A stretch of 64,000 nt of DNA, taken from positions 2,509,501 to 2,573,500 of the forward strand of contig NZ_CP076361.1 in the NCBI RefSeq assembly GCF_018798885.1. The letters are read 5' to 3'. Source of the stretch: Gemmobacter fulvus. Lineage in GTDB: Bacteria; Pseudomonadota; Alphaproteobacteria; Rhodobacterales; Rhodobacteraceae. A program made the position numbers and the translations under genes. Below the pieces are notes generated by a model that searched no databases, was not told the origin of the DNA, and was given only the letters and a program-made list of their open reading frames with translations. Shown piece by piece: positions 1 to 64,000 of this stretch (the stretch's first letter is position 1; every line of letters starts with the position of its first letter).

Positions 1-108
1 ACGGATTCCGGGCGACCGGGATTCGCTGGTTTGTCATTGATCCACCAGAACACAGGTCACCCTGCGTTACGGCAGGGGCCCTCTGGTGATTGAAAAAGGA
101 AAAGGCGC
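1..108. other. Intergenic lead-in to rpmC
   Basis: I see no recognisable coding end of rplP (the usual upstream neighbour) in these bases in any frame, so the window appears to start in the spacer before rpmC. An A-rich purine stretch with AAGGA-like sequence just before position 109 serves as the ribosome binding site of rpmC. Confidence 0.5.
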
Positions 109-312
109 ATGACCGCCACGGAACTGAAGGCCAAGACGCCGGAACAGCTGCGCGAGCAGCTGCTGGCGCTGAAAAAAGAAGCGTTCAACCTGCGCTTCCA
201 GCAAGCGACCGGCCAGCTTGAGAACACCGCCCGCATGCGCGCTGTCCGTCGTGACGCGGCCCGTGTGAAGACGGTCCTGAACCAAAAAGCCGCTGAAGCG
301 GCGGCGAACTGA
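109..312 (+). CDS. rpmC: 50S ribosomal protein L29
   Basis: L29 is a small helical protein of the large subunit, located near the polypeptide exit tunnel where it helps dock signal recognition particle and trigger factor. The 67-residue product has the typical length and the two-helix pattern, with a central [15 protein letters not shown] segment that is the family signature. It starts with ATG after an AAGGAAAAGG ribosome binding site and is followed 11 bases later by rpsQ, the conserved order of the S10/spc operons. The C-terminus is slightly extended and alanine-rich, as is common in this lineage. Confidence 0.97.
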
Positions 313-323
313 GGAGCACGCAC

Positions 324-557
324 ATGCCCAAACGCATCCTGCAAGGCACCGTGACGAGCGACAAGAACGAGCAGACCATCACGGTTCTGGTCGAGCGCCG
401 CTTCAAGCACCCGCTGCTGCAAAAGACCGTCCGTAAGTCGAAGAAATATCGCGCTCACGATGCGGAAAACAAGTTCAAGATTGGTGACACTGTTCGCATC
501 GAAGAGTGCGCGCCGATCTCGAAGACCAAACGTTGGACGGTGGTAGTCGAGGCATAA
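324..557 (+). CDS. rpsQ: 30S ribosomal protein S17
   Basis: S17 is a primary 16S rRNA-binding protein of the small subunit, needed early in assembly. The 77-residue product has the OB-fold pattern of the family: [10 protein letters not shown] at the start, a [15 protein letters not shown] strand-loop in the middle, and the conserved [17 protein letters not shown] segment near the end. The start ATG has a GAGGAG ribosome binding site. It lies between rpmC and rplN, as in other proteobacterial operons, with a short spacer before rplN. Confidence 0.97.
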
Positions 558-636
558 GCTTCGACCCATCGTTCAGCCTTGAACGAAACCCTGGGACCCT
601 CTCGGATTAGGGGGCCCAAAGGTCGGGAGAAACCAA

Positions 637-1005
637 ATGATCCAGATGCAGACCAATCTGGATGTTGCTGATAACTCTGGCGCTCGCCGAGTTCAGTGCA
701 TCAAGGTTCTGGGTGGTTCCCATCGGCGCTATGCAAGCGTCGGCGACATCATTGTGGTGTCGGTGAAGGAAGCCATTCCGCGCGGTCGCGTGAAAAAAGG
801 CGACGTCCGTAAGGCCGTTGTCGTGCGCACCGCAAAAGAAGTTCGCCGTGAAGACGGCACCTCGATCCGCTTTGACCGTAACGCTGCCGTCATCCTGAAC
901 AATCAGGGCGAGCCGGTTGGCACCCGTATCTTCGGGCCGGTCGTGCGTGAGCTGCGTGCGAAGAACTTCATGAAGATCATCTCGCTGGCGCCGGAGGTGC
1001 TCTGA
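637..1005 (+). CDS. rplN: 50S ribosomal protein L14
   Basis: L14 binds 23S rRNA and forms an inter-subunit bridge; it is also the docking site of the silencing factor RsfS. The 122-residue product begins [19 protein letters not shown], one of the most conserved ribosomal starts, and contains the [16 protein letters not shown] core. Length matches the family. The stop codon overlaps the start of rplX (TGATG), indicating translational coupling. The spacer upstream (558-636) is the largest within this part of the operon and contains a short G/C-rich hairpin but no clear promoter. Confidence 0.98.
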
Positions 1006-1310
1006 TGGCTGCGAAGCTTAAAAAGGGCGACAAGGTCGTCGTGCTGACGGGCAAGGACAAGGGCAAGCAGGGCGAAATCGCCTCGGTGAACCCCTCGGTC
1101 AACAAGGCCGTCGTGGAAGGCGTCAACATCGCCATCCGTCACACCAAGCAATCTGCCGCGTCGCAGGGTGGCCGTATCGCAAAAGCGATGCCGATCGACC
1201 TGTCGAACCTGGCGATCGTTGACAAGAATGGCAAACCGACCCGCGTTGGCTTCCGCATGGAAGGCGACAAGAAGGTTCGCTTCGCCAAGACCACGGGGGA
1301 CGTGATCTGA
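1005..1310 (+). CDS. rplX: 50S ribosomal protein L24
   Basis: L24 is an assembly-initiating protein of the large subunit and sits beside the exit tunnel. The 101-residue product has the N-terminal KOW motif ([18 protein letters not shown], residues about 5-22) that defines the family. Its start codon overlaps the rplN stop and its own stop overlaps the rplE start, both by one base, so translation of the three genes is likely coupled. Confidence 0.97.
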
Positions 1311-1870
1311 TGCTTGACGCTGCCACCTATACCCCGCGTCTGAAGGCCGAATTCAAGGCCCGCATCCGTGCGGCGCTGAAAGAAGAATTCGCCTACAAGA
1401 ACGACATGCAGATCCCGCGTCTGGACAAGATTGTCCTGAACATGGGCGTCGGCGAAGCTGTGAAAGACACCAAGAAGGTGAAAGCCGCAGCCGAGCAGAT
1501 GACCGCCATTGCCGGCCAGAAAGCTGTCATCACCCATGCCAAGAAGTCGATCGCCGGCTTCCGTGTGCGGGAAGAGATGCCTCTGGGCTGCAAGGTCACC
1601 CTGCGTGGCGACCGTATGTATGAATTCCTCGACCGTCTGATCAACATCGCTCTGCCCCGCGTCCGCGACTTCCGCGGCGTGAACGGCAAATCGTTTGACG
1701 GCCGCGGCAACTACGCGATGGGCCTCAAAGAGCAGATCGTGTTCCCCGAGATCGACTTCGATAAGATCGACGACGTTCTGGGCATGGACATCATCATCTG
1801 CACCACTGCGAAGACCGACGCGGAAGCGAAGTCGCTGCTGAAGCACTTCAACATGCCGTTCACCAGCTGA
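1310..1870 (+). CDS. rplE: 50S ribosomal protein L5
   Basis: L5 binds 5S rRNA and contacts the P-site tRNA and S13 across the subunit interface. The 186-residue product carries the conserved [15 protein letters not shown] segment near residue 40, [20 protein letters not shown] in the middle and the [17 protein letters not shown] stretch. It starts by a one-base overlap with the rplX stop. Slightly longer than the E. coli protein because of an N-terminal extension usual in alphaproteobacteria. Confidence 0.98.
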
Positions 1871-1889
1871 TCGCGCGAGGAAAGACATT

Positions 1890-2195
1890 ATGGCTAAAAA
1901 ATCCATGATCGAACGCGAGAAGAAGCGTCAGCACCTGGTGGACGTCTACGCCGCCAAGCGCGCTGCTCTCAAAGAGATCATCAAGAACCAGGACCTGCCG
2001 GTTGCCGAGCGCTTCACCGCTGCTCAGAAACTCGCCGGTCTGCCCCGCAACTCGTCCGCGACCCGGCTGCACAACCGCTGCCAGCTGACCGGCCGTCCCC
2101 ATGCTTACTACCGTAAGCTCAAACTCTCGCGGATCATGCTGCGCGAACTGGCCTCCTTCGGTCAGATTCCCGGCATGGTGAAGTCGAGCTGGTAA
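1890..2195 (+). CDS. rpsN: 30S ribosomal protein S14
   Basis: S14 is a small-subunit head protein. The 101-residue product is the long, zinc-free form (no CxxC pairs): the C-terminal half reads [20 protein letters not shown], in which the cysteines of the short zinc form are missing. It starts with [10 protein letters not shown] after a GAGGAAAG ribosome binding site. Position between rplE and rpsH is the conserved spc-operon order. Confidence 0.97.
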
Positions 2196-2207
2196 GGAGG
2201 TAAGATC

Positions 2208-2606
2208 ATGTCGATGAACGATCCTCTCGGCGATATGCTGACCCGTATCCGCAACGCCCAGATGCGTGGCAAGTCCACCGTCAAATCCCCGGCTTCGAAA
2301 CTGCGCGCCTGGGTTCTGGATGTGCTGGCCGACGAAGGCTACATCCGGGGTTATGAGAAGTCCGAGACCGAAAACGGTCAGGGCGAGCTGACGATCAGCC
2401 TGAAATACTTCGAAGGCACGCCGGTCATCCGTGACCTGAAGCGCGTCTCGAAGCCGGGCCGCCGCGTGTACATGGGCGTCAAGGACATTCCGTCCGTGCG
2501 CAATGGCCTCGGTGTTTCGATCGTCTCCACGCCGAAAGGCGTCATGTCCGATGCAGCAGCACGCTCCGCCAATGTTGGTGGCGAAGTGCTCTGCACCGTG
2601 TTCTGA
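2208..2606 (+). CDS. rpsH: 30S ribosomal protein S8
   Basis: S8 is a primary 16S rRNA-binding protein; in E. coli it is also the translational repressor of the spc operon. The 132-residue product starts [18 protein letters not shown] and ends with the conserved [18 protein letters not shown] and GGEVLCTVF. The start codon is preceded by AAGGAGGT, a perfect anti-16S match. Whether S8 autoregulates this operon by the E. coli mechanism cannot be seen from the sequence. Confidence 0.98.
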
Positions 2607-2616
2607 GGAGGGGTAT

Positions 2617-3150
2617 ATGTCTCGTATTGGCAAAAAGCCCGTCGCTCTGCCGAAAGGCGTATCGGCCGAAGTCAAAGGTCAGACCGTGGAAGTGAAGGGG
2701 CCGAAAGGCACCCGCAGCTTCACCGCGACCGACGACGTGACGCTGGCGCTCGAAGAGGGTGCAGTGAAGGTGACGCCGCGCGGCACCTCCAAGCGCGCTC
2801 GTCAGCAGTGGGGCATGGTGCGCTCGCAGGTGGAAAACCTTGTGACCGGCGTGACCGCTGGCTTCAAGAAAGAGCTGGAAATTCAGGGCGTGGGTTACCG
2901 CGCCGCGATGGCCGGCAATATTCTGAAGCTGTCGCTCGGCTATTCGCATGAGGTCAACTTCGAAGTGCCGCAGGGCGTGACCGTTACCGCGCCCAAGCAA
3001 ACCGAAATCGTTGTGGAAGGGATCGATCAACAGCTCGTTGGTCAGGTCGCCGCGAACATCCGTGACTGGAAACGCCCCGAGCCCTACAAAGGCAAAGGCA
3101 TCCGGTACAAGGACGAGTTCGTCTTCCGCAAGGAAGGCAAGAAGAAGTAA
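2617..3150 (+). CDS. rplF: 50S ribosomal protein L6
   Basis: L6 is a two-domain large-subunit protein near the factor-binding site. I place the start at the ATG preceded by GAGGAGG, giving [15 protein letters not shown] and 177 residues, the normal family length; the open frame extends further upstream into rpsH but that part is not L6-like. Both repeats of the fold are present, with the C-terminal [14 protein letters not shown] signature. It follows rpsH by 10 bases. Confidence 0.97.
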
Positions 3151-3161
3151 GGACCGGGATC

Positions 3162-3521
3162 ATGGCGAACAACAAGAGAGAGCTGTTCCTCAAGCGCCGC
3201 CTGCGCGTCCGGAACAAGATCAAGGCGATGTCGAACGGGCGTGCGCGCCTGTCCGTGCATCGTTCCAGCAAGAACATTTCTGTTCAGCTGATCGACGACG
3301 TGAACGGTGTCACGCTCGCTTCGGCCTCGACCCTCGAAAAGGATCTGGGCTTCGTGGGCAAGAACAACGTCGAAGCCGCCGCCAAGGTGGGTGCGACGAT
3401 TGCCGAGCGCGCGAAAAAGGCCGGTGTCGAAGAGTGCTATTTCGACCGCGGTGGTTTCCTCTTTCACGGCAAGATCAAGGCTTTGGCCGAGGCTGCCCGT
3501 GAAGGCGGACTTAAGTTCTGA
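3162..3521 (+). CDS. rplR: 50S ribosomal protein L18
   Basis: L18 binds 5S rRNA in the central protuberance together with L5 and L25. The 119-residue product has the basic N-terminus ([13 protein letters not shown]) and the conserved [18 protein letters not shown] and [20 protein letters not shown] segments. Length is typical. It lies 11 bases after rplF and 11 before rpsE, with short purine-rich ribosome binding sites. Confidence 0.97.
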
Positions 3522-3532
3522 GGAGTTGAAAA

Positions 3533-4105
3533 ATGGCAGAACGTGAAAACCGCCAGGGCCGCCGCGATGATCGTCGCAGCGATGCTCGTGAAGAGACCCC
3601 GGAATTCGCTGACCGTCTGGTCGCGATCAACCGCGTGTCGAAAACCGTGAAAGGCGGCAAGCGCTTCGGCTTTGCAGCCCTCGTGGTGGTCGGCGATCAG
3701 CGCGGCCGCGTGGGTTTCGGCAAAGGCAAAGCGAAAGAAGTGCCGGAAGCGATCCGCAAGGCAACGGAACAGGCCAAGCGCCAGATGATCCGCGTGCCGC
3801 TGAAGGACGCCCGCACCCTGCACCACGACATGGAGGGCCGTCATGGCGCTGGCAAGGTTGTGATGCGGGCCGCCGTTGCGGGTACCGGCATCATCGCCGG
3901 TGGTCCGATGCGCGCCGTGTTCGAAATGCTGGGCCTGCAAGACGTTGTGGCGAAGTCGCTCGGCTCGCAGAACCCCTACAACATGATCCGCGCGACCATC
4001 GACGGTCTGAAGCAGGAATCGTCCCCCCGTCAGGTCGCGCAGCGTCGCGGCAAGAAAGTGGCCGACATCCTGAAGAAGCCCGACGCTGAAGTCGTCGAAG
4101 CGTAA
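3533..4105 (+). CDS. rpsE: 30S ribosomal protein S5
   Basis: S5 shapes the mRNA entry region and contributes to decoding fidelity. The 190-residue product has an alphaproteobacterial acidic/basic N-terminal extension (about residues 1-25), then the double-stranded RNA-binding fold ([32 protein letters not shown]) and the C-terminal [20 protein letters not shown] segment. The extension makes it longer than the E. coli protein (167 residues). Start preceded by GAGGAG. Confidence 0.97.
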
Positions 4106-4116
4106 GGAGCTGGACA

Positions 4117-4308
4117 ATGGCTGGTAAAACCATCGTCGTGAAGCAGGTGGCCTCGGCCGCTCGCCGTCCCGCGATCCAGACCGCGACCCTCAAAGGTCTT
4201 GGCCTGAACAAGATGAACCGCACCCGCGAACTGGAAGATACGCCTTCCGTCCGTGGCATGGTCAACAAGATCTCGCATCTTGTGAAGATCATCGAAGAGC
4301 GCGGCTGA
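4117..4308 (+). CDS. rpmD: 50S ribosomal protein L30
   Basis: L30 is a small large-subunit protein. The 63-residue product has the family pattern: a first strand with [13 protein letters not shown], the [19 protein letters not shown] loop and the terminal [15 protein letters not shown] helix. It starts after AAGGAG and lies 11 bases downstream of rpsE. An intrinsic-terminator-like hairpin follows about 40 bases after its stop, so transcription may be attenuated here before rplO. Confidence 0.97.
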
Positions 4309-4344
4309 ACGCGTAGGGCGGGGGGCTCTCCGCCAGACGGAAAA

Positions 4345-4384
4345 GAGAGGCGCGCGGCTTGATCCGCGCGCCTTTCCCTTTTAT
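4345..4384 (+). terminator. Terminator/attenuator hairpin between rpmD and rplO
   Basis: Arms GGCGCGCGG (4349-4357) and CCGCGCGCC (4364-4372) pair perfectly around a six-base loop. The stem can be extended by weaker pairs on the outside and is followed by TTTCCCTTTT. This looks like an intrinsic terminator within the ribosomal operon and would set different levels for the genes upstream and downstream. Confidence 0.65.
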
Positions 4385-4486
4385 TAGGCGCTCAGGGAAT
4401 CACTCCGTGACGCCCTGAATCAACAAGAAATGCCGTGTTTGCCCCATCCGTCGCTGGCGGGGCAGTTCCGGCCAGGAGATAGCGAC

Positions 4487-4966
4487 ATGAAACTTCATGA
4501 ACTTTCCGACAACCAAGGCGCAGCCCGCAAGAAAAAGCGCGTGGCACGCGGTCCGGGTTCGGGCAAAGGCAAAACCGCTGGCCGTGGTATCAAGGGCCAG
4601 AAATCGCGTTCGGGCGTTGCCATCGGTGGTTACGAAGGCGGCCAGATGCCGCTGTACCGTCGTCTGCCGAAGCGCGGCTTCACCAAGCCGAATGCAAAGC
4701 ATTACGCTGTGGTCAACCTCGGGCTGATCCAGAAATTCATCAACGAGGGCAAGCTCAACGCCGCTTCGGAACTGACCGAAGAAGTGCTGGTGGCTTCCGG
4801 CCTCGTGCGTCGTCAGCTTGACGGTGTGCGCGTTCTGAACAAGGGCGAGATCACCTCGGCTGTCACCCTGAAAGTCACCGGGGCCTCGGCTGCGGCGGTT
4901 GAAGCGGTCGCCAAGGCTGGTGGCACGCTGACCGTGGCGGAAGCTGTGGCTGCTGCGGCGGAATAA
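4487..4966 (+). CDS. rplO: 50S ribosomal protein L15
   Basis: L15 is a late-assembly large-subunit protein. The start is set at the ATG giving [19 protein letters not shown], preceded by CCAGGAGA; an upstream in-frame ATG would add 19 unlike residues. The 159-residue product has the glycine-rich basic N-terminal region ([12 protein letters not shown]) that threads into rRNA, and the [13 protein letters not shown] motif. The C-terminus is alanine-rich. It is separated from rpmD by 178 bases that contain a terminator-like hairpin. Confidence 0.96.
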
Positions 4967-5013
4967 AGGTTGTGAGCGGTCGCCAGACCGCTTACATCGG
5001 GTCAAGTTTTCCC

Positions 5014-5047
5014 GCGCCGCCGACCGGAAAACCCGGTTCGGCGGCGC
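5014..5047 (+). promoter_or_regulatory. Strong hairpin directly upstream of secY
   Basis: Arms GCGCCGCCGACCGG (5014-5027) and CCGGTTCGGCGGCGC (5033-5047) pair with a single bulged base around an AAAAC loop. The hairpin ends five bases before the first ATG of secY and would occupy its ribosome-binding region. No T-tract follows, so it is more likely a translational or RNA-processing element than a terminator. Confidence 0.5.
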
Positions 5048-5051
5048 TCTC

Positions 5052-6422
<1,371 letters not shown>

Positions 6423-6442
6423 GGGAAGAGGGAAGTCTCACC

Positions 6443-7093
6443 ATGGTAAATATCATTCTTCTTGGGCCGCCGGGCGCGGGCAAAGGCACGCAGGCCAAGC
6501 GGCTGGTGGAAGAGCGGAACATGGTGCAGCTCTCGACCGGGGACATGCTGCGCGAGGCGCGCAGCTCGGGCACCGAGATGGGCAAGCGCGTCGCCGAGGT
6601 GATGGACAAGGGCGGGCTGGTCACGGACGAGATCGTGATCGGCCTGATCGAAGAGAAAATCACCGGCAATGCAGGTGGCGGGTTCATCTTTGATGGCTTC
6701 CCCCGCACCCTGCCGCAGGCCGATGCTCTGGCGCAGCTGCTGGACAAGACCGGCCAGCGCCTGAATGCGGTGGTCGAGATGCAGGTGGATGATGCGGCGC
6801 TGGTGGCACGCATCACCGGCCGTTACACCTGTGGCAGCTGCGGTGAGGTCTATCATGACCAGATCCGCCCGACCAAGGTGGCGGGCACCTGCGATGCCTG
6901 TGGCGGCACGACGATGGTGCGCCGCGCCGATGACAACGAAGACAGCCTCAAGCATCGCTTGATGGAATATTACAAGAAAACCTCGCCGCTGATCGGCTAC
7001 TACTATGCCAAGGGTCAGCTCAGCACGGTGGATGGGCTGGCGGAAATGGACACGGTTGCCGCCGCTATTGCCAAAGTTCTTGACAAAAGCTGA
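6443..7093 (+). CDS. adk: Adenylate kinase
   Basis: Adk interconverts ATP, AMP and ADP in the cytoplasm. The 216-residue product has the P-loop [12 protein letters not shown] at the N-terminus, the AMP-binding STGDMLR segment, GFPRTLPQA, and a long lid with four cysteines in two CxxC pairs (CGSC and CDAC), which indicates a zinc-stabilised lid. Long-form length. It follows secY by 20 bases, the usual order in this operon. Confidence 0.97.
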
Positions 7094-7111
7094 AATCCCT
7101 TTGGCTTGCCC

Positions 7112-7140
7112 TTGACTGGCGGGTCAAAAGCCCCTAATCC
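7112..7140 (+). promoter_or_regulatory. Candidate promoter for the rpsM-rpsK-rpoA-rplQ operon
   Basis: In the 187-base gap after adk there is TTGACT (7112-7117), then 17 bases, then TAATCC (7135-7140). The -35 match is good and the -10 match is weak. The TGAC...GTCA bases around the -35 also form a small palindrome. This is a plausible housekeeping promoter, not a proven one. Confidence 0.35.
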
Positions 7141-7280
7141 ACGGCGTCCCGCAAGGGAATCGTCCGTGGTTTGGGTTTGTCCCATTGACCGGGATGTGAG
7201 TGCCGGGTGGCGGTCTGCCACGCTGGCGTTGTGAAAAAAGGTTCTGGCACTACGGAACCGCAACCATAAGGAAGACACGT

Positions 7281-7649
7281 TTGGCACGTATTGCTGGCGT
7301 TAACATCCCGACCGCGAAACGGGTTCCGATCGCGCTCACCTATATCACCGGGATCGGCAACCACACCGCAGACCAGATTTGCGCTGCTGTTGGCATCGAC
7401 CCGACCCGCCGCGTGAACCAGCTTTCCGATGCTGAAGTTCTGGCGATCCGCGAATATATCGACGCGAACTACACCGTCGAGGGCGACCTGCGTCGTGAAA
7501 CCTCGATGAACATCAAGCGTCTGATGGACCTCGGCTGCTACCGTGGCCTGCGTCACCGTCGCAACCTGCCGGTTCGCGGCCAGCGTACCCATACCAACGC
7601 ACGCACCCGCAAAGGCCCTGCAAAGGCCATTGCCGGCAAGAAGAAATAA
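7281..7649 (+). CDS. rpsM: 30S ribosomal protein S13
   Basis: S13 is a head protein of the small subunit that contacts the P-site tRNA and L5. I choose the TTG at 7281 as start because it gives the family N-terminus ([11 protein letters not shown], read as Met) and 122 residues, and it is preceded by AAGGAAG; the GTG at 7200 would add 27 unrelated residues. The helix-two-turn-helix region ([13 protein letters not shown]) and the C-terminal [20 protein letters not shown] are clear. A rare start codon for a ribosomal gene. Confidence 0.95.
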
Positions 7650-7662
7650 GGGGCGCTGAGAT

Positions 7663-8052
7663 ATGGCACGCGATAAAACCCGTATGAAGCGTAAGGAACG
7701 CAAAAACATCGCCGCTGGCGTTGTTCATGTGAACTCCTCGTTCAACAACACCAAGATCCTGATCTCGGACGTGCAGGGCAACGCCATTTCCTGGTCGTCG
7801 TCGGGCACCATGGGCTTCAAAGGCTCGCGGAAATCGACCCCCTACGCGGCCCAGATGGCCGCCGAGGATGCGGCCCGCAAGGCCCAGGAACACGGCATGA
7901 AAACCGTGGAAGTCGAAGTTCAGGGCCCCGGTTCGGGTCGTGAATCGGCTCTGCGCGCTCTGGCTGCTGTTGGTCTGAACATCACCTCGATCCGCGACGT
8001 GACGCCGCTGGCGCATAACGGCTGCCGTCCGCCGAAGCGTCGCCGCGTCTGA
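7663..8052 (+). CDS. rpsK: 30S ribosomal protein S11
   Basis: S11 lies on the platform of the small subunit near the mRNA exit. The 129-residue product has the conserved [18 protein letters not shown] segment, the [19 protein letters not shown] core and the C-terminal [18 protein letters not shown]. Typical length. It follows rpsM by 13 bases, and a GC-rich hairpin follows it before rpoA. Confidence 0.98.
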
Positions 8053-8067
8053 CGCGATAATTTCAAT

Positions 8068-8101
8068 CGGGCCGCGCCATGTTGCGCGGCCCGGTTTCGT
8101 A
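8068..8101 (+). terminator. Hairpin between rpsK and rpoA
   Basis: Arms CGGGCCGCGC (8068-8077) and GCGCGGCCCG (8084-8093) pair perfectly around a six-base loop, followed by GTTTCGTATTT. The T-tract is interrupted, so it may act as a partial terminator or as an mRNA processing or stability element that adjusts RpoA output relative to the ribosomal proteins. Confidence 0.45.
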
Positions 8102-8166
8102 TTTCTGATCCTCGGGCGTTGTCTGCTTTCGGGACATGGGCAGAGAACAAGTATGGAGGCGACAGC

Positions 8167-9183
8167 ATGATCCACAAGAATTGGGCCGAACTGATCAAAC
8201 CGATGCAATTGGTTGTGAAGCCGGGGCCCGATGCCTCGCGCACTGCCACTGTCATCGCAGAGCCGCTGGAGCGTGGCTTTGGTCTGACCCTCGGCAACGC
8301 GCTGCGCCGCGTGCTGATGTCGTCGCTTCAGGGCGGGGCCATCACCTCGGTGCAGATCGACAACGTGCTGCATGAGTTCTCGTCGGTGGCGGGCGTGCGT
8401 GAAGACGTGACCGACATCGTGCTGAATCTCAAGGGCGTCAGCCTGAAGATGGAAGTCGAAGGGCCGAAGCGCCTGTCGATCTCGGCCAAGGGGCCGGGCG
8501 TCGTGACGGCGGGCGATATTTCCGAATCGAATGGCATCGAGGTTCTGAACAAGGACCATGTGATCTGCCACCTCGACGACGGTGCCGATGTGTTCATGGA
8601 ACTGACCGTGAACACCGGCAAAGGGTATGTCGCAGCAGACAAGAACAAGCCGGAAGATGCACCGATCGGCCTGATTGCCATCGACGCGATTTTCTCGCCG
8701 GTCAAGAAAGTGTCCTATGAAGTCACCGCGACCCGCGAAGGTCAGGTGCTGGATTATGACAAGCTGACCATGAAGATCGAAACCAATGGTGCGCTGACGC
8801 CGGAAGACGCCGTGGCCTATGCCGCGCGCATCCTCCAGGATCAGCTGGCTGTGTTCGTGAACTTCGACGAGCCGGAATCGGCAACCCGCAGCGATGTGGA
8901 AGACGGGCTGGAATTCAACCCGCTGTTGCTGAAGAAGGTCGACGAACTGGAACTGTCGGTCCGTTCGGCAAACTGCCTCAAGAACGACAATATCGTCTAT
9001 ATCGGCGATCTGATCCAGAAAACCGAAGCAGAGATGCTGCGCACGCCGAACTTCGGTCGCAAGTCGCTGAACGAGATCAAGGAAGTGCTTTCGGGCATGG
9101 GCCTGCACCTCGGCATGGATGTCGAGGATTGGCCGCCGGAAAACATCGAAGATCTGGCCAAGCGCTTCGAAGACCAGTTCTAA
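8167..9183 (+). CDS. rpoA: DNA-directed RNA polymerase subunit alpha
   Basis: The alpha subunit dimer scaffolds RNA polymerase assembly, and its C-terminal domain contacts upstream promoter DNA and activators. I start at the ATG giving [15 protein letters not shown] (338 residues, the usual length in this family) with GGAGGC upstream; an earlier ATG adds 16 residues. The N-terminal assembly domain ([18 protein letters not shown]) covers roughly residues 20-235, and the DNA-binding C-terminal domain ([29 protein letters not shown]) roughly 255-330. Confidence 0.98.
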
Positions 9184-9316
9184 GCAGGCCGGGCGGGGGA
9201 TCTCCCGCCCGCTGCGAAAATGCCCGCAATTGCGGGGAACCCCTGGGCAATTCCGCCCCAACGAAGTCGCCCCAACGCAGGGCGGCAGTACAAAGCAAAA
9301 CGCTTAGGAGACCATC

Positions 9317-9736
9317 ATGCGTCACGCTCGCGGCTACCGTCGCCTGAACCGCACCCACGAACACCGCAAGGCGCTGTTCGCCAACATGTCCGGCTCGCTC
9401 ATCGAGCATGAGCAGATCAAGACCACGCTGCCGAAGGCCAAGGAACTGCGTCCGATCGTTGAAAAACTGATCACGCTGGCCAAGCGCGGCGACCTGCATG
9501 CCCGCCGTCAGGCTGCGGCTGCGCTGAAAGAAGACCGTCATGTGGAGCGGCTGTTTGCCATCCTCGGCCCGCGCTATGCCAACCGTCAGGGCGGCTATAT
9601 CCGCATCCTGAAAGCCGGTTTCCGTTATGGCGACATGGCACCGATGGCGATCATCGAATTCGTGGATCGTGATCCGTCGGCCAAAGGCGCTGCTGATCAT
9701 GCCCGCACCGCTGCTGAAGAAGCCGCCGACGCATAA
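9317..9736 (+). CDS. rplQ: 50S ribosomal protein L17
   Basis: L17 is the large-subunit protein encoded last in the alpha operon. The 139-residue product starts [17 protein letters not shown], with the signature [22 protein letters not shown] and the [15 protein letters not shown] motif. The start has GGAG upstream. A textbook intrinsic terminator follows its stop, closing the ribosomal operon. Confidence 0.98.
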
Positions 9737-9756
9737 GATTTGCCGCACAGGCACCC

Positions 9757-9788
9757 AAGGCCCGCCACTGGCGGGCCTTTTTCTTTTT
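9757..9788 (+). terminator. Intrinsic terminator after rplQ
   Basis: AAGGCCCGCC (9757-9766) and GGCGGGCCTT (9770-9779) form a ten-base-pair stem with an ACT loop, followed by TTTTTCTTTTTAT. It marks the end of the alpha operon and separates it from the luxR gene. Confidence 0.9.
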
Positions 9789-9834
9789 ATAGCATGGCTT
9801 TGCGGGCACCTCCCGCCGGGTCGGCTCTGGTCTC

Positions 9835-9846
9835 GCAACGCGTTGC
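9835..9846. promoter_or_regulatory. Palindrome upstream of luxR (possible lux-type box)
   Basis: GCAACGCGTTGC is a perfect 12-base palindrome located about 38 bases before the luxR start codon. LuxR-family regulators bind inverted repeats of this general size, so it is a candidate autoregulatory site. I see no matching copy immediately upstream of luxI. Confidence 0.35.
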
Positions 9847-9883
9847 AGCTTAAGGTTGAACCCGAATCGAACAGAGCGGACGG

Positions 9884-10495
9884 ATGACCATACAGCGCGG
9901 CATAGACCTTGATCTGCACCAGCTTTCCTTGCTGGCGCCATCAGGCTATTTCATCGGGCTGCACATCCGTTTCACCTCGCCGCTGCTGACCTTCCAGACC
10001 TATCCGCAAGCCTGGACCGATCATTATACCGAACATGGCTATGCCATGCGGGATCCGATCATCGCCTGGGGCTTCACGACGCTGGGCCATACAAGGTGGA
10101 GCGAGATCGCCTTTCCCGATACTTTCGGGATCCTGCGCCAAGCGGCGTCCTATGGTCTGGTTTATGGCATGTCTGTGTCCTGTGGCCCGGTGTCCTCGCG
10201 GACGATCAGCGGCCTGGCGCGTGCCGACCGGGAGTTCACCGACGAGGAGATCGCCCGCGCCGAATCCATCATTTCCCGGCTGCACCGTGTCACCCAGCCG
10301 CCGGAAAACCTGACCGACGCGCAGATCGGTGCGCTCCGCCTCATCGCTGCTGGTGATCGCCATGCGGCGGCGGCGGCGAAGCTCGGGATCTCCGAAAGTG
10401 CGCTGAAGGCGCGGCTCAATTCTGCGCGCCAGCGGTTGCTGGCCCGCACCACAGCAGAAGCCATTCAACGTGCCAAGGACTACCGCCTGATCTGA
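9884..10495 (+). CDS. LuxR-family acyl-homoserine-lactone-responsive regulator
   Basis: Cytoplasmic transcription factor that binds an acyl-homoserine lactone made by the adjacent synthase. The 203-residue product has an autoinducer-binding domain (about residues 15-130) with the family residues W44, Y48, D57, P58 and W72. A C-terminal helix-turn-helix follows (about 142-203, LTDAQIGALRLIAAG through ALKARLNSARQRLL). It is shorter than canonical LuxR (about 240-250). The start follows GGACGG. The gene lies just after the rplQ terminator and before luxI on the same strand, with a palindrome upstream that could be its own operator. Confidence 0.9.
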   Translation: MTIQRGIDLDLHQLSLLAPSGYFIGLHIRFTSPLLTFQTYPQAWTDHYTEHGYAMRDPIIAWGFTTLGHTRWSEIAFPDTFGILRQAASYGLVYGMSVSCGPVSSRTISGLARADREFTDEEIARAESIISRLHRVTQPPENLTDAQIGALRLIAAGDRHAAAAAKLGISESALKARLNSARQRLLARTTAEAIQRAKDYRLI

Positions 10496-10508
10496 CGCGC
10501 CGGCCGTT

Positions 10509-10530
10509 CCCCTGTTTTCGGGGGTTTTTC
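10509..10530 (+). terminator. Weak terminator-like element between luxR and luxI
   Basis: A short CCCC...GGGG stem (10509-10512 with 10520-10523 or 10521-10524) is followed by GTTTTTC. The stem is only four pairs, so it would at most attenuate read-through from luxR into luxI. Confidence 0.3.
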
Positions 10531-10550
10531 ACTTAGCCGGAGTGACACTC

Positions 10551-11138
10551 ATGCAAACGACGACGCTTTCCTTTGCCAATATGCACAACCATGGCGAGCT
10601 GATGGCAAATATCTTTCGCGCAAGGCGGCAGAGCTTTATCATCCAGAACCGCTGGGATCTGCCCGAGGCGCTGGGGATGGAATATGACCAATACGATACC
10701 CCCGCGAGCCGCTGGATTGCCGTCCATGACGGGCCGAACGTGCTGGCGGGTATCCGCCTGACGCCCACAACGGCGCGCTGTGGCATCTACAGCTACATGA
10801 TCCGCGATGCGCAACGCGGGCTGCTCGATACCATTCCGGACGATCTGCTCTATGCCCCGGCGCCGGTGGATGCCCATATCTGGGAATCGAGCCGGGTGTT
10901 TGTGGCCCATGACACGCCGATGGCGATCCGCCGCCGCGTTCATGCCCATCTGATTACCGAAATGACCAAATCCGCCCGCACACTTGGCGCGGCGCGGGTC
11001 GTGGGCATCATTCCGGCCAGCTGGCCGCGTTGGGCCGGGCGCTGCGGGTTGGATGCACAGGCGGCGGGGCGCGTGCTGGATTTCGACGGATACGAAAGCC
11101 AATGCGTGACGATCAACCTGCTGGACCGTCTGCATTGA
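10551..11138 (+). CDS. Acyl-homoserine-lactone synthase, LuxI family
   Basis: Makes the quorum-sensing signal from S-adenosylmethionine and an acyl chain carried on acyl carrier protein. The 195-residue product has the conserved LuxI residues: R25, F29, W35, D46, D49 (YDQYD), R69 (LAGIRL), E112 and R115 (WESSR). I start at ATG 10551 because GGAG lies eight bases upstream; a GTG nine bases earlier is possible. It follows luxR on the same strand, an arrangement expected for a cognate pair. The acyl chain length cannot be inferred from sequence. Confidence 0.92.
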   Translation: MQTTTLSFANMHNHGELMANIFRARRQSFIIQNRWDLPEALGMEYDQYDTPASRWIAVHDGPNVLAGIRLTPTTARCGIYSYMIRDAQRGLLDTIPDDLLYAPAPVDAHIWESSRVFVAHDTPMAIRRRVHAHLITEMTKSARTLGAARVVGIIPASWPRWAGRCGLDAQAAGRVLDFDGYESQCVTINLLDRLH

Positions 11139-11155
11139 AGCGTTGCAAGCGCGAG

Positions 11156-11185
11156 GCCGTCTCCCCATATGGGGGACGGCTGTTT
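11156..11185 (+). terminator. Hairpin after luxI
   Basis: GCCGTC (11156-11161) plus CCCC pairs with GGGG plus GACGGC (ending 11180), with one bulged T and an ATAT loop, followed by TGTTT. It is a plausible weak intrinsic terminator between luxI and the protease gene. Confidence 0.45.
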
Positions 11186-11224
11186 CAGATGCGGGCCAAG
11201 GCGGTCCAGAATGCAGGCAATGAC

Positions 11225-12607
11225 ATGATACGATTTCCGACTCTGATTCTGGCGCTGTGGTGTGCCCTGCCACTGTCCGCCGAAACCGTGCCGCAATCGG
11301 CCCCCGAAATTTCGCTGAGCTTCGCGCCGGTTGTGCGCAGTGCCGCCCCGGCGGTGGTCAATATCTATGCGACAGTCGTGGTGCAGCGGCGCGAAACCCC
11401 GTTTGCGGGCGATCCGTTCTTTGAACAGTTTTTTCAGGGCTATGGCCGCAGCACCCCGCGGCTTGAAAATGCACTTGGCTCGGGCGTGATTGTCGCCGCC
11501 GATGGTGTGGTGGTGTCCAACTATCACGTGGTGGCGCAGGCGACCGAGATCCGGGTGGAGCTGGCCGACCGGCGCGAGTTCCGGGCGCATGTGCTGCTGG
11601 CCGATGAAGAGGCCGATCTGGCGGTGCTGCAACTGGAAGGCGCGCAGGATCTGCCCGCCTTGCCCCTGCGCAATTCCGATGATCTGGAGGTGGGCGAGTT
11701 GGTGCTGGCCATCGGCAATCCCTTCGGGGTCGGACAGACCGTGTCTTCGGGCATCATTTCCGGCCTTGGGCGGTCAACCCTGTCGATCGGGGCAGGGCGG
11801 GGCTATTTCATCCAGACCGATGCGGCGATCAATCCGGGCAACTCCGGTGGCGCACTGGTTGATGTGCGCGGGCAACTGGTCGGCATCAATACCGCGATCC
11901 TGACCAAGGGCGGCGGCTCCAATGGCATCGGTTTTGCGATTCCAGCCAATCTTGTGCAGAATTTCATGGATCAGGCCGTGGCGGGAGAAACCCGCTTTCA
12001 GCGACCTTGGGCCGGGATCGTCGGGCAGGCGATGGATGCGGGCATGGCCGAGGCGATGGGCCTGCCCCGCCCGGAGGGTGTGGTCGTCTCGGATCTGCAT
12101 CCCGAAAGCCCGTTCAAGGCGGCGGGCCTTGCCGTGGGCGATGTGATCCTCGCGCTGGAGGGTGAGCTGACCGACAGCCCGCAAGAGGTGATGTTCCGTC
12201 TGGCGGCCATGGGGATCGGGCGCGATGTGACGGTGCGCTTCCTGCATCAGGGCAGCCCCAAGGAGGCGCGCCTGACGCTGGTGGCACCGCCGGACAGCCC
12301 ACCCCGCGCCGAACAGCGGGTGGAGGGCGATGTGGTGCTGCGCGGCCTGTCTGTGGCCCGTATCAACCCTGCGGTCACCGCCGAGATGGATCTGCCCTCC
12401 GAGGTGACGGAAGGCGTGGTGGTGACGGGGGTGGATGATCTGGCGGCGGCCAGCGGGCTGCGGCGCGGCGACATCCTGCTGGCGATCAACGGCGCCCGTG
12501 TGCAGGAGCCCGGGGATGTGGCGCCGCTTGCCCAACCGACCCAGCGGCGCTGGAGCATCGAGGTGCTGCGCGGTGGCCGCCCGCTTCTTCTGCGCTTCCG
12601 CATCTGA
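11225..12607 (+). CDS. HtrA/DegP-type periplasmic serine protease with two PDZ domains
   Basis: Degrades or refolds damaged envelope proteins. I start at ATG 11225, which gives a clear signal peptide (MIRFPTLILALWCALPLSA) and a 460-residue precursor; the frame extends upstream but without signal sequence. The trypsin-like catalytic triad is intact: His in NYHVVAQ, Asp in EEADLAVLQ, Ser in GNSGGALV. Two PDZ domains follow (about residues 270-350 and 370-455). It is shorter than E. coli DegP in the inhibitory loop region. It is downstream of luxI, but the hairpin between them argues against strict co-transcription. DegP, DegQ or MucD names cannot be separated from sequence alone. Confidence 0.93.
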   Translation: MIRFPTLILALWCALPLSAETVPQSAPEISLSFAPVVRSAAPAVVNIYATVVVQRRETPFAGDPFFEQFFQGYGRSTPRLENALGSGVIVAADGVVVSNYHVVAQATEIRVELADRREFRAHVLLADEEADLAVLQLEGAQDLPALPLRNSDDLEVGELVLAIGNPFGVGQTVSSGIISGLGRSTLSIGAGRGYFIQTDAAINPGNSGGALVDVRGQLVGINTAILTKGGGSNGIGFAIPANLVQNFMDQAVAGETRFQRPWAGIVGQAMDAGMAEAMGLPRPEGVVVSDLHPESPFKAAGLAVGDVILALEGELTDSPQEVMFRLAAMGIGRDVTVRFLHQGSPKEARLTLVAPPDSPPRAEQRVEGDVVLRGLSVARINPAVTAEMDLPSEVTEGVVVTGVDDLAAASGLRRGDILLAINGARVQEPGDVAPLAQPTQRRWSIEVLRGGRPLLLRFRI

Positions 12608-12644
12608 TCTTCCCTCCCGCCGGGGGAGGGCGTAGTCTGCCCGC

Positions 12645-13952
12645 ATGTCCGATCTGTTTGACACGCCCGCCCGCCCACAGCCGGAGGCCCCGCGCCCTCT
12701 GGCGGATCGTCTGCGTCCGCGCTCCCTGTCCGAGGTGATCGGGCAGGCGCATGTTCTGGGGCCGGACGGGCCCCTGGGCGCGATGCTGGCGGCGGGCAGT
12801 CTGTCGTCGCTGATCCTGTGGGGGCCGCCCGGCGTGGGCAAGACCACTATCGCGCGGCTGCTGGCGGCGCAGACCGACCATGCCTTTGTGCAGATCAGCG
12901 CGATTTTCACCGGCGTGCCAGAACTGCGCAAGGTGTTCGAGCAGGCCAAGATCCGGCGCAGCAACGGCCAGGGCACCTTGCTGTTCGTGGACGAGATCCA
13001 CCGCTTCAACAAGGCGCAGCAGGACGGCTTTCTGCCGCATATGGAGGATGGCACCATCCTTCTGGTCGGGGCCACCACCGAAAACCCGAGCTTCGAGCTG
13101 AACGCCGCCTTGCTGTCACGGGCGCAGGTGATCGTGCTGGAACGGCTGAGCTTGGCCGATCTGGAACGGCTGGCGCAGCGGGCCGAGCAGGATCTGGGCC
13201 GTGCCCTGCCGCTGAAGGCCGAGGCGCGCGAGGCGATGCTGGAAATGGCCGATGGCGACGGGCGCGCCCTGCTGAACCTGATCGAACAAGTGGCGGCGAT
13301 CAAGGGCGAGCCTTTGACCCGGGCGCAGCTGTCACAGCGGCTGATGCGGCGCGCCACGAAATACGACAAGTCCGGCGAAGAACATTACAACCTGATTTCC
13401 GCGCTGCACAAATCGGTGCGCGGTTCAGACCCGGATGCCGCACTCTACTGGTTTGCGCGGATGCTGGAAGGTGGCGAAGATCCCCGCTTTCTGGCCCGCC
13501 GCATCATCCGCATGGCGGTAGAGGACATCGGCCTAGCCGACCCGCAGGCGCAGGAGATCTGTCTTGCCAGCTGGCAGACCTATGAACGGCTGGGCAGCCC
13601 GGAGGGCGAATTGGCGCTGGCCAATGCGGTGGTCTATATCGCGCTCGCGCCAAAATCGAACGGGGTCTATGTCGCCTACAAAGCCGCACGGGCTGCCGCG
13701 CGCGAGACCGGCAGCCAGCCACCGCCGCTGCATATCCGCAATGCGCCGACCAAACTGATGAAAGAGATCGGCTATGGCGCGGGTTATGCCTATGACCATG
13801 ACGCCGAAGACGGGTTTTCGGGGCAGGATTATTTCCCCGAAGGCATGCGCCGCCCGGTCTTTTACATCCCGCCGGAACGCGGGTTTGAGCGCGAGTTGAA
13901 AAAGCGGGTCGAGTATTTCGCCAAGCTGCGCGCCAAACGGCAGGGCGGCTGA
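12645..13952 (+). CDS. rarA: Replication-associated recombination protein A (AAA+ ATPase)
   Basis: RarA (MgsA) acts at stalled replication forks and interacts with single-strand-binding protein. The 435-residue product has the N-terminal PLADRLRPRSLSEVIGQ signature, Walker A GPPGVGKTT, the Walker B-type FVDEIHRFNKAQQD and sensor 1 GATTENPSFEL. A clamp-loader-like lid follows, then the MgsA C-terminal tetramerisation domain (VAYKAARAAARE, LPLHIRNAPTKLMKE-like region). It lies 37 bases after the protease gene, separated by a short G/C hairpin without a T-tract. Confidence 0.95.
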   Translation: MSDLFDTPARPQPEAPRPLADRLRPRSLSEVIGQAHVLGPDGPLGAMLAAGSLSSLILWGPPGVGKTTIARLLAAQTDHAFVQISAIFTGVPELRKVFEQAKIRRSNGQGTLLFVDEIHRFNKAQQDGFLPHMEDGTILLVGATTENPSFELNAALLSRAQVIVLERLSLADLERLAQRAEQDLGRALPLKAEAREAMLEMADGDGRALLNLIEQVAAIKGEPLTRAQLSQRLMRRATKYDKSGEEHYNLISALHKSVRGSDPDAALYWFARMLEGGEDPRFLARRIIRMAVEDIGLADPQAQEICLASWQTYERLGSPEGELALANAVVYIALAPKSNGVYVAYKAARAAARETGSQPPPLHIRNAPTKLMKEIGYGAGYAYDHDAEDGFSGQDYFPEGMRRPVFYIPPERGFERELKKRVEYFAKLRAKRQGG

Positions 13953-13961
13953 CGCGCAGCG

Positions 13962-14693
13962 TCAGACGTGCTGCGCGCCGTTGACCTGAATCTCGGCCCC
14001 CGAAATATAGCTCGACTGATCCGAACACAGAAACCAGATGGCATCGGCCACTTCGCGCGGTTGGCCCAGCCGCCGCATCGGCAATTGTTCGACGATCTTA
14101 TCTGTGCCGGGGCTGAGGATCGAGGTTTCGATCTCGCCCGGGGCAATCGCGTTCACCCGCACACCCAACGGGCCGAAGTCATGCGCCATTTCCCGCGTCA
14201 GGGCCGCCAGCGCCGCCTTCGAGGTGGAATAGGCCGCCCCGGCAAACGGATGCACCCGGCTGCCCGCGATCGAGGTGACGTTGACGACCGAGCCTTTCGC
14301 CGCTGACAACTCGTCCTTGAAGCCGCGCGCCAGCACGATCGAGGCGAAGAAATTGACGTGGAACACCTGACCCCAAGTGCGAAGATCGGTGTCCAGCGTG
14401 TTCAGCCGCCCGCCCCCCGCCGCCTTTGGTGAAATTCCGGCATTGTTGACAAGGGCATGCAGCTTGCCACCGATCTTCTGCTTGATCGAGGCAATGGCCG
14501 CAATCGTGGCATCAGGGCTGGCCAGATCAATCTGGATATGGTTCTCCTCGCCGCCCGGCCAGGGGCAGCGCGGATCAAAGGCGTGGCGGGAACAGGTCAG
14601 CACGCGCCAGCCTTCCATGCCGAACCGTTTGACCGTGGCGTGGCCGATACCCCGGCTGGCACCGGTCAGAACCATGACTTTCTGCTCGCTCAT
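13962..14693 (-). CDS. Short-chain dehydrogenase/reductase
   Basis: NAD(P)-dependent oxidoreductase of unknown substrate. The 243-residue product has the classical SDR pattern: nucleotide-binding TGASRGIG at residues about 10-17, NNAG around residue 88, the catalytic Ser in NVTSIAGS, Tyr and Lys in YSTSK, and PGEIETSIL after it. The C-terminus ([15 protein letters not shown]) is also typical. It is convergent with rarA (nine bases apart) and divergent from argB. Neither context nor sequence specifies the substrate. Confidence 0.9.
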
Positions 14694-14812
14694 CGCTGCC
14701 TCCGCGCGTTATGCCGCCACCCTACGCAGGCAGCGCGGATTTGCAAGCTTGGCAGAGGGCCGCAAAGGGGCTACCAAAGCGCCCGAACCCCGCGAACCCT
14801 GATCGGCCCCCC

Positions 14813-15712
14813 ATGAAAAAGCAGACTGCGACCATGCAAGATCCCCACGCCACCGCAAAGACGCTGTCCGAAGCCCTGCCGCATCTTCAGCGTTATTCGG
14901 GGGCGGTTGTCGTCGTGAAATTCGGCGGCAATGCGATGGGCGACGATGATGCGATGGCCGAATTTGCCCGTGACATCGTGCTGATGCGTCAGGTCGGCGT
15001 GAACCCGGTGGTGGTGCATGGCGGCGGGCCGATGATCAACGAGATGCTGGCCAAGCTGGGCATCAAATCCGAATTCGTGCGCGGCAAGCGGGTGACCGAC
15101 AAGGCCACGGTCGAAGTGGTGGAGATGATCCTGTCGGGTCTGGTCAACAAGCGCATCGTGCAGGCGATCAACGATCAGGGCGGGCGGGCCGTCGGCATTT
15201 CCGGCAAGGATGATGACATGATGGTCTGCGTCGCCGATGACCCGGAACTGGGCTTCGTCGGCACGCCGGTGGAAATGAACGTGCAGGTGCTGCGCGATCT
15301 TTATGCGGCGGGCATCATTCCTGTTGTGGCGCCGGTGGCGACCGGCATGGCCGACAATGAAACCTTCAACGTGAACGGCGATACCGCCGCAGGCGCGATT
15401 GCCGGGGCGTTGCAAGCGGATCGTCTGTTGCTGCTGACCGATGTGTCGGGCGTGAAAAACGCGGCGGGCGAGGTGATGACCCAGATCTCTCCCGAAGAGA
15501 TTCGCCAGATGACGGCGGATGGGGTGATTGCGGGCGGCATGATTCCCAAAACCGAAACGGCGCTGCTGGCGTTGGAACAGGGCGTGCGGGCCGTGACCAT
15601 TCTGGATGGCCGCCTGCCCAATGCCTGCCTGCTGGAACTGTTCACCGATCATGGGGCGGGCAGCCAGATCCGCTCGACCGAACCGCGCGTCAAGCCGCGT
15701 ATCCGCCGCTGA
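14813..15712 (+). CDS. argB: Acetylglutamate kinase
   Basis: Phosphorylates N-acetyl-L-glutamate in the second step of arginine biosynthesis. The 299-residue product (from ATG 14813; an ATG at 14834 is also possible) has the amino-acid-kinase motifs [10 protein letters not shown] and VVHGGGPMI at the N-terminus, the [15 protein letters not shown] segment, [12 protein letters not shown] and the C-terminal [14 protein letters not shown]. The length and N-terminal extension (about 30 residues before the first motif) fit the arginine-inhibited hexameric type. The gene stands between an SDR gene and a ferredoxin-like gene, away from other arg genes. Confidence 0.96.
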
Positions 15713-15743
15713 CCACGGGCGAGGGGCAGGGGAGGCGCGTGCG

Positions 15744-16409
15744 ATGACAACCCTGCACAGCATCCAGACCCGGCTCGCAGCGCATCATCTGGCGGTCTTT
15801 GGCGGCTTTCACGCCAAGGACGACGCCACGCTTCCCCCCGGCACACGCAGCCTGCTGCTGATCGGCCCGGCAGAGCCGGGGTTCTGGCCTGCCTTCACCG
15901 CCCAGCCGGAATGGCAGGACGGCGGCGAAAACCCGATGGACCGCTGGTCGCGCCGGGTGATCGGCAGGCTGGCCTGCGACCTTGGCGGTAAGGCGCTGTT
16001 TCCCTTTGGCGGGCCGCCCTATCATCCGTTCTTTCAATGGGCGCTCCGTTCGGGGCGGGCCTGGCAAAGCCCGGTGCGGCTACTGGTGCATGACACGGCC
16101 GGGCTTTTTGTCTCGTATCGCGGGGCCCTAGCGCTGAAACAGCCGCTGGACCTGCCCGAACCTGCGGTGAGCCCCTGCACCTCCTGCGCCCAGCCCTGCC
16201 TGACCGCCTGCCCGGCCGGGGCGCTGACCGGCGCGGGCTATGATCTGCCCGCCTGCCACGGTTTTCTGGAGACTGAGGCCGGGCAAACCTGTCTGAGCGG
16301 CGGTTGTCATGTGCGCCGCGCTTGCCCGCTGTCGCAAAGCTATGCAAGACTGCCAGAACATTCCGCCTATCACATGGCGATGTTTCACGGGGGGCAGTTC
16401 CACAGATGA
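15744..16409 (+). CDS. Ferredoxin-like iron-sulfur protein
   Basis: A 221-residue protein whose C-terminal third carries a CxxCxxxCxxxCP cluster motif (CTSCAQPCLTACP) plus further cysteines (CHGF, TCLSGGCHVRRACP). This is sufficient for at least one [4Fe-4S] cluster. The N-terminal part has no motif I recognise. It resembles the iron-sulfur tail of epoxyqueuosine reductase-type proteins but lacks the cobalamin-binding body, so I do not assign a reaction. Start ATG 15744 follows GGGGAGG. Its stop overlaps the next gene by four bases (ATGA), implying co-translation with the phosphatase. Confidence 0.75.
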   Translation: MTTLHSIQTRLAAHHLAVFGGFHAKDDATLPPGTRSLLLIGPAEPGFWPAFTAQPEWQDGGENPMDRWSRRVIGRLACDLGGKALFPFGGPPYHPFFQWALRSGRAWQSPVRLLVHDTAGLFVSYRGALALKQPLDLPEPAVSPCTSCAQPCLTACPAGALTGAGYDLPACHGFLETEAGQTCLSGGCHVRRACPLSQSYARLPEHSAYHMAMFHGGQFHR

Positions 16410-16912
16410 CCAAACGCCTGATCCTGACACGGCACGCGAAATCCAGCTGGGATGACCCGCTGATGAATGACCATGACCGCCCGCTGAACGAGCGCGGCAA
16501 GATGGCGGCAGCAGATCTGGGGGCCTGGCTCGCCTCGCGCGGCTATGTGCCGCAAGAGGTGCTGTGCTCTGATGCGCTGCGCACCCGCAAAACCTGGTCG
16601 GGCATTGCGCCCGCCCTGCCGGGCACCCCGGTGCTGGCGCTGAAACCCGCCCTCTATCATGCGGGGCCGGATGTCATGCTGGCGGTGCTGCGCCATGCCA
16701 CGGCAGACACGGTGATGATGATCGGCCACAATCCGGGCATTGCGGAATTTGCCCAGCGGCTTGTGGCGCGGGCTCCGCTGAACCCGGAATTCCAGCGCTT
16801 CCCGACCGGGGCAACCCTTGTCGCCGATTTCGCCATCGAATCGTGGGAAGAGGCGGGCTGGGGCATGGCTGCGGTGGATGATTTCATCATCCCGCGCGAA
16901 ATGGCGGCCTGA
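16406..16912 (+). CDS. SixA-like histidine phosphatase
   Basis: Phosphoglycerate-mutase-fold phosphatase, 168 residues. The catalytic RH motif is at the N-terminus (LILTRHAKSSWDD), and a second conserved histidine lies in MMIGHNPGIAEFA. SixA enzymes remove phosphate from histidine-phosphotransfer proteins or PTS components; the target here is unknown. The start overlaps the stop of the ferredoxin-like gene (ATGA). Two back-to-back terminators follow, one for this gene and one for the converging bzt operon. Confidence 0.85.
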   Translation: MTKRLILTRHAKSSWDDPLMNDHDRPLNERGKMAAADLGAWLASRGYVPQEVLCSDALRTRKTWSGIAPALPGTPVLALKPALYHAGPDVMLAVLRHATADTVMMIGHNPGIAEFAQRLVARAPLNPEFQRFPTGATLVADFAIESWEEAGWGMAAVDDFIIPREMAA

Positions 16913-16920
16913 TCCGCATG

Positions 16921-16949
16921 AAAAAAAGGGTGCGGATCTCTCCGCACCC
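16921..16949 (-). terminator. Terminator of the bzt operon
   Basis: GGGTGCGGA (16928-16936) and TCCGCACCC (16941-16949) form a nine-pair stem with a TCTC loop. On the minus strand it is followed by seven T residues (16927-16921), so it terminates transcription arriving from bztD. Confidence 0.85.
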
Positions 16950-16960
16950 CTCTGCCGACC

Positions 16961-16992
16961 GCGTGGGGGATCGCTCCCCCGCGCTTTTTTTT
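16961..16992 (+). terminator. Terminator of the sixA-like gene
   Basis: GCGTGGGGGA pairs with TCCCCCGCGC around a TCGC loop (16961-16984), with one G-U pair, followed by eight T residues ending at the reversed stop codon of bztD. It terminates plus-strand transcription just before the convergent bzt operon. Confidence 0.85.
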
Positions 16993-17770
16993 AATGCCCG
17001 AGGATCTGGCTCAGGAACAGTTTGGTGCGCTCGCTTTGCGGGTTGTTGAAGAACTCGCGCGGTTCGTTCTGTTCGACGATCTGGCCCTGATCCATGAAGA
17101 TCACGCGGTTGGCCACGGCCTGTGCAAAGCCCATCTCATGCGTCACGCAGAGCATGGTCATGCCTTCTTCCGCGAGGCTGATCATGGTGTCGAGCACCTC
17201 TTTGATCATCTCGGGGTCAAGGGCCGAGGTTGGCTCGTCAAACAGCATGATGCGCGGTTTCATGCAGAGCGACCGAGCAATCGCCACACGCTGCTGCTGC
17301 CCGCCCGACAATTGCCCCGGGTATTTATGCGCCTGTTCCGGGATTTTGACCTTGCGAAGGAAGTGCATGGCCGTTTCTTCCGCTTCTTTCTTCGGCACCT
17401 TGCGCACCCAGATCGGAGCGAGGGTGCAGTTTTCCAGGATCGTCAGATGCGGGAACAGGTTGAAATGCTGAAACACCATCCCGACCTCTGAGCGCACCTT
17501 GTCGATGTTCTTCAGATCATTGGTCAGTTCGGTGCCATCCACGATGATCTGGCCCTGCTGGTGTTCCTCCAGCCGGTTGATGCAGCGGATCAGTGTGGAT
17601 TTGCCAGAGCCGGAGGGGCCGCAGATCACGATCCGCTCGCCCTTCTGCACCGTCATGTTCACATCGCGCAGCACGTGAAAGCTGCCATACCACTTGTTCA
17701 TATTGGTGATCTGGATGGCGACCTCATCCGAGACCATCATCTTGCTACGGTCGATTGCTTGTTCCGACAT
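16991..17770 (-). CDS. bztD: Polar amino-acid ABC transporter ATP-binding protein BztD
   Basis: Cytoplasmic ATPase of a glutamate/glutamine/aspartate/asparagine importer. The 259-residue product has Walker [10 protein letters not shown], the Q-loop segment [12 protein letters not shown], signature [15 protein letters not shown], Walker B IMLFDEP and switch histidine VTHEM. The N-terminal extension [13 protein letters not shown] is typical of Bzt/Aap-type ATPases. It is the last gene of a four-gene minus-strand operon (bztA-B-C-D), 12 bases after bztC. Its stop codon overlaps the T-tract of the opposing terminator. Confidence 0.93.
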
Positions 17771-17782
17771 GGATGTCGCTCC

Positions 17783-19090
17783 TTAACGGTGATCGGTCTT
17801 CAGCTTGCGCTCCAGCCACATGGAGTAGCGCGACATGCCAAAGCAGATGAGGAAGAAGAGGGCGCCTGCGAACAGGTAGGGTTCCCAGTAGATGCCCTTC
17901 CAGTTGATGTCGGCCCGCACGATCTGGGTGATGCCTTTCAGCGGATCGTTCAGCCCGACAAAGGCCACCAGCGTGGTATCCTTGAACAGGCCGATGAACG
18001 ACGACACGATGCCGGGGATGGAGATCTTGAGCGCCTGCGGCATCACGATCAGCCGCTGCGCCTGCCAGTAATCCAGACCCAGCGCATCGCCCGCCTCGTA
18101 TTGGCCGCGCGGCAGCGCCGCAAGGCCACCCCGGATCACCTCGGCGATATAGGCCGCGGCAAACAGGGTTACGAGGATGATCACGCGCAGAATGATGTCG
18201 AAATCATTGCCCGGCGGCAGGAAGTATTGCAGCAGCAGTGATGCGGTGAACAGCAGGGTGATCAGCGGCACGCCCCGGATGAATTCGATGAACCCGACCG
18301 ACAGCGTGCGCACCAGCAGCATGTCCGACCGACGCCCCAGCGCCAGCAGGATGCCCATCGGCAGTGATGCGGAAATCGCGGTGATGCCGATGACGATCGA
18401 CAGCAGGAAACCACCGAACTGATCGCTGTCGACCGACTCGATGCCCAGCGGGATCGCGCCTTGCAGCGCCGCCGTGACCGGACCACTGGCCAGAAGCCAC
18501 CACAGCACCGCCGCAACAAACCCGGCAGAGGCGCCGATGATCACGCCAAAGCGGGCGCTGACCAGTTTGAACACCACGGCCATCACGCCGAACCCGGCCA
18601 TGGCCATCACGGGCGCCCAGACCGAGCCACCCCAGAGCAGCCAGAACATTAGCGCCGGATAGAGTGCCGTGAACCAGAGCATCTTGCGGGGCAGGGCGGT
18701 ATAGAGCACCGGTGCCAGCGCAACAAACAGCAGGCAGAAGGCCAGTGTCGGACGCCAGTAGAGGTATTGTGGATAGAAGCCGAAGATATATTGGTGCCAG
18801 CGTGCCTTGACCATGGCCCAGCAGGCCCCGGTCGCACCTTCGCCCCAGCGCTCTGCAATGATCTGCCGACATTCGCCTAGCGAATTGGCATTCCATACGG
18901 AATGCAGCAGCCAGGGCAGCGCATTGCTCAGCACCCAATACAGCGCCAGCAGACCGAGGATGGTCAGCACCGAGTTCAGCGGGCCGGAGAACAGGTTCTC
19001 CCGCAGCCATTTCACCGCGCCTTTTTCGCCCGCAGGCGGATCCAGCGGCGGCAGCATCTGGCTGCGCACATACGAGATATGTTCCTGCAT
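17783..19090 (-). CDS. bztC: Polar amino-acid ABC transporter permease BztC
   Basis: Inner-membrane permease of the Bzt system, 435 residues. It has a long N-terminal part with several extra membrane segments (as in BztC/AapM) before the conserved HisMQ-type permease core. The core includes LLVRTLSVGFIEFIRGVPL and the EAA loop (YEAGDALGLDYWQAQRLIV) that contacts the ATPase. It overlaps nothing but follows bztB by a single base, so the two permeases are co-translated. Substrate range (Glu, Gln, Asp, Asn) is inferred from family resemblance. Confidence 0.93.
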   Translation of the reverse strand: MQEHISYVRSQMLPPLDPPAGEKGAVKWLRENLFSGPLNSVLTILGLLALYWVLSNALPWLLHSVWNANSLGECRQIIAERWGEGATGACWAMVKARWHQYIFGFYPQYLYWRPTLAFCLLFVALAPVLYTALPRKMLWFTALYPALMFWLLWGGSVWAPVMAMAGFGVMAVVFKLVSARFGVIIGASAGFVAAVLWWLLASGPVTAALQGAIPLGIESVDSDQFGGFLLSIVIGITAISASLPMGILLALGRRSDMLLVRTLSVGFIEFIRGVPLITLLFTASLLLQYFLPPGNDFDIILRVIILVTLFAAAYIAEVIRGGLAALPRGQYEAGDALGLDYWQAQRLIVMPQALKISIPGIVSSFIGLFKDTTLVAFVGLNDPLKGITQIVRADINWKGIYWEPYLFAGALFFLICFGMSRYSMWLERKLKTDHR

Positions 19091-19091
19091 C

Positions 19092-20369
19092 TCAGCGCTC
19101 CTTCAGCTTCACGGCACGGTTGAACATGTTCATCACCGACGAGATGATGAGGCTGATGGTCAGATAGATCGCCATCATCAGCAACATGCACTCCAGCTCT
19201 TTGCCGGTCTGGTTCAGGGTGATCCCCCCAAGCGTGCCCCGCAGATCCATGTAGGATACGGCAATGGCGAGCGAGGTGTTCTTGGTCAGGTTCAGATACT
19301 GGCTGATCAAGGGCGGGATGATGACGCGCAGCGCCTGCGGCAGGATGATCAGGTTCATCGTGCGACCGGGACGCAGGCCCAGGGCAAACGCCGCCTCGGA
19401 CTGGCCGCGCGCCACGGCCATGATGCCTGCGCGCACGATTTCAGCAATGAAAGCAGCGGTATAGAGCGCGAGTGCAACCGTCAGCGCGGTGAAAGAGTGT
19501 AACACTTCCATCCCGCCGGTGAAGTTGAACTTGGTCAGGCGCGGATAATCCAGATGGAAGCCCAGCCACCAGCCCAGCACCAGCAGCGGCAGCACGATCA
19601 CGGCAATGCTTTTCCACCAGGTGGTGGGGCGGATGCCGGTCTCTTCCTGCACACGTTTGGCATGGGAACGGATCAGATGATTGGCCCAAAGCGCGGCAGC
19701 CAGCACGATCAGGAAGGCCAGAACATTGGCATTCATCGAGATCGGTCCCAGCTCCAGCCGACCCAGCCCGTTGTCGACCATCGGCGCGGGCATGTTGATG
19801 CCGCGATTGGTCAGCGCGATGCTGTCATCAAAGATCATGCTGGCCTTCGGGGCCTCGCCCGCGGCCTGCATGGCTTCGGTGACGCGATAGGCGGAGGGTG
19901 CAGGGGTCGTCTCGGACAGGATGGTGCCTGCCAGCAAGATCCACAGCAGCACCGGCACGTTGCGGAACACCTCGACATAGACCGTCATCAGGCGGCCCAC
20001 GAGCCAGTTCTTGGAAAGCCGTAACACGCCGATGAAGACCCCCAGAATGGTGGCCAGTGTGCAGCCCACCACCGCAGACAGCAGCGTGTTCAGCACGCCA
20101 ATCAATGCGGCGCGGGCATGGGTGCTGTCATTGGTGTAACTGATCAGCGTCTGGTTGATGTCATACCCTGCACGCGCGCCCAGAAACCCGAAATCGAAGG
20201 TCCGGTCTTTGGCTGCAAGGTTCTGGATGGTGTTGTTCACCAACCAGGACAGGAACAATAGGAACAGGATCAGCACAATCACCTGAATGGTGATCGAGCG
20301 ATACCGTGTGTCATAAATAAGCATACTCAACCGAAAGGATTCTTTCGGTGTGTCCTGGACGAAAGCCAT
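19092..20369 (-). CDS. bztB: Polar amino-acid ABC transporter permease BztB
   Basis: Second inner-membrane permease, 425 residues, forming a heterodimer with BztC. It has an N-terminal membrane segment near residues 25-45, a long periplasmic stretch, and the permease core with FRNVPVLLWILL and the EAA-like loop (GQSEAAFALGLRPGRTMNLI). The N-terminus (FRLSMLIYDTRYRSITIQ) is the BztB/AapQ type. It is separated from bztA by 125 bases that contain a long stem-loop, a common device for lowering permease levels relative to the binding protein. Confidence 0.93.
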   Translation of the reverse strand: MAFVQDTPKESFRLSMLIYDTRYRSITIQVIVLILFLLFLSWLVNNTIQNLAAKDRTFDFGFLGARAGYDINQTLISYTNDSTHARAALIGVLNTLLSAVVGCTLATILGVFIGVLRLSKNWLVGRLMTVYVEVFRNVPVLLWILLAGTILSETTPAPSAYRVTEAMQAAGEAPKASMIFDDSIALTNRGINMPAPMVDNGLGRLELGPISMNANVLAFLIVLAAALWANHLIRSHAKRVQEETGIRPTTWWKSIAVIVLPLLVLGWWLGFHLDYPRLTKFNFTGGMEVLHSFTALTVALALYTAAFIAEIVRAGIMAVARGQSEAAFALGLRPGRTMNLIILPQALRVIIPPLISQYLNLTKNTSLAIAVSYMDLRGTLGGITLNQTGKELECMLLMMAIYLTISLIISSVMNMFNRAVKLKER

Positions 20370-20450
20370 GGAAATGTACCCCCTGGGCCTGCCCGCGTCC
20401 GGGTTGTCCCGGTGAATTATGGTGCGGTGCAGGTATAACGGTGTGGTGGG

Positions 20451-20485
20451 GGCGCGGGCACTGGCCCTGAGGCCGCGCCCGCGCC
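20451..20485 (-). promoter_or_regulatory. Intercistronic stem-loop after bztA
   Basis: GGCGCGGGC (20451-20459) pairs with GCCCGCGCC (20477-20485), with an inner GGCC/GGCC pair inside. It lies directly after the bztA stop and lacks a T-tract. Stem-loops at this place in binding-protein transporter operons usually stabilise the upstream mRNA segment. Confidence 0.55.
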
Positions 20486-20494
20486 GGGATCAGA

Positions 20495-21511
20495 TCAGCG
20501 GAAGGGCGGGGCGTATTGCAGGCCGCCTTGGGTCCACAGCGCATTCAGGCCGCGGGCCAGCTTGATCGGGGTTGCCGAGCCGATATTCGCCTCGAAGATC
20601 TCGCCATAGTTGCCCGAAGCGGCAATGGCGCGCTTGGACCAGTCTTTGTCGAGACCCAGCATCGCGCCCAAGTCGCCTTCCATGCCAAGCAGACGCTTGA
20701 TTTCCGGGTTTTGGGTCGATGCGGCCATTTCTTCGATATTGGCCGAGGTGATGCCGAATTCTTCGGCCGACAGCAGCGCGAAGAAGGTCCAGCGGACCAC
20801 ATCACCCCATTGGTTGTCGCCATGACGCACCAGCGGGCCGAGCGGCTCTTTGGAGATGATCTCCGGCAGGATGATGTGGTTGTCAGCATCCGGCATGGTG
20901 GCGCGCGAGGCGGCAAGGCCCGACGCGTCGGTGGTGTAGGTGTCGCACGAACCGGCGAGATACTGGCGCTGGCCTTCGGAATCATCAGCAACGGTGACCG
21001 GCTTGTAGGTCATGTTGTTGGCTTTGAAGAAGTCGGCGAGGTTCAGTTCGGTCGTGGTGCCGGTCTGGATGCAGACCGTCGCGCCGTCCAGTTCCTTGGC
21101 GGAGGACACGCCAAGATCTTTTTTCACCATGAAGCCCTGGCCGTCATAGTAGTTGACGCCGACGAAATCGAACTTCAGATCAACGTCACGCTGGAACGAC
21201 CAGGTGGAGTTGCGGATCAGCACGTCCACTTCGCCCGAGGCCAGCGCGGTGAAGCGGGTCTCGCCGGTGGTGGGCACATATTTCACCTTGGAGGCATCGC
21301 CAAGAACGGCCGCAGCAACCGCCTTGCACAGCGCCACGTCGAAGCCCTGATAGGCCCCGTTCGCGTCAGGGGCACCAAAGCCGGTCAGACCGACGTTGAC
21401 ACCGCAGATCAGCTCGCCACGTGCCTTCACGTCGTCCAGCGTACCTGCTCCGGCGAGTCCGGCGGCAAGTGCGGCGACCGAAAGCGTGCCAAGGAATACG
21501 GGTTTTTTCAT
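20495..21511 (-). CDS. bztA: Polar amino-acid ABC transporter substrate-binding protein BztA
   Basis: Periplasmic receptor of the importer, 338 residues. It has an N-terminal signal peptide (MKKPVFLGTLSVAALAAGL, cleavage after the Ala-Gly-Ala region) and the family-3 solute-binding fold. Diagnostic segments are LICGVNVGLTGFGAPD, YQGFDVALCKAVAAAVLGD, IRNSTWSFQRDVDL and the C-terminal NALWTQGGLQYAPPFR. It is the first gene of the operon and has AGGAAGAGG as ribosome binding site. The 230-base region upstream contains two LacI-type palindromes. Confidence 0.95.
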   Translation of the reverse strand: MKKPVFLGTLSVAALAAGLAGAGTLDDVKARGELICGVNVGLTGFGAPDANGAYQGFDVALCKAVAAAVLGDASKVKYVPTTGETRFTALASGEVDVLIRNSTWSFQRDVDLKFDFVGVNYYDGQGFMVKKDLGVSSAKELDGATVCIQTGTTTELNLADFFKANNMTYKPVTVADDSEGQRQYLAGSCDTYTTDASGLAASRATMPDADNHIILPEIISKEPLGPLVRHGDNQWGDVVRWTFFALLSAEEFGITSANIEEMAASTQNPEIKRLLGMEGDLGAMLGLDKDWSKRAIAASGNYGEIFEANIGSATPIKLARGLNALWTQGGLQYAPPFR

Positions 21512-21622
21512 GCGTACCTCTTCCTGAATTCCCGCCCATTTTCAGGCGGATGTTATTAAAACCCCTGTGGCGGGGTCGAAAACTGATGGAGGGAGGCCCT
21601 CTCAGTGTGGGACAGTTTCGTG

Positions 21623-21643
21623 CAAAGCGCTTTGAAAGGTCAA
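21623..21643 (-). promoter_or_regulatory. Candidate bztA promoter with overlapping palindrome
   Basis: On the minus strand TTGACC (21643-21638) is a good -35, followed by a spacer containing the perfect palindrome CAAAGCGCTTTG (21634-21623). The -10 is poorly defined. A repressor bound to this palindrome would sit between the -35 and -10 elements. Confidence 0.4.
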
Positions 21644-21656
21644 GCGAAACCACTCC

Positions 21657-21668
21657 GTTAGCGCTAAC
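21657..21668. promoter_or_regulatory. Second LacI-type palindrome upstream of bztA
   Basis: GTTAGCGCTAAC is a perfect 12-base palindrome with the same AGCGCT core as the palindrome at 21623-21634; the centres are 34 bases apart. Both look like operators of LacI/GalR-type regulators. No such regulator gene is in this window. Confidence 0.45.
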
Positions 21669-21742
21669 GTGCAGCTTCTTAGGGGCTTGCCCGCCATTGC
21701 GCGCAAGATGCGCAGGTGCTGCCTGCTATTTGTGCAAGATTG

Positions 21743-22443
21743 TTACCGGCACAATTCGTAGAATCGGGCGGCATCGCGCAGGGCCTGATGCTTGATCGCC
21801 TCTAGCGCTGCGGCCTCGTCATCGACGCCCCATTGCTCATTCTGCCAATGTTCATCGATTCGGCTGAGGGCAAAGGCCTCCTCCGCCGTCAGTCGCGCTT
21901 CGGTGACGGCAAGGCCCAGGATCAGCGAACCGGAGATTGCCACCAGATCATGCAGCGCCGCCAGTTCGAACGGGGTGCAGCGATGTACCGCCGCGCGCAG
22001 CGCCGCCAGCGCCTCAGCGGGTTGCGCCACATGCACCACGCCTGCGGTCACGGTCAGGCGCGCGCCATAATGTGCCGCAGCCCAATCCAGCAGCGGATCC
22101 CAAGCCGCAGCCTGCCGCGCCACCAGCGTGGCCGGTCCATCCGCGCGGTAACACAGCAGGTCAGAGCCACCATATTCCGCCAGCATATCGGCCACGGCGG
22201 CAAATTGCGGGGCAACCTTGTCCAGCGCGGAATTGGCCGCGCGGGTGGCGGGCATGGCCTCGGGCCGGATCTGGCCCTGCTGCGCATCCCATTCCGCCGC
22301 GATCACCTCGGCCAGTGCCTGTGTCGGCACGGCCAACAGGGTGTGGGCCGGCGTTTTCACCAGCCGCCCGTCCAATGCGACAGCAAAGCCGCCGTCACAG
22401 GGCACCGCAGTCGCTGCCTGCCAGAACCGTTTGGCCTTCCAGC

Positions 22444-22447
<4 letters not shown>
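21743..22447 (-). CDS. ATP12 family chaperone protein
   Basis: Homologue of mitochondrial ATP12, which chaperones the F1-ATPase alpha subunit; common in alphaproteobacteria. The 234-residue product has the family start (MSWKAKRFWQAATAV), LDGRLVKTPAHTLLAVPT, the AAEWDAQQGQIRPEAMPATRAANSALD region (split here only by reading) and LCYRADGPATLVARQAAAWDPLLDWA. The start overlaps the rluC stop by four bases, making it the last gene of a long minus-strand operon. Bacterial role is inferred, not proven. Confidence 0.9.
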
Positions 22448-23486
<1,039 letters not shown>

Positions 23487-23490
<4 letters not shown>

Positions 23491-23852
23491 GCCAGAAATC
23501 CTTTGAACAGCCACACGGCCAAAGCCAGCGCAGCAAGAGAGAGCGCCACCGAGAGCGCGACATAAAGGGCGGCGGCGCCGGATTGCCCCGCCTCCCAAAG
23601 TTTGAACGCATCCAGCGAAAAGGCCGAAAACGTGGTGAAGCCGCCCAGAACGCCGGTCATCAGCAACAGGTGCTGGCCGCGCCCGGCAAGGGTAACAAAC
23701 AGCGCCCCCATCACAAAGCTTCCGATCACATTGACCAGCAGCGTGCCAACCGGAAAGCCCATGCCAAAGGCGCGATGGGCGGCCAGCACCGTCAGATAGC
23801 GCGCAGCAGAGCCGATGGCCCCGCCCAAAGCCACCTGTGCCAGCCCCCACAT
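23487..23852 (-). CDS. crcB: Fluoride exporter CrcB (Fluc channel)
   Basis: Small dual-topology membrane channel that exports fluoride. The 121-residue product has four membrane segments and the family motifs GGAIGSAARYL near the N-terminus, GTLLVNVIGSFVMG, and GVLGGFTTFSAFSLD with the pore-lining Phe/Thr/Ser residues. It sits between engB (three bases) and rluC (four-base overlap). I see no fluoride riboswitch near it, so expression appears to be constitutive with the operon. Confidence 0.93.
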
Positions 23853-23855
23853 GGT

Positions 23856-24509
23856 TTATTCCAGCCCGGCCACGATGGCGCGCAGCGTTTCAATACCGTC
23901 ACCCTTTTCCGAACTCGTCACTACGATTTCGGGATAGGCGGCGGGGTGTTTGCCCAGCGCGCCCTGCACCTGGGCGATATTGGCATCCCGCTCGGCCTTG
24001 CTGACCTTGTCGGCCTTGGTCATCACCACCTGAAAGGTGACCGCCGTGCGGTCCAGGAGCGTCAGGATCTCTTCATCCACCGCCTTGACGCCATGGCGGG
24101 TGTCGATCAGCACAAACGCCCGGCGCAGCGTCTGACGCCCCGACAGATAGGCACGCAGCAAGGCCTGCCATTTCTTCACCGTGGCCAGCGGGGCCTCGGC
24201 ATAGCCATAGCCCGGAAGGTCGACCATGTAACGCTGATCCCCCAGCGCGAAATAGTTGATCTCCTGCGTGCGGCCCGGCGTGTTCGAGGCGCGGGCCAGG
24301 CTTTTGCGCCCGGTCAGCGCATTGATCAGGCTGGATTTGCCGACGTTGGAGCGCCCGGCGAAGCACACTTCGATCCGGTCAGCGGGGGGCAGGCCGGGCA
24401 TCGCCACAACGCCTTTGACGAAATCGACCGGGCCTGCAAACAGAAGACGCCCGCGTTCGCGCGCAAATTCGTCCGGTTCGGCAACAAGGGGGAAGGGCAG
24501 GGATGTCAT
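23856..24509 (-). CDS. engB: Ribosome biogenesis GTPase EngB/YihA
   Basis: GTPase needed for large-subunit assembly. The 217-residue product (start ATG 24509, overlapping the MOSC gene stop by four bases) has G1 GRSNVGKSS, G2 around RASNTPGRTQ, G3 DLPGYG, G4 TKADK and G5 SSEKGDG. Length is normal for the family. The upstream frame extension is non-protein-like. Neighbours yidC and a MOSC protein upstream match the order I associate with Rhodobacterales. Confidence 0.95.
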   Translation of the reverse strand: MTSLPFPLVAEPDEFARERGRLLFAGPVDFVKGVVAMPGLPPADRIEVCFAGRSNVGKSSLINALTGRKSLARASNTPGRTQEINYFALGDQRYMVDLPGYGYAEAPLATVKKWQALLRAYLSGRQTLRRAFVLIDTRHGVKAVDEEILTLLDRTAVTFQVVMTKADKVSKAERDANIAQVQGALGKHPAAYPEIVVTSSEKGDGIETLRAIVAGLE

Positions 24510-25255
24510 GCAATCACCTCGATCGGTTGACCCAGCGCAATCTCTCCGCCTTCGATCACCACGGCATAGACGCCAAAATCCTGATGCCCATAGGCTGCGC
24601 GCAAACCGCCCAGCGTATCGGCGTTGATCTGGCCGGTTTCGGGATCGGCCTTGGTGGCATTGCAGCGCTCGATCCGTTCGCGCACTTCCAGCAGGGCCGA
24701 GCCGATGCGCAGTTGCCGCCCGACCAGATCCCATTCGGCCCAGGGCTCCCAGCCCTCGACCCAGAGGTTGCCGCGCCAGCGATAGGGCGACAGCTCGGTG
24801 CCCATGCTCTGCGACAGCGCCCGGCCCGAGGCCAGATTGAGGATCGAGACCGAGGCGTAATCGGTATCCGACATGATGCGCCCGGCGCTGACGATGCGTT
24901 CCGGCATGGCGCGGCCTTCGGGGTTCAACCCGCGCACCCAGTCCAGAAAGCCCGGCAGATCCTCTGGCGCATCGGGGCGGAAGGTCAGGTCTGCCCGGTC
25001 GGGATGGCGCAATGTCACCTCGGCTGTCGCCTCGTTCAATTCGGCGCTGATCGCCATCAGGGCCGGGGCCTTGGAGCCGCGCGCGAAGTTGACGCAGGGG
25101 TTCCAGCCCTCGACCAGCTTTGCCGCCTCATGGGCGACAGCCCAGTGCCGATCCCACGGCAGCCCCTCACCCGCCAAAAGCCGAACGGACGCGAGGTCTT
25201 CGCGTCCGTGGCTCTTGATCGGGTGGCGGCAGATATGTGCAAGCCGCACCGTCAT
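24506..25255 (-). CDS. MOSC domain-containing protein
   Basis: MOSC domains are related to the C-terminal part of molybdenum cofactor sulfurases and bind sulfur-carrying cofactors. The 249-residue product has an N-terminal beta-barrel part (RHPIKSHGREDL) and the MOSC core with the characteristic cysteine in ERCNATKADPETG and the terminal DFGVYAVVIEGG. I start at ATG 25255, which overlaps the yidC stop by four bases. The substrate is unknown; YcbX-type N-hydroxylamine reduction is one possibility. Confidence 0.85.
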   Translation of the reverse strand: MTVRLAHICRHPIKSHGREDLASVRLLAGEGLPWDRHWAVAHEAAKLVEGWNPCVNFARGSKAPALMAISAELNEATAEVTLRHPDRADLTFRPDAPEDLPGFLDWVRGLNPEGRAMPERIVSAGRIMSDTDYASVSILNLASGRALSQSMGTELSPYRWRGNLWVEGWEPWAEWDLVGRQLRIGSALLEVRERIERCNATKADPETGQINADTLGGLRAAYGHQDFGVYAVVIEGGEIALGQPIEVIA

Positions 25256-27048
25256 TTTTTGCCCTTCACCTCTGGCACTGGCTTCTTGCGGAAGCTGGCC
25301 CTGATATTGCCGAACAGATCCGGCTTGTGTCCATGGCTGCGCATGATCGTGTATTGCTGCATGAAGGTGATCGTGTTGTTGGTGATCCAGTAGAGCACCA
25401 GACCCGACGCAAACCCACCCAGCATGAACATGAACACCCAGGGCATCCAGGCAAAGATCATCGCCTGTGCCGGATCGGCGGGTGCCGGGTTCAGTTTCTG
25501 TTGCAGCCACATCGAAATACCCAGCAGAATCGGCAGGATACCGATGAAGGCCAGCGCGAGGAAGCTGCCCGGCATGGGCGCGGCCCAGGGCAGCAGCCCG
25601 AACAGGTTGTAGAGCGACGAGGTGTCAGGGGCCGAAAGGTCGGTCAGCCAGCCGAAGAACGGCGCGTGGCGCAGTTCCAGCGTGACGAAGATCACCTTGT
25701 AGAGCGAGAAGAAGATCGGGATCTGGATCAGGATGGGCAGACAGCCCGCCGCCGGATTGACCTTCTTTTCCTTGTAAAGCTGCATCATTTCCTTTTGCAG
25801 CTTTGCCTTGTCGTCGCCCGCGCGCTCTTTCAGCGCTTCCATTTCCGGCTGAAGCTCTTTCATCCGCGCCATGGAGACATAGGATTTGTAGGCCAGCGGC
25901 AGCACCAGCAGCTTCAGCACGAAAGTCAGGGCGATAATGGCCAGACCCATATTGCCGATCTGCGCGTTCAGCCAGTGCAGCAGGGCGAAAATCGGCTTGG
26001 TCAGGAAGAAGAACCAGCCCCAGTCAATCGAATCGATGAAACCGGCAATGCCATCCTCGTTCTGATAGCGGCGGATGGTTTCCCATTCCTTCGCACCGGC
26101 GAAGAGGCGCGAGCTGACCTCGGCGCTGGCACCGGGGGCCACTGTCATCACCGGCTGGCGGGTCTCGGTCTGATAGATATTGGCCGAGGCATTGTATTTG
26201 GTGACAGCGGTGAACGGCTTGCCCTGATCGGGGATCAGCGTGGTCATCCAGTATTTATCGGTAAAGCCGATCCAGCCATCGGTCGTGGCCTCGATCACCT
26301 CGGCCTGCGCGCCTTCACGGTCCACCACCGGCAGTTCGGCCACGTCATCGTAATCGACTTCGGCAAGCTTGCCGTCGGTGCGGCCCACCACGCCTTCGTG
26401 CAGCACGAAGAAGTTTTGCAGATCCGCCGGTTTGCCATGGCGGGCAACGACGCCGTAGGGTTGCAGCGCAACCTCGGTCGTGCCGGTGTTCTGCACCGCA
26501 TCGGTGACGGTGAACATATAATAATCGTCCACGGCCAGGGTGCGGGTGAAGGTCAGGCCCTTGCTGTTTTGCCATTGCAGAACAACCGGTTGTCCGGGGG
26601 CCAGCGTGCCGCCCGATGCCAGAGACCATTCTGTGGTCGCCCCCGGCACATCGGCAAACTCCAGTGCGCCGCCGGGAACCCAGCCATACAGCGCGTAATA
26701 GGCATTCGGCTCGCCCACCGGGGTCAGCAGGCGCACGATTTCCGCATCATCGGCCTGCGAGACGCGGTAGCCTTTCAGCGACAGATCGTCGATCCGGCCG
26801 CCAAGCAGCGAGACAGAGCCTTTCAGGCGCGGCGTGTCGATCGTCAGGCGCGGGGCCTGCGGCACGGCCACCACTTCGGCCTGCGTAGGGGCGGCCACTT
26901 CGGCGGCCGGGGCCTGCGTCGTCGCGACGACGGCGGGGGAGTTCGGATCTACGACCGGCTCTTCCGGCGGGAAAAGCACGAACCAGACCAGGATCACGAG
27001 GAAACTGAGCGCGGTCGCAAGAATGAGGTTCTTGTTCTGACTGTCCAT
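25252..27048 (-). CDS. yidC: Membrane protein insertase YidC
   Basis: Inserts and folds membrane proteins, alone or with SecYEG. The 598-residue product has an N-terminal membrane segment (LILATALSFLVILVWFVLF), a large periplasmic domain (about residues 60-350) and the conserved C-terminal core with five segments. The core includes NPAAGCLPILIQIPIFFSLYK (cut short here) and the basic tail. It heads a minus-strand operon with the MOSC gene, engB, crcB, rluC and the ATP12 gene. The usual rpmH-rnpA pair is not upstream in this genome; 200 bases of non-coding sequence and an EAL gene are there instead. Confidence 0.96.
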   Translation of the reverse strand: MDSQNKNLILATALSFLVILVWFVLFPPEEPVVDPNSPAVVATTQAPAAEVAAPTQAEVVAVPQAPRLTIDTPRLKGSVSLLGGRIDDLSLKGYRVSQADDAEIVRLLTPVGEPNAYYALYGWVPGGALEFADVPGATTEWSLASGGTLAPGQPVVLQWQNSKGLTFTRTLAVDDYYMFTVTDAVQNTGTTEVALQPYGVVARHGKPADLQNFFVLHEGVVGRTDGKLAEVDYDDVAELPVVDREGAQAEVIEATTDGWIGFTDKYWMTTLIPDQGKPFTAVTKYNASANIYQTETRQPVMTVAPGASAEVSSRLFAGAKEWETIRRYQNEDGIAGFIDSIDWGWFFFLTKPIFALLHWLNAQIGNMGLAIIALTFVLKLLVLPLAYKSYVSMARMKELQPEMEALKERAGDDKAKLQKEMMQLYKEKKVNPAAGCLPILIQIPIFFSLYKVIFVTLELRHAPFFGWLTDLSAPDTSSLYNLFGLLPWAAPMPGSFLALAFIGILPILLGISMWLQQKLNPAPADPAQAMIFAWMPWVFMFMLGGFASGLVLYWITNNTITFMQQYTIMRSHGHKPDLFGNIRASFRKKPVPEVKGKK

Positions 27049-27248
27049 GTGGGATCCCCACCATCCTGTAAAGGCTTTTGCCCATTGCGGGTCTGGCGTG
27101 GTTCAACAGAAGGGGGGAGGAAAGGTCAAGCGGTTTTCCCCTGACGGGCGCGGCGCGGGCGGGGCGCGCATGGTTTTTTCGCGTCCACGCCTTCAATTTG
27201 AAGCACGCCACTGTGACCGGGCCGCAGGTGGCGCGGATTCCGCATCCC

Positions 27249-28796
27249 CTAACGGGCGCGGTGCCCAATGCGGGGCGGCGGAACATGCCTGCTGCGATAC
27301 TGTGCGATCCAGTCTGCTGTCTGTTCAAAGGGCATCGGTCGCCCGATTCCAAAACCCTGCACATGGCCGCAGCCCAATTGCGCCAGCATCGCGTGTTCGC
27401 CCGGGGTCTCCACACCTTCGGCAAGGGTCTCCAGCCCCAGTTGTTCCGCCAGCGACAGGATGGCCGCGACCATCTTCTGCTGGTCACGATCCTCATCGAC
27501 GCGGGTGACAAAGCTGCGGTCGATCTTCAACCGCCGCACGGTAAAGCGGCGGATATTGGTGATCGAGGCATGGCCGGTGCCAAAATCATCCAGGTCGATG
27601 CCGCAGCCAAGCTGGGCCAGTGCCGCGATATTGCGGACGATCATGTCGCTGTCGGTGTCCGCCATCACCGTTTCCAGAATCTCGACCGACAGGCGCTGTG
27701 GTGCCAGATCAAATCGGTCCAGCTCCCATTGCAGCTTTTGCGCCAGCATCGGGTTGCGCAACTCCGCCGCCGAAAAATTCACGCCGACCATGGGAATAGT
27801 GAGCCCTGCCTTGTCCCAGCGCGTCAGCGCCGAAAGCGCCTGATACAGCATCACCTCGCTCAGCCGTTCTGACAGCCCCGCCTCGTCGAGCATGGCCAGA
27901 AACTCTGCCGGAGGCAGGATGCCCCGCTCCGGGTGGTGCCAGCGCGCCAGTGCCTCGAAGCCGGACAGGGCGCCGGTATCGGTCGAGATCTGCGGCTGGA
28001 AATGCGCGCGGATCTGGCCTTCGTCCAGTGCCTGTTCCAGAACCGCGCGCAGGGCATCGCGGTCGGCGCGTCTCCGCGGCATATCGGCCGAAAAGGCGCG
28101 GATCGCACCGGGGCCGTTGCGGAGTGCATCATCCGCCGCGACCTGCGCCGCCTCAAGCACGCCCCGCCCCGTTGCCTCCGGCGCGGCAGTCCCCAGACAA
28201 AAGCCGATGGAACAGCTGACATAAATCCGCGCAGCGCCGAGACTGATCGGCGGGGCAATGGCGGCTTGCAGGCGCGCGGCCAGCTGCACCATGGTTTCCA
28301 GATCCAGCCGCCGTTGCGGTGCCAGCGCGATGGCAAAGCCGCCGCCCTCCAGCCGCGCCACGCTGTCGCCCTCGCGCAGGGCGGCACAGATGCGTTCGGC
28401 GCTGCTGGCCAGAACCTCGGTCTGCGCTGCGCGGCCATGGCGGTCCATCAACAGGTCCGGCGCGTCGAACTGGAGCACCAGACAGCCGGTGTTGCGCCCC
28501 GTCACCGCCTGCTGCTGAAACGCCCGGTCCATCGCTGCAATCACATGCGGGCGCAGCGCCAGCCCATGCAGCCCGTCCGGCAAAGGGGTCAGCGGCACAT
28601 CGTGAAACCGGAAGGCCCCGGCGAGCAGGAAGAGGAGCGGCGCCCCCAGCGCCACCATCAACAACACCCTTTCACCCCCGAGCCAGAAGGCCGACAGGGT
28701 GAGCGCGGGTAAGAATACCATCAGTTCCGGTCGGCGCAGCCAGTCTGCCGCATGCCGCACCCTGTGCCAGATTGCCGAGCCGATGCGCTGCTGCAT
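27249..28796 (-). CDS. Cyclic-di-GMP phosphodiesterase with degenerate GGDEF and intact EAL domain
   Basis: The 515-residue membrane protein has two membrane segments near residues 24-64, a GGDEF-type domain at roughly 75-235 and an EAL domain at roughly 245-500. The GGDEF active site is degenerate (LEGGGF), so cyclase activity is unlikely. The EAL domain keeps the catalytic residues: FEALARW, the Asn in GVNFSAAEL, the DDFGTGHAS loop and AEGVET. The most likely role is hydrolysis of cyclic-di-GMP, with the N-terminal domain acting as a regulatory GTP-binding module. Monocistronic, minus strand. Confidence 0.9.
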   Translation of the reverse strand: MQQRIGSAIWHRVRHAADWLRRPELMVFLPALTLSAFWLGGERVLLMVALGAPLLFLLAGAFRFHDVPLTPLPDGLHGLALRPHVIAAMDRAFQQQAVTGRNTGCLVLQFDAPDLLMDRHGRAAQTEVLASSAERICAALREGDSVARLEGGGFAIALAPQRRLDLETMVQLAARLQAAIAPPISLGAARIYVSCSIGFCLGTAAPEATGRGVLEAAQVAADDALRNGPGAIRAFSADMPRRRADRDALRAVLEQALDEGQIRAHFQPQISTDTGALSGFEALARWHHPERGILPPAEFLAMLDEAGLSERLSEVMLYQALSALTRWDKAGLTIPMVGVNFSAAELRNPMLAQKLQWELDRFDLAPQRLSVEILETVMADTDSDMIVRNIAALAQLGCGIDLDDFGTGHASITNIRRFTVRRLKIDRSFVTRVDEDRDQQKMVAAILSLAEQLGLETLAEGVETPGEHAMLAQLGCGHVQGFGIGRPMPFEQTADWIAQYRSRHVPPPRIGHRAR

Positions 28797-28874
28797 CCGT
28801 GATCCCCCGATCCTGCGATGGGGCCACAGGGCCCCGATGCAGCGCAGGGTAGAAGAATCAGGTTGTCGGTTTCG

Positions 28875-29744
28875 TTAATTTGCATCCCGAAGTTGCGGAG
28901 GATTTTCGGCAAATGATTTGGCTTCCGTCGCCAGCCCCAGAAAATCAAACACCGCAGGATCAAGCAGATGCGACGGGCGCACATTCATCAGCGCGCGGAA
29001 CATCACCTGCCGCCGCCCTGGGCTGCGCGCCTCCCAGCTGTCCAGCAACTGCTTGACCTGCTGCCGCTGCAACCCTTCCTGCGACCCGCAAAGGTCACAA
29101 GGAATGATCGGGTAATTCAAGGCCTTGGCGAATTTTTCGCAATCGGCTTCGGCCACGAAGGCCAGCGGGCGATACACGAACAGATCGCCCTCTTCGTTCA
29201 CCAGCTTGGGGGGCATGGTTGCCAGCCGTCCCCCGTGGAACAGGTTCATGAAAAACGTCTCAAGCATGTCATCGCGGTGGTGGCCCAGCACCACGGCAGA
29301 ACAGCCCTCTTCGCGGGCGATGCGATACAGATTGCCGCGCCGCAGCCGCGAACACAGGCTACACATCGTCTTGCCGGGCTGGATCTTGTCCATCACCACG
29401 GAATAGGTGTCCTGGTATTCGATGCGATGTTGCACCCCCATCCGCGCCAGAAACTCGGGCAGCACAGTGGCGGGAAAATTGGGCTGGCCCTGATCCAGAT
29501 TGCAGGCCAGAAGATCGACGGGCAGCAGGCCGCGCCATTTCAGCTCGTGCAACACTGCCAGCAGGGTATAGCTGTCCTTGCCGCCCGACAGGCAGACAAG
29601 CCAGCGCGTGCCGGGCTGGATCATGCCATAATGATCAATCGCCTCGCGCACTTCACGCACGATCCGTTTGCGCAGTTTCTTGAACTCGGTCGTGCTGGGC
29701 GCGCCGTGGAACAACGGGTGGATTTCATCGGCATCGTCAAGCAT
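28875..29744 (-). CDS. ttcA: tRNA 2-thiocytidine(32) synthetase TtcA
   Basis: Iron-sulfur enzyme that thiolates cytidine 32 of certain tRNAs. The 289-residue product has the PP-loop [12 protein letters not shown] near residue 51 and the CxxC pair in [10 protein letters not shown] that holds the cluster. A further CDLCGSQ lies downstream, together with the [16 protein letters not shown] signature. It lies upstream of the EAL gene on the same strand; the 78-base gap allows a separate promoter. Confidence 0.95.
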
Positions 29745-29803
29745 CTGGGGCCTCGCTCGGGGGTGGCCCGCATATGCCAGATGCGGGCCACGAATGCAAA
29801 GTG

Positions 29804-30499
29804 TCAGCCGCGCGCCGGAATTTTCAGGCCGCGCTGCACCGCCGGACGGGCAAGAAAGCGGTCCAGATAGGCGGGCACGTTCTTCAGATCCGCCCAGCCT
29901 GCAGTTTCTGCCGCCTTGTAGAAATTCAGCAGCGTATTCAGCCAGGGCGCAATCGCAATGTCGGCGATGGAATAGTCACCAGCGATCCAGTCACGCCCTT
30001 CCAGTGCGGTGTCCAGCACCCGCAGCAGCCGGGCCGCCTCGCTGCGATAGCGTTCCTTCGGGCGGGGGTCTTCGATGTCTTTTCCGGCAAAATGATGGAA
30101 AAAGCCAAGCTGGCCAAACATCGGCCCCAGACCGCCCATCTGGAACATCAGCCATTGCAGCACATGATAGCGCTGCGCATCCGGCAGAAGCTTCCCTGAT
30201 TTTTCCGCCAGATAAATCAGAATCGCACCGCTTTCAAACAGCGCCAGCGGCGTGCCGTCCGGCCCCTGCGGATCAAGGATCGCGGGGATCTTGTTGTTCG
30301 GATTCAGACTCAGGAATTCCTTGCTCATCTGATCGTTCGTAGAGAAATCCACCAGATGTGCGTCATAGGCGAGGCCCATTTCCTCCAGCGCGATGGAGAT
30401 CTTGACGCCATTCGGCGTCGGCAGGGAATAGAGCTGGATCGCGTCTGCGGTCCTGGGTGGCCAGCGGTGCGTGATCGGAAATTGGGCAAGATCGGTCAT
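29804..30499 (-). CDS. Glutathione S-transferase family protein (YfcG-like)
   Basis: Thioredoxin-fold enzyme using glutathione. I start at the ATG giving [13 protein letters not shown] (231 residues), preceded by AAGGAT. The N-terminal thioredoxin domain has [28 protein letters not shown] and the glutathione-binding [12 protein letters not shown]. The C-terminal helical domain has [10 protein letters not shown]. The TPNG active-site region is that of Nu-class/YfcG disulfide-bond reductases, so reductase activity on mixed disulfides is likely rather than detoxification. Confidence 0.88.
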
Positions 30500-30661
30500 G
30501 GTGGATCCTTTTTGGCATCTGTCTGATGCAGCTAAGCACGAATTCCCCATCACAAAAGCTCTTCACCTGTGCAATATTTCGCCCGCATATGTGCGCATAA
30601 GCCGGAAAGGCCACTGACAACAGGTGGCCGTCGGGCGAAGGGTCAGAAAAGGAAATGCAGA

Positions 30662-31096
30662 ATGTTGAATGAGTTCAAGGCCTTCATCGCCAAGGGTAAT
30701 GTCGTTGACCTTGCCGTTGGTATCATCATCGGTGCCGCTTTCACCGCCATCGTCAATTCGCTTGTGGCCGATCTGATCAACCCGATCATCGGCCTGATCA
30801 CGGGTGGTGTTGATTTCTCCAACCTGTTCGTCAACCTCAACTATTCGGACCCGACCACCTATACGTCGCTGGCGGCGGCAAAAGACGCGGGCGCGCCGGT
30901 CTTTGCCTACGGGGCCTTCATCACCGCCGTCATCAACTTCCTGATCATCGCCTGGGTGGTGTTCCTCCTGGTCAAGGCGGTGAACAAGCTGAAAGAGGCG
31001 ACCGCCCGCAAGGAAGCGGCCGAGGCCGCAGCGGCTCCGGCAGGGCCGACTGAATTGCAGATCCTGATGGAAATTCGCGATTCGCTGAAGAAATAA
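30662..31096 (+). CDS. mscL: Large-conductance mechanosensitive channel
   Basis: Pressure-relief channel opened by membrane tension during osmotic downshock. The 144-residue product has the N-terminal amphipathic helix ([20 protein letters not shown]), TM1 with [16 protein letters not shown], the periplasmic loop, TM2 ([19 protein letters not shown]) and a cytoplasmic C-terminal helix bundle. Start ATG 30662 follows AAGGAAA. It is a single-gene unit ended by a strong terminator shared with convergent ald. Confidence 0.97.
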
Positions 31097-31112
31097 GCGG
31101 ATAGGCTTCGGC

Positions 31113-31142
31113 AAAGGCCCCCCGATCCGGGGGGCCTTTTTC
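31113..31142 (+). terminator. Terminator between mscL and ald
   Basis: AAAGGCCCCCC (31113-31123) and GGGGGGCCTTT (31129-31139) form an eleven-pair stem with a five-base loop, followed by TTCG on the plus strand. It ends the mscL transcript and could also act on the converging ald transcript. Confidence 0.9.
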
Positions 31143-31150
31143 GTTCGGCG

Positions 31151-32269
31151 TTACAGGTTCAGCGCGTCAGCCGCCGGGATGGATGGCAGGCCCAAGGCCG
31201 CGCCAACCGCCGCATAGGTCAGTTTGCCCGCATGGGTGTTCAGCCCGGCCAGCAGGTGACGGTCCTCGGCGCAGGCGCGTTTCCAGCCTTTGCCGGCCAG
31301 CGCCAGCAGGAAGGGCAGAGTGGCATTGCCGAGCGCAAGCGTCGAGGTGCGCGCAACCGCGCCGGGCATGTTCGCCACGCAGTAATGCATGATTCCGTCA
31401 ATTTCATAGACCGGATCCTGATGGGTGGTGGCGTGGGATGTTTCAAAACAACCGCCCTGGTCAATCGCCACATCCACCAGAGCCGCCCCCGGTTTCAGCT
31501 CTGCCAGCTGCGCACGGCTGATCAGCTTGGGGGCCGCCGCGCCGGGGATCAGGACGGCGCCGATGATCATGTCGGCTTCGCGCGCGAGGTCAATCGTATT
31601 GCCCGCGCTGGCATAGGCGTTCTTGAACTCGCGCCCGAACACATCATCCAGATAGCGCAGCCGGTTCACCGAGCGGTCAATCACCGTCACATCCGCGCCC
31701 ATGCCTGCGGCAACGCGGGCCGCATGGGTGCCCACCACCCCGCCGCCGATCACCAGCACACGCGCCGGGGCCACACCGGGTACACCGCCCAACAGCACAC
31801 CGCGCCCGCCATTGGCTTTTTGCAGCGTCCAAGCGCCGACCTGCGGCGCCAGCCGCCCGGCCACTTCGGACATCGGCGCCAGAAGCGGCAAGCCGCCGCG
31901 ATCATCGGTCACGGTTTCATAGGCAATCGCTGTCACCCCGCTGTCGAGCAGGTCGCGCGTCTGTTCCGGGTCCGGGGCGAGGTGCAGGTAGGTGAACAAA
32001 ATCTGTCCTTCGCGCAGACGTTTACGCTCCACCGGCTGCGGTTCTTTGACTTTTACGATCATTTCGGCCTGGGCAAAGACCTCATCCGCTGTGCCGAGGA
32101 TCACTGCGCCTGCCGCCTCATAATCGGCATCGGTGAAGCCCGCGCCGATCCCGGCCTGCGTTTCCACCACGACCTGATGGCCCTGCGCCACCGCTTCTTT
32201 TACCGCGTTGGGGGTCATCCCAACGCGAAACTCCTGCGGTTTGATTTCTTTCGGACAGCCGATTTTCAT
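31151..32269 (-). CDS. ald: Alanine dehydrogenase
   Basis: NAD-dependent oxidation of L-alanine to pyruvate and ammonia. The 372-residue product starts MKIGCPKEIKPQEFRVGMTP, with the catalytic Lys in VKVKEPQ, the His in YLHLAP, the nucleotide-binding VIGGGVVGTHAA fold and the NMPGAVARTSTLALGNATLP signature. I start at ATG 32269; an upstream GC-poor frame extension is not conserved. It is divergent from an Lrp/AsnC-family gene, the usual arrangement of an AldR-type activator and its target. Confidence 0.96.
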   Translation of the reverse strand: MKIGCPKEIKPQEFRVGMTPNAVKEAVAQGHQVVVETQAGIGAGFTDADYEAAGAVILGTADEVFAQAEMIVKVKEPQPVERKRLREGQILFTYLHLAPDPEQTRDLLDSGVTAIAYETVTDDRGGLPLLAPMSEVAGRLAPQVGAWTLQKANGGRGVLLGGVPGVAPARVLVIGGGVVGTHAARVAAGMGADVTVIDRSVNRLRYLDDVFGREFKNAYASAGNTIDLAREADMIIGAVLIPGAAAPKLISRAQLAELKPGAALVDVAIDQGGCFETSHATTHQDPVYEIDGIMHYCVANMPGAVARTSTLALGNATLPFLLALAGKGWKRACAEDRHLLAGLNTHAGKLTYAAVGAALGLPSIPAADALNL

Positions 32270-32427
32270 GGTTATTCCTCCCAAAACACCGCTGCTTCCT
32301 GCGCGGCTTGTTCGCTCAGCCTGATCCAGAATCGATGGAAAAACTTTGATTTCTGTGGCGGAGCGGGGGCGGTCGGTGATAGATTTTCTAAAGTTTTGCC
32401 ACATTCATCGAAGAAATCGCCACCAGT

Positions 32428-32886
32428 ATGGATCTTGACGCAACAGACCGCCGCATCCTCAACGTCTTGCAGAAGAATGGCCGGATCACCAATGCCGAAT
32501 TGTCGGACACGGTGAACCTGTCGGCAAGCGCCTGTCACCGCCGTGTGCAGCGGCTGGAAGAGGAGGGGTATATCGCCGCCTATGTCGCGCTTTTGGATCC
32601 GCGTCGGCTGGGCCGCCCTACCACGGTGTTTGTGGAGATCACGCTTCAGGGGCAGGCGGATGACCTTCTGGATGCGTTTGAACGCGAAGTGGCCCGCATC
32701 CCTGACATTCTGGAATGTCACCTGATGGCGGGCAGCGCCGATTACCTGCTGAAAATCGTGGCGCAGGATACCGAGGATTTCGCCCGCATCCATCGCCAGT
32801 ATCTGAGCCGCCTGCCGGGCGTGGCGCAGATGCAAAGCAGCTTCGCGCTGCGCATGGTGGTGAAAACCACCGCGCTGTCGGTCTGA
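32428..32886 (+). CDS. Lrp/AsnC family regulator, probable AldR
   Basis: The 152-residue product has an N-terminal winged helix (DATDRRILNVLQKNGRITNAE in part, helix 2-3 region ELSDTVNLSASACHRRVQRL) and a C-terminal RAM ligand-binding domain. It is divergent from ald across 158 bases, so it very likely senses alanine or another amino acid and controls ald. The intergenic region contains A/T-rich patches suited to Lrp-type wrapping but no single clear operator. Confidence 0.9.
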   Translation: MDLDATDRRILNVLQKNGRITNAELSDTVNLSASACHRRVQRLEEEGYIAAYVALLDPRRLGRPTTVFVEITLQGQADDLLDAFEREVARIPDILECHLMAGSADYLLKIVAQDTEDFARIHRQYLSRLPGVAQMQSSFALRMVVKTTALSV

Positions 32887-32898
32887 CGATCGCGCCGG

Positions 32899-32932
32899 CA
32901 AAAGAAAAACCCCCGGCCAGAGGACGGGGGTT
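32899..32932 (-). terminator. Terminator of rpsU
   Basis: AACCCCCG (32908-32915) and CGGGGGTT (32925-32932) pair around a nine-base loop. On the minus strand the second arm runs into TTTTTCTTTT (32909-32899), a good terminator for rpsU; on the plus strand there is little T-tract. Confidence 0.8.
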
Positions 32933-32977
32933 GATCTTGTCAGGCGGGTTTAACCCCGCCCAGCTTTCAGACACGTC

Positions 32978-33184
32978 TTAAAGACCGCCTTCACGCTGCG
33001 CCTTTTTACGCGCGAGTTTGCGCGCACGGCGGACAGCTTCGGCTTGCTCACGGGCTTTCTTGACCGACGGCTTCTCGAAATGTTGCTTGAGCTTCATTTC
33101 GCGGAACACGCCTTCGCGCTGGAGCTTCTTCTTCAGGGCCCGAAGGGCCTGTTCGACGTTATTGTCACGAACGCTGACCTGCAT
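32978..33184 (-). CDS. rpsU: 30S ribosomal protein S21
   Basis: Small basic protein of the 30S platform that assists mRNA start-site base pairing. The 68-residue product starts [20 protein letters not shown] and has [20 protein letters not shown], the family signature, followed by a basic tail. Single gene on the minus strand; a hairpin (GGCGGG/CCCGCC) and a terminator lie directly downstream. Confidence 0.97.
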
Positions 33185-33291
33185 GTGGTTGTCACCACCT
33201 TCCTAAGCTAGAGTTGCACTATATGTGCAGGCAGGGCGCGCATATCAAACCCGCGCGGTCCTGTCTACCTTCTGTCTGGAAAGGACGCCTG

Positions 33292-33984
33292 ATGGATGCC
33301 GAAAACACGCTGCACGCCAGCCGCGAGGCGGTATTGGCCGCTGCAATCGCCCATGTGCCCTTCGATGGCTGGTCGGCCACGACGATGAAAGCGGCCTTAA
33401 CCGATTCGGGGATCAACTCCGCACTTGCCGCTGCGCTGTTCCCGCGCGGGGCGCTGGATCTAGCGCTGGCCTATCATCAGCGTGGCGACCGGCGCATGGC
33501 CGAACAGCTGGCGCAAACCGATCTTGGCAGCCTGCGCTTTCGCGACCGGATTGCCGCCGCCGTCATGGCGCGGCTGGATCTGGTCGAGGACAAGGAGCTG
33601 GTTCGGCGCGGCACGACGTTTTTTGCCCTGCCGCAAAATGCCGCCGAAGGCGCGCGGGCGGTCTGGGGCACGGCGGATGCGATCTGGACTGCTTTGGGCG
33701 ATACCTCGCAGGATCTGAACTGGTATTCCAAACGCGCCACCCTGTCGGCGGTCTATTCGGCGACGGTGCTGTTCTGGTTGGGCGATGACAGCCCCGGCCA
33801 TGAGAACACCCGCGATTTTCTGGATCGTCGCATCGGGGATGTGATGCAGTTTGAAAAACTCAAAGCGGCGCTGGGCAACAATCCCGTGTCAAAGGCACTG
33901 CTGGCCGGGCCGTTGAAGCTGATGGGGCAGATCCGCGCACCACGCCGCTCCGAGGATCTGCCCGGCACCGTGAACGAGCAATAA
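33292..33984 (+). CDS. COQ9 family protein
   Basis: Homologue of mitochondrial COQ9, a lipid-binding TetR-fold protein needed for ubiquinone synthesis with COQ7. The 230-residue product has AIAHVPFDGWSATTMKAA near the N-terminus and the conserved DLNWYSKRATLSAVYSATVLFWLGD (only part quoted as one run: LNWYSKRATLSAVYSATV). Start ATG 33292 is preceded by AAGGAC. It has no HTH function expected. It is followed 14 bases later by a quinone oxidoreductase gene, which fits a quinone-related context. Confidence 0.9.
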   Translation: MDAENTLHASREAVLAAAIAHVPFDGWSATTMKAALTDSGINSALAAALFPRGALDLALAYHQRGDRRMAEQLAQTDLGSLRFRDRIAAAVMARLDLVEDKELVRRGTTFFALPQNAAEGARAVWGTADAIWTALGDTSQDLNWYSKRATLSAVYSATVLFWLGDDSPGHENTRDFLDRRIGDVMQFEKLKAALGNNPVSKALLAGPLKLMGQIRAPRRSEDLPGTVNEQ

Positions 33985-33998
33985 GCGAAAGACCTGAT

Positions 33999-34994
33999 AT
34001 GACCCTCTCTCCTCCGCATATGATGCAAGCGATTGAAATCACCGCCCCCGGTGGTCCCGAGGTGCTGAAACCCGCCGAAGTGACCGTGCCGGTGCCGGGG
34101 CATGGCCAGATCCTGATCCGGGTCGCCTATGCCGGGGTCAACCGCCCGGATGCGCTGCAACGGGCCGGGCTTTACGCGCCACCGCCCACCGCCTCGCCCT
34201 TGCCGGGGCTGGAGGCATCGGGCCATGTGGCCGCCGTGGGGCCGGGGGTGACACGCTGGCAACTGGGCGATGCGGTGACGGCGCTGCTGCCCGGTGGCGG
34301 CTATGCCGAATATGCGCTGACCCACGAAGATCATGCGCTGCCGATCCCCGAAGGGGTGACATTGCGTGAGGCGGCCTGCCTGCCGGAAACCTGTTTCACC
34401 GTCTGGTCCAACATCTCGTTGCGCGGCGGGTTGCAGGCGGGCGAGCGGTTTCTGGTGCATGGCGGATCTTCGGGCATTGGCACCACGGCCATTCAACTGG
34501 CCCGCGCGATGGGCGCACGGGTCTTTGCCACGGCGGGCAGCCCCGAAAAATGCGCCGCCTGCGTTGCCTTGGGGGCAGAGCGCGCCATCAACTACCGTGA
34601 CGAGGATTTTGTGGCGATCCTGCGCGCGGCAGGGGGCGCGGACGTGATTCTCGATATGGTCGGCGGCAGCTATCTGCCCCGCAATGTCAAAGCGCTGGCC
34701 GATGACGGGCGGCTGGTGCAGATCGCCTTTCTGCAAGGTGCCAAGGTCGAGATGAACTTTGCCGAGGTGATGACCCGTCGCCTGACCATCACCGGGTCAA
34801 CCCTGCGGCCACAAAGCGATTTCGCCAAGGCGCGTTATGCCCGCCATTTGCGCAAACACGTCTGGCCGCTGGTGGCCACCGGCGCGCTGCGCCCGGTGAT
34901 CGACAGCGAATTTGCCCTGGCCGATGCGGCAGAGGCACATCGCCGGATCGAAACCTCGGATCATATCGGCAAGATCGTGCTGAAGGTCAGCTGA
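33999..34994 (+). CDS. NAD(P)H-quinone oxidoreductase, PIG3/zeta-crystallin type
   Basis: Zinc-independent medium-chain dehydrogenase, 331 residues. It has a GroES-like N-terminal domain (VAYAGVNRPDALQRAG; PGLEASGHV) and a Rossmann domain with HGGSSGIGTTAIQLA. The C-terminal signature (VIDSEFALADAAEAHRRIE) and DHIGKIVLKV are as in PIG3-type quinone reductases. No zinc-binding cysteines are present. Start ATG 33999; ATG 34020 is an alternative. Likely co-transcribed with the COQ9 gene. Confidence 0.9.
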   Translation: MTLSPPHMMQAIEITAPGGPEVLKPAEVTVPVPGHGQILIRVAYAGVNRPDALQRAGLYAPPPTASPLPGLEASGHVAAVGPGVTRWQLGDAVTALLPGGGYAEYALTHEDHALPIPEGVTLREAACLPETCFTVWSNISLRGGLQAGERFLVHGGSSGIGTTAIQLARAMGARVFATAGSPEKCAACVALGAERAINYRDEDFVAILRAAGGADVILDMVGGSYLPRNVKALADDGRLVQIAFLQGAKVEMNFAEVMTRRLTITGSTLRPQSDFAKARYARHLRKHVWPLVATGALRPVIDSEFALADAAEAHRRIETSDHIGKIVLKVS

Positions 34995-35005
34995 GCGGGT
35001 GATCG

Positions 35006-36241
35006 TCACTGTCTGGCCACCAGCCCCTCCTGCGCCAGATCGCCCAGCAGATGACGCATGTCTGACAGCAGCACCGCGCCGGGCACATCCGGGAAATACT
35101 CGGCCAATGCTGCCGCCAGATCTGCGCTGCTTGCGGGCAGTTCCAGCAGGGTCCAGACCGCAGCAGCGACGGGGTTGAGCCGGTAGAGCATCGGCGCACC
35201 CGGACGCCACAGGAAGGCATCCGCCCCATGCTGGCGCAGTGTCACCCGGCCTGCACGGCGGAACACCTGCGTCGGATCGACAGGCGGGCCTGCGGGTTCG
35301 GGCGGCGGGGCGGCAATCTCGGGGCCGATGTCGAGGCCGGGGGGCAGGGCGACTGCGCCACCAAAGGCAGACAGCAGCAAGGCCACGGCCTCTTCCAGAT
35401 CGGAATAGACCATGCGGAACGCGGGCAAGCCTTGCGTCAGGCGCAAGCCGGTCCTGAAGGCTGCCGCCCCGCTGTCCAGATCGGTGATCGTTTGCACCAG
35501 CATCCTGTGCAGGGCTTCGGCCGGGTCCATCCGGTGCAGCCGGGCCGCCTGCCCATCGCGCCGGTCCAGCAGCACCAATGCGGCAATCGGGGCCTGCTGG
35601 CCATGCGGGGCACGCCGCGCCCCCGACAGATAACCATAGAGATCATCCCTGAGGCCCAGGTGATCCGCCACGAAGCGCCGAAAGCCGGGATCGACGCGGG
35701 CAGGCAGCGGCAGGCGCAGCCGTGGCGCAATGCCGAGGGCGGTGGCCTGCCCGTCACTGCGCAGCGGCAGCACATCGTCACAGAACAGCTCTACCCCCGG
35801 TTCGGCGCAGAGCCGGGCACAGATCGTGCTTTTGCCAGAGCGGGCCAGCCCGGTCAGCACCACCAGCCGCCCGCCGATCTGCGCCGCGCCGCAATGCAGC
35901 CCGAGCGTGCGGGGGGCCGCTTCGCACCAGGCTTGCGAGACATCCGCCAGCAGGGCGCAGATCGCGCTGGCGGCGGGCAGCCCCTCCATCGGCGTCTCGA
36001 AATAGACCGAGCGGATGCGGTAAAGCCCGCCGCGCTCTGGCTCGATCCGGCACAGAACCTCCGCGTTCGGCTGTGGGGCAGGGGTGATTTGCCAGCCGGT
36101 CAGGCAACTGCGCAACGGCTCCAGCAGCTCTGGCGGCAGCAGGATCTGGCGGTTGAGCCCGGCAAAGCCGATCCGCAACGGAACCGGGGCGGCACCGCGC
36201 AGGCCCGCCCCCCGTCCCGGCGCTGACAGACGCCGCGCCAT
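35006..36241 (-). CDS. HPr-kinase-like protein fused to a PqqD-like domain
   Basis: A 411-residue protein (start ATG 36241, two bases after the stop of the repeat-protein gene; a TTG nine codons earlier is possible). The N-terminal two-thirds resembles HprK-related kinases: a P-loop GLARSGKST around residues 131-139 and a CDDVLPL acidic pair near 155. A proline-rich linker follows (about 305-325), then a PqqD-like winged-helix domain (about 328-411, with YRLNPVAAAVWTLLE). PqqD domains bind leader peptides of modified peptides; HprK-type kinases phosphorylate serine. A fusion of the two, behind a gene for a Ser-rich repeat protein, suggests it recognises and perhaps phosphorylates that protein. 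This is inference. Confidence 0.8.
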   Translation of the reverse strand: MARRLSAPGRGAGLRGAAPVPLRIGFAGLNRQILLPPELLEPLRSCLTGWQITPAPQPNAEVLCRIEPERGGLYRIRSVYFETPMEGLPAASAICALLADVSQAWCEAAPRTLGLHCGAAQIGGRLVVLTGLARSGKSTICARLCAEPGVELFCDDVLPLRSDGQATALGIAPRLRLPLPARVDPGFRRFVADHLGLRDDLYGYLSGARRAPHGQQAPIAALVLLDRRDGQAARLHRMDPAEALHRMLVQTITDLDSGAAAFRTGLRLTQGLPAFRMVYSDLEEAVALLLSAFGGAVALPPGLDIGPEIAAPPPEPAGPPVDPTQVFRRAGRVTLRQHGADAFLWRPGAPMLYRLNPVAAAVWTLLELPASSADLAAALAEYFPDVPGAVLLSDMRHLLGDLAQEGLVARQ

Positions 36242-36243
36242 TG

Positions 36244-36585
36244 TCAGCCGCCGAACCGGATGCGCCAAGCGGATTTTCTGCGCGAAGCGACCGAGCGTTT
36301 GCCCCGCGACGGGGCCGAGCGGCGTCCGCGCGACGCGGCAGAGCGACGCCCGCGCGATGCTGCGGACCGGCGACCGCGCGAGGCCGCCGACCGGCCCCCC
36401 CGCCCTGCGCCGGACCGTCCCCCGCGCGAGCCGCCGCCCGATTTGCCGCCCGAAGCGCCGCTGGCATGGGCCGCGTTCAGGCCCAGCATCACGGGGGCCA
36501 CATAAGCCGCGCCTGCGATGAGCCCGGTCCTGAACAGCAGGGCGCGGCGGGACAGGGTGGGATCAGCCTTCTTTTCTCCGGTCAT
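36244..36585 (-). CDS. Small Tat-exported protein with Arg/Ser octapeptide repeats
   Basis: A 113-residue protein with three parts. The first is a twin-arginine signal (LSRRALLFRTG, then hydrophobic LIAGAAYVAPVMLGL, with a cleavage-like AHA at 39-41). Next come a Gly/Ser linker (SGASGGKSGGGSRGGRSG) and a run of eight-residue units of the type GRRSAASR, repeated about five times (residues 64-105). The C-terminus is WRIRFGG. The repeat is also visible in DNA as a 24-base period. Ribosome binding site AAAGGA precedes ATG 36585. The first 45 residues closely resemble the start of the protease encoded just upstream. Function unknown; the very basic mature part could bind nucleic acid, lipid A or anionic polymer. 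Confidence 0.75.
   Translation of the reverse strand: MTGEKKADPTLSRRALLFRTGLIAGAAYVAPVMLGLNAAHASGASGGKSGGGSRGGRSGAGRGGRSAASRGRRSAASRGRRSAASRGRRSAPSRGKRSVASRRKSAWRIRFGG
36298..36400 (-). repeat. Tandem 24-base repeats inside the small Tat-exported protein gene
   Basis: About four to five copies of a 24-base unit encode GRRSAASR-like octapeptides on the minus strand. Units differ mainly at third positions, which indicates selection on the protein repeat and not a very recent expansion. Confidence 0.7.
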
Positions 36586-36640
36586 GTGATGTCCTTTCCG
36601 TTTGCGTTCTGGCCGGTCTTTTGATCCGGCTCTGTGGATG

Positions 36641-36667
36641 AAACGGAACAGCCCGCCGATTTATTCC
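36641..36667 (-). promoter_or_regulatory. ECF-type promoter for the repeat-protein/kinase genes
   Basis: On the minus strand GGAATAAA (36667-36660), 14 bases, then CGTTT (36645-36641). The -35 element overlaps the last codons and stop of the protease gene. The pattern matches the two promoters in the sigma/protease intergenic region, so the same sigma factor probably reads all three. Predicted start of transcription lies about 50 bases before the repeat-protein ATG. Confidence 0.65.
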
Positions 36668-37992
36668 CCGCTGGTCAGATAATTTTTGGCCCCGTCCCCG
36701 GCGACGGTTGCGGTGCAGAGGTTCGGGGCGGTGACAAGACCGTGCCCGAAGGTCTCGTCAAAGCCCGCCTCGCCCAGATCCTTGGCGCAGCCGATCAGGC
36801 CCGCCACCACCGCCGCCACCGGCGCATCCGGGTTGCGCATCTGTTCTATCGCAAGGGCGGCGGTGACAAAGGGCGCGGCGTAAGAGGTGCCGGAGCGCAA
36901 CCTGCCGCCCGAGATCGACGCGGCTGTCCAGAGGTTCACCCCCGGCCCCGCCAGGGTGACATAGGGGCCGCGATTGGCCTGCCGGTAACTGCGCTGTTCG
37001 TCGTCCACCGCCGTGACCGCAATCACCTCGGGCCAGGCCGCAGGCCAGGCAGGCCCGGCCCCCGGCCCACCATTGCCCGCCGCCGCCACAAGCCCGATGC
37101 CCTGCGCCGCCGCATGTTCGACCAGGCGTTTCAGCACGATGTTCTCCGGCCCCGAGAACGACATGTTGATCACGCTCACCCCTGCGGCAACCATGCGCTC
37201 CAGCGCCTGACCAAGCGAAAAGGCATCGGCCTGATCGGCCCCGCCCCGGTTGTGAAAGGCCTCGACCGCGACCAGCTCGGCATGGGGCAGCAGGCCCGGC
37301 GTCCGGCTGTCGAGCCGCCCCAGCAGCAGGGCAGCAATCGCGGTGCCATGCTGGCGGCCTGCCGCATCGCGCTTGCCCAGATCCACCTGATGCACGGTCA
37401 GCTTTTGCCCGCGCAGCGCCTCGTGGTCGGTATTGATGCCGGTGTCGATCATGCCGATGCGCGGGGCATAGGCGCTGGGCCAGCCGCTCCAGCCGATCAT
37501 CTCATGCGCGGCGCAATCGCCCGCTTCGCATAGAAAATCGTCGGGTGCATAAAGGTGGTTCTCGTCGCCCACCGCGCCCGGAAAGCTGCCTGCGAGGCGC
37601 GCGAGCGCGGTTTCAGGCGTCTCGCCCGAGGGCAGGGCCAGCCGCAGCAGGGTGGCCCCCGCAACCGGGCTGCTGGCGAGCACATCATACCCGGCCTGCG
37701 TCACCGCCTCGGCTGTGGCGCCGGGGGGCAGCAGGACCACCAGTTCCGGGTCAGGTGGCGGAGGCGCGCGCCGTACGCGCTGCGGCTGCGGTTTTGCCAC
37801 ACGCCGTTGCTGGCGCACCACCGGGCGCGAGCCGCCGCCCCGCCCGCCGCCGCCGGATCCGCCCGAAGCGCCAGAGGCCCGCGCCACCCCAAGCGTCGTC
37901 AGCACCGGCGCAACATAGGCCAGCCCGCTGGCCAGGCCGATCCGCCGTAGCAGCGCGCGCCGCCGCAGGTTGGTTTCTTCATGGTCTGCCAT
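36661..37992 (-). CDS. Tat-exported subtilisin-like (S8) serine protease
   Basis: A 443-residue secreted protease; start ATG 37992 chosen for its GGAGG site (a TTG one codon earlier is possible). A twin-arginine signal (LRRRALLRRIG, then LASGLAYVAPVLTTLG) is followed by a Gly/Ser-rich and basic, proline-rich linker up to about residue 82. Next come a short propeptide-like domain and the subtilase domain with catalytic Asp183 (MIDTGINTDH), His215 (GRQHGTAIA), oxyanion Asn307 (AAAGNGG) and Ser370 (SGTSYAAP). Its N-terminus shares RRALL-R-GL, AYVAPV and ASGASGG with the repeat protein downstream. It is divergent from the sigma-factor gene. Likely substrate, the repeat protein or the anti-sigma factor, is inference. 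Confidence 0.9.
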   Translation of the reverse strand: MADHEETNLRRRALLRRIGLASGLAYVAPVLTTLGVARASGASGGSGGGGRGGGSRPVVRQQRRVAKPQPQRVRRAPPPPDPELVVLLPPGATAEAVTQAGYDVLASSPVAGATLLRLALPSGETPETALARLAGSFPGAVGDENHLYAPDDFLCEAGDCAAHEMIGWSGWPSAYAPRIGMIDTGINTDHEALRGQKLTVHQVDLGKRDAAGRQHGTAIAALLLGRLDSRTPGLLPHAELVAVEAFHNRGGADQADAFSLGQALERMVAAGVSVINMSFSGPENIVLKRLVEHAAAQGIGLVAAAGNGGPGAGPAWPAAWPEVIAVTAVDDEQRSYRQANRGPYVTLAGPGVNLWTAASISGGRLRSGTSYAAPFVTAALAIEQMRNPDAPVAAVVAGLIGCAKDLGEAGFDETFGHGLVTAPNLCTATVAGDGAKNYLTSGE

Positions 37993-38025
37993 CAATGCCT
38001 CCGCAATTCCGCCCCAGATCTACAG

Positions 38026-38050
38026 AACGGTCGTCCGCTTGATTTATTCC
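38026..38050 (-). promoter_or_regulatory. ECF-type promoter for the S8 protease gene
   Basis: On the minus strand GGAATAAA (38050-38043), 13 bases, then CGTT (38029-38026), about 35 bases before the protease ATG. It is the mirror partner of the sigma-gene promoter 36 bases away; the two -35 boxes face outward within an imperfect inverted repeat. Confidence 0.65.
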
Positions 38051-38085
38051 TGACCCGCCGTATATCAAAAAATATTCACGTCGGC

Positions 38086-38111
38086 GGAATAAACCGGGCC
38101 GTCTGGCCGTT
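38086..38111 (+). promoter_or_regulatory. ECF-type autoregulatory promoter for the sigma-factor gene
   Basis: GGAATAAA (38086-38093), 14 bases, then CGTT (38108-38111), about 33 bases before the GTG start codon. GGAA-type -35 and CGT-type -10 elements are standard for group IV sigma factors, which usually control their own operon. Confidence 0.65.
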
Positions 38112-38143
38112 GGCATAGACAGAAGCCATGCGGGGGACGGCCA

Positions 38144-38668
38144 GTGTCACAAGCCATTCGGGCAGAGATGATAGAGATGCTGCCGCGTCTGCGCAGCTTC
38201 GCGCTCAGCCTGACGCGGGCGCGCGATACGGCAGACGACCTTGTGCAACAGACCTGCGAAAAGGGCCTGCGCAATCTGGCGGGCTTTCAGCCGGGCACCC
38301 GGCTGGATGCCTGGCTGTTCCGCATCATGCGCAACACCTGGATTGATACCGTCCGGGCGCGCAAGGAGGCGATGCCGCTGGATGATCTGACCGAGGGCGC
38401 AGAGCTGATGGGCGAGGATGGGCGCAGGACAAGCGAAGACCGCCTGCATCTGGCCGAAGTGCGCCGCGCCATCGCCCGTCTGCCAGAGGATCAGCGCGCC
38501 GTCTTGCTGCTGGTCTGTGTCGACGGGCTCCGCTATCGCGAAGTCGCGGCGGCGCTGGACATCCCGGAGGGCACGGTGATGAGCCGCCTGTCGCGGGCGC
38601 GCCTTGCCTTGGCTGCAGAACTGAACCGCACCGAAGAGCCTGCGGCAAGAAGGGGAAACACGCCATGA
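38144..38668 (+). CDS. ECF (group IV) RNA polymerase sigma factor
   Basis: The 174-residue product has sigma region 2 (SFALSLTRARDTADDLVQQT through LDAWLFRIMRNTWID) and region 4 (LPEDQRAVLLLVCVDGLRYREVA, here split, and IPEGTVMSRLSRARLAL). Start is GTG at 38144 with GGGGGACGG upstream; the nearby ATG at 38128 is in another frame. Its stop overlaps the anti-sigma gene by four bases (ATGA), ensuring coupled synthesis. It is divergent from the S8 protease and likely directs transcription of both directions plus the repeat-protein operon. Confidence 0.93.
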   Translation: MSQAIRAEMIEMLPRLRSFALSLTRARDTADDLVQQTCEKGLRNLAGFQPGTRLDAWLFRIMRNTWIDTVRARKEAMPLDDLTEGAELMGEDGRRTSEDRLHLAEVRRAIARLPEDQRAVLLLVCVDGLRYREVAAALDIPEGTVMSRLSRARLALAAELNRTEEPAARRGNTP

Positions 38669-39381
38669 TGAACCATGATGTTGACGGGCTGGGTGGCGAG
38701 GAGAGCGACGAGATGCTGATGGCTTTGGCCGATGGTGAACTGCCCGAACCCCAGAGCACGCAGCTTCTGGCGCGGATCGCGGCCAACCCGGATCTGGCCG
38801 CGCGGTATGCGCTGTTCACCGATACCCGCGCCTTTGTGCAGGAGGCCTATGCGCCCGGCCCGGTGCCGGACGCCTTGGTGCAGGCCATTCTGGATGCGCC
38901 AACCTCCAATGTCGTGGCTTTTCCCGCGCGCCGTCCGGTTCGGGCGGGAATGGCGCTGGCGGCCTCGCTGGTGGTGGCGGTGGGCTTGGGCGGCTTTTTT
39001 GCCGGGCAGGGGTTTGGCCCCGGCCTGCAAGCCACCGCCGATCCCGCGCGCGATGCGGCCCGCCTGCTGGCGACCACACCGACCGGCGGCACTGCCGCGC
39101 AACCCGATGGTGGCAGCGCGCGGGTGCTGGCAAGTTATCAGACCGATCTTGGCCTCTGCCGTCTGATCGCGCTGGAGTTCGCTTCCGGCGGGGCAGAGCG
39201 TGCCATGGTGTGTCAGGAAGGCACCGATTGGGCTGTTGCGCTGTCGGTCATCGCGGGAACCGAAGAGGCCTATCTGCCTGCGTCGGAAACGGCGACGGCG
39301 CTGATCGACACCTTCCTCGATGGCTTCAGCGCCAGCGCTCCGCTTGAGGCAGAGGCAGAGGCCGCCGCCCTCGGGCAATAA
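38665..39381 (+). CDS. Membrane-anchored anti-sigma factor
   Basis: A 238-residue protein with a short N-terminal cytoplasmic anti-sigma-like domain (DEMLMALADGELPEP; no zinc-binding HxxxCxxC motif), one membrane segment (about residues 94-112, GMALAASLVVAVGLGGFFAG) and a periplasmic domain of about 125 residues. The coupling to the sigma gene (ATGA overlap) and domain layout identify it. The periplasmic part holds two cysteines (LGLCRLIAL, AMVCQEG) that might form a disulfide and sense the periplasm. Start may be either of two adjacent ATG codons. Confidence 0.88.
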   Translation: MMNHDVDGLGGEESDEMLMALADGELPEPQSTQLLARIAANPDLAARYALFTDTRAFVQEAYAPGPVPDALVQAILDAPTSNVVAFPARRPVRAGMALAASLVVAVGLGGFFAGQGFGPGLQATADPARDAARLLATTPTGGTAAQPDGGSARVLASYQTDLGLCRLIALEFASGGAERAMVCQEGTDWAVALSVIAGTEEAYLPASETATALIDTFLDGFSASAPLEAEAEAAALGQ

Positions 39382-39462
39382 GCGGCCGCAGCATCCCTGA
39401 GCTGCTATGTCAGGGATTGCGTGCGATCTTTTGCGCTTTTTAGGTGTAAATGACTGTTTTCG

Positions 39463-39475
39463 TGTAAAGTGGTGC
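39463..39475. repeat. Proposed left attachment site
   Basis: TGTAAAGTGGTGC, matching the sequence at the tRNA-Phe 3' end at 12 of 13 bases. It lies 80 bases after the anti-sigma stop and six bases before the insertion sequence. Confidence 0.45.
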
Positions 39476-39480
39476 ACCTA

Positions 39481-40331
39481 GGTCATGTTGACAAATGGCG
39501 GAGCCAGAGGCGGATCGAGGTGATGTCGATGAAGCCCAAGAAGCTCTCTGCGGTTTTGTCGTAGCGGGTGGCGACGCGGCGGGCGTTCTTCAGCTTGTTG
39601 AAACAGCGCTCGACGAGGTTGCGCAGCCGATAGAGGGTGCGGTCCACGGCCACGCGCAGCTTGCGGGACTTGCGCATGGGGATCACTGGCACGACGTTGC
39701 GTCCCTCCATGGTTTCTCGAAGCTTGTCAGAGTCATAGCCGCGATCTGCCAGCAGGACGCTCGGCTCGGGCAGGTTGTCGTCCATGATGAGGTTGAAGCC
39801 CAGATAGTCCGATGTCTGGCCCGGCGTGATGTCCGACCTCATGGGCAGGCCTGCGCCATTGACGCGGAGGTGGATCTTGGTCGTGAAGCCACCTCGCGAA
39901 CGGCCAAAACCTTGTCGCGGAGTCCCCCTTTAGCGCCCGCTGCCTGATGATGGGCGCGGACCACGGTGCTGTCGATCATCTGCAAGGCCGCAGGAACCAC
40001 CCCGCTCTCGTTCAAGGCCTCCAGTATCCCTTCCCACAGCCCAGCCAGGGTCCAGCGCCGGAACTGGCGGTAGACAGACGACCACTTGCCGAACTCCTCC
40101 GGCAGGTCACGCCACGGAGAACCTGTGCGCGCTATCCAGAAAATCCCATCCAGAACAAGACGATGGTTCATAGGTTTGCGCCCGTTCGGTGCGCGGACGG
40201 CCAGGATGAAGCGTTCGTGAAACGCCCATTCATCGTCCGACATCAGGTCTCGTGCCAAGCTGGTCTCCATCGCAGATACCAGCTTGAATCACGTTCAGAG
40301 CGCCCCGTGAATCCCTTTTGTCAACACGGCC
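39481..40331 (-). mobile_element. IS5-family insertion sequence (IS427-like group)
   Basis: An 851-base element with terminal inverted repeats GGTCATGTTGACAAATGG (39481-39498) and, reversed from 40331, GGCCGTGTTGACAAAAGG, matching at 15 of 18 positions. It is flanked by TA on both sides (39479-39480 and 40332-40333), a likely target duplication. It encodes a transposase in two overlapping frames on the minus strand. It sits at the extreme left of the tRNA-Phe element. Confidence 0.88.
39483..40270 (-). CDS. IS5-family transposase (OrfA/OrfB, frameshift)
   Basis: The first frame (39839-40270, 143 residues) holds the N-terminal domain (NHRLVLDGIFWIARTGSPWR) and the first catalytic Asp region (MIDSTVVRAHHQAAGAKGG). 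The second frame (ending 39483) holds the second catalytic Asp (ADRGYDSDKLRE) and the C-terminal Glu region (RNLVERCFNKLKNARRVATR). The frames join by a -1 shift at AAAGGGGG on the minus strand (39931-39924), the usual programmed signal in this IS group. All DDE residues appear present, so the copy may be active. Confidence 0.85.
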
Positions 40332-40499
40332 TAAAGGGAGAAACTTCGAACCGGGTGTTTGTGGAGCTTGCATAGTGGAACCTGCAGCTTGACTGGAGCG
40401 AGCACAGCTCGAGATAAACAGCAACGACCACCGACCTCGACCTCGACCTCTAACTGCAGGAGCAAAATAATGTAGCAAGCTTCGTATGCAACTTCAGGC
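40332..40499. other. Leader region of hamAB
   Basis: Non-coding stretch between the insertion sequence and hamA. It contains a triple CGACCT repeat (40432-40449) flanked by CCTGCAG (40381-40387) and CTGCAGG (40454-40460), which form an inverted repeat. No convincing promoter is visible. The first bases (to the TAG at 40373-40375) would encode the recombinase C-terminus in the excised circular form. Confidence 0.4.
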
Positions 40500-41450
40500 A
40501 TGCTCCAGATACCACGCTGGTCCGCCTTTGCGCACCCGCCACAACATCTTGCGGTAGAATTCGCGCGCGCATACTCGGCGAATGAGTGCATCAATTGTGT
40601 GAGCAGTTTGTCGAGCATCCCAGACCCGTTTCTTGAAATCCGCTGCACAACCGTGCTTGGCGATCACACTGCCTATACGCTTTGTGCGGGGTACGAAGGC
40701 GACGAGTGGCGGGCAAAAAAGCTCGCCGCTCACATTTTTGCATGGCTTCCACAGGTAGCCCTTGACCAAACCCGTCGAGATACCTTCGACACGGGGAACT
40801 GGCATGAACGCGTTGAACTCGCGGCCGCACACATCTACCGGACCAAGAAGACTTTGAGCCGAGGGGAGATCGGTGAAATACTCCTGCATATCGCGTGTGT
40901 TCAACAATTCAATACCCTTCCGGTCTTGTGCAAACTGGTCTTGAAGACTAGTCACAATGACACCGTAAAAGGATTTGACGCGGTTCACGTCGTTTACACA
41001 GGAGACCAGATTGAATTTTGGCTCGGAGAGTCAAAATTTTACAAAAACCCGACTGCCGCAATAAATGACGCGCTGAATTCAATTCGCAATCACCTTCTAC
41101 CAACATTTCTCGACACCGAGAAGGCAATGATCTACGGCCATATACCCGCAGACTTTCCAAAAGCCGATGAGATTCGAAAATTTTTTCACAGAAATACATC
41201 CAGCGACGAGCTGATTAAAAGATCGGTTGTACCAGTTTTAATATGCTATGAAAGCAAGTCGGTAGCCAGCTCCAAGAAGCTAACGGCTGAATATTCAGAG
41301 GCACTAACCAAAGAAATAGCAACACTTCATAATGAATTCATCTCCAAAGGGCTTGATATAAAAATCACAATTCAACTTATTTTTATTCCAATGCACTTGA
41401 AGACGGTACTGATTTCGCACTTTGACAAGATGCTGGAGGCATTCGCGTGA
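40500..41450 (+). CDS. hamA: Hachiman antiphage protein HamA (DUF1837 nuclease-like)
   Basis: HamA is the effector of the Hachiman defence system, related to PD-(D/E)XK nucleases and held inactive by HamB. The 316-residue product has a nuclease-like core: Glu126 in RGEIGEILLH, Asp160 in VKGFDAVHV and the ExK motif at 177-179 (LGESKF). The N-terminus is uncertain: ATG 40500 has a weak ribosome binding site and the first 40 residues look less protein-like, so a later GTG or TTG start near 40600 is possible. Its stop overlaps the hamB start by four bases (GTGA). Codon use is AT-rich compared with flanking genes. Confidence 0.85.
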   Translation: MLQIPRWSAFAHPPQHLAVEFARAYSANECINCVSSLSSIPDPFLEIRCTTVLGDHTAYTLCAGYEGDEWRAKKLAAHIFAWLPQVALDQTRRDTFDTGNWHERVELAAAHIYRTKKTLSRGEIGEILLHIACVQQFNTLPVLCKLVLKTSHNDTVKGFDAVHVVYTGDQIEFWLGESKFYKNPTAAINDALNSIRNHLLPTFLDTEKAMIYGHIPADFPKADEIRKFFHRNTSSDELIKRSVVPVLICYESKSVASSKKLTAEYSEALTKEIATLHNEFISKGLDIKITIQLIFIPMHLKTVLISHFDKMLEAFA

Positions 41451-43576
41451 ATTCACTCGAAATTTTGCGAAATCTTAGCTCCGAGAGAATTCTCACGGGA
41501 AATGAAGTTTTCGATGCTATTCTTGAGGCGAGCATCGTCAGTTCGTCACGTCGATATGAAAATCCGTGCGCCCTCGAAATTTCTATAAGATTGCTGGATG
41601 CAAGCGAGAAAGGTCAAATTCCATATGGTTGTCACGACGCTATTGAGCACTTGGCTGAAGAATGTGGATTGTACCCGTATGTAGCCCTCGAAAATCTGAA
41701 CACTTTGCGTTCCGCCGCGATGGAAGCATTTGCGGTGCAACTTGACAATAAAATCTATCTTCATGCCAAACAAATGGAAGTCCTAACCCACCTTGAGGCG
41801 GGCGAGAATATCGCTCTCAGTGCCCCCACAAGCTTTGGAAAGAGTCTTGTGGTTGATGCCTTCATAGCGACCAGCAGACCAATCTGCACAGTAGTAATCG
41901 TTCCAACTATCGCCCTAATTGATGAGACTCGACGCAGGCTGGAAAAGAATTTCGGCGATATGTACCAAATCATATCGAAAAGATCAGATATTCGAAAGTC
42001 CGATCAAGCTATATTTGTCCTGACACAAGAGCGATTTCTCAACAGAGAGGACATAGATAACATAGATTTTCTCTTCATCGACGAATTTTACAAACTTGAT
42101 CCACGTCGTGATGACCATCGACATCGCGCTCTCAATGTCGCACTATATCGTGCCTTGCGGATATCAAAGCAATTCTTTCTGGCCGGTCCTCACATAGCGC
42201 ATCTAAACGCAGGTCCCGTTTGGAAGGAGCGAATTCTTTTTATGAGATCAGAGTATCAGACTGTTACAGTGAACACGATTGACCGCTCCAACTTGGATCA
42301 AAGACTTCCCTCGTTCATCTCAGACCTGCGCGGCGTAGAAGGCCAGCAATCTCTAGTGTATACAAGATCACCGGGTTCAGCCCGGAAACTAGTCAAAGAA
42401 CTTCTGGTCAACGAAATTCATTTCGATTCTCCGATGGGCGTTGAAATCTCAAACTGGCTTAAGGAAAACTTCCACGGCGAATGGTTTTTGGCCGACGCAT
42501 GCAAGCATGGAATCGGAGTGCATCATGGTAAAATTCCCCGATCAGTCGCTCAGTTTTTTGTTCAGCTTTTCAATGATGGCGAGCTACCAGTTATGATCTG
42601 CACTTCAACTCTCATTGAAGGTGTAAATACGTCTGCTGAGAATGTTTTTATTTATGACAATGAAATAAACTTAACGCCGCTGGATTACTTCTCATTCGCG
42701 AATATTCGCGGGCGGGTGGGGCGGATGATGAAGCACTTTGTGGGAAAGGTCTATCTTTATTATACACCTCCAAAGCACACGGACCTCGGCGTCGACATAC
42801 CTGTACTCTCAGCCCCTGATGAATCAGATGATTACATCTTGATAAACTACGATACGGAACAACTTAGCGATGCGGGGCGAACTAGGCAGTTATCATTGCC
42901 TCTCAAGTATGATTTGAGCGTAGATACGTTAAAGATGTTTGGTCATTTTGGGGCTGACGTTCTGAGTGATGTAAAAAAAGAAGTTCGGAAGATTCTTTTG
43001 GACCAACCTCATCGCTTGGAATGGTCTGGATATCCGGATTACAATCAAAGGATTACTGTTTGTGAACTAATCCGCCCGCTTCTTAATTCAAAAAGTGATA
43101 GAACGGTTCGCCTTTCCGCGAAGCAGACAGCTTGGGCTTGGGGTAAGTTACTTAAACTTCCAAATCTAGGCAGCTTCCTCCTCTGGTTTCAGACTACATT
43201 TTCTAGTGACGAAGTGCAGGATGGCATAGAACGTGCATTTGAATTCTTGGGATCATGTGAATTTAATCAGGCGACATCTGTAGCGGCGGTGAATGCTCTA
43301 ATTCTTGAGATCAATCCCAACTTTAAGGCTGGATACAGCTTCTTTGCTTTGCAGCTTGAATCATGGTTTCGCCCTCCTTGGATGAAAGAGCTTGATGAGA
43401 TGGGCATACCGGTTCCGCTGTCAGAACGCTTGTTGCGTTATTTGGGTAGGCCGGACGACTATGCGGCAGCCCTTTCAGCTATTGCAAGCCTGCCCATAGA
43501 TGAAATCAAGGGCCTCTCGTCTATTGACAGGCTGTTGATTCGCCGAGCAACGACAGCTCAAAGCCGCCTTGCATGA
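41447..43576 (+). CDS. hamB: Hachiman antiphage helicase HamB
   Basis: Superfamily 2 helicase that senses foreign or damaged DNA and releases HamA. The 709-residue product starts with GTG (GGAGG six bases upstream) overlapping the hamA stop. Motif I is SAPTSFGKS (residues about 125-133), motif Ia region IVPTIALIDE, motif II is DEFY (212-215, unusual in place of DEAH), and motif VI is NIRGRVGRMMKHF. The C-terminal 200 residues are helical with no motif I recognise. It forms a two-gene operon with hamA. Confidence 0.88.
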   Translation: MNSLEILRNLSSERILTGNEVFDAILEASIVSSSRRYENPCALEISIRLLDASEKGQIPYGCHDAIEHLAEECGLYPYVALENLNTLRSAAMEAFAVQLDNKIYLHAKQMEVLTHLEAGENIALSAPTSFGKSLVVDAFIATSRPICTVVIVPTIALIDETRRRLEKNFGDMYQIISKRSDIRKSDQAIFVLTQERFLNREDIDNIDFLFIDEFYKLDPRRDDHRHRALNVALYRALRISKQFFLAGPHIAHLNAGPVWKERILFMRSEYQTVTVNTIDRSNLDQRLPSFISDLRGVEGQQSLVYTRSPGSARKLVKELLVNEIHFDSPMGVEISNWLKENFHGEWFLADACKHGIGVHHGKIPRSVAQFFVQLFNDGELPVMICTSTLIEGVNTSAENVFIYDNEINLTPLDYFSFANIRGRVGRMMKHFVGKVYLYYTPPKHTDLGVDIPVLSAPDESDDYILINYDTEQLSDAGRTRQLSLPLKYDLSVDTLKMFGHFGADVLSDVKKEVRKILLDQPHRLEWSGYPDYNQRITVCELIRPLLNSKSDRTVRLSAKQTAWAWGKLLKLPNLGSFLLWFQTTFSSDEVQDGIERAFEFLGSCEFNQATSVAAVNALILEINPNFKAGYSFFALQLESWFRPPWMKELDEMGIPVPLSERLLRYLGRPDDYAAALSAIASLPIDEIKGLSSIDRLLIRRATTAQSRLA

Positions 43577-44057
43577 GCTTAACGGCGTCTACCTCGAGTT
43601 TCGGATTTGTCTGTGGTGTGTTCAGGCTCCGGCTAACGCAAGGCAAGCCACAAAATATTCTGGAAGATGTTCTCCTTCCAACGTCTATGCTGCTACGGTC
43701 AATTTTTGGATATCAATAGGACGTTTCTGGTACTTGCTCGCATTAACACGACCCAGCCCATCTAGCACAATTTCTCCCCGATTCTCGCAATTATAAATCA
43801 CATTATGTAATTCATATTGACTGCAGGAAGCGCAATGGCACATCAGGAATGTACCATTTTATTTTACTTGCATCATTTTTGGAGAATAATGCTAGCAAGT
43901 TGATGTAGTTGGCGCAAACAGATGTGCCATTTTCTGGGGCGGGCCAATGTCATTTACTCTTACACAAGCAAAGCATTGATTTTGATTTATAATTTGAGAA
44001 CATAGCCTCAAGCCAAATCGATCCGCGATGAGGCGTTTATGTAAGGAGGGTTCGAAA
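43577..44057. other. AT-rich intergenic region in the island
   Basis: A 481-base gap between hamB and a 101-residue gene. I see no credible gene; short frames here have poor starts and unlike composition. It contains an 11-base inverted repeat, AATGGCACATC (43834-43844) and GATGTGCCATT (43921-43931), separated by 76 bases, which could be an operator pair or an origin/transfer-like structure. The promoter of the downstream genes probably lies between the right arm and 44040. Confidence 0.5.
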
Positions 44058-44363
44058 ATGACTTTGCTCCACGAAGCCGAAATCAAAACCACGCGGCCTA
44101 TGAATGTAATTGCGCAGCACCGCCCCCACGGACACGTGGAAATCGATACCGAGCACTATCAGGCACTTCTCGACGGTAGCGATTTGAATGCGAAGCAGAG
44201 GACCGACTTCCTTGCAGCGCTGTGGTCGGTGATCGTCGCCTTCACTGATCTTGGTTACGGCGTACACCCCCTTCAGCACGCTTTACCGGGCCTCACCATC
44301 GGAGAAGACCTGAATCGCGAAATCATTCGAACCATCGAAGAATTCTGGCGCGACGCCGCCTGA
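44058..44363 (+). CDS. Conserved-looking 101-residue protein before the recombinase
   Basis: Unrecognised protein. The start ATG has an excellent AAGGAGG site seven bases upstream. The sequence (for example HVEIDTEHYQALLDGSDLNAK and DFLAALWSVIVAFTDLG, each only part of the chain) looks soluble and mixed alpha-helical, with an acidic C-terminus (REIIRTIEEFWRDAA). It is 19 bases before the serine recombinase and is probably co-transcribed with it, so a role in excision control is possible. It is not a recognisable excisionase. Confidence 0.7.
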   Translation: MTLLHEAEIKTTRPMNVIAQHRPHGHVEIDTEHYQALLDGSDLNAKQRTDFLAALWSVIVAFTDLGYGVHPLQHALPGLTIGEDLNREIIRTIEEFWRDAA

Positions 44364-44382
44364 TCATTACAGAGGAATCCCA

Positions 44383-45978
44383 ATGCTTGACCGCCACCCC
44401 AAAATTGTCCGCAAGAAGTGCGTCATTTACTGCCGCGTATCATCAACGAAACAGACCAGCGACGGAGCCGGACTGACCAGTCAGGAACAAAGCTGCCGCG
44501 AGTATGCTGAACGATGCGGCTACGACATCCTCGACGTTTTCACTGACGTGATCTCGGGCAAGTACGCGGTGCGGCCCGGCATGAACGCGCTGATTGCCTA
44601 TCTTAAGAGCGTGAAGGCCCATGAATACGTCGTCGTCTTCGACGACGTATCCCGCCTTGCCCGGGACGTTGGTGCATATACTGAACTGCGCGGGAAGATC
44701 ACATCGCTCGGTGCGGTCTTGGAAAGCCCTAAGCAAAAATTCGGTGAGGATTCGAATTCACGCCTCATCGGTAACATCATGATGTCGGTTGCGTCTCATG
44801 GTCGCGAAAGCAACGCTGAACAGTCTCACAGCCGTAGCATCGCACGCATGAAGACTGGCTACTGGGTTTTCCGTGCACCTCCCGGATACCGCTACGAGAA
44901 GGCGCGCGGCGGCGGTAAGACACTCGTTCGTGATGACCCCGTCGCATCTATCTTGGCAGAAGCACTCAATGGTTTTGCAACTGGCCGATTTCAGTCTCAG
45001 GCTGAAGTGAAACGGTTCCTCGACACCAAGGCCGAGTTCCCGAAAGACTATCAGGGCACCGAGGTCCGGTTTGACCGTGTCACTTTCCTGCTAAGACATG
45101 TAGCCTATGCCGGGTACGTCGAGAAAGAGGATTGGGGAGTACCTCTCACCAAGGCAGTCCATGAGCCCCTCATCTCGTACGATACCTACCTCATAATTCA
45201 GGATCGCCTGAATGAAAGGAACGTCGTACCTGCTCGCAAGGACATTGATCAGGACTTCCCGCTTCGTGGCTTCCTTGTCTGCGACTCCTGCGGGCGTCGA
45301 CTGACGGCGTGCTGGTCACAGAGCCGTACGGGCAAGAAGTACCCTTACTACCTGTGCCATTACCGCGACTGTGCCGAAAAGGGCAAGCCGATCCGTAAGG
45401 ACAAGATCGAGGATGTTTTCAGCGATCTTCTGAAGGCGGTTGTGCCCAATCAAAATACTTTCGAACTCGCCGAACGCATGTTCAGGGATGCGTGGGACCG
45501 TCGCTCTGCTCAGTCAAAGGACGAGCAGCAAAGGCTTCGAACCAAAGCCAATCAGATTGAAAGGGAAGTTGAACAACTTCTCGAACGAGCCTCGCGAACC
45601 AGCAACGATTCCGTCGCCGAGGCATACGAACGTAGGGTGGCGGAACTGCAAGCCGAGAAGGTCAAACTAGCTGAGGAGACAGACAAACTGGACGCTCCTG
45701 CGGTCAGCTTCGACAAAATGTTCGAACTCGCGATGCGCTTCCTCGCAAACCCTTATGAAATCTGGAAAAAGGGAGGATTCGTTGTCAAGCGAACTGTACT
45801 AAGATTGGTTTTCGCCGCGCCCCTCGCGTTCAGTCGAAAAGAAGGCCTTCGAACCGCAGAAACCACCTATCCGTTCAAGGTCTTACACTACATCTCAGGG
45901 ATGGATTGTAAAATGGTGCCCGGAGACGGATTTGAACCGCCGACACGCGGATTTTCAATCCGCTGCTCTACCAACTGA
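44383..45978 (+). CDS. Large serine recombinase (integrase of the island)
   Basis: Catalyses integration and excision at tRNA-Phe. The 531-residue product has the resolvase catalytic domain (YCRVSSTKQ with Ser20; DVSRLARD), a recombinase domain (about residues 165-280), a zinc ribbon (CDSCGRRL and CHYRDC) and a coiled-coil region (about 380-440) typical of large serine integrases. Its last 20 or so codons lie within the tRNA-Phe gene, so the C-terminus seen here is a product of integration. In the circular form the frame would read into the left end of the element and stop at 40373-40375. Confidence 0.92.
   Translation: MLDRHPKIVRKKCVIYCRVSSTKQTSDGAGLTSQEQSCREYAERCGYDILDVFTDVISGKYAVRPGMNALIAYLKSVKAHEYVVVFDDVSRLARDVGAYTELRGKITSLGAVLESPKQKFGEDSNSRLIGNIMMSVASHGRESNAEQSHSRSIARMKTGYWVFRAPPGYRYEKARGGGKTLVRDDPVASILAEALNGFATGRFQSQAEVKRFLDTKAEFPKDYQGTEVRFDRVTFLLRHVAYAGYVEKEDWGVPLTKAVHEPLISYDTYLIIQDRLNERNVVPARKDIDQDFPLRGFLVCDSCGRRLTACWSQSRTGKKYPYYLCHYRDCAEKGKPIRKDKIEDVFSDLLKAVVPNQNTFELAERMFRDAWDRRSAQSKDEQQRLRTKANQIEREVEQLLERASRTSNDSVAEAYERRVAELQAEKVKLAEETDKLDAPAVSFDKMFELAMRFLANPYEIWKKGGFVVKRTVLRLVFAAPLAFSRKEGLRTAETTYPFKVLHYISGMDCKMVPGDGFEPPTRGFSIRCSTN
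45907..45919. repeat. Proposed right attachment site at the tRNA-Phe 3' end
   Basis: TGTAAAATGGTGC; bases 45914-45917 are the complement of the tRNA CCA end and discriminator. It matches the proposed left site at 12 of 13 positions. Confidence 0.5.
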
Positions 45979-45989
45979 GCTATCCGGGC
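45914..45989 (-). tRNA. tRNA-Phe (GAA)
   Basis: Reading on the minus strand, the acceptor stem GCCCGGA pairs with TCCGGGC, the D-arm has GCTCAGTTGGTAGAGC, and the anticodon loop is TTGAAAA (anticodon GAA). The T-loop is GGTTCAAATCC and the CCA end is encoded. All arms fold. The 3' end is the integration target of the island, and the recombinase frame overlaps the gene. Confidence 0.96.
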
Positions 45990-46067
45990 ATCCTTGGCGT
46001 GATGCCGTTTGGTGGGGCGGTATTAAGCGAGGGCGTCGGGGCTGTCCAGAGGGATTTCGGAAAAAAG

Positions 46068-46235
46068 TCAGTGCTTCGGCGTTTCTTGTGGTGCGGGATC
46101 GTCTTCTTCCTGCGCCGGGCCGGGGATAACATAACTGCCCTTGAGCCAGCGGCCCAGATCAATGTCGGCGCAGCGGCGCGAACAGAAGGGACGGTATTTC
46201 GGATCGCTGTCCTTCTGGCAGATCGGGCAGCTCAT
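46068..46235 (-). CDS. yacG: DNA gyrase inhibitor / zinc-binding protein YacG
   Basis: A 55-residue zinc-ribbon protein. It starts [18 protein letters not shown] and continues SRRCADIDLGRWL, with the four zinc ligands in CPIC and CSRRC. E. coli YacG binds GyrB and inhibits gyrase. The ATG overlaps the stop of the RNase gene by four bases (46232-46235), so it is the last gene of a maf-RNase-yacG run. It ends in an acidic, proline-rich tail. Confidence 0.93.
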   Translation of the reverse strand: MSCPICQKDSDPKYRPFCSRRCADIDLGRWLKGSYVIPGPAQEEDDPAPQETPKH

Positions 46236-47284
46236 GGGGCTGCTCCGATCAGTTCGGCCAGAGGCAGGCGGTCGCGTTTGCGCACCAGTTCGTAAAGCCC
46301 GAGATTGGTCCAGCCTGACAGGCTGGTCTCCGAGGCTTCGCCCTTGAACGCCGCGCGCAGCACCTGATCCAGCACGGCGCGGTCTTTCTTCGGCATCGGC
46401 GCGAAATCGACCACGACCTGCCCGCCCAGCCCACGCAGGCGCAGCTGGCGCGGCAGGTCGCGGGCGGTGGCGATATTGGCCTTCAGCGCCGCCGCAGGCG
46501 TGGTGTCATTGCCGGTGTTCACATCCACGGCAACCAGCGCGCGCGTGGGTTCGATATAGGCATGGCCGCCACCGGGCAGGGTGATGCGGGGCGACAGCAG
46601 ATCGTCCAGCAGCTCTGCCACGCCATGATCGGCAAAGCTGCCTGCGCCCTCGGCCACCTCATCTGGGGCCGGGTCGGTCCAGTCGCGCCAGGCCTGTTCA
46701 TGGGCGCTGGCCCCCTCCACCAGCAGTTCCGGGCCGCCCTTGATATCGGCCAGAACCGCCGTGGCGAGATCGCGCATGGCCAAAATGTCTTCGGCAATCT
46801 CGGCCTCGTCCGCTGTCTCGCAGGCAGAGCGCAGGATCAGGCCCAGATCGGCGGCAGCGCCCTCCATTCCGGCTTCGGCAAGGGCGGCCAGATCGGCGCG
46901 CAGATCCTCGTCGCGGATGCGGCGGCTGATGTTGCGCCCCGGCGCGCCGGGGGTGATGATGGCGAACTGGCTTTTGAACAGGATGCGGGTCGAGACCGGC
47001 AGGGCCTTGCCCGGTTCGGCGGCCCCGGTCAGCTGCACCAGCACGGCCTGTCCGGGGGCAAGCCCCGACACCTGCCGCAAAAAGCCGGACTGGCCATCGG
47101 GCAGTTTGACAAACACACCGCCCTGGCCCTTCATCGGCCGATCCACGATGCCACGGAAAATCGCGCCGGGCAGGGGGGCGTCACCCACCGGATCCACGGC
47201 CAGATCTTGCAGAACGCCATCCACGACCAGCGCTGCGGCATCCCGCCCTGCGATCTGATCCAGCACGATTACGCGGCCCTTCAT
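46232..47284 (-). CDS. Ribonuclease E/G family protein (short form)
   Basis: The 350-residue product has an N-terminal S1-like region ([20 protein letters not shown]) and the RNase E/G catalytic core with the metal-binding AVDVNTGND and VVVDFAPM segments. It is much shorter than E. coli RNase G (489 residues) and lacks the zinc-link and C-terminal parts. Short forms like this occur in alphaproteobacteria beside maf and infA. It overlaps maf by four bases. Cleavage targets are unknown. Confidence 0.88.
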
Positions 47285-47859
47285 GCGTCACCTCTGTAAA
47301 TGGGATAGCCGGCTGCGGCTAGCAATGCGGCGGTTTCCGCCACGGGCAGGCCAACGACGCCGGTGAAAGAACCGGAGATCCAGGGGATGAATGCCCCGGC
47401 CAGCCCCTGAATCGCATAACCACCGGCCTTGCCCTGCCATTCCTGGCTGGCCAGATAGGTGTTCAGCTCCAGATCCGACAGGCGCTTCATCTTCACATCG
47501 GTGACGACCTCGCGGCACCAGATGCGCGGGCCGCGCCGCACGGCAACAGCGGTGATCACCTGATGGCGGCGCCCGCCCAGCAGCGTCAGGAACGACGCCG
47601 CTTCGGCAACATTGGCAGGTTTGCCCAGAATGCGGCGACCCAGCGCCACGGTGGTATCGGCGCAAAGCACGACATCCTCGTCGCCCGCCACCACGGCCTG
47701 CGCCTTTTCCCGGGCCAGCCGCGCGCAATAGGGGCGCGGCAGTTCGGCCTTCTTCGGGTCTTCGTCAATGTCAGGGGGCAGGATGGCATCGGGTATGATG
47801 CCGAGCTGCGCCAGAAGATCCTTCCGGCGCGGGCTCGCAGATCCGAGGATCAGGCGCAT
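47281..47859 (-). CDS. maf: Maf-type nucleotide pyrophosphatase
   Basis: Hydrolyses non-canonical or canonical nucleoside triphosphates and may affect septum formation. The 192-residue product starts [20 protein letters not shown], with the SASPRR signature, a conserved Glu and Lys in [11 protein letters not shown] and the catalytic Asp in [10 protein letters not shown]. The stop overlaps the RNase gene start by four bases. Whether it prefers dTTP/UTP or modified nucleotides cannot be told. Confidence 0.94.
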
Positions 47860-47919
47860 GGCAAGTCTCCGCGTGGGGTGTCCCGAACACCGGGGTCCAC
47901 GGTTCGGGCCGCGCTCACG

Positions 47920-48138
47920 TTATTTGAAGCGATAGTTGATGCGACCCTTCGACAGGTCATAGGGGGTCATTTCAACCTGCACCTTGTCGCCAGCCAGAAC
48001 ACGGATGCGGTTCTTGCGCATCTTGCCTGCCATCGTCGCGATCAATTCATGGCCGTTTTCCAGCTCGACCTTGAATGTCGCGTTCGGCAGGAGTTCCTTC
48101 ACGACACCGGGGAATTCGAGCAGTTCTTCCTTGGCCAT
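47920..48138 (-). CDS. infA: Translation initiation factor IF-1
   Basis: IF-1 blocks the ribosomal A site during initiation. The 72-residue product starts [20 protein letters not shown] and has the OB-fold core [20 protein letters not shown] and the typical end GRINYRFK. I chose ATG 48138 for the exact family length. It is upstream of maf by 60 bases, the usual alphaproteobacterial order infA-maf-RNase-yacG. Confidence 0.97.
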
Positions 48139-48240
48139 GTTCACTCCAATAGGGTTTCGCCCGCGTCCAAGCGCAGGCACCGGCGGGTAAATGCGCCTGT
48201 TCCCCCAATAATTCAAGGGCAAAAACGCAAAGGGTACAAT

Positions 48241-49122
48241 TCAGGCGCGCGTCACGCCCGCGTCGATGCGTGCGGCCTGTTCTGCCCAGTGCAGGGTATT
48301 GAGCACACCACCGTTGCGGCGCACCTCTGCAATGGCTGCGCGCGAGATGTCGGCATAAGCCCAGCCGGGGGTATTGAGCGGGGTCTGCGCAAAGATGCCA
48401 TCCTCGGGGAATCCTGCGTCGGGCGGGCCATAGATGGCGGCAGAGCCCACATTTTCATCCACCGCCGGGCAGAAATCGCACAGGCCGACGGTGGGCGCAT
48501 GGATCACGACGCACTGATTCTCCAGTGCGCGCGCCATGGATCCCACGCGCACGCGGGTAAAGCCACGGAACGTATCGGTGCAGGAGGGCACCAGCAGAAT
48601 CTCGGCCCCGGCCTCGATCAGGGCACGCGACAGCAGGGGGAATTCGCTGTCATAGCAGATCATCACGCCAATGCGGCCAAGTGGTGTGTCAAACAACGTC
48701 AGCCCCTGACCGGGAGCGACGAACCATGTTTCCCGCTCGAACCGGGTCATGATCTGTTTGTCCTGATGGCCCAGAATACCCTGCGGACCATAAAAGGTGG
48801 CGCGGTTCACCGGGCGGGACTGGTCTGCCAGAAACACCGGGGCCGACGCGCCGAGGATATGCAGACCATGCTGCGCTGCCAGCGCGCAGTAAATCGCGTC
48901 GACGCGGGGCTGCCAGCGGGCGACCTCGTGCAGACAGGCTTCCAGATCGGCGGCGATGGCAGGGCCGCCAAGGCTTCCCAACTCCATCGCGCCATATTCG
49001 GGAAACACCAGAAGCTCTGCCCCGGCCCCCGCCGCTTCGCTTACCCAGGCGGTGAGCTTCGCCTCGAAACCGGCGAAATCGGCGAAGAAATCAAGCGGAT
49101 AGGCTGCGGCGGCAACTTTCAT
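48241..49122 (-). CDS. Carbon-nitrogen hydrolase (nitrilase superfamily)
   Basis: The 293-residue product has the nitrilase catalytic triad Glu42 (VFPEYGAME), Lys122 (GHQDKQIMTRF) and Cys156 (VMICYDSEFP). It hydrolyses a C-N bond in an amide or nitrile; no specific substrate is indicated. It may be co-transcribed with an acetyltransferase and a SnoaL-like gene upstream on the same strand. Confidence 0.88.
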   Translation of the reverse strand: MKVAAAAYPLDFFADFAGFEAKLTAWVSEAAGAGAELLVFPEYGAMELGSLGGPAIAADLEACLHEVARWQPRVDAIYCALAAQHGLHILGASAPVFLADQSRPVNRATFYGPQGILGHQDKQIMTRFERETWFVAPGQGLTLFDTPLGRIGVMICYDSEFPLLSRALIEAGAEILLVPSCTDTFRGFTRVRVGSMARALENQCVVIHAPTVGLCDFCPAVDENVGSAAIYGPPDAGFPEDGIFAQTPLNTPGWAYADISRAAIAEVRRNGGVLNTLHWAEQAARIDAGVTRA

Positions 49123-49152
49123 CGGTGGCTCCGGCTGGTAAGGGGGCGCGCG

Positions 49153-49737
49153 TTACAGCGCCCGCATCCAGAATTGCAGCGGCTTTCTGGTTTCTTCGGC
49201 GTCGCCCAGATCTTTCCAGGCAAATTCGGCCATTACGCCCGGCAGCGGCGCATAGCCCCGCTTCTGCCAGAACGCATCATTGGTGCGAAAGCTGGCCGGG
49301 CGCATCGGATGGCTGTCGGGGCGTTTGACCGAACAGAAGGCGACATGGCTGCGCCCCAGCGCGCGGGCATGGGCCTCGCGCGCGTCAAAGAAACGATGCC
49401 CCAGCCCCTGACCACGATAGGCGGGCAGCAGCACGGATTCGGCACCGTAAAAGATCGTCTCCAGCGGCAGGCCAAGGGCCGCGAGCGGGGCCGCGAAATC
49501 GGCGGCGTGATCCTCCATCGGGGTTCCGGTCGAGGCGCCGATCAGCCGCGTGCCATCAAAGGCGCCGACCAGCAGGGCACCCGGACTGTCGCGGTAGGTT
49601 TGCAGATAGTCCCGCTCATAGGCGAGCGTGCCATCGTACAGATAAGGCCATTCGCGGAACACAGTGATGCGCAGCCGGGCCACATCGTCCAGCGCTGCAT
49701 CCAGCGCCGCGCCGGTCAGGGTGCGGGTCTCGATCAC
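49153..49737 (-). CDS. GNAT-family N-acetyltransferase
   Basis: The 194-residue product has the GNAT fold with the acetyl-CoA-binding segment (LLPAYRGQGLGHRFFDARE, motif A) and a following helix-strand. It starts with GTG at 49737, which overlaps the stop of the SnoaL-like gene. The C-terminal part (FWQKRGYAPLPGVMAEFAW) is typical for small-molecule acetyltransferases. Substrate unknown. Confidence 0.85.
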   Translation of the reverse strand: MIETRTLTGAALDAALDDVARLRITVFREWPYLYDGTLAYERDYLQTYRDSPGALLVGAFDGTRLIGASTGTPMEDHAADFAAPLAALGLPLETIFYGAESVLLPAYRGQGLGHRFFDAREAHARALGRSHVAFCSVKRPDSHPMRPASFRTNDAFWQKRGYAPLPGVMAEFAWKDLGDAEETRKPLQFWMRAL

Positions 49738-50132
49738 TTCGAAACCTGTGCGATCCAGTCGTTGAGGTTGTAGAAGGTGGTGACGCGCGCAATCTTGCCG
49801 TCCTGAAGATCGAAAAACGCCCCGGCGGGCAGGATATAGGTCTGGCCCTTTGCCTCGGGCAGGCCGGGGTCGGTTTGCAGATATTCGCCATGCACCACGA
49901 ATTCCGCCGCGCCGCGCGTGCCATCCTCGTTCACGAAGATCACCATATCCTTCAGCTGTTCGCGGTAGCTGACCCCCATATGCGAGCAGAATTCGGCGAA
50001 CTTCTCGCGCCCGAACCGGATCGCGCCTTCATTGACGCGATGCTCGATGCCATCCGTGACGCAATCGAGCATGCCCTGCGCGTTTCCGGCGTTGAACGCG
50101 GCATAATAGGCTTCAAGGGTGGCGCGGGTCAT
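49734..50132 (-). CDS. SnoaL-like / ketosteroid-isomerase-fold protein
   Basis: A 132-residue NTF2-fold protein. I choose the second of two close ATG codons (50132) because CGGAG lies six bases upstream; the first (50138) touches the ribosome binding site. The sequence has LEAYYAAFNAGNAQGMLDCV and a typical DLQDGKIARVTTFYNLNDWI end. Such proteins can be enzymes or simple binding folds; no active-site set is clear. It overlaps the acetyltransferase gene. Confidence 0.82.
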   Translation of the reverse strand: MTRATLEAYYAAFNAGNAQGMLDCVTDGIEHRVNEGAIRFGREKFAEFCSHMGVSYREQLKDMVIFVNEDGTRGAAEFVVHGEYLQTDPGLPEAKGQTYILPAGAFFDLQDGKIARVTTFYNLNDWIAQVSK

Positions 50133-50261
50133 CGGCATCTCCGTTTTGGCAGGGGCGGGGCGTTTCCCCGCGCGGCGCTTCATGTCTGACATGGTTTCGG
50201 GCGCGCGGCCAAGGCCCTCACAGACATCTGGTGGGCCTTTTGCGACCTCGGCCAAACGCCC

Positions 50262-50747
50262 TCAGGCCGCCGCGTCGGCAGAGCTGTTTTCTTCGGGTTC
50301 TGTCGGCGGACCAAAGCGGGCAATCATCCGCTCGCGGATCTGATCACGGGCCTGCCGATACGAGGCAAGCTTGGACTCGCGGCTTTCACCAAGGCCAGTG
50401 GGATCGAGGATCGGCCAGTATTCCACATCGAGATGAAAGAACCGGGTCAGTTCCAGCGCCATGCGCTGACTGGCGGGGGACAGGGCGATGATCAGGTCGA
50501 ACTGGCTGAGATCATCGCCCCATTCCTGCATCTCTTCGAACGAGCGCGAGCGGTGGCGGCCCAGTTCGATGTCCAGCTCCTTGCAGACGGCAATCGAAAA
50601 GCCGTCAATCTCCATGTCATTATGCACCCCGGCCGATTGCACATAGGCGCGCTGGCCGTAGAATTTTTTCATCAGCCCTTCGGCCATGGGCGAACGCACG
50701 GCATTGTGGTCGCAACAGAACAGAACCGAGGAGGGAAAACCGCTCAA
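50262..50747 (-). CDS. Low-molecular-weight phosphatase / arsenate-reductase-like protein
   Basis: The 161-residue product has the Cx5R active site near the N-terminus (LFCCDHNAVRSPMAEG, Cys12/Arg18) and a conserved C-terminal acidic loop region with aspartate in LDPTGLGE. This is the protein-tyrosine-phosphatase / ArsC thioredoxin-type fold. It lies two bases after the UPF0262 gene. Target unknown; arsenate reduction is less likely because the extra ArsC cysteines are missing. Confidence 0.85.
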   Translation of the reverse strand: MSGFPSSVLFCCDHNAVRSPMAEGLMKKFYGQRAYVQSAGVHNDMEIDGFSIAVCKELDIELGRHRSRSFEEMQEWGDDLSQFDLIIALSPASQRMALELTRFFHLDVEYWPILDPTGLGESRESKLASYRQARDQIRERMIARFGPPTEPEENSSADAAA

Positions 50748-50749
50748 GA

Positions 50750-51229
50750 TCAGCCCCAGTGCAACACGCAGATCAGGGTGAACAGGCGGCGGGCGGTATC
50801 GAGATCGACATCGGCCTTTCCGGTCAGCCGTTCCTGTAACACACGCGCCCCCTCATTGTGGATGCCGCGCCGGGCCATGTCGATCGCCTCGATCTGGCTG
50901 GGGGGCAGACGCTTCACCGCGTCGAAATAACTTTCGCAGATCTGGAAGTAATCCTTCACCACCTGCCGGAACGGCCCGAGCGACAGATGAAACTCGCCCA
51001 GCCGCTCTGCGGATTCCGAGGCGATGTCAAACACCAGCCGGCCTTCGCGGATGGCCAGCGCCAGCCGGTAGGGGCCATCCGGCACCGCGCGATCCTCGCG
51101 TTTGGGCAGGGCAAAGCTGTTGTCTTCCAGCAGATCAAAGATGGCGACGCGGCGTTCCTGTTCGATTTCCGGCGTGGCGGCTTTCAGCCCGCGCTCGTCG
51201 ATGTCGATATGGCAGATGCGGTTCGTCAT
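50750..51229 (-). CDS. UPF0262 family protein
   Basis: A 159-residue protein of a family of unknown function that is restricted to alphaproteobacteria and regularly sits after hisD. Features include HIDIDERGLKAATPEIEQER, VFDIASESAERLGEFHLSLG and YFQICESYFDAVKRLPPSQI. No signal peptide, membrane segment or known catalytic motif. Its ATG overlaps the hisD stop by one base, so it is translated with hisD. Confidence 0.88.
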   Translation of the reverse strand: MTNRICHIDIDERGLKAATPEIEQERRVAIFDLLEDNSFALPKREDRAVPDGPYRLALAIREGRLVFDIASESAERLGEFHLSLGPFRQVVKDYFQICESYFDAVKRLPPSQIEAIDMARRGIHNEGARVLQERLTGKADVDLDTARRLFTLICVLHWG

Positions 51230-52536
51230 CAGTGCGTTCCGTTCAGACGGTTGAGGCGGGCGCGGACCGACAGCCCATGCGCTTCGAGGCTTTCAGAAAT
51301 GGCAAGGCGCTCCGCTGCCGGGCCGATGGCGGCCAAGGCTTCCGGGGTCATCTTGGCAAGGGTCGTGCGCTTCAGAAAATCCATGACAGAAAGACCTGAC
51401 GAAAACCGTGCCGAACGGGCGGTAGGCAGAACGTGGTTCGGGCCGCCAACGTAATCGCCGATGGCCTCCGGTGTCCAGCCACCAAGGAAGATCGCCCCCG
51501 CATGGGTGATCCGGGCGCTGAGCGCATCAGGGTCGGCCACGCAAAGCTCCAGATGTTCGGGGGCGACGCGGTTCGACAGGGCGGCGGCCTCCTCCAGATC
51601 GCGGGTCACGATGACCGCGCCGAAGTCACGCCAGCTTGCACCGGCAATGGCGCGCCGCTCCAGCGTTTCCAACCGCTTTTCCACTGCCGCAGTCACGGTG
51701 CGGGCATAGGCGGCATCGGGGGTGATCAGGATGGATTGGGCTGATTCGTCATGCTCGGCCTGGCTGAGCAGATCCAGCGCGACCCAATCGGGATCGGTGT
51801 CGCCATCGGCAATCACCAGAATCTCGGACGGGCCTGCGATCATGTCGATGCCCACCTTGCCGAACACGCGCCGTTTGGCGGCGGCGACAAAGGCATTGCC
51901 GGGGCCGGTGATCTTGTCGACCGCAGCGATGCTGTCGGTGCCATAGGCCAGCGCCGCAATCGCCTGCGCGCCGCCGATGCGGTAGATCACATCGACCCCG
52001 GCGATCTGCGCCGCCAGCAGCACCAGCGGATTGACCACCCCGCCCGGTGTCGGACAGGCGATGGCCAGCCGCGCTACCCCCGCCACCTTGGCCGGAATGG
52101 CGTTCATCAGCACCGAGGACGGATAAGAGGCAAGCCCGCCCGGCACATACAGCCCGGCCGCCGAAACCGGCGTCCAGCGCCAGCCGAGCTGCGCGCCATT
52201 GTCCTCTTGCCACATCTGGTCTTCGGGCATCTGGCGCGCGTGATAGGCGCGGATGCGCGTAGCCGCCAGTTCCAGCGCGGCGCGGTCCTCGGCCGAGACC
52301 TTGGCCACTTCGGCGGCAATCTCGGCGGCGGTGAAGGCCAGCGTTTCGGGTGTCAGCTCCAGCCGGTCGAACTTCGCCGTCAGTTCGATCACCGCCGCAT
52401 CACCACGGGCGCGCACATCGGCGATGATCGCCGCGACCGTGGCATCCACATCCGGGCTGTCCTCGCGTTTCATGCCCAGAAGGGCGGTGAACGCCGCCTC
52501 GAAGCCGGCATCTTGGGTGGTGAGGAAATGCGGCAT
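51229..52536 (-). CDS. hisD: Histidinol dehydrogenase
   Basis: Last two steps of histidine synthesis: NAD-dependent oxidation of L-histidinol to L-histidine. The 435-residue product (ATG 52536) has the AAGLYVPGGLASYPSSVLMN segment, GPGNAFVAAAKRRVFGKVGID in part, the signature with the catalytic Glu/His pair (RVAPEHLEL) and zinc-binding residues around DQAEHDES-like SQAEHDESAQ. It is separated from other his genes and followed by a UPF0262 gene and a phosphatase gene. Confidence 0.96.
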   Translation of the reverse strand: MPHFLTTQDAGFEAAFTALLGMKREDSPDVDATVAAIIADVRARGDAAVIELTAKFDRLELTPETLAFTAAEIAAEVAKVSAEDRAALELAATRIRAYHARQMPEDQMWQEDNGAQLGWRWTPVSAAGLYVPGGLASYPSSVLMNAIPAKVAGVARLAIACPTPGGVVNPLVLLAAQIAGVDVIYRIGGAQAIAALAYGTDSIAAVDKITGPGNAFVAAAKRRVFGKVGIDMIAGPSEILVIADGDTDPDWVALDLLSQAEHDESAQSILITPDAAYARTVTAAVEKRLETLERRAIAGASWRDFGAVIVTRDLEEAAALSNRVAPEHLELCVADPDALSARITHAGAIFLGGWTPEAIGDYVGGPNHVLPTARSARFSSGLSVMDFLKRTTLAKMTPEALAAIGPAAERLAISESLEAHGLSVRARLNRLNGTH

Positions 52537-52601
52537 GGCGGGCCTCCGGTCTTGTGTTGGGGGAGTGATAGCCGCCTTGGGCTGCCGTCTCAAGCGTCGA
52601 A

Positions 52602-52650
52602 GCCCCGGGGCGCTGCCCCGGACCCCGGGATATTTTGGCCAAGATGAAAG
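52602..52650. repeat. Rhodobacterales-type intergenic repeat between hisD and the DUF2948 gene
   Basis: A GC-rich palindromic run (GCCCCGGGGC, then GCCCCGG and CCCCGGG) is followed by GATATTTTGGCCAAGATGAAAG. I remember sequences of this type recurring in intergenic regions of Rhodobacterales genomes, but that was not searched. A related fragment (CCGGAGATAAATACAAGAAAATGAA) follows paaX. Confidence 0.4.
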
Positions 52651-52680
52651 CGCATTTTATCTTGGTTCAAATATCCATCT

Positions 52681-53157
52681 TCAGGGGCCGTGATCGGGGG
52701 CCTTGCGCGACGGCGCAAGATAGGGGCGCGTGACGTCGCGCAGGGTGACATCCAGCGTCTCGACATCCAGTGCAATCGCGCCGTCGCCTGCCAGCGTCAG
52801 GGTCAGTGTGCCGGTGCCATCCGCGCCCGGCGCAAAGCTGATATCCAGCAGCGACAGGATCGTGCTCTGTGCGGCCCGGTCGATGCCTTGGCTGCGCACC
52901 GCCAGCACATCGCGGATCAGCAGCCCGGCGCGCACCCGTTCATAGCCCCGGCCCGCGCGATCCGCCGTCTCGCGGTCTTCCCAGCGGAAGCGGTTGAGCA
53001 GCAGCGCGAATTCCCGGCGCTGCCGCTGATAGGTCATCTCCGTGATGGGAAACACCGCGTCTTGAACAAGGGCGGCGAGGATCTTGAGATCCTCGGCATC
53101 CTCGGCCCCCAGATACAGGGGCGATTCGGCCCCGTCTTCAAAACGCGCGTCAGCCAT
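52681..53157 (-). CDS. DUF2948 family protein
   Basis: A 158-residue alphaproteobacterial protein of unknown function. It has the conserved LYLGAEDAEDLKILAALVQD and ITEMTYQRQRREFALLLNRF segments, with an FRWEDRE motif. It overlaps the murA stop by one base, so it is probably co-expressed with murA. There is no signal peptide or membrane segment. Confidence 0.87.
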   Translation of the reverse strand: MADARFEDGAESPLYLGAEDAEDLKILAALVQDAVFPITEMTYQRQRREFALLLNRFRWEDRETADRAGRGYERVRAGLLIRDVLAVRSQGIDRAAQSTILSLLDISFAPGADGTGTLTLTLAGDGAIALDVETLDVTLRDVTRPYLAPSRKAPDHGP

Positions 53158-54425
53158 CAGCCCTTGATCCTTTCGATCTGGGCGCCGCAGGCTCCCAGCT
53201 TGTCTTCGACATGCTCATATCCGCGGTCGAGGTGATAGACCCGGCTGACCACGGTTTCGCCTTCGGCGGCAAGACCGGCAAGGATCAATGAGACCGAGGC
53301 GCGCAGATCGGTGGCCATCACCGGCGCGCCACGCAGCCGTTCAACGCCGGTCACGGTGGCATGGCCGCCATGCACGTCGATCTTTGCGCCCATGCGGATC
53401 AGTTCCGGCGCGTGCATGAAGCGGTTCTCGAAGATCTTCTCTTCCAGAACGCTCGTGCCCTCGGCGGTGCAGAGCAGCGCCATCATCTGCGCCTGCAGAT
53501 CGGTCGGGAAGCCGGGGAAGGGCTCTGTGGTCACGTCGACCGCCTTGACCCGGCCATTCTTGCGCGCCACTTTCAGGCCGCGTTCGGTTTCGGTCACCGA
53601 AATCCCGGCCTGATCCAGCTTTTCCGCAAAGGCCCCGACCAGATCGAGTCGCCCGCCCAGACATTCCACCTCGCCGCCGCAGATCGCCGGGGCCAGCATA
53701 TAGGTGCCCAGTTCGATGCGGTCGGTCACCACCGGATGCGTGGCCCCGCCCAGCCGGTCAACGCCCTGAATGGTGATCGTGCTGCTGCCCTCGCCCTCGA
53801 TCTGCGCGCCCATCCGGCGCAGGCATTGTGCCAGATCAACGATTTCCGGTTCACGCGCGGCGTTTTTCAGCACCGTGGTGCCTTTGGCCAAGGTGGCGGC
53901 GAGCAGCGCGTTTTCCGTCGCGCCGACCGAGACGATCGGGAATTCGACCACAGCGCCCTTCAGTCGCCCGCCCGGCGCCTTGGCATGCACATATCCGTCG
54001 CGCAGATCAAGCTCGGCCCCCATCGCCTCTAGCGCCTTCAGGTGCAGATCGACCGGGCGCGCGCCAATGGCGCAGCCGCCGGGCAGCGACACGATGGCAT
54101 GACCGTCACGCGCCAGCATCGGCCCCAGCACAAGGATCGAGGCGCGCATCTTGCGCACGATGTCATAATCCGCCGTATGATTGTGGATGTCATGCGATGA
54201 CATCGCCAGCACCTTGCCGCCTTGCAGGCTGGAGACTTCGGCCCCCAGCGATTGCAGCAGTTGCGTCATGGTGCGGATGTCCGACAGGCGCGGCGCATTG
54301 GTCAGCGTCAGCGGCTCTTCGGTCAGCAGCGTGGCCGGCATCAGCGTGAGGCAGGCGTTCTTCGCCCCTGCGATGGGAATCACCCCGTTGAGCTCGCCAC
54401 CGCCACGCACCAGAATCGAATCCAT
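53157..54425 (-). CDS. murA: UDP-N-acetylglucosamine 1-carboxyvinyltransferase
   Basis: First committed step of peptidoglycan synthesis. The 422-residue product has the EPSP-synthase fold with [20 protein letters not shown] (Lys22) and the catalytic cysteine loop [17 protein letters not shown] (Cys118, the fosfomycin target). [11 protein letters not shown] and the C-terminal [14 protein letters not shown] are also present. It heads the murA-DUF2948 pair; a 72-residue basic protein gene lies ten bases upstream. Confidence 0.97.
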
Positions 54426-54434
54426 CGTCCCGCC

Positions 54435-54653
54435 TCATTCTTTCTCGTTATTGTTCACGTCTGTGTCGGCCTCTTCCCCAGAGCGCCGCGCGCGGGTCTG
54501 TGCCTTGCGTTTGGCCATATTGGCTTTCAACGCGGCTTTCAGCCTGTCTTCGCGCGTCTTTGCGCCGCCAGACGGCCTCTGCGCAGCTTGCGCTGCGGGC
54601 CTGTCAGGGCTGGTGCCATCGGACCGGGGCGGGGGATCGGAGGGTGACTTCAT
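54435..54653 (-). CDS. Small basic hypothetical protein before murA
   Basis: A 72-residue protein, unrecognised. It has a proline-rich N-terminus and a basic helical middle (REDRLKAALKANMAKRKA), then QTRARRSGEEADTDVNNNEKE at the end. It precedes murA by ten bases on the same strand, so it is probably real. The composition suggests a largely disordered, nucleic-acid-compatible protein. Confidence 0.65.
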   Translation of the reverse strand: MKSPSDPPPRSDGTSPDRPAAQAAQRPSGGAKTREDRLKAALKANMAKRKAQTRARRSGEEADTDVNNNEKE

Positions 54654-54764
54654 GCAGCCTTCTGTAACGCAGGTGCAAAAAAGGGTCCAGATTGCGCTTG
54701 CACCCCGCTGAGAATGCGTCTAATCAGCCGCCACGCCGGGCGGGAAGCCGCCGACGCGCAGGAT

Positions 54765-54839
<75 letters not shown>

Positions 54840-54990
54840 TCCTTTGCCATGAAAAACAATGATTTGGTCGCACCCTGCGGGCTATTTGCCCGATCCGCCA
54901 CCAAGGTCTGATTTCCGAGTTGCGCATTCTTGCCTAACCTCTGTTGCAGGGGCCGCGTGGCCCTGTCAACGCAAGGGAGGAGAGACGAAC

Positions 54991-55092
54991 ATGGCCTGGA
55001 AAAAACCTGTCGTGAAGCAGATCGCCTGTGGCATGGAGATCAACATGTATGGCCCCGCCGAGGATGACCGCAGCGGCGGCGGCGTGATCTGA
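54991..55092 (+). CDS. pqqA: Pyrroloquinoline quinone precursor peptide PqqA
   Basis: A 33-residue peptide that supplies the Glu and Tyr from which PQQ is built. It starts MAWKKPVVKQIACGMEINMY, with the required E-x-x-x-Y (MEINMY, Glu16 and Tyr20), then a short acidic and glycine-rich tail. ATG 54991 is preceded by GGGAGGAGAG. An in-frame upstream ATG would add 44 unlike residues. It is first in pqqABCDE. Confidence 0.95.
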   Translation: MAWKKPVVKQIACGMEINMYGPAEDDRSGGGVI

Positions 55093-55105
55093 GCCGACGG
55101 GCGCG

Positions 55106-55993
55106 ATGATCATCAGGACGCTCGGGGCTGGTGCGGGCGGTGGGCTGCCGCAGTGGAACTGTGGGTGCCCTCAATGCCGGGCAGCGCGGGCCGGCGAGAT
55201 TGCGGCGATGACGCAATCTTCGCTGGCGCTGTCGGCAGATGGGCAGGCGTGGGTGCTGCTCAATGCCTCGCCTGATCTGCGCCAGCAACTTGCGGCCACG
55301 CCTGCGCTGCATCCACGCGGGCTGCGCGACAGCCCGGTGGCCGCTGTTGTTCTGACCAATGCCGATGTGGATCATATCGCCGGGTTGCTGAGCCTGCGGG
55401 AAAAGACGCCGTTCCGGCTGTTTGCCACCGCATCGACCCTGACGGTTCTGGCCGAAAACGCGGTGTTTGCGGTGCTGGATCCTGCGCTGGTGACGCCGGT
55501 TGCCATCACGCTGGATCAGCCGTTCTGCCCGCTGCCGGGGCTGGAGATCATCGCCTATGCCGTGCCGGGCAAGGTGGCGCTGTATCTGGAAGGGCCCGAG
55601 GTCGAGACGCGGGCGATGGGCGAGCAGACCATTGGTCTGCGCATCGTGCAGGGCGGTCGGGTGCTGCATTACCTGCCGGGCTGTGCCGATCTGCCCGACT
55701 GGCTGTGTGACCGGCTGACCGAGGCGGATCTGCTGCTGTTTGATGGCACGGTCTGGGCCGATGACGATATGCAGCGCTCTGGCACCGGGGCAAAGACCGG
55801 CGCGCGCATGGGGCATCTGGCGATGTCGGGGCCGGAGGGCAGCCTTGCGCGGTTGGCGGGGCTGACCGCCCGGCGGGTCTATACGCATATCAACAACACC
55901 AACCCCGTTCTGCTGCCGGGCGCGCCGGAACGCGCCGCCCTGTTTGCCGCCGGATGGGAGCTTGCCGCTGATGGCATGGAGATCGTGTTATGA
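55106..55993 (+). CDS. pqqB: PQQ biosynthesis protein PqqB
   Basis: Metallo-beta-lactamase-fold protein that hydroxylates the cross-linked Glu-Tyr intermediate. The 295-residue product has LGAGAGGGLPQWNCGCPQC near the N-terminus, the metal-binding NADVDHIAGLLSLRE (HxH-type region modified as in PqqB) and FDGTVWADDD. Its stop overlaps the pqqC start by four bases. The gene follows pqqA by 13 bases. Confidence 0.96.
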   Translation: MIIRTLGAGAGGGLPQWNCGCPQCRAARAGEIAAMTQSSLALSADGQAWVLLNASPDLRQQLAATPALHPRGLRDSPVAAVVLTNADVDHIAGLLSLREKTPFRLFATASTLTVLAENAVFAVLDPALVTPVAITLDQPFCPLPGLEIIAYAVPGKVALYLEGPEVETRAMGEQTIGLRIVQGGRVLHYLPGCADLPDWLCDRLTEADLLLFDGTVWADDDMQRSGTGAKTGARMGHLAMSGPEGSLARLAGLTARRVYTHINNTNPVLLPGAPERAALFAAGWELAADGMEIVL

Positions 55994-56730
55994 CGGAACT
56001 TTCGCTCACCCGCGCCACGCTGGAGGCGCGTCTGCGCCAGATCGGCGTTGACCGCTATCACGACAAACATCCCTTCCATCACCGGCTGCATTCCGGCCAC
56101 TGCACCATGGAAGAGGTGCAGGCCTGGGTGATCAACCGCTGGTATTACCAATCGCGCATCCCGATGAAGGACGCGGCCTTTCTGTCGCGCTGCACCGATC
56201 CGGATCTGCGCCGCATCTGGCGATCGCGGATCAAGGACCATGACGGCGGGGAGCATGAGGGTGGCGGCATCCGGCGTTGGCTGAAACTGGCCGAGGGTGT
56301 GGGGCTGGACCCCGATTATGTCGCCTCGGGGCGCGGCGTGATGCCCGCCACCCGCTTTGCGGTGGAGGCCTATATCCGCTTCGTGCGGGACGAGCCGCTG
56401 ATTGCGGCCATGGCCGCCTCATTGACCGAGATGTTCGCGCCCGCGATCCATACGGCGCGGATCGAAGGTCTTCTGGCGCATTACAGCTTTGCCAATCCGA
56501 CCACGGTGTCCTATTTCCGACACCGGCTGGGCGAAGCGCCAAAGGATGTGGCCTTCACGCTGAACTGGGTGCTGGACCGGGCGCTGACCCGCGCCGACCA
56601 AGAGGCCGCCCTTGGCGCGCTGACCTTCAAGACCGAGGTGCTGTGGGCGCAACTGGATGCGCTGTGGCATGGCTATGTGGCGGGCAATATCCCACCCGGT
56701 GCCTGGCGACCCGGCGAGGGGCAGCTGTGA
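55990..56730 (+). CDS. pqqC: Pyrroloquinoline-quinone synthase PqqC
   Basis: Cofactor-free oxidase catalysing the final ring closure and oxidation to PQQ. The 246-residue product has RYHDKHPFHHRLHSGHCTME in part, VINRWYYQSRIPMKDAAFLS and the RIKDHDGGEHEGGG segment, all diagnostic, plus conserved histidines. The start overlaps the pqqB stop (ATGA) and its stop overlaps the pqqD start (TGATG). Confidence 0.97.
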   Translation: MTELSLTRATLEARLRQIGVDRYHDKHPFHHRLHSGHCTMEEVQAWVINRWYYQSRIPMKDAAFLSRCTDPDLRRIWRSRIKDHDGGEHEGGGIRRWLKLAEGVGLDPDYVASGRGVMPATRFAVEAYIRFVRDEPLIAAMAASLTEMFAPAIHTARIEGLLAHYSFANPTTVSYFRHRLGEAPKDVAFTLNWVLDRALTRADQEAALGALTFKTEVLWAQLDALWHGYVAGNIPPGAWRPGEGQL

Positions 56731-56996
56731 TGGCCCTCATCCCCCGGCTGCCGCGCGGCGTGCGCCTGCATCAGGATCGGGTGCGCGGCGTGCCGGTGCT
56801 GCTTGGCCCCGAACGGGCGTTGATCCTGGACGAGATCGGTGCGGCGATCCTGGCCGAGCTGGACGGCGCGGCGCTGGACGAGATCGTGGCCCGGCTGGCA
56901 GTGCGCTATGACGCGCCCGTGGCCGAAATCGGCGCGGACGTGCGGGACTTTCTGGATGATCTTCAGGCGCAGCGACTGGTGGATTACCATGCGTGA
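56730..56996 (+). CDS. pqqD: PQQ biosynthesis chaperone PqqD
   Basis: Small winged-helix protein that binds PqqA and presents it to PqqE. The 88-residue product starts MALIPRLPRGVRLHQDRVRG, with VLLGPERALILDEIGAAILAE in part and the terminal DVRDFLDDLQAQRLV. I chose ATG 56730, which overlaps the pqqC stop by one base. The pqqE start lies inside its last codons (56989), so all pqq genes are translationally coupled. Confidence 0.94.
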   Translation: MALIPRLPRGVRLHQDRVRGVPVLLGPERALILDEIGAAILAELDGAALDEIVARLAVRYDAPVAEIGADVRDFLDDLQAQRLVDYHA

Positions 56997-58077
56997 CGCG
57001 CCGCCTTCCGCCCCGCCGATTGCGCTTCTGGCCGAGCTGACACATCGCTGCCCGCTGGCCTGCCCCTATTGTTCCAACCCGCTGGACCTGCTGGCGCGCG
57101 AGGCAGAGCTGGACACCGATGCCTGGGCGCGGATCTTTGATCAGGCGGCAGCGCTCGGGGTGTTGCAGGTGCATCTGTCGGGCGGAGAACCCGCCTCGCG
57201 CCGGGATCTGGAGGCGCTGGTGGCGGCGGCGCGGCGGGCCGGGCTTTATGTCAACCTGATCACTTCGGGCATCGGGCTGACCGAGGCACGGCTGGACGCG
57301 CTGGAGGCAGCGGGCGTCGATCATGTGCAATTGTCGCTGCAAGGGGTGACGGCGGCGATGGCTGATCGGATCGGCGGTTACAAGGGCGGTTATGACCGCA
57401 AGCTGGCCATCGCACGCTCGATCACGGCGCGCGGCCTGCCGCTGACGCTCAACGCGGTGATGCACCGCGAGAATATCGGTGATCTGCGGCAGGCGATTGA
57501 TTTTGCCGCCGATCTGGGCGCGCGGCGGATCGAGGTCGCCTGTGTGCAGTTTTACGGCTGGGCGTTGAAGAACCGCAGCGCATTGCAGCCGACCCGCGCG
57601 CAGGTCGACGAGGCCAAACGTGTGGTAGAAGCCGCCCGCCCGCAGTATCACGGGCGCATGGTGCTGGATTTCGTGCCGCCCGATTACTACGCCGATTACC
57701 CCAAGGCCTGCATGGGCGGCTGGGGTTCGACCGGGCTGAACATCGCGCCGGATGGCACGGTGTTGCCCTGCCATGCGGCGGCGACGCTGCCGGGGCTGGT
57801 GTTTCCCAAGGCGACCGAGGTGCCGCTGGCCGACATCTGGTATCGCTCTGCCGCGTTTGACGCCTATCGCGGCGAGGACTGGATGCAGGAGCCGTGCCGC
57901 AGTTGCGACCGCCGCCACATCGACCATGGCGGCTGCCGCTGTCAGGCGCTGGCGCTGGCGGGCGATGCCCGCGCCGCCGATCCGGTCTGCCGTCATTCGG
58001 CGCATCGCGGCGTGGTCGACCGGCTTCTGGCCGATGTGCCGGTGGGCGACAGCCCGGCCTTCGCCTATCGGCGCTGA
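56989..58077 (+). CDS. pqqE: Radical SAM PQQ synthase component PqqE
   Basis: Radical SAM enzyme that forms the C-C bond between Glu and Tyr of PqqA. The 362-residue product has the CxxxCxxC motif (CPLACPYC, Cys21, 25, 28) and the LSGGEPASRRDLE segment. A C-terminal SPASM region with auxiliary-cluster cysteines (CMGGW, LPCHAA, CRSCDRR, GGCRCQ) follows. ATG 56989 overlaps the end of pqqD. It is slightly short for the family but keeps all cluster ligands. Confidence 0.96.
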   Translation: MRDAPPSAPPIALLAELTHRCPLACPYCSNPLDLLAREAELDTDAWARIFDQAAALGVLQVHLSGGEPASRRDLEALVAAARRAGLYVNLITSGIGLTEARLDALEAAGVDHVQLSLQGVTAAMADRIGGYKGGYDRKLAIARSITARGLPLTLNAVMHRENIGDLRQAIDFAADLGARRIEVACVQFYGWALKNRSALQPTRAQVDEAKRVVEAARPQYHGRMVLDFVPPDYYADYPKACMGGWGSTGLNIAPDGTVLPCHAAATLPGLVFPKATEVPLADIWYRSAAFDAYRGEDWMQEPCRSCDRRHIDHGGCRCQALALAGDARAADPVCRHSAHRGVVDRLLADVPVGDSPAFAYRR

Positions 58078-58125
58078 CGACGGCGGTTTGACAAGACGCC
58101 TGCGCGCCGCTTAGGTCTGGCCCGG

Positions 58126-59010
58126 ATGGCAGGGGTGGGCATGACGCAGACCGACAGCAGGGAACAGGGCCTGATCGCAACGCTGCTGGCAGCGGTGCCG
58201 TTGCGGGCGACGGCGATGATCGTCACGATCTATGGCGATGTGGTGGTGCCACGTGGCGGGGTCTTGTGGATGGGCGCGCTGGTCGAGATCTGCGCGGCCC
58301 TTGGCATCAGCGAAACGCTGGTGCGCACGGCGGTGTCGCGTCTGGTGGCGGCGGGGCAACTGGTGGGCGAGCGCGTGGGGCGGCGCAGCTATTACCGTCT
58401 GGCCGAGGCGGCGGGGCAGGAGTTCGCGGCAGCGGCACGGTTGCTTTATGGCCCGGCATCCGATGCGACAGGCTGGATGATTCACCATGCGCCGGGTCTG
58501 GCCGATGACGTGATCCGTCGCGCGGGGCTGGCGCGGATCGGGGCCGACCTCTATCTGCGGCCCGCGCATGACGGGGCGATGGCCGTGCCCGGCCTCGTCT
58601 TCCGCGCCGAGGTGGCGATGGGCGGCGCGGATCTGCCCACCTATGTGGCAGGTCTCTGGCCGCTGGACAGCCATGCCGCTGGTTATCACGCAATGATTGC
58701 GCAGTTCCGCCCGGTTGCCACATGGCTGGCGCAGGGCGGCGCGCTTGGCCCGGCGCAGGCGCTGGTGGCGCGGCTGTTGCTGGTCCATGCCTATCGTGGC
58801 GTTCTGTTGCGCGACCCGCGCCTGCCGGTGGCCGCACTGCCTGCTGACTGGCCCGGCGCGGCGGCGCGGGCGCTGTTTGCACAGCTTTATCCGCTGCTGT
58901 CGGCGCGGGCTGATTCGTATGTCGGCGCCCATTTTGACGGCGGCAGCGGGCTGTTGCCTGCCCAGACGCCGCAAACGCAGGCGCGGCTGCGGACACTGGC
59001 CGAAGGCTGA
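58126..59010 (+). CDS. paaX: PaaX family repressor of phenylacetate degradation
   Basis: GntR-like winged-helix repressor that responds to phenylacetyl-CoA. The 294-residue product has ETLVRTAVSRLVAAGQLVGE and RRSYYRLAEAAGQEF in the DNA-binding region (residues about 40-105) and the PaaX effector/dimer part after that. ATG 58126; an ATG 15 bases later is possible. It precedes paaJ and the paaABCDE genes with a large inverted repeat between them, likely its operator. Confidence 0.9.
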   Translation: MAGVGMTQTDSREQGLIATLLAAVPLRATAMIVTIYGDVVVPRGGVLWMGALVEICAALGISETLVRTAVSRLVAAGQLVGERVGRRSYYRLAEAAGQEFAAAARLLYGPASDATGWMIHHAPGLADDVIRRAGLARIGADLYLRPAHDGAMAVPGLVFRAEVAMGGADLPTYVAGLWPLDSHAAGYHAMIAQFRPVATWLAQGGALGPAQALVARLLLVHAYRGVLLRDPRLPVAALPADWPGAAARALFAQLYPLLSARADSYVGAHFDGGSGLLPAQTPQTQARLRTLAEG

Positions 59011-59067
59011 CCGGAGATAAATACAAGAAAATGAATACTTTTTCACGGTGCGTCTGCCGCAACGGTA

Positions 59068-59114
59068 AAAGCATCACATAAATTGCAATAAATCTCTTTA
59101 TTGCGTGATGCTTT
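59068..59114. promoter_or_regulatory. Large interrupted inverted repeat upstream of paaJ (probable PaaX site)
   Basis: AAAGCATCAC (59068-59077) and GCAATAAA (59085-59092) are mirrored by TTTATTGC (59097-59104) and GTGATGCTTT (59105-59114). Every position of both arms pairs, with a seven-base interruption on the left side. Located in the paaX-paaJ intergenic region; a TATACG -10-like element (59120-59125) follows directly. Confidence 0.6.
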
Positions 59115-59128
59115 GGCGCTATACGTTG

Positions 59129-59138
59129 ACCGATCGGT
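59129..59138. promoter_or_regulatory. TetR-type palindrome upstream of paaJ
   Basis: ACCGATCGGT is a perfect ten-base palindrome in a TTGACCGATCGGTTGG context. It resembles operators of TetR-family regulators of acyl-CoA metabolism such as PaaR or FadR-type proteins. It lies 54 bases before the paaJ start, right after the candidate -10. Confidence 0.45.
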
Positions 59139-59191
59139 TGGCGAATTGGGAGATGCGCCAGCCTCAGCAGACACACGGGAGGACAGCGCGC

Positions 59192-60397
59192 ATGTCGGAA
59201 GCTTTCATCTGCGACGCGATACGCACACCCATCGGGCGCTATGGTGGCGCGCTGGCCGGGATCCGGGCCGATGATCTGGCGGCGCTGCCGCTGAAGGCGC
59301 TGATGGCGCGCAATCCGCAGGTGGACTGGACGCAGGTGGATGACCTGATCTTCGGCTGTGCCAATCAGGCGGGCGAGGACAACCGCAATGTGGGCCGGAT
59401 GGCGGTGCTGCTGGCGGGTATGCCCATCGGCGTGCCGGGCACCACGGTCAACCGGCTCTGCGGCTCGGGCATGGATGCCGTCGGCATGGCGGCGCGGGCG
59501 ATCCGGGCTGGGGATTGCGACTTTGTCATCGCAGGCGGCGTGGAAAGCATGACCCGCGCCCCCTTCGTGATGCCCAAGGCCGAGACCGCCTTTTCGCGCA
59601 GCACGGCGGTCTATGACACGACGATTGGCTGGCGCTTTCCCAATCCGGCGCTGAAAAAGCTTTATGGCACCCATTCCATGCCGGAAACGGCGGATAATGT
59701 GGCGGCGGATCACGGCATCAGCCGCGCCGATCAGGATGCCTTTGCGGCGCGCAGCCAGGCGCGCTGGGCGGCGGCACAGGCAGCCGGGCGCTTTGGTGAT
59801 GAAATCGTGCCGGTGAGCATCGCGCAGAAAAAAGGCGATCCGCTGATCGTGGACACCGACGAACATCCGCGCCCCGGCACCACGGCAGAGCAGCTGGCAA
59901 AGCTGCGCGGCGTGAATGGCCCCGATCTGACGGTGACGGCAGGCAATGCCTCGGGGGTCAATGACGGCGCGGCGGCACTGGCGATCTGCTCGGCCGAAAT
60001 GGCCCGCGCGCAGGGCCTGACGCCCAAGGCCCGTATCGTGGCCATGGCGGCGGCGGGGGTGGAGCCGCGCGTGATGGGCGTTGGCCCGGCCCCTGCGGTG
60101 CGCAAGGTTCTGGCGCGCGCCGGGCTCACGCTGGACCAGATGGATGTGATCGAACTGAACGAAGCCTTCGCCGCGCAGGCGCTGGCCGTGCTGCGGGATC
60201 TGGGTCTGCCCGATGATGCCGCGCATGTGAACCCCAATGGCGGCGCGATTGCCCTGGGGCATCCCCTCGGCATGTCCGGCGCGCGCCTTGTCACCACGGC
60301 CATGTACCAGCTGCACCGCACCGGCGGGCGCTATGCGCTCTGCACCATGTGCATCGGCGTGGGGCAGGGCATCGCTCTCATCATCGAACGCGTCTGA
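59192..60397 (+). CDS. paaJ: 3-oxoadipyl-CoA/3-oxo-5,6-didehydrosuberyl-CoA thiolase
   Basis: Thiolase that cleaves the beta-keto acyl-CoA intermediates of phenylacetate (and beta-ketoadipate) degradation. The 401-residue product (ATG 59192 after GGGAGG) starts [20 protein letters not shown]. Catalytic Cys90 is in [20 protein letters not shown] carries the His, and [10 protein letters not shown] carries the second Cys. Position before paaA supports paaJ; pcaF is the alternative name by sequence. Confidence 0.92.
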
Positions 60398-60413
60398 ACA
60401 GGGAAAGCCAGCC

Positions 60414-61412
60414 ATGTATGCACAGCTTGTGAAATCCGAAGGCGCGAAATCGCGCGACGAGATGACCCCGGAAGAAATCGCCTTTCAGGAGCGGATCGAC
60501 CGGGGCGAGAAGATCGAGCCGAAGGAATGGATGCCCGAAGGCTATCGCAAGACGCTGATCCGTCAGGTCGGCCAGCACGCCCATTCGGAAATCGTTGGTC
60601 AATTGCCCGAAGGCAACTGGATCACCCGCGCGCCTACGCTGGAACGCAAGGCGATCCTGCTGGCCAAGGTGCAGGACGAGGCGGGGCATGGGCTCTACCT
60701 CTATTCTGCCGCCGAAACGCTGGGCGTTTCGCGCGATGAGCTGCTGGAAGCACTGCATTCCGGCAAGATGAAATATTCGTCGATCTTCAATTACCCGACG
60801 CTGACCTGGGCCGACATGGGCGCGGTGGGCTGGCTGGTGGATGGGGCGGCGATCATGAATCAGGTGCCGCTGCAACGCACCAGCTATGGCCCCTACAGCC
60901 GCGCGATGATCCGCATCTGCAAGGAAGAAAGTTTCCATCAGCGGCAGGGCTACGACATCATGATGAAGATGTGCGCAGGCACGCCCGAACAGAAGGCGAT
61001 GGCGCAGGATGCGCTGAACCGCTTCTGGTATCCGGCGCTGATGATGTTCGGCCCTTCCGACAAGGACTCGGTCCATTCCGCACAGTCGATGGCGTGGAAG
61101 ATCAAGATGAACACCAATGACGAACTGCGCCAGAAATTCGTCGATCAGACGGTGCCGCAAGCGAAATACCTTGGCCTGACCGTGCCGGACGACAATCTGG
61201 TGTGGAACGAGGAAAAGGGCGGGCATGATTTTTCGGAACCCGACTGGGCCGAATTTTACGATGTGATCGCTGGCAATGGCCCCTGCAATGCCGAACGGCT
61301 GGGCGCGCGCGTCACCGCCTGGGAGGAGGGCGCTTGGTTCCGGGAGGGGCTGGTGGCCCATGCCCGTAAGGCCGAGGCGCGGCGCACCAGCGCAAGACAC
61401 GCCGCCGAATGA
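60414..61412 (+). CDS. paaA: Phenylacetyl-CoA 1,2-epoxidase subunit PaaA
   Basis: Catalytic diiron subunit of the ring-epoxidising monooxygenase. The 332-residue product has the four-helix diiron pattern: [14 protein letters not shown] carries an ExxH and [17 protein letters not shown] a second one. Start ATG 60414 gives [10 protein letters not shown]. It follows paaJ by 16 bases and is first of paaABCDE. Confidence 0.96.
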
Positions 61413-61484
61413 TCTGACCGATGTTTCGGGGGCGTGCCGTCCCCGACCCTAGCCAAATTACCCAAGCTTTGGGAGGAGAACCCG

Positions 61485-61769
61485 ATGTCCAGCGAATGGC
61501 CCCTCTGGGAGGTCTTCATCCGTGGTCAGCATGGTCTGAACCACCGTCATGTCGGCAGTCTGCACGCCCCGGATGCCGAAATGGCCATCCTGAATGCGCG
61601 CGATGTCTATACCCGCCGCAATGAGGGCGTGTCGATCTGGGTGGTGAAATCGAATGACATCACCGCCTCGTCGCCCTCGGAAAAAGGCCCGCTGTTCGAG
61701 CCGTCGAATGCCAAGGTCTATCGTCACCCGACCTTCTTCACGATTCCCGAAGAAGTGGGGCATATGTGA
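61485..61769 (+). CDS. paaB: Phenylacetyl-CoA epoxidase subunit PaaB
   Basis: Small bridging subunit needed for the PaaA-PaaC complex. The 94-residue product (ATG 61485, GGGAGGAG upstream) has EWPLWEVFIRGQHGLNHRHV and HAPDAEMAILNARDVYTRRN, typical of the family. Its stop overlaps the paaC start by one base. An upstream in-frame ATG is not protein-like. Confidence 0.95.
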   Translation: MSSEWPLWEVFIRGQHGLNHRHVGSLHAPDAEMAILNARDVYTRRNEGVSIWVVKSNDITASSPSEKGPLFEPSNAKVYRHPTFFTIPEEVGHM

Positions 61770-62524
61770 TGACCCAGGCGGCTTTGGTGGAATGGCTGCT
61801 GAGGACGGGCGACAATTGCCTGATCCTGGGCCATCGCGTGTCGGAATGGTGCGGCCACGCGCCGGCGCTGGAAGAGGATATCGCGCTGGCCAATACCGCG
61901 CTGGATCTGATCGGCCAGACGCAGTTCTGGCTGGGCCTTGCGGGCGAGGTCGAGGGGCAGGGGCGCAGCGCCGATCAGATCGCGTTTCTGCGTGATGCAG
62001 GCGCGTTCCGCAATGTGCTGCTGGTCGAGCGCCCGAATGGTGATTTCGGCCATACGCTGATGCGGCAATTCCTGTTCGATGCCTGGCATCTGGAATTGCT
62101 GCGCGCCCTGACCGGATCCGCCGATCCGCGCGTGGCCGAAATTGCGGCCAAGGCGCAAAAGGAAGTGGCCTATCATCTGGAACGCTCTGCGGATCTGGTG
62201 ATCCGGCTGGGCGATGGCACTGATGAGAGCCGCCGCCGGATGCAGAAGGCGCTGGACACGCTCTGGCCCTATACCGGCGAATTGTTCCTGTCGGACGAGG
62301 CGGACCGGGCTGTGGCCGAGGCGGGCATTGCGCCGCTGCCGGATACGCTGAAACCGGCATGGGATACCGTGGTGGCCGAGGTTCTGGCGGAGGCGACGCT
62401 GACCCTGCCGGGCGGCAGCTATCAGCACAAGGGCGGCAAGCGCGGTGTGCATACGGAACATCTGGGCTTTCTTCTGGCCGAGATGCAGTTTCTGCAACGC
62501 GCCTATCCCGGCGCGGTCTGGTAA
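61769..62524 (+). CDS. paaC: Phenylacetyl-CoA epoxidase structural subunit PaaC
   Basis: Structural partner of PaaA with a degenerate diiron helix bundle. The 251-residue product (ATG 61769 overlapping the paaB stop, TGATG) has the family segment LGHRVSEWCGHAPALEEDIA and YHLERSADLVIRLGDGTDES, with the terminal GKRGVHTEHLGFLLAEMQFL (reported in part). A GTG one codon earlier is possible. Confidence 0.94.
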   Translation: MTQAALVEWLLRTGDNCLILGHRVSEWCGHAPALEEDIALANTALDLIGQTQFWLGLAGEVEGQGRSADQIAFLRDAGAFRNVLLVERPNGDFGHTLMRQFLFDAWHLELLRALTGSADPRVAEIAAKAQKEVAYHLERSADLVIRLGDGTDESRRRMQKALDTLWPYTGELFLSDEADRAVAEAGIAPLPDTLKPAWDTVVAEVLAEATLTLPGGSYQHKGGKRGVHTEHLGFLLAEMQFLQRAYPGAVW

Positions 62525-62529
62525 GCGCG

Positions 62530-63054
62530 ATGCAGGCCGCCGCACATCCCCCGGTGGACGAGATCTGGCGCTGGCTGGCCGAGGTGCCGGACCCGGAAAT
62601 CCCGGTGATCAGCCTGACCGATCTGGGCATCATCCGCGCGGTGGAATGGCAGGAGGATACGCTGGTTGTCACCGTGACACCGACCTATTCGGGCTGCCCC
62701 GCCACCACGGTGATCAATCTGGATATCGAGACCGCCTTGCGCACCCATGGCATCCAGAAGCTGCGTCTGGCGCGGCGCCTGTCTCCGCCCTGGACAACCG
62801 ACTGGATCAGCGCCGAAGGCCGCGACAAGCTGCGCGCCTATGGCATCGCGCCGCCGGTGGATGGCACGGCGGCGGATGGCCGCCTTGTGGCGCGGGCCAG
62901 CCGTTTGGCAGGCGGGGCCAATCTGGTCATCACCTGCCCGCGCTGCGGATCGAACCATACCGAAAAGGTAAGCCAGTTCGGCTCTACCCCCTGCAAGGCC
63001 AGCTACCGCTGCACCGACTGTCTGGAACCCTTCGATTATTTCAAATGCATCTGA
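62530..63054 (+). CDS. paaD: Phenylacetate degradation protein PaaD
   Basis: MIP18/DUF59-like protein thought to help build the iron-sulfur cluster of the epoxidase system. The 174-residue product has PDPEIPVISLTDLGIIRAVE, TPTYSGCPATTVI and a C-terminal four-cysteine zinc-type module (CPRCGSNHTEKVS, CKASYRCTDC). ATG 62530 lies five bases after the paaC stop. Confidence 0.93.
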   Translation: MQAAAHPPVDEIWRWLAEVPDPEIPVISLTDLGIIRAVEWQEDTLVVTVTPTYSGCPATTVINLDIETALRTHGIQKLRLARRLSPPWTTDWISAEGRDKLRAYGIAPPVDGTAADGRLVARASRLAGGANLVITCPRCGSNHTEKVSQFGSTPCKASYRCTDCLEPFDYFKCI

Positions 63055-63088
63055 CGATGCGCCCGACCCTTATAGGCAGGAGCCCGAA

Positions 63089-64000
63089 ATGGCACGCTTC
63101 CACCCCCTGAAGGTCACCGAGGTCCGCCGCGAAACGCGCGATGCGGTGGTGGTGACCCTCGCCCCGCGCGATGAGGATCGCGCCCTGTTCGATTTCACCC
63201 AAGGCCAGTATCTGACCTTCCGCCGCGCCTTTGACGGCGAAGAACTGCGCCGGTCCTATTCCATCTGCGCGGGCCGCGATGAGGGGGTTCTGCGCGTAGG
63301 CATCAAGCGCGTCGAGGGGGGCGCCTTCAGCACCTGGGCCAACGAGAATCTGCGCCCCGGCGACGAGATCGAGGCGATGCCGCCGATGGGCAAGTTCTTC
63401 ACCCCGATCGAACCGGCGGCAGACAAGCATTACCTTGGCTTTGCCGGCGGCTCGGGCATTACTCCGCTGCTGTCGATCATCAAGACGGTGCTGGCGCGCG
63501 AACCGAAGGCGCGGTTCACGCTGGTCTATGCCAACCGCCAGATCAGCAGCATCATGTTCCGCGAGGATCTGGAGGATCTGAAGAACCTCTATCTGGGGCG
63601 GTTCTCGGTGCTGCATGTGCTGGAAGCCGAGGCGCAGGAGATCGAGCTGTTCACCGGACGGATTGATGCGGCCAAGATGGCGGCGCTGTTCCAGCGCTGG
63701 ATTGACCCGGCCTCGGTCGACACCGCCTTCATCTGCGGGCCGGAGCCGATGATGCTGGCGATTGCCGCCGCGTTGCGCGACCACGGGCTGTCCGATGCGC
63801 AGATCCGGTTCGAGCTGTTCGCCAGCGGCCAGCCGGGCCGCGCCAAGGCCAAAACCGTCTCGAAAGCGGCACTGGAGGCAGGCAATGCCACCCACGCCAC
63901 CGTGACGATGGATGGGGCGACCCGCAGCTTCGAGATGCCGAAACAGGGGCAAAGCCTGCTGGATGCGGCGCTGCAAGCCAATCTGGATGCGCCCTATTCC
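63089..64000 (+). CDS. paaE: Phenylacetyl-CoA epoxidase reductase PaaE (cut by window end)
   Basis: Flavin and iron-sulfur reductase that feeds electrons to PaaA. The visible 304 codons start MARFHPLKVTEVRRETRD after CAGGAG. They contain the FAD-binding RRSYSICAGR, the GFAGGSGITPLLSIIKTV nucleotide-binding loop, the FICGPEPMM NAD site and the start of the 2Fe-2S ferredoxin domain (DGATRSFEMPKQGQSLLDAA). The reading frame is open at base 64000; the cluster cysteines lie beyond the window. Confidence 0.95.
   Translation, partial: MARFHPLKVTEVRRETRDAVVVTLAPRDEDRALFDFTQGQYLTFRRAFDGEELRRSYSICAGRDEGVLRVGIKRVEGGAFSTWANENLRPGDEIEAMPPMGKFFTPIEPAADKHYLGFAGGSGITPLLSIIKTVLAREPKARFTLVYANRQISSIMFREDLEDLKNLYLGRFSVLHVLEAEAQEIELFTGRIDAAKMAALFQRWIDPASVDTAFICGPEPMMLAIAAALRDHGLSDAQIRFELFASGQPGRAKAKTVSKAALEAGNATHATVTMDGATRSFEMPKQGQSLLDAALQANLDAPYS

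Follow-up and report, generated by a model that had tools for sequence, protein, structure and literature searches.

A leader-bearing Ser-repeat protein and an HprK-fold kinase fused to a PqqD-like domain: a conserved gene pair suggesting peptide-guided phosphorylation before export in Proteobacteria

Introduction

In a stretch of 64,000 nucleotides of the Gemmobacter fulvus genome (hereafter, the window), genes for an ECF sigma factor, a putative anti-sigma factor, an S8 serine protease, a small repeat protein and a predicted kinase fused to a PqqD-like domain lie next to one another. On what would such a kinase act, and do the five genes belong together? The first-pass annotation of the locus, drawn from the sequence alone, had proposed one self-contained system in which the repeat protein would be bound and modified by the kinase-PqqD protein.

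As far as we found in print, RRE plus HprK-kinase chemistry concerns natural-product precursor peptides, namely lasso peptides and linear polyphosphorylated peptides (LPP). According to PMC13381572, a discrete RRE protein, an HprK-like kinase and a YxxP leader lead to Ser phosphorylation in LPP; YxxP is required for RRE binding, the kinase LppK places several phosphates on Ser3, and the authors regard LPP and paeninodins as restricted to Bacillota. PMC10368454 describes BsfK, a verified lasso kinase, which modifies Ser3, and reports that a single Ala exchange at Y or L of YxxPxL in BsfA did not abolish phosphorylation. In the literature searched, which took in few of the subscription papers, no paper joined HprK with PqqD, including with Tat, and nothing joined twin-arginine with PqqD and a leader peptide, or a RiPP precursor peptide with a twin-arginine signal peptide. 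A term search of the main text of the RRE-Finder paper (PMC7470986) and of PMC12710340 did not return "kinase."

Results

All five ORFs of the locus were confirmed (Table 1). The sigma factor has both region 2 (Sigma70_r2, E 2.7e-14) and region 4 (Sigma70_r4_2, E 5e-18). Its annotated coupling to a membrane anti-sigma factor stands as far as the overlap of the two genes goes; the NCBIfam anti-sigma model NF052375 stayed below its cut-off (33.4 bits versus 100, E 4.4e-8). One hydrophobic segment was recognized by eye, and the identity of this putative anti-sigma factor is based mainly on its position and coupling to the sigma gene.

Table 1. Features of the locus (positions within the window)
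Feature	Position	Strand	Basis and remarks
HprK-fold kinase fused to C-terminal PqqD/RRE domain	35006..36241	-	411 aa as translated; ORF, PqqD PF05402; likely ATG 36241, two bases past where the repeat gene (36585..36244, -) ends
HprK/PEPCK-fold domain of kinase (predicted), residues 15-309	35315..36199	-	structure comparison and sequence profile
PqqD-like RRE domain of kinase, residues 347-408	35018..35203	-	PF05402; TbiB1 (5v1u) match
Small protein of 113 aa with Ser/Arg repeats; export probable; proposed as substrate of the kinase	36244..36585	-	ORF; leader profile 77.7 bits
Leader of repeat protein: R13-R14, Y28-VA-P31, AxA at 39-41	36463..36585	-	alignment of 21 sequences
RGRRSAAS octapeptide repeats	36305..36395	-	TRF period 24, 3.8 copies
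ECF-type promoter, repeat gene	36642..36667	-	promoter pattern; GGAATAA contains TAA stop of protease gene
S8 (mycosin-like) serine protease with the repeat protein's leader type	36661..37992	-	PF00082; leader profile 71.4 bits
Leader of protease, Y26-VA-P29	37876..37992	-	leader alignment and profile
ECF-type promoter, protease gene	38026..38050	-	promoter pattern
ECF-type promoter, sigma gene	38086..38111	+	promoter pattern
ECF sigma factor	38144..38668	+	Sigma70_r4_2, Sigma70_r2
Putative membrane anti-sigma factor	38665..39381	+	weak NCBIfam anti-sigma match; recurrent partner of sigma; 4 bp overlap with sigma gene

Across related genomes, the repeat gene and the kinase gene proved to be the constant part of the locus. 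Of 77 loci that could be evaluated, 76 had a leader ORF immediately upstream of the kinase (75 by profile and L156 by eye), three of the 80 loci (L088, L097 and L098) being cut by contig ends; the one exception, L100, had no leader ORF upstream of its kinase. The hosts are Alpha-, Beta- and Gammaproteobacteria. Among 394 genomes of the family, kinase and leader occurred together in 28, the leader only in two and the kinase only in one (G400), with cut-offs of E<=1e-12 for the kinase and E<=1e-6 for the leader that were set after the lists had been seen, and with initial searches that scored the best 4 candidates per genome in one case and the best 18 in another, so that weak relatives can be missed. 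In family genomes with a strong kinase, the leader ORF lay directly upstream in 27 of 28 (26 by script and L068 by sequence, not G400); this sample overlaps the 80-locus contig set in identical or same-contig pairs (e.g., L014/L078 and L049/L081), so the counts are not additive.

Homologous loci do not regularly lack either partner: besides the single exception among 77, both leader-only genomes are explained otherwise, the contig of G230 ending 284 bp past the leader ORF and the G414 match being an amine-oxidase-like protein without YxxP by eye, i.e., a false match. The kinase ORF of G400 comprises 328 aa and stops ahead of the PqqD part. Kinase homologues just short of the cut-off in G350 (E 3.4e-11) and G075 (E 1.3e-10) adjoin small exported-looking proteins without YxxP. 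The conserved unit consists of two genes, encoding a leader-bearing Ser-repeat protein directly upstream of an HprK-fold kinase-PqqD/RRE protein, and their near-constant pairing suggests phosphorylation of the repeat protein within the cell, ahead of export.

The kinase-PqqD fusion was supported in its C-terminal part, where PF05402 scored above its curated cut-off (43.9 versus 23.4 bits, E 2.9e-11) and the top PDB sequence match was the lasso RRE TbiB1 (5v1u, E 4.8e-10). In the AF2 model of the protein (pLDDT 92, pTM 0.86), the kinase domain has a predicted HprK/PEPCK fold: VIA aligned it to PEPCK with Z 15.7, and Foldseek returned the HprK structures 3tqf, 1ko7 and 1kkl at E<=0.001. Both programs place PEPCK ahead of HprK, and we base the assignment as a peptide kinase on sequence, residues and context rather than on fold rank. 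A sequence profile matched the HPr(Ser) kinase 3tqf (E 3.3e-4), whereas the annotated HprK likeness did not reach a curated family: TIGR04352 (HprK-related kinase A), the nearest one as judged by model score alone, gave 42 bits, far under its cut-off of 200, yet it was the best curated sequence match of the domain. Among 55 kinase sequences, H116, G136, K137, D155, D156 and W363 are invariant and S138 is conserved in at least 90%, while G131 is invariant only within a closer set of 8. The order of H116, G131, G136, K137, S138, D155 and D156 matches the BsfK motif as given in PMC10368454.

The octapeptide repeats of the small protein are visible in the DNA as a 24-bp period with 80% matches. 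In an alignment of 21 leader sequences, R13, R14, G21, Y28, P31 and A39 are invariant, and YxxP sits inside the hydrophobic part of the signal. This YxxP is the motif bound by the RREs of lasso and LPP peptides, and together with the co-occurrence it much strengthens the earlier idea that the kinase-PqqD protein may act on the repeat protein. In its own genome, the leader profile singled out the repeat protein and the S8 protease, with the next best hit at 13.1 bits (Table 1). YxxP occurred in 105 of 105 leader matches, a count that is partly circular, as the seeds were cut with a pattern demanding [YV]xxP (all 20 seeds passed), and in none of the 18 readable sequences among 24 TAT_signal candidates of the same genome. 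Clients can be recognized from this leader of about 45 residues, and with its 46-position profile a candidate lying apart from a kinase was noted in G417 (C35). Tat export of both proteins, as annotated, rests on the invariant RR motif and on a hydrophobic stretch and AxA seen by eye, because Pfam TAT_signal reported neither protein at E<=10; we consider the repeat protein probably exported. In the split systems of genome G052, the leaders contain YxxP but Ser repeats are absent, and genome G240 encodes an unlinked leader-like protein with YVAT in place of YxxP.

Redox-enzyme maturation chaperones bind a Tat-type signal and hold back their client. By analogy, the PqqD-HprK protein could be an ATP-dependent export chaperone that retains its client through the Tat-type signal without phosphorylating it, and the position of YxxP, where binding would mask the signal, as well as the identical leader type of the protease would suit this role. 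We nevertheless consider it improbable, as mere holding hardly accounts for an invariant catalytic set like that of HprK and the lasso kinases, every core examined contains Ser/Thr, and the precedent enzymes of PMC10368454 and PMC13381572 are peptide kinases.

Phosphorylation before export would find ample acceptors, as all 80 of 80 client cores contain at least 4 Ser/Thr. Ser/Thr residues recur at a spacing of 3 (z 27.7 versus within-core shuffles, a value inflated by relatedness), and S-x-x-S is very common. The phosphates may nevertheless go elsewhere than to the repeats, since in LPP and BsfA the modification falls on one Ser close to the cleavage site (PMC13381572 and PMC10368454). It is conceivable, if somewhat doubtful, that one or several phosphates are placed on one such Ser, as by LppK and BsfK on Ser3, and that the repeats merely form a flexible spacer or surface polymer; many clients have, by eye, a Ser soon after AxA, but several Halomonas clients do not, and the S-x-x-S spacing speaks for the repeats. 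The cores span Arg-rich, neutral and acidic types, and for this reason we rejected the idea that they act in general as cationic antimicrobials or like protamines, though single members could do so.

The other three genes are an optional module of kinase loci. All five genes occur together in only 25 of the 80 kinase loci, and in the family sample in 6 of 28. The sigma/anti-sigma/S8 unit is also found without the kinase, as a homologous three-gene module in other genomes of the family; given these partial loci we reject one inseparable system of five genes, and the self-contained system first annotated does not hold up. The sigma/S8 label requires 12 changes on the locus tree, and therefore we claim no single origin. 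In one clade, a PepSY-like leader protein and two-component genes take the place of sigma, anti-sigma and protease. In 23 Halomonas-type loci, a further conserved partner was sought and dismissed, the recurrent neighbours looking like housekeeping genes by eye (prolyl-tRNA synthetase, transglycosylase, MFS).

At the locus itself, three promoters of one type join the genes, as annotated. The pattern GGAATAAAN{13,17}CGTT has three sites in the window, against 0 in 100 shuffles, and 4 in the whole 4.68-Mb genome, 3 of them at the locus; the looser GGAATAAN{14,15}CGTT has 5 sites in the genome. The window's promoters have spacers of 13-14 and a C before each CGTT, and presumably they are served by the locus's own sigma factor. 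Across the 80 loci (1.09 Mb), 62 sites compared with 1 for the reversed pattern, and the 51 sites located in promoter slots had spacers of 14 or 15 only. A sigma-slot promoter was present in 10 of 23 loci, probably a lower bound given that sigma start codons elsewhere were guessed. Of 26 protease genes with the leader in other loci, 14 likewise have their stop codon embedded in the repeat-gene promoter.

The protease matched Pfam S8 (PF00082) with E 1.1e-28, and its best NCBIfam match was the mycosin model, below cut-off; we take Asp183/His215/Ser370, assigned by motif, to be its catalytic triad. Its leader, missed by the first-pass annotation, is of the same type as that of the repeat protein, which makes the protease a likely second kinase client. 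Related proteases of other genomes mostly lack the YxxP leader, and in genomes without a full kinase, 14 of 14 readable ones had another kind of signal. Could the locus be an ordinary ECF envelope-stress regulon of sigma, anti-sigma and secreted S8 protease, to which the kinase and repeat gene are unrelated and merely adjacent? Among 18 related protease loci without the leader and without a neighbouring kinase, 12 do have sigma and anti-sigma homologues alongside. However, the kinase-adjoining protease has the client's leader, which those 14 proteases do not, and the three promoters share one type that recurs across loci; we regard this reading as very improbable. Individual cases vary: genome G209 has a kinase and a related protease without YxxP, genome G166 a kinase alongside a Sec-type protease, and locus L105 a protease with both the leader and an Asp run; at locus L102, the protease leader was not found in frame.

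As an addition to phosphorylation before export, the protease might serve as a site-1 protease for the anti-sigma factor, regulated by the (phospho-)repeat protein. The protease and sigma genes point away from each other across a shared intergenic region, in which their sigma-type promoters stand back to back, and the second clade's extra leader protein carries a PepSY-like domain (L065, E 6e-4, 20.4 bits, below the Pfam cut-off of 24), a domain familiar from peptidase propeptides. The protease is, however, absent from most kinase loci, and we consider this addition unlikely. The extra leader protein of L069 had no PepSY match in Pfam, and L084 encodes a Sec-type PepSY protein above the cut-off.

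Discussion

From the observed gene linkage, co-occurrence, leader identity and promoter conservation, and from the predicted fold and catalytic residues, we infer peptide-guided phosphorylation and export, a fused proteobacterial analogue of LPP (PMC13381572), with a probability of roughly 0.6. The PqqD/RRE arm of the kinase would bind YxxP within the client's twin-arginine-type signal, and the HprK-fold domain would phosphorylate one or more client serines in the cytoplasm; the client would then be released, exported (probably by Tat), trimmed at AxA and act outside the membrane. In nearly every locus examined, the client would be the small Ser-repeat protein and, in the window's lineage, likely also the S8 protease. 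With both client genes and the sigma gene under one ECF promoter type, presumably read by their own sigma factor, and with an apparently membrane-spanning anti-sigma factor, production would be tied to an envelope signal.

Compared with LPP as described in PMC13381572, the kinase loci share an HprK-like kinase, an RRE and a precursor with a conserved YxxP N terminus and a highly variable C terminus, without a macrolactam cyclase. They differ in that the kinase itself ends in the RRE, which in LPP is a discrete protein, the leader doubles as a twin-arginine-type signal, the cores are Ser repeats, the hosts are Proteobacteria, and some loci have ECF/S8 or two-component/PepSY-like genes. A scan of 11 ORFs lying between 33.2 and 43.6 kb in the window gave no LPP-type SpI-like leader peptidase, NTP-transferase or MsbA-like transporter, and no lasso macrolactam cyclase or B2 peptidase; nor was a recurrent SpI-like peptidase, NTP-transferase or MsbA-like neighbour recognized by eye in the related loci. 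The phosphorylated lasso peptides paeninodin and Bsf (PMC5067487 and PMC10368454) likewise involve a peptide kinase of the HprK family, in which H, GKS and DD follow one another as they do here, and, in Bsf, an RRE that stimulates the kinase and a YxxPxL leader; here, the clients are repetitive and kinase and RRE form one chain. With HPr kinase/phosphorylase, the protein shares the predicted fold (HprK and PEPCK) and P-loop residues, but it carries an RRE, and its proposed client, encoded next to it, is not HPr but a repeat protein with a leader.

In Alpha-, Beta- and Gammaproteobacteria, RRE plus HprK-kinase chemistry thus seems to serve exported clients of a repetitive kind. If so, bacteria could phosphorylate proteins destined for secretion before these leave the ATP supply of the cell, peptide-modification enzymes would be linked to Tat export, and a set of unannotated Ser-repeat proteins would gain a testable role.

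More tentatively, the Tat signal itself may be the leader of the RRE-fused kinase, such that phosphorylation licenses export of the Ser-repeat protein. The YxxP-Tat code would have been pasted onto the protease and the PepSY-like protein, giving a small exported phospho-proteome in which phosphoserines replace the Asp tracts of leaderless related proteases; we hold this possible, though with less confidence than its rejection. Those proteases of other genomes have a Sec-type signal and an Asp-rich stretch by eye, whereas the window's protease has the Tat-type YxxP leader and a Gly/Ser/Arg stretch. As a hint only, in a comparison biased by choosing the 18 leaderless proteases with a pattern demanding an Asp run after the signal, D/E made up 40% of their linkers versus 6% in 26 with the leader. 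The related leaderless proteases offer a natural control.

Conservation of the kinase gene with a leader-bearing small protein gene

The first-pass annotation had placed five genes in the window, encoding a kinase fused to a PqqD-like peptide-binding domain (RRE), a Ser/Arg-repeat protein, an S8 protease, an ECF sigma factor and an anti-sigma factor, and the ORFs found there bear it out. Only 2 bases separate the repeat and kinase genes, and the sigma and anti-sigma genes overlap by 4. The PqqD, S8 and sigma domains of the window proteins all score over the Pfam cut-offs; matches of the kinase domain and of the anti-sigma factor to curated models fall short of the thresholds set for those models.

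A kinase search of 394 family genomes yielded 43 at E ≤ 0.001, of which 28 at E ≤ 3e-30; 35 kinase neighbourhoods were extracted and then read by script. Directly upstream of the kinase gene, 27 of the 28 genomes (26 by script, locus L068 by sequence) carry a small ORF whose product begins with a twin-arginine-type sequence and continues as Ser-rich repeats, the single exception being genome G400 (locus L058). A wider scan, with one genome per species, revealed the small ORF at 76 of 77 evaluable loci among the best 80 of 108 relatives, whose hosts include more Rhodobacterales, Mesorhizobium, Aliihoeflea, Shinella and Dongia, as well as Limnobacter, Oxalobacter, Halomonas/Vreelandella and Guyparkeria. 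Across a phylum sample of 349 genomes, the kinase was detected at E ≤ 1e-25 in 7, including the window's own. Genome G052 holds a split version (L018, L019) with HprK-like kinases, a discrete PqqD-like gene in L018, and tiny proteins with RR...Y[TA]AP leaders and short cores without Ser repeats; it appears to represent a sister system or an ancestral one.

The shared leader and the client cores

Alignment of 21 leaders revealed invariant R13, R14, G21, Y28, P31 and A39. The resulting profile matches only two proteins of the window's own genome, the repeat protein (77.7 bits) and the protease (71.4), the next score being 13.1, and YxxP occurs in none of that genome's 18 readable ordinary Tat signals (24 candidates). 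W/Y/LxxP-type sequences are reportedly bound by RREs of several classes (available text of PMC12710340). With cut-offs chosen after the lists were seen (leader E ≤ 1e-6, kinase E ≤ 1e-12), leader and kinase occur together in 28 of the 394 family genomes. The leader was found without the kinase in G230, where the contig ends right behind it, and in G414, a false match by eye; the kinase was found without the leader only in G400, where its ORF stops short of the PqqD part. Weaker kinase homologues just under the cut-off in G350 and G075 adjoin small proteins without YxxP. In G075, the homologue is a 281-aa ORF on a small contig, close to an exported-looking Ser/Gly-repeat protein lacking YxxP (Table). 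A leader-bearing SYSRPS protein in L207 has no kinase match within its 8-kb stretch and would be a client unlinked to a kinase; its core is of the Halomonas type and its host belongs to the same family as the window's.

The client cores (79 plus the window's) consist of 20% Ser, 20% Arg, 19% Gly and 9% Pro, and each of the 80 has at least 4 Ser/Thr. Ser/Thr at distance 3 are enriched (585 vs 284 after shuffling; z 27.7, a value raised by relatedness), and the usual repeat units are RGRRSAAS, RPS, SGG, SAA, PSE and YSRPS. Many cores close with a Trp-containing tail, e.g. ...PLWLRRLLQGS, ...PNWMRRAFGG or ...WERDGVIELRISRLLPHRW.

Predicted structure of the kinase

The AlphaFold2 model of the kinase (55 sequences; pLDDT 92, pTM 0.86) has a predicted PEPCK/HprK fold at residues 15-309 (VIA Z 15.7 to PEPCK), and Foldseek matches at E ≤ 0.001 include HprK structures. 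The nearest PDB sequence to the C-terminal part is the lasso RRE TbiB1 (E 4.8e-10). H116, G136, K137, D155 and D156 are invariant in the 55 sequences, and G131 in a closer set of 8; these residues come in an order matching that given for the lasso peptide kinase BsfK, H148-G163-G166-G168-K169-S170-D186-D187, in the available text of PMC10368454.

Modules and promoters around the pair

Sigma, anti-sigma and S8 genes form a module at 25 of the best 80 of 108 kinase loci. Its protease carries an in-frame leader in 22, is of a Sec/Asp kind in L104 and L108, and showed no leader when one was looked for in L102. Three rhizobial loci (L121, L122, L126) have a leader protease and no sigma gene in the stretch examined. 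In eight family loci (Table), the pair is instead accompanied by two-component genes (response regulator and histidine kinase) and by a second protein bearing the leader; a PepSY-like tail, to which the Pfam match is weak, is common to seven of these second proteins. L084 has sigma/S8 genes on one side and Sec-type PepSY and two-component genes on the other. Elsewhere, for example in Halomonas, the pair stands without either module. Several clients in the PepSY-like clade end in a Cys pair.

The window holds three GGAATAAA-N13/14-CGTT sites, upstream of the repeat, protease and sigma genes, a pattern that occurred 0 times in 100 shuffles. At the same strictness, the whole genome contains one further match (Table), whose RTX-like gene is possibly a distant regulon member, or the match is chance. 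Over 1.09 Mb of the best 80 of 108 loci, GGAATAA-N14-18-CGTT gave 62 sites vs 1 with the reversed pattern. Sites precede 14/23 leader genes, 12/22 proteases and 10/23 sigma genes at the 23 five-gene loci counted, and 11/56 leader genes and 4/4 leader proteases elsewhere; spacers are 14 or 15 in all 51 sites in these slots. The TAA stop of the leader protease is embedded in the GGAATAA of the next promoter in 14 of 26 cases, and likewise in the window. Sites upstream of leader genes without an adjacent sigma gene suggest that these genes may be regulated in trans.

Feature coordinates and loci
Feature	Position	Remark
IS4/5-type transposase ORFs	window 39483-40270	directly after anti-sigma gene
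HamA (Hachiman defence pair)	window 40500-41450	
HamB (Hachiman defence pair)	window 41447-43576	
Serine-recombinase-like ORF	window 44383-45978	by eye
RTX-like calcium-binding repeat protein	L021 3222-4028 (G000:C1 near 1459509)	by eye; preceded by the fourth strict promoter match
Ser/Gly-repeat protein	L076 1382-1780 (G075)	no YxxP
SYSRPS protein	L207 3776-4258 (G417 C35)	leader-bearing
Second leader protein with two-component genes	L062-L065, L068, L069, L071, L073	

Probable leader gain by the protease

Twenty protease loci were taken from a list of related proteases in family genomes. G036 has a leader protease with a sigma gene, located away from its kinase, and the protease of G209, a genome with its kinase at another site, combines a stretch rich in Asp with an RR signal that lacks YxxP. 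Two of the remaining 18 (L164, L173) are cut before the N-terminus, and all 16 readable proteases have, by eye, a Sec-type signal followed by Asp runs; 14 of their hosts lack the full kinase, G166 has it and G400 has it minus the PqqD part. Seven genomes encode a protease sharing 58% identity or more with that of the window, and all seven have the kinase. This distribution suggests that the protease was recruited to the kinase system by acquiring the leader. Replacement of Asp runs by Gly/Ser/Arg runs would, in this biased sample, fit phosphoserine substituting for aspartate.

A model and its relation to known systems

From the linkage, co-occurrence, leader identity, predicted fold, conserved residues and promoters observed, we infer a model in which the RRE would dock onto YxxP inside the signal and thereby also make the signal inaccessible to the Tat translocase; Ser of the tethered core would then be modified by the kinase, putatively by phosphorylation, and subsequent release would permit export, with the client presumably functioning outside. 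The ECF sigma factor, acting at promoters that would match it, or the two-component system would tie production to the envelope.

No RRE-kinase fusion with Tat-type leaders was described in the literature searched. The nearest published system found is that of the linear polyphosphorylated peptides (LPP; 2026), which the available text of PMC13381572 describes as limited to Bacillota, with a discrete RRE, an SpI-like peptidase, an NTP-transferase, an MsbA-like transporter and binding that requires YxxP. The kinase type, RRE and YxxP are common to both, whereas the window's kinase family lacks the other defining parts of LPP in that account and is therefore not classed as LPP; by analogy, it probably works like it.

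Adjoining the anti-sigma gene, window 39483-46000 contains mobile-element and defence ORFs (Table) and is a probable mobile island.
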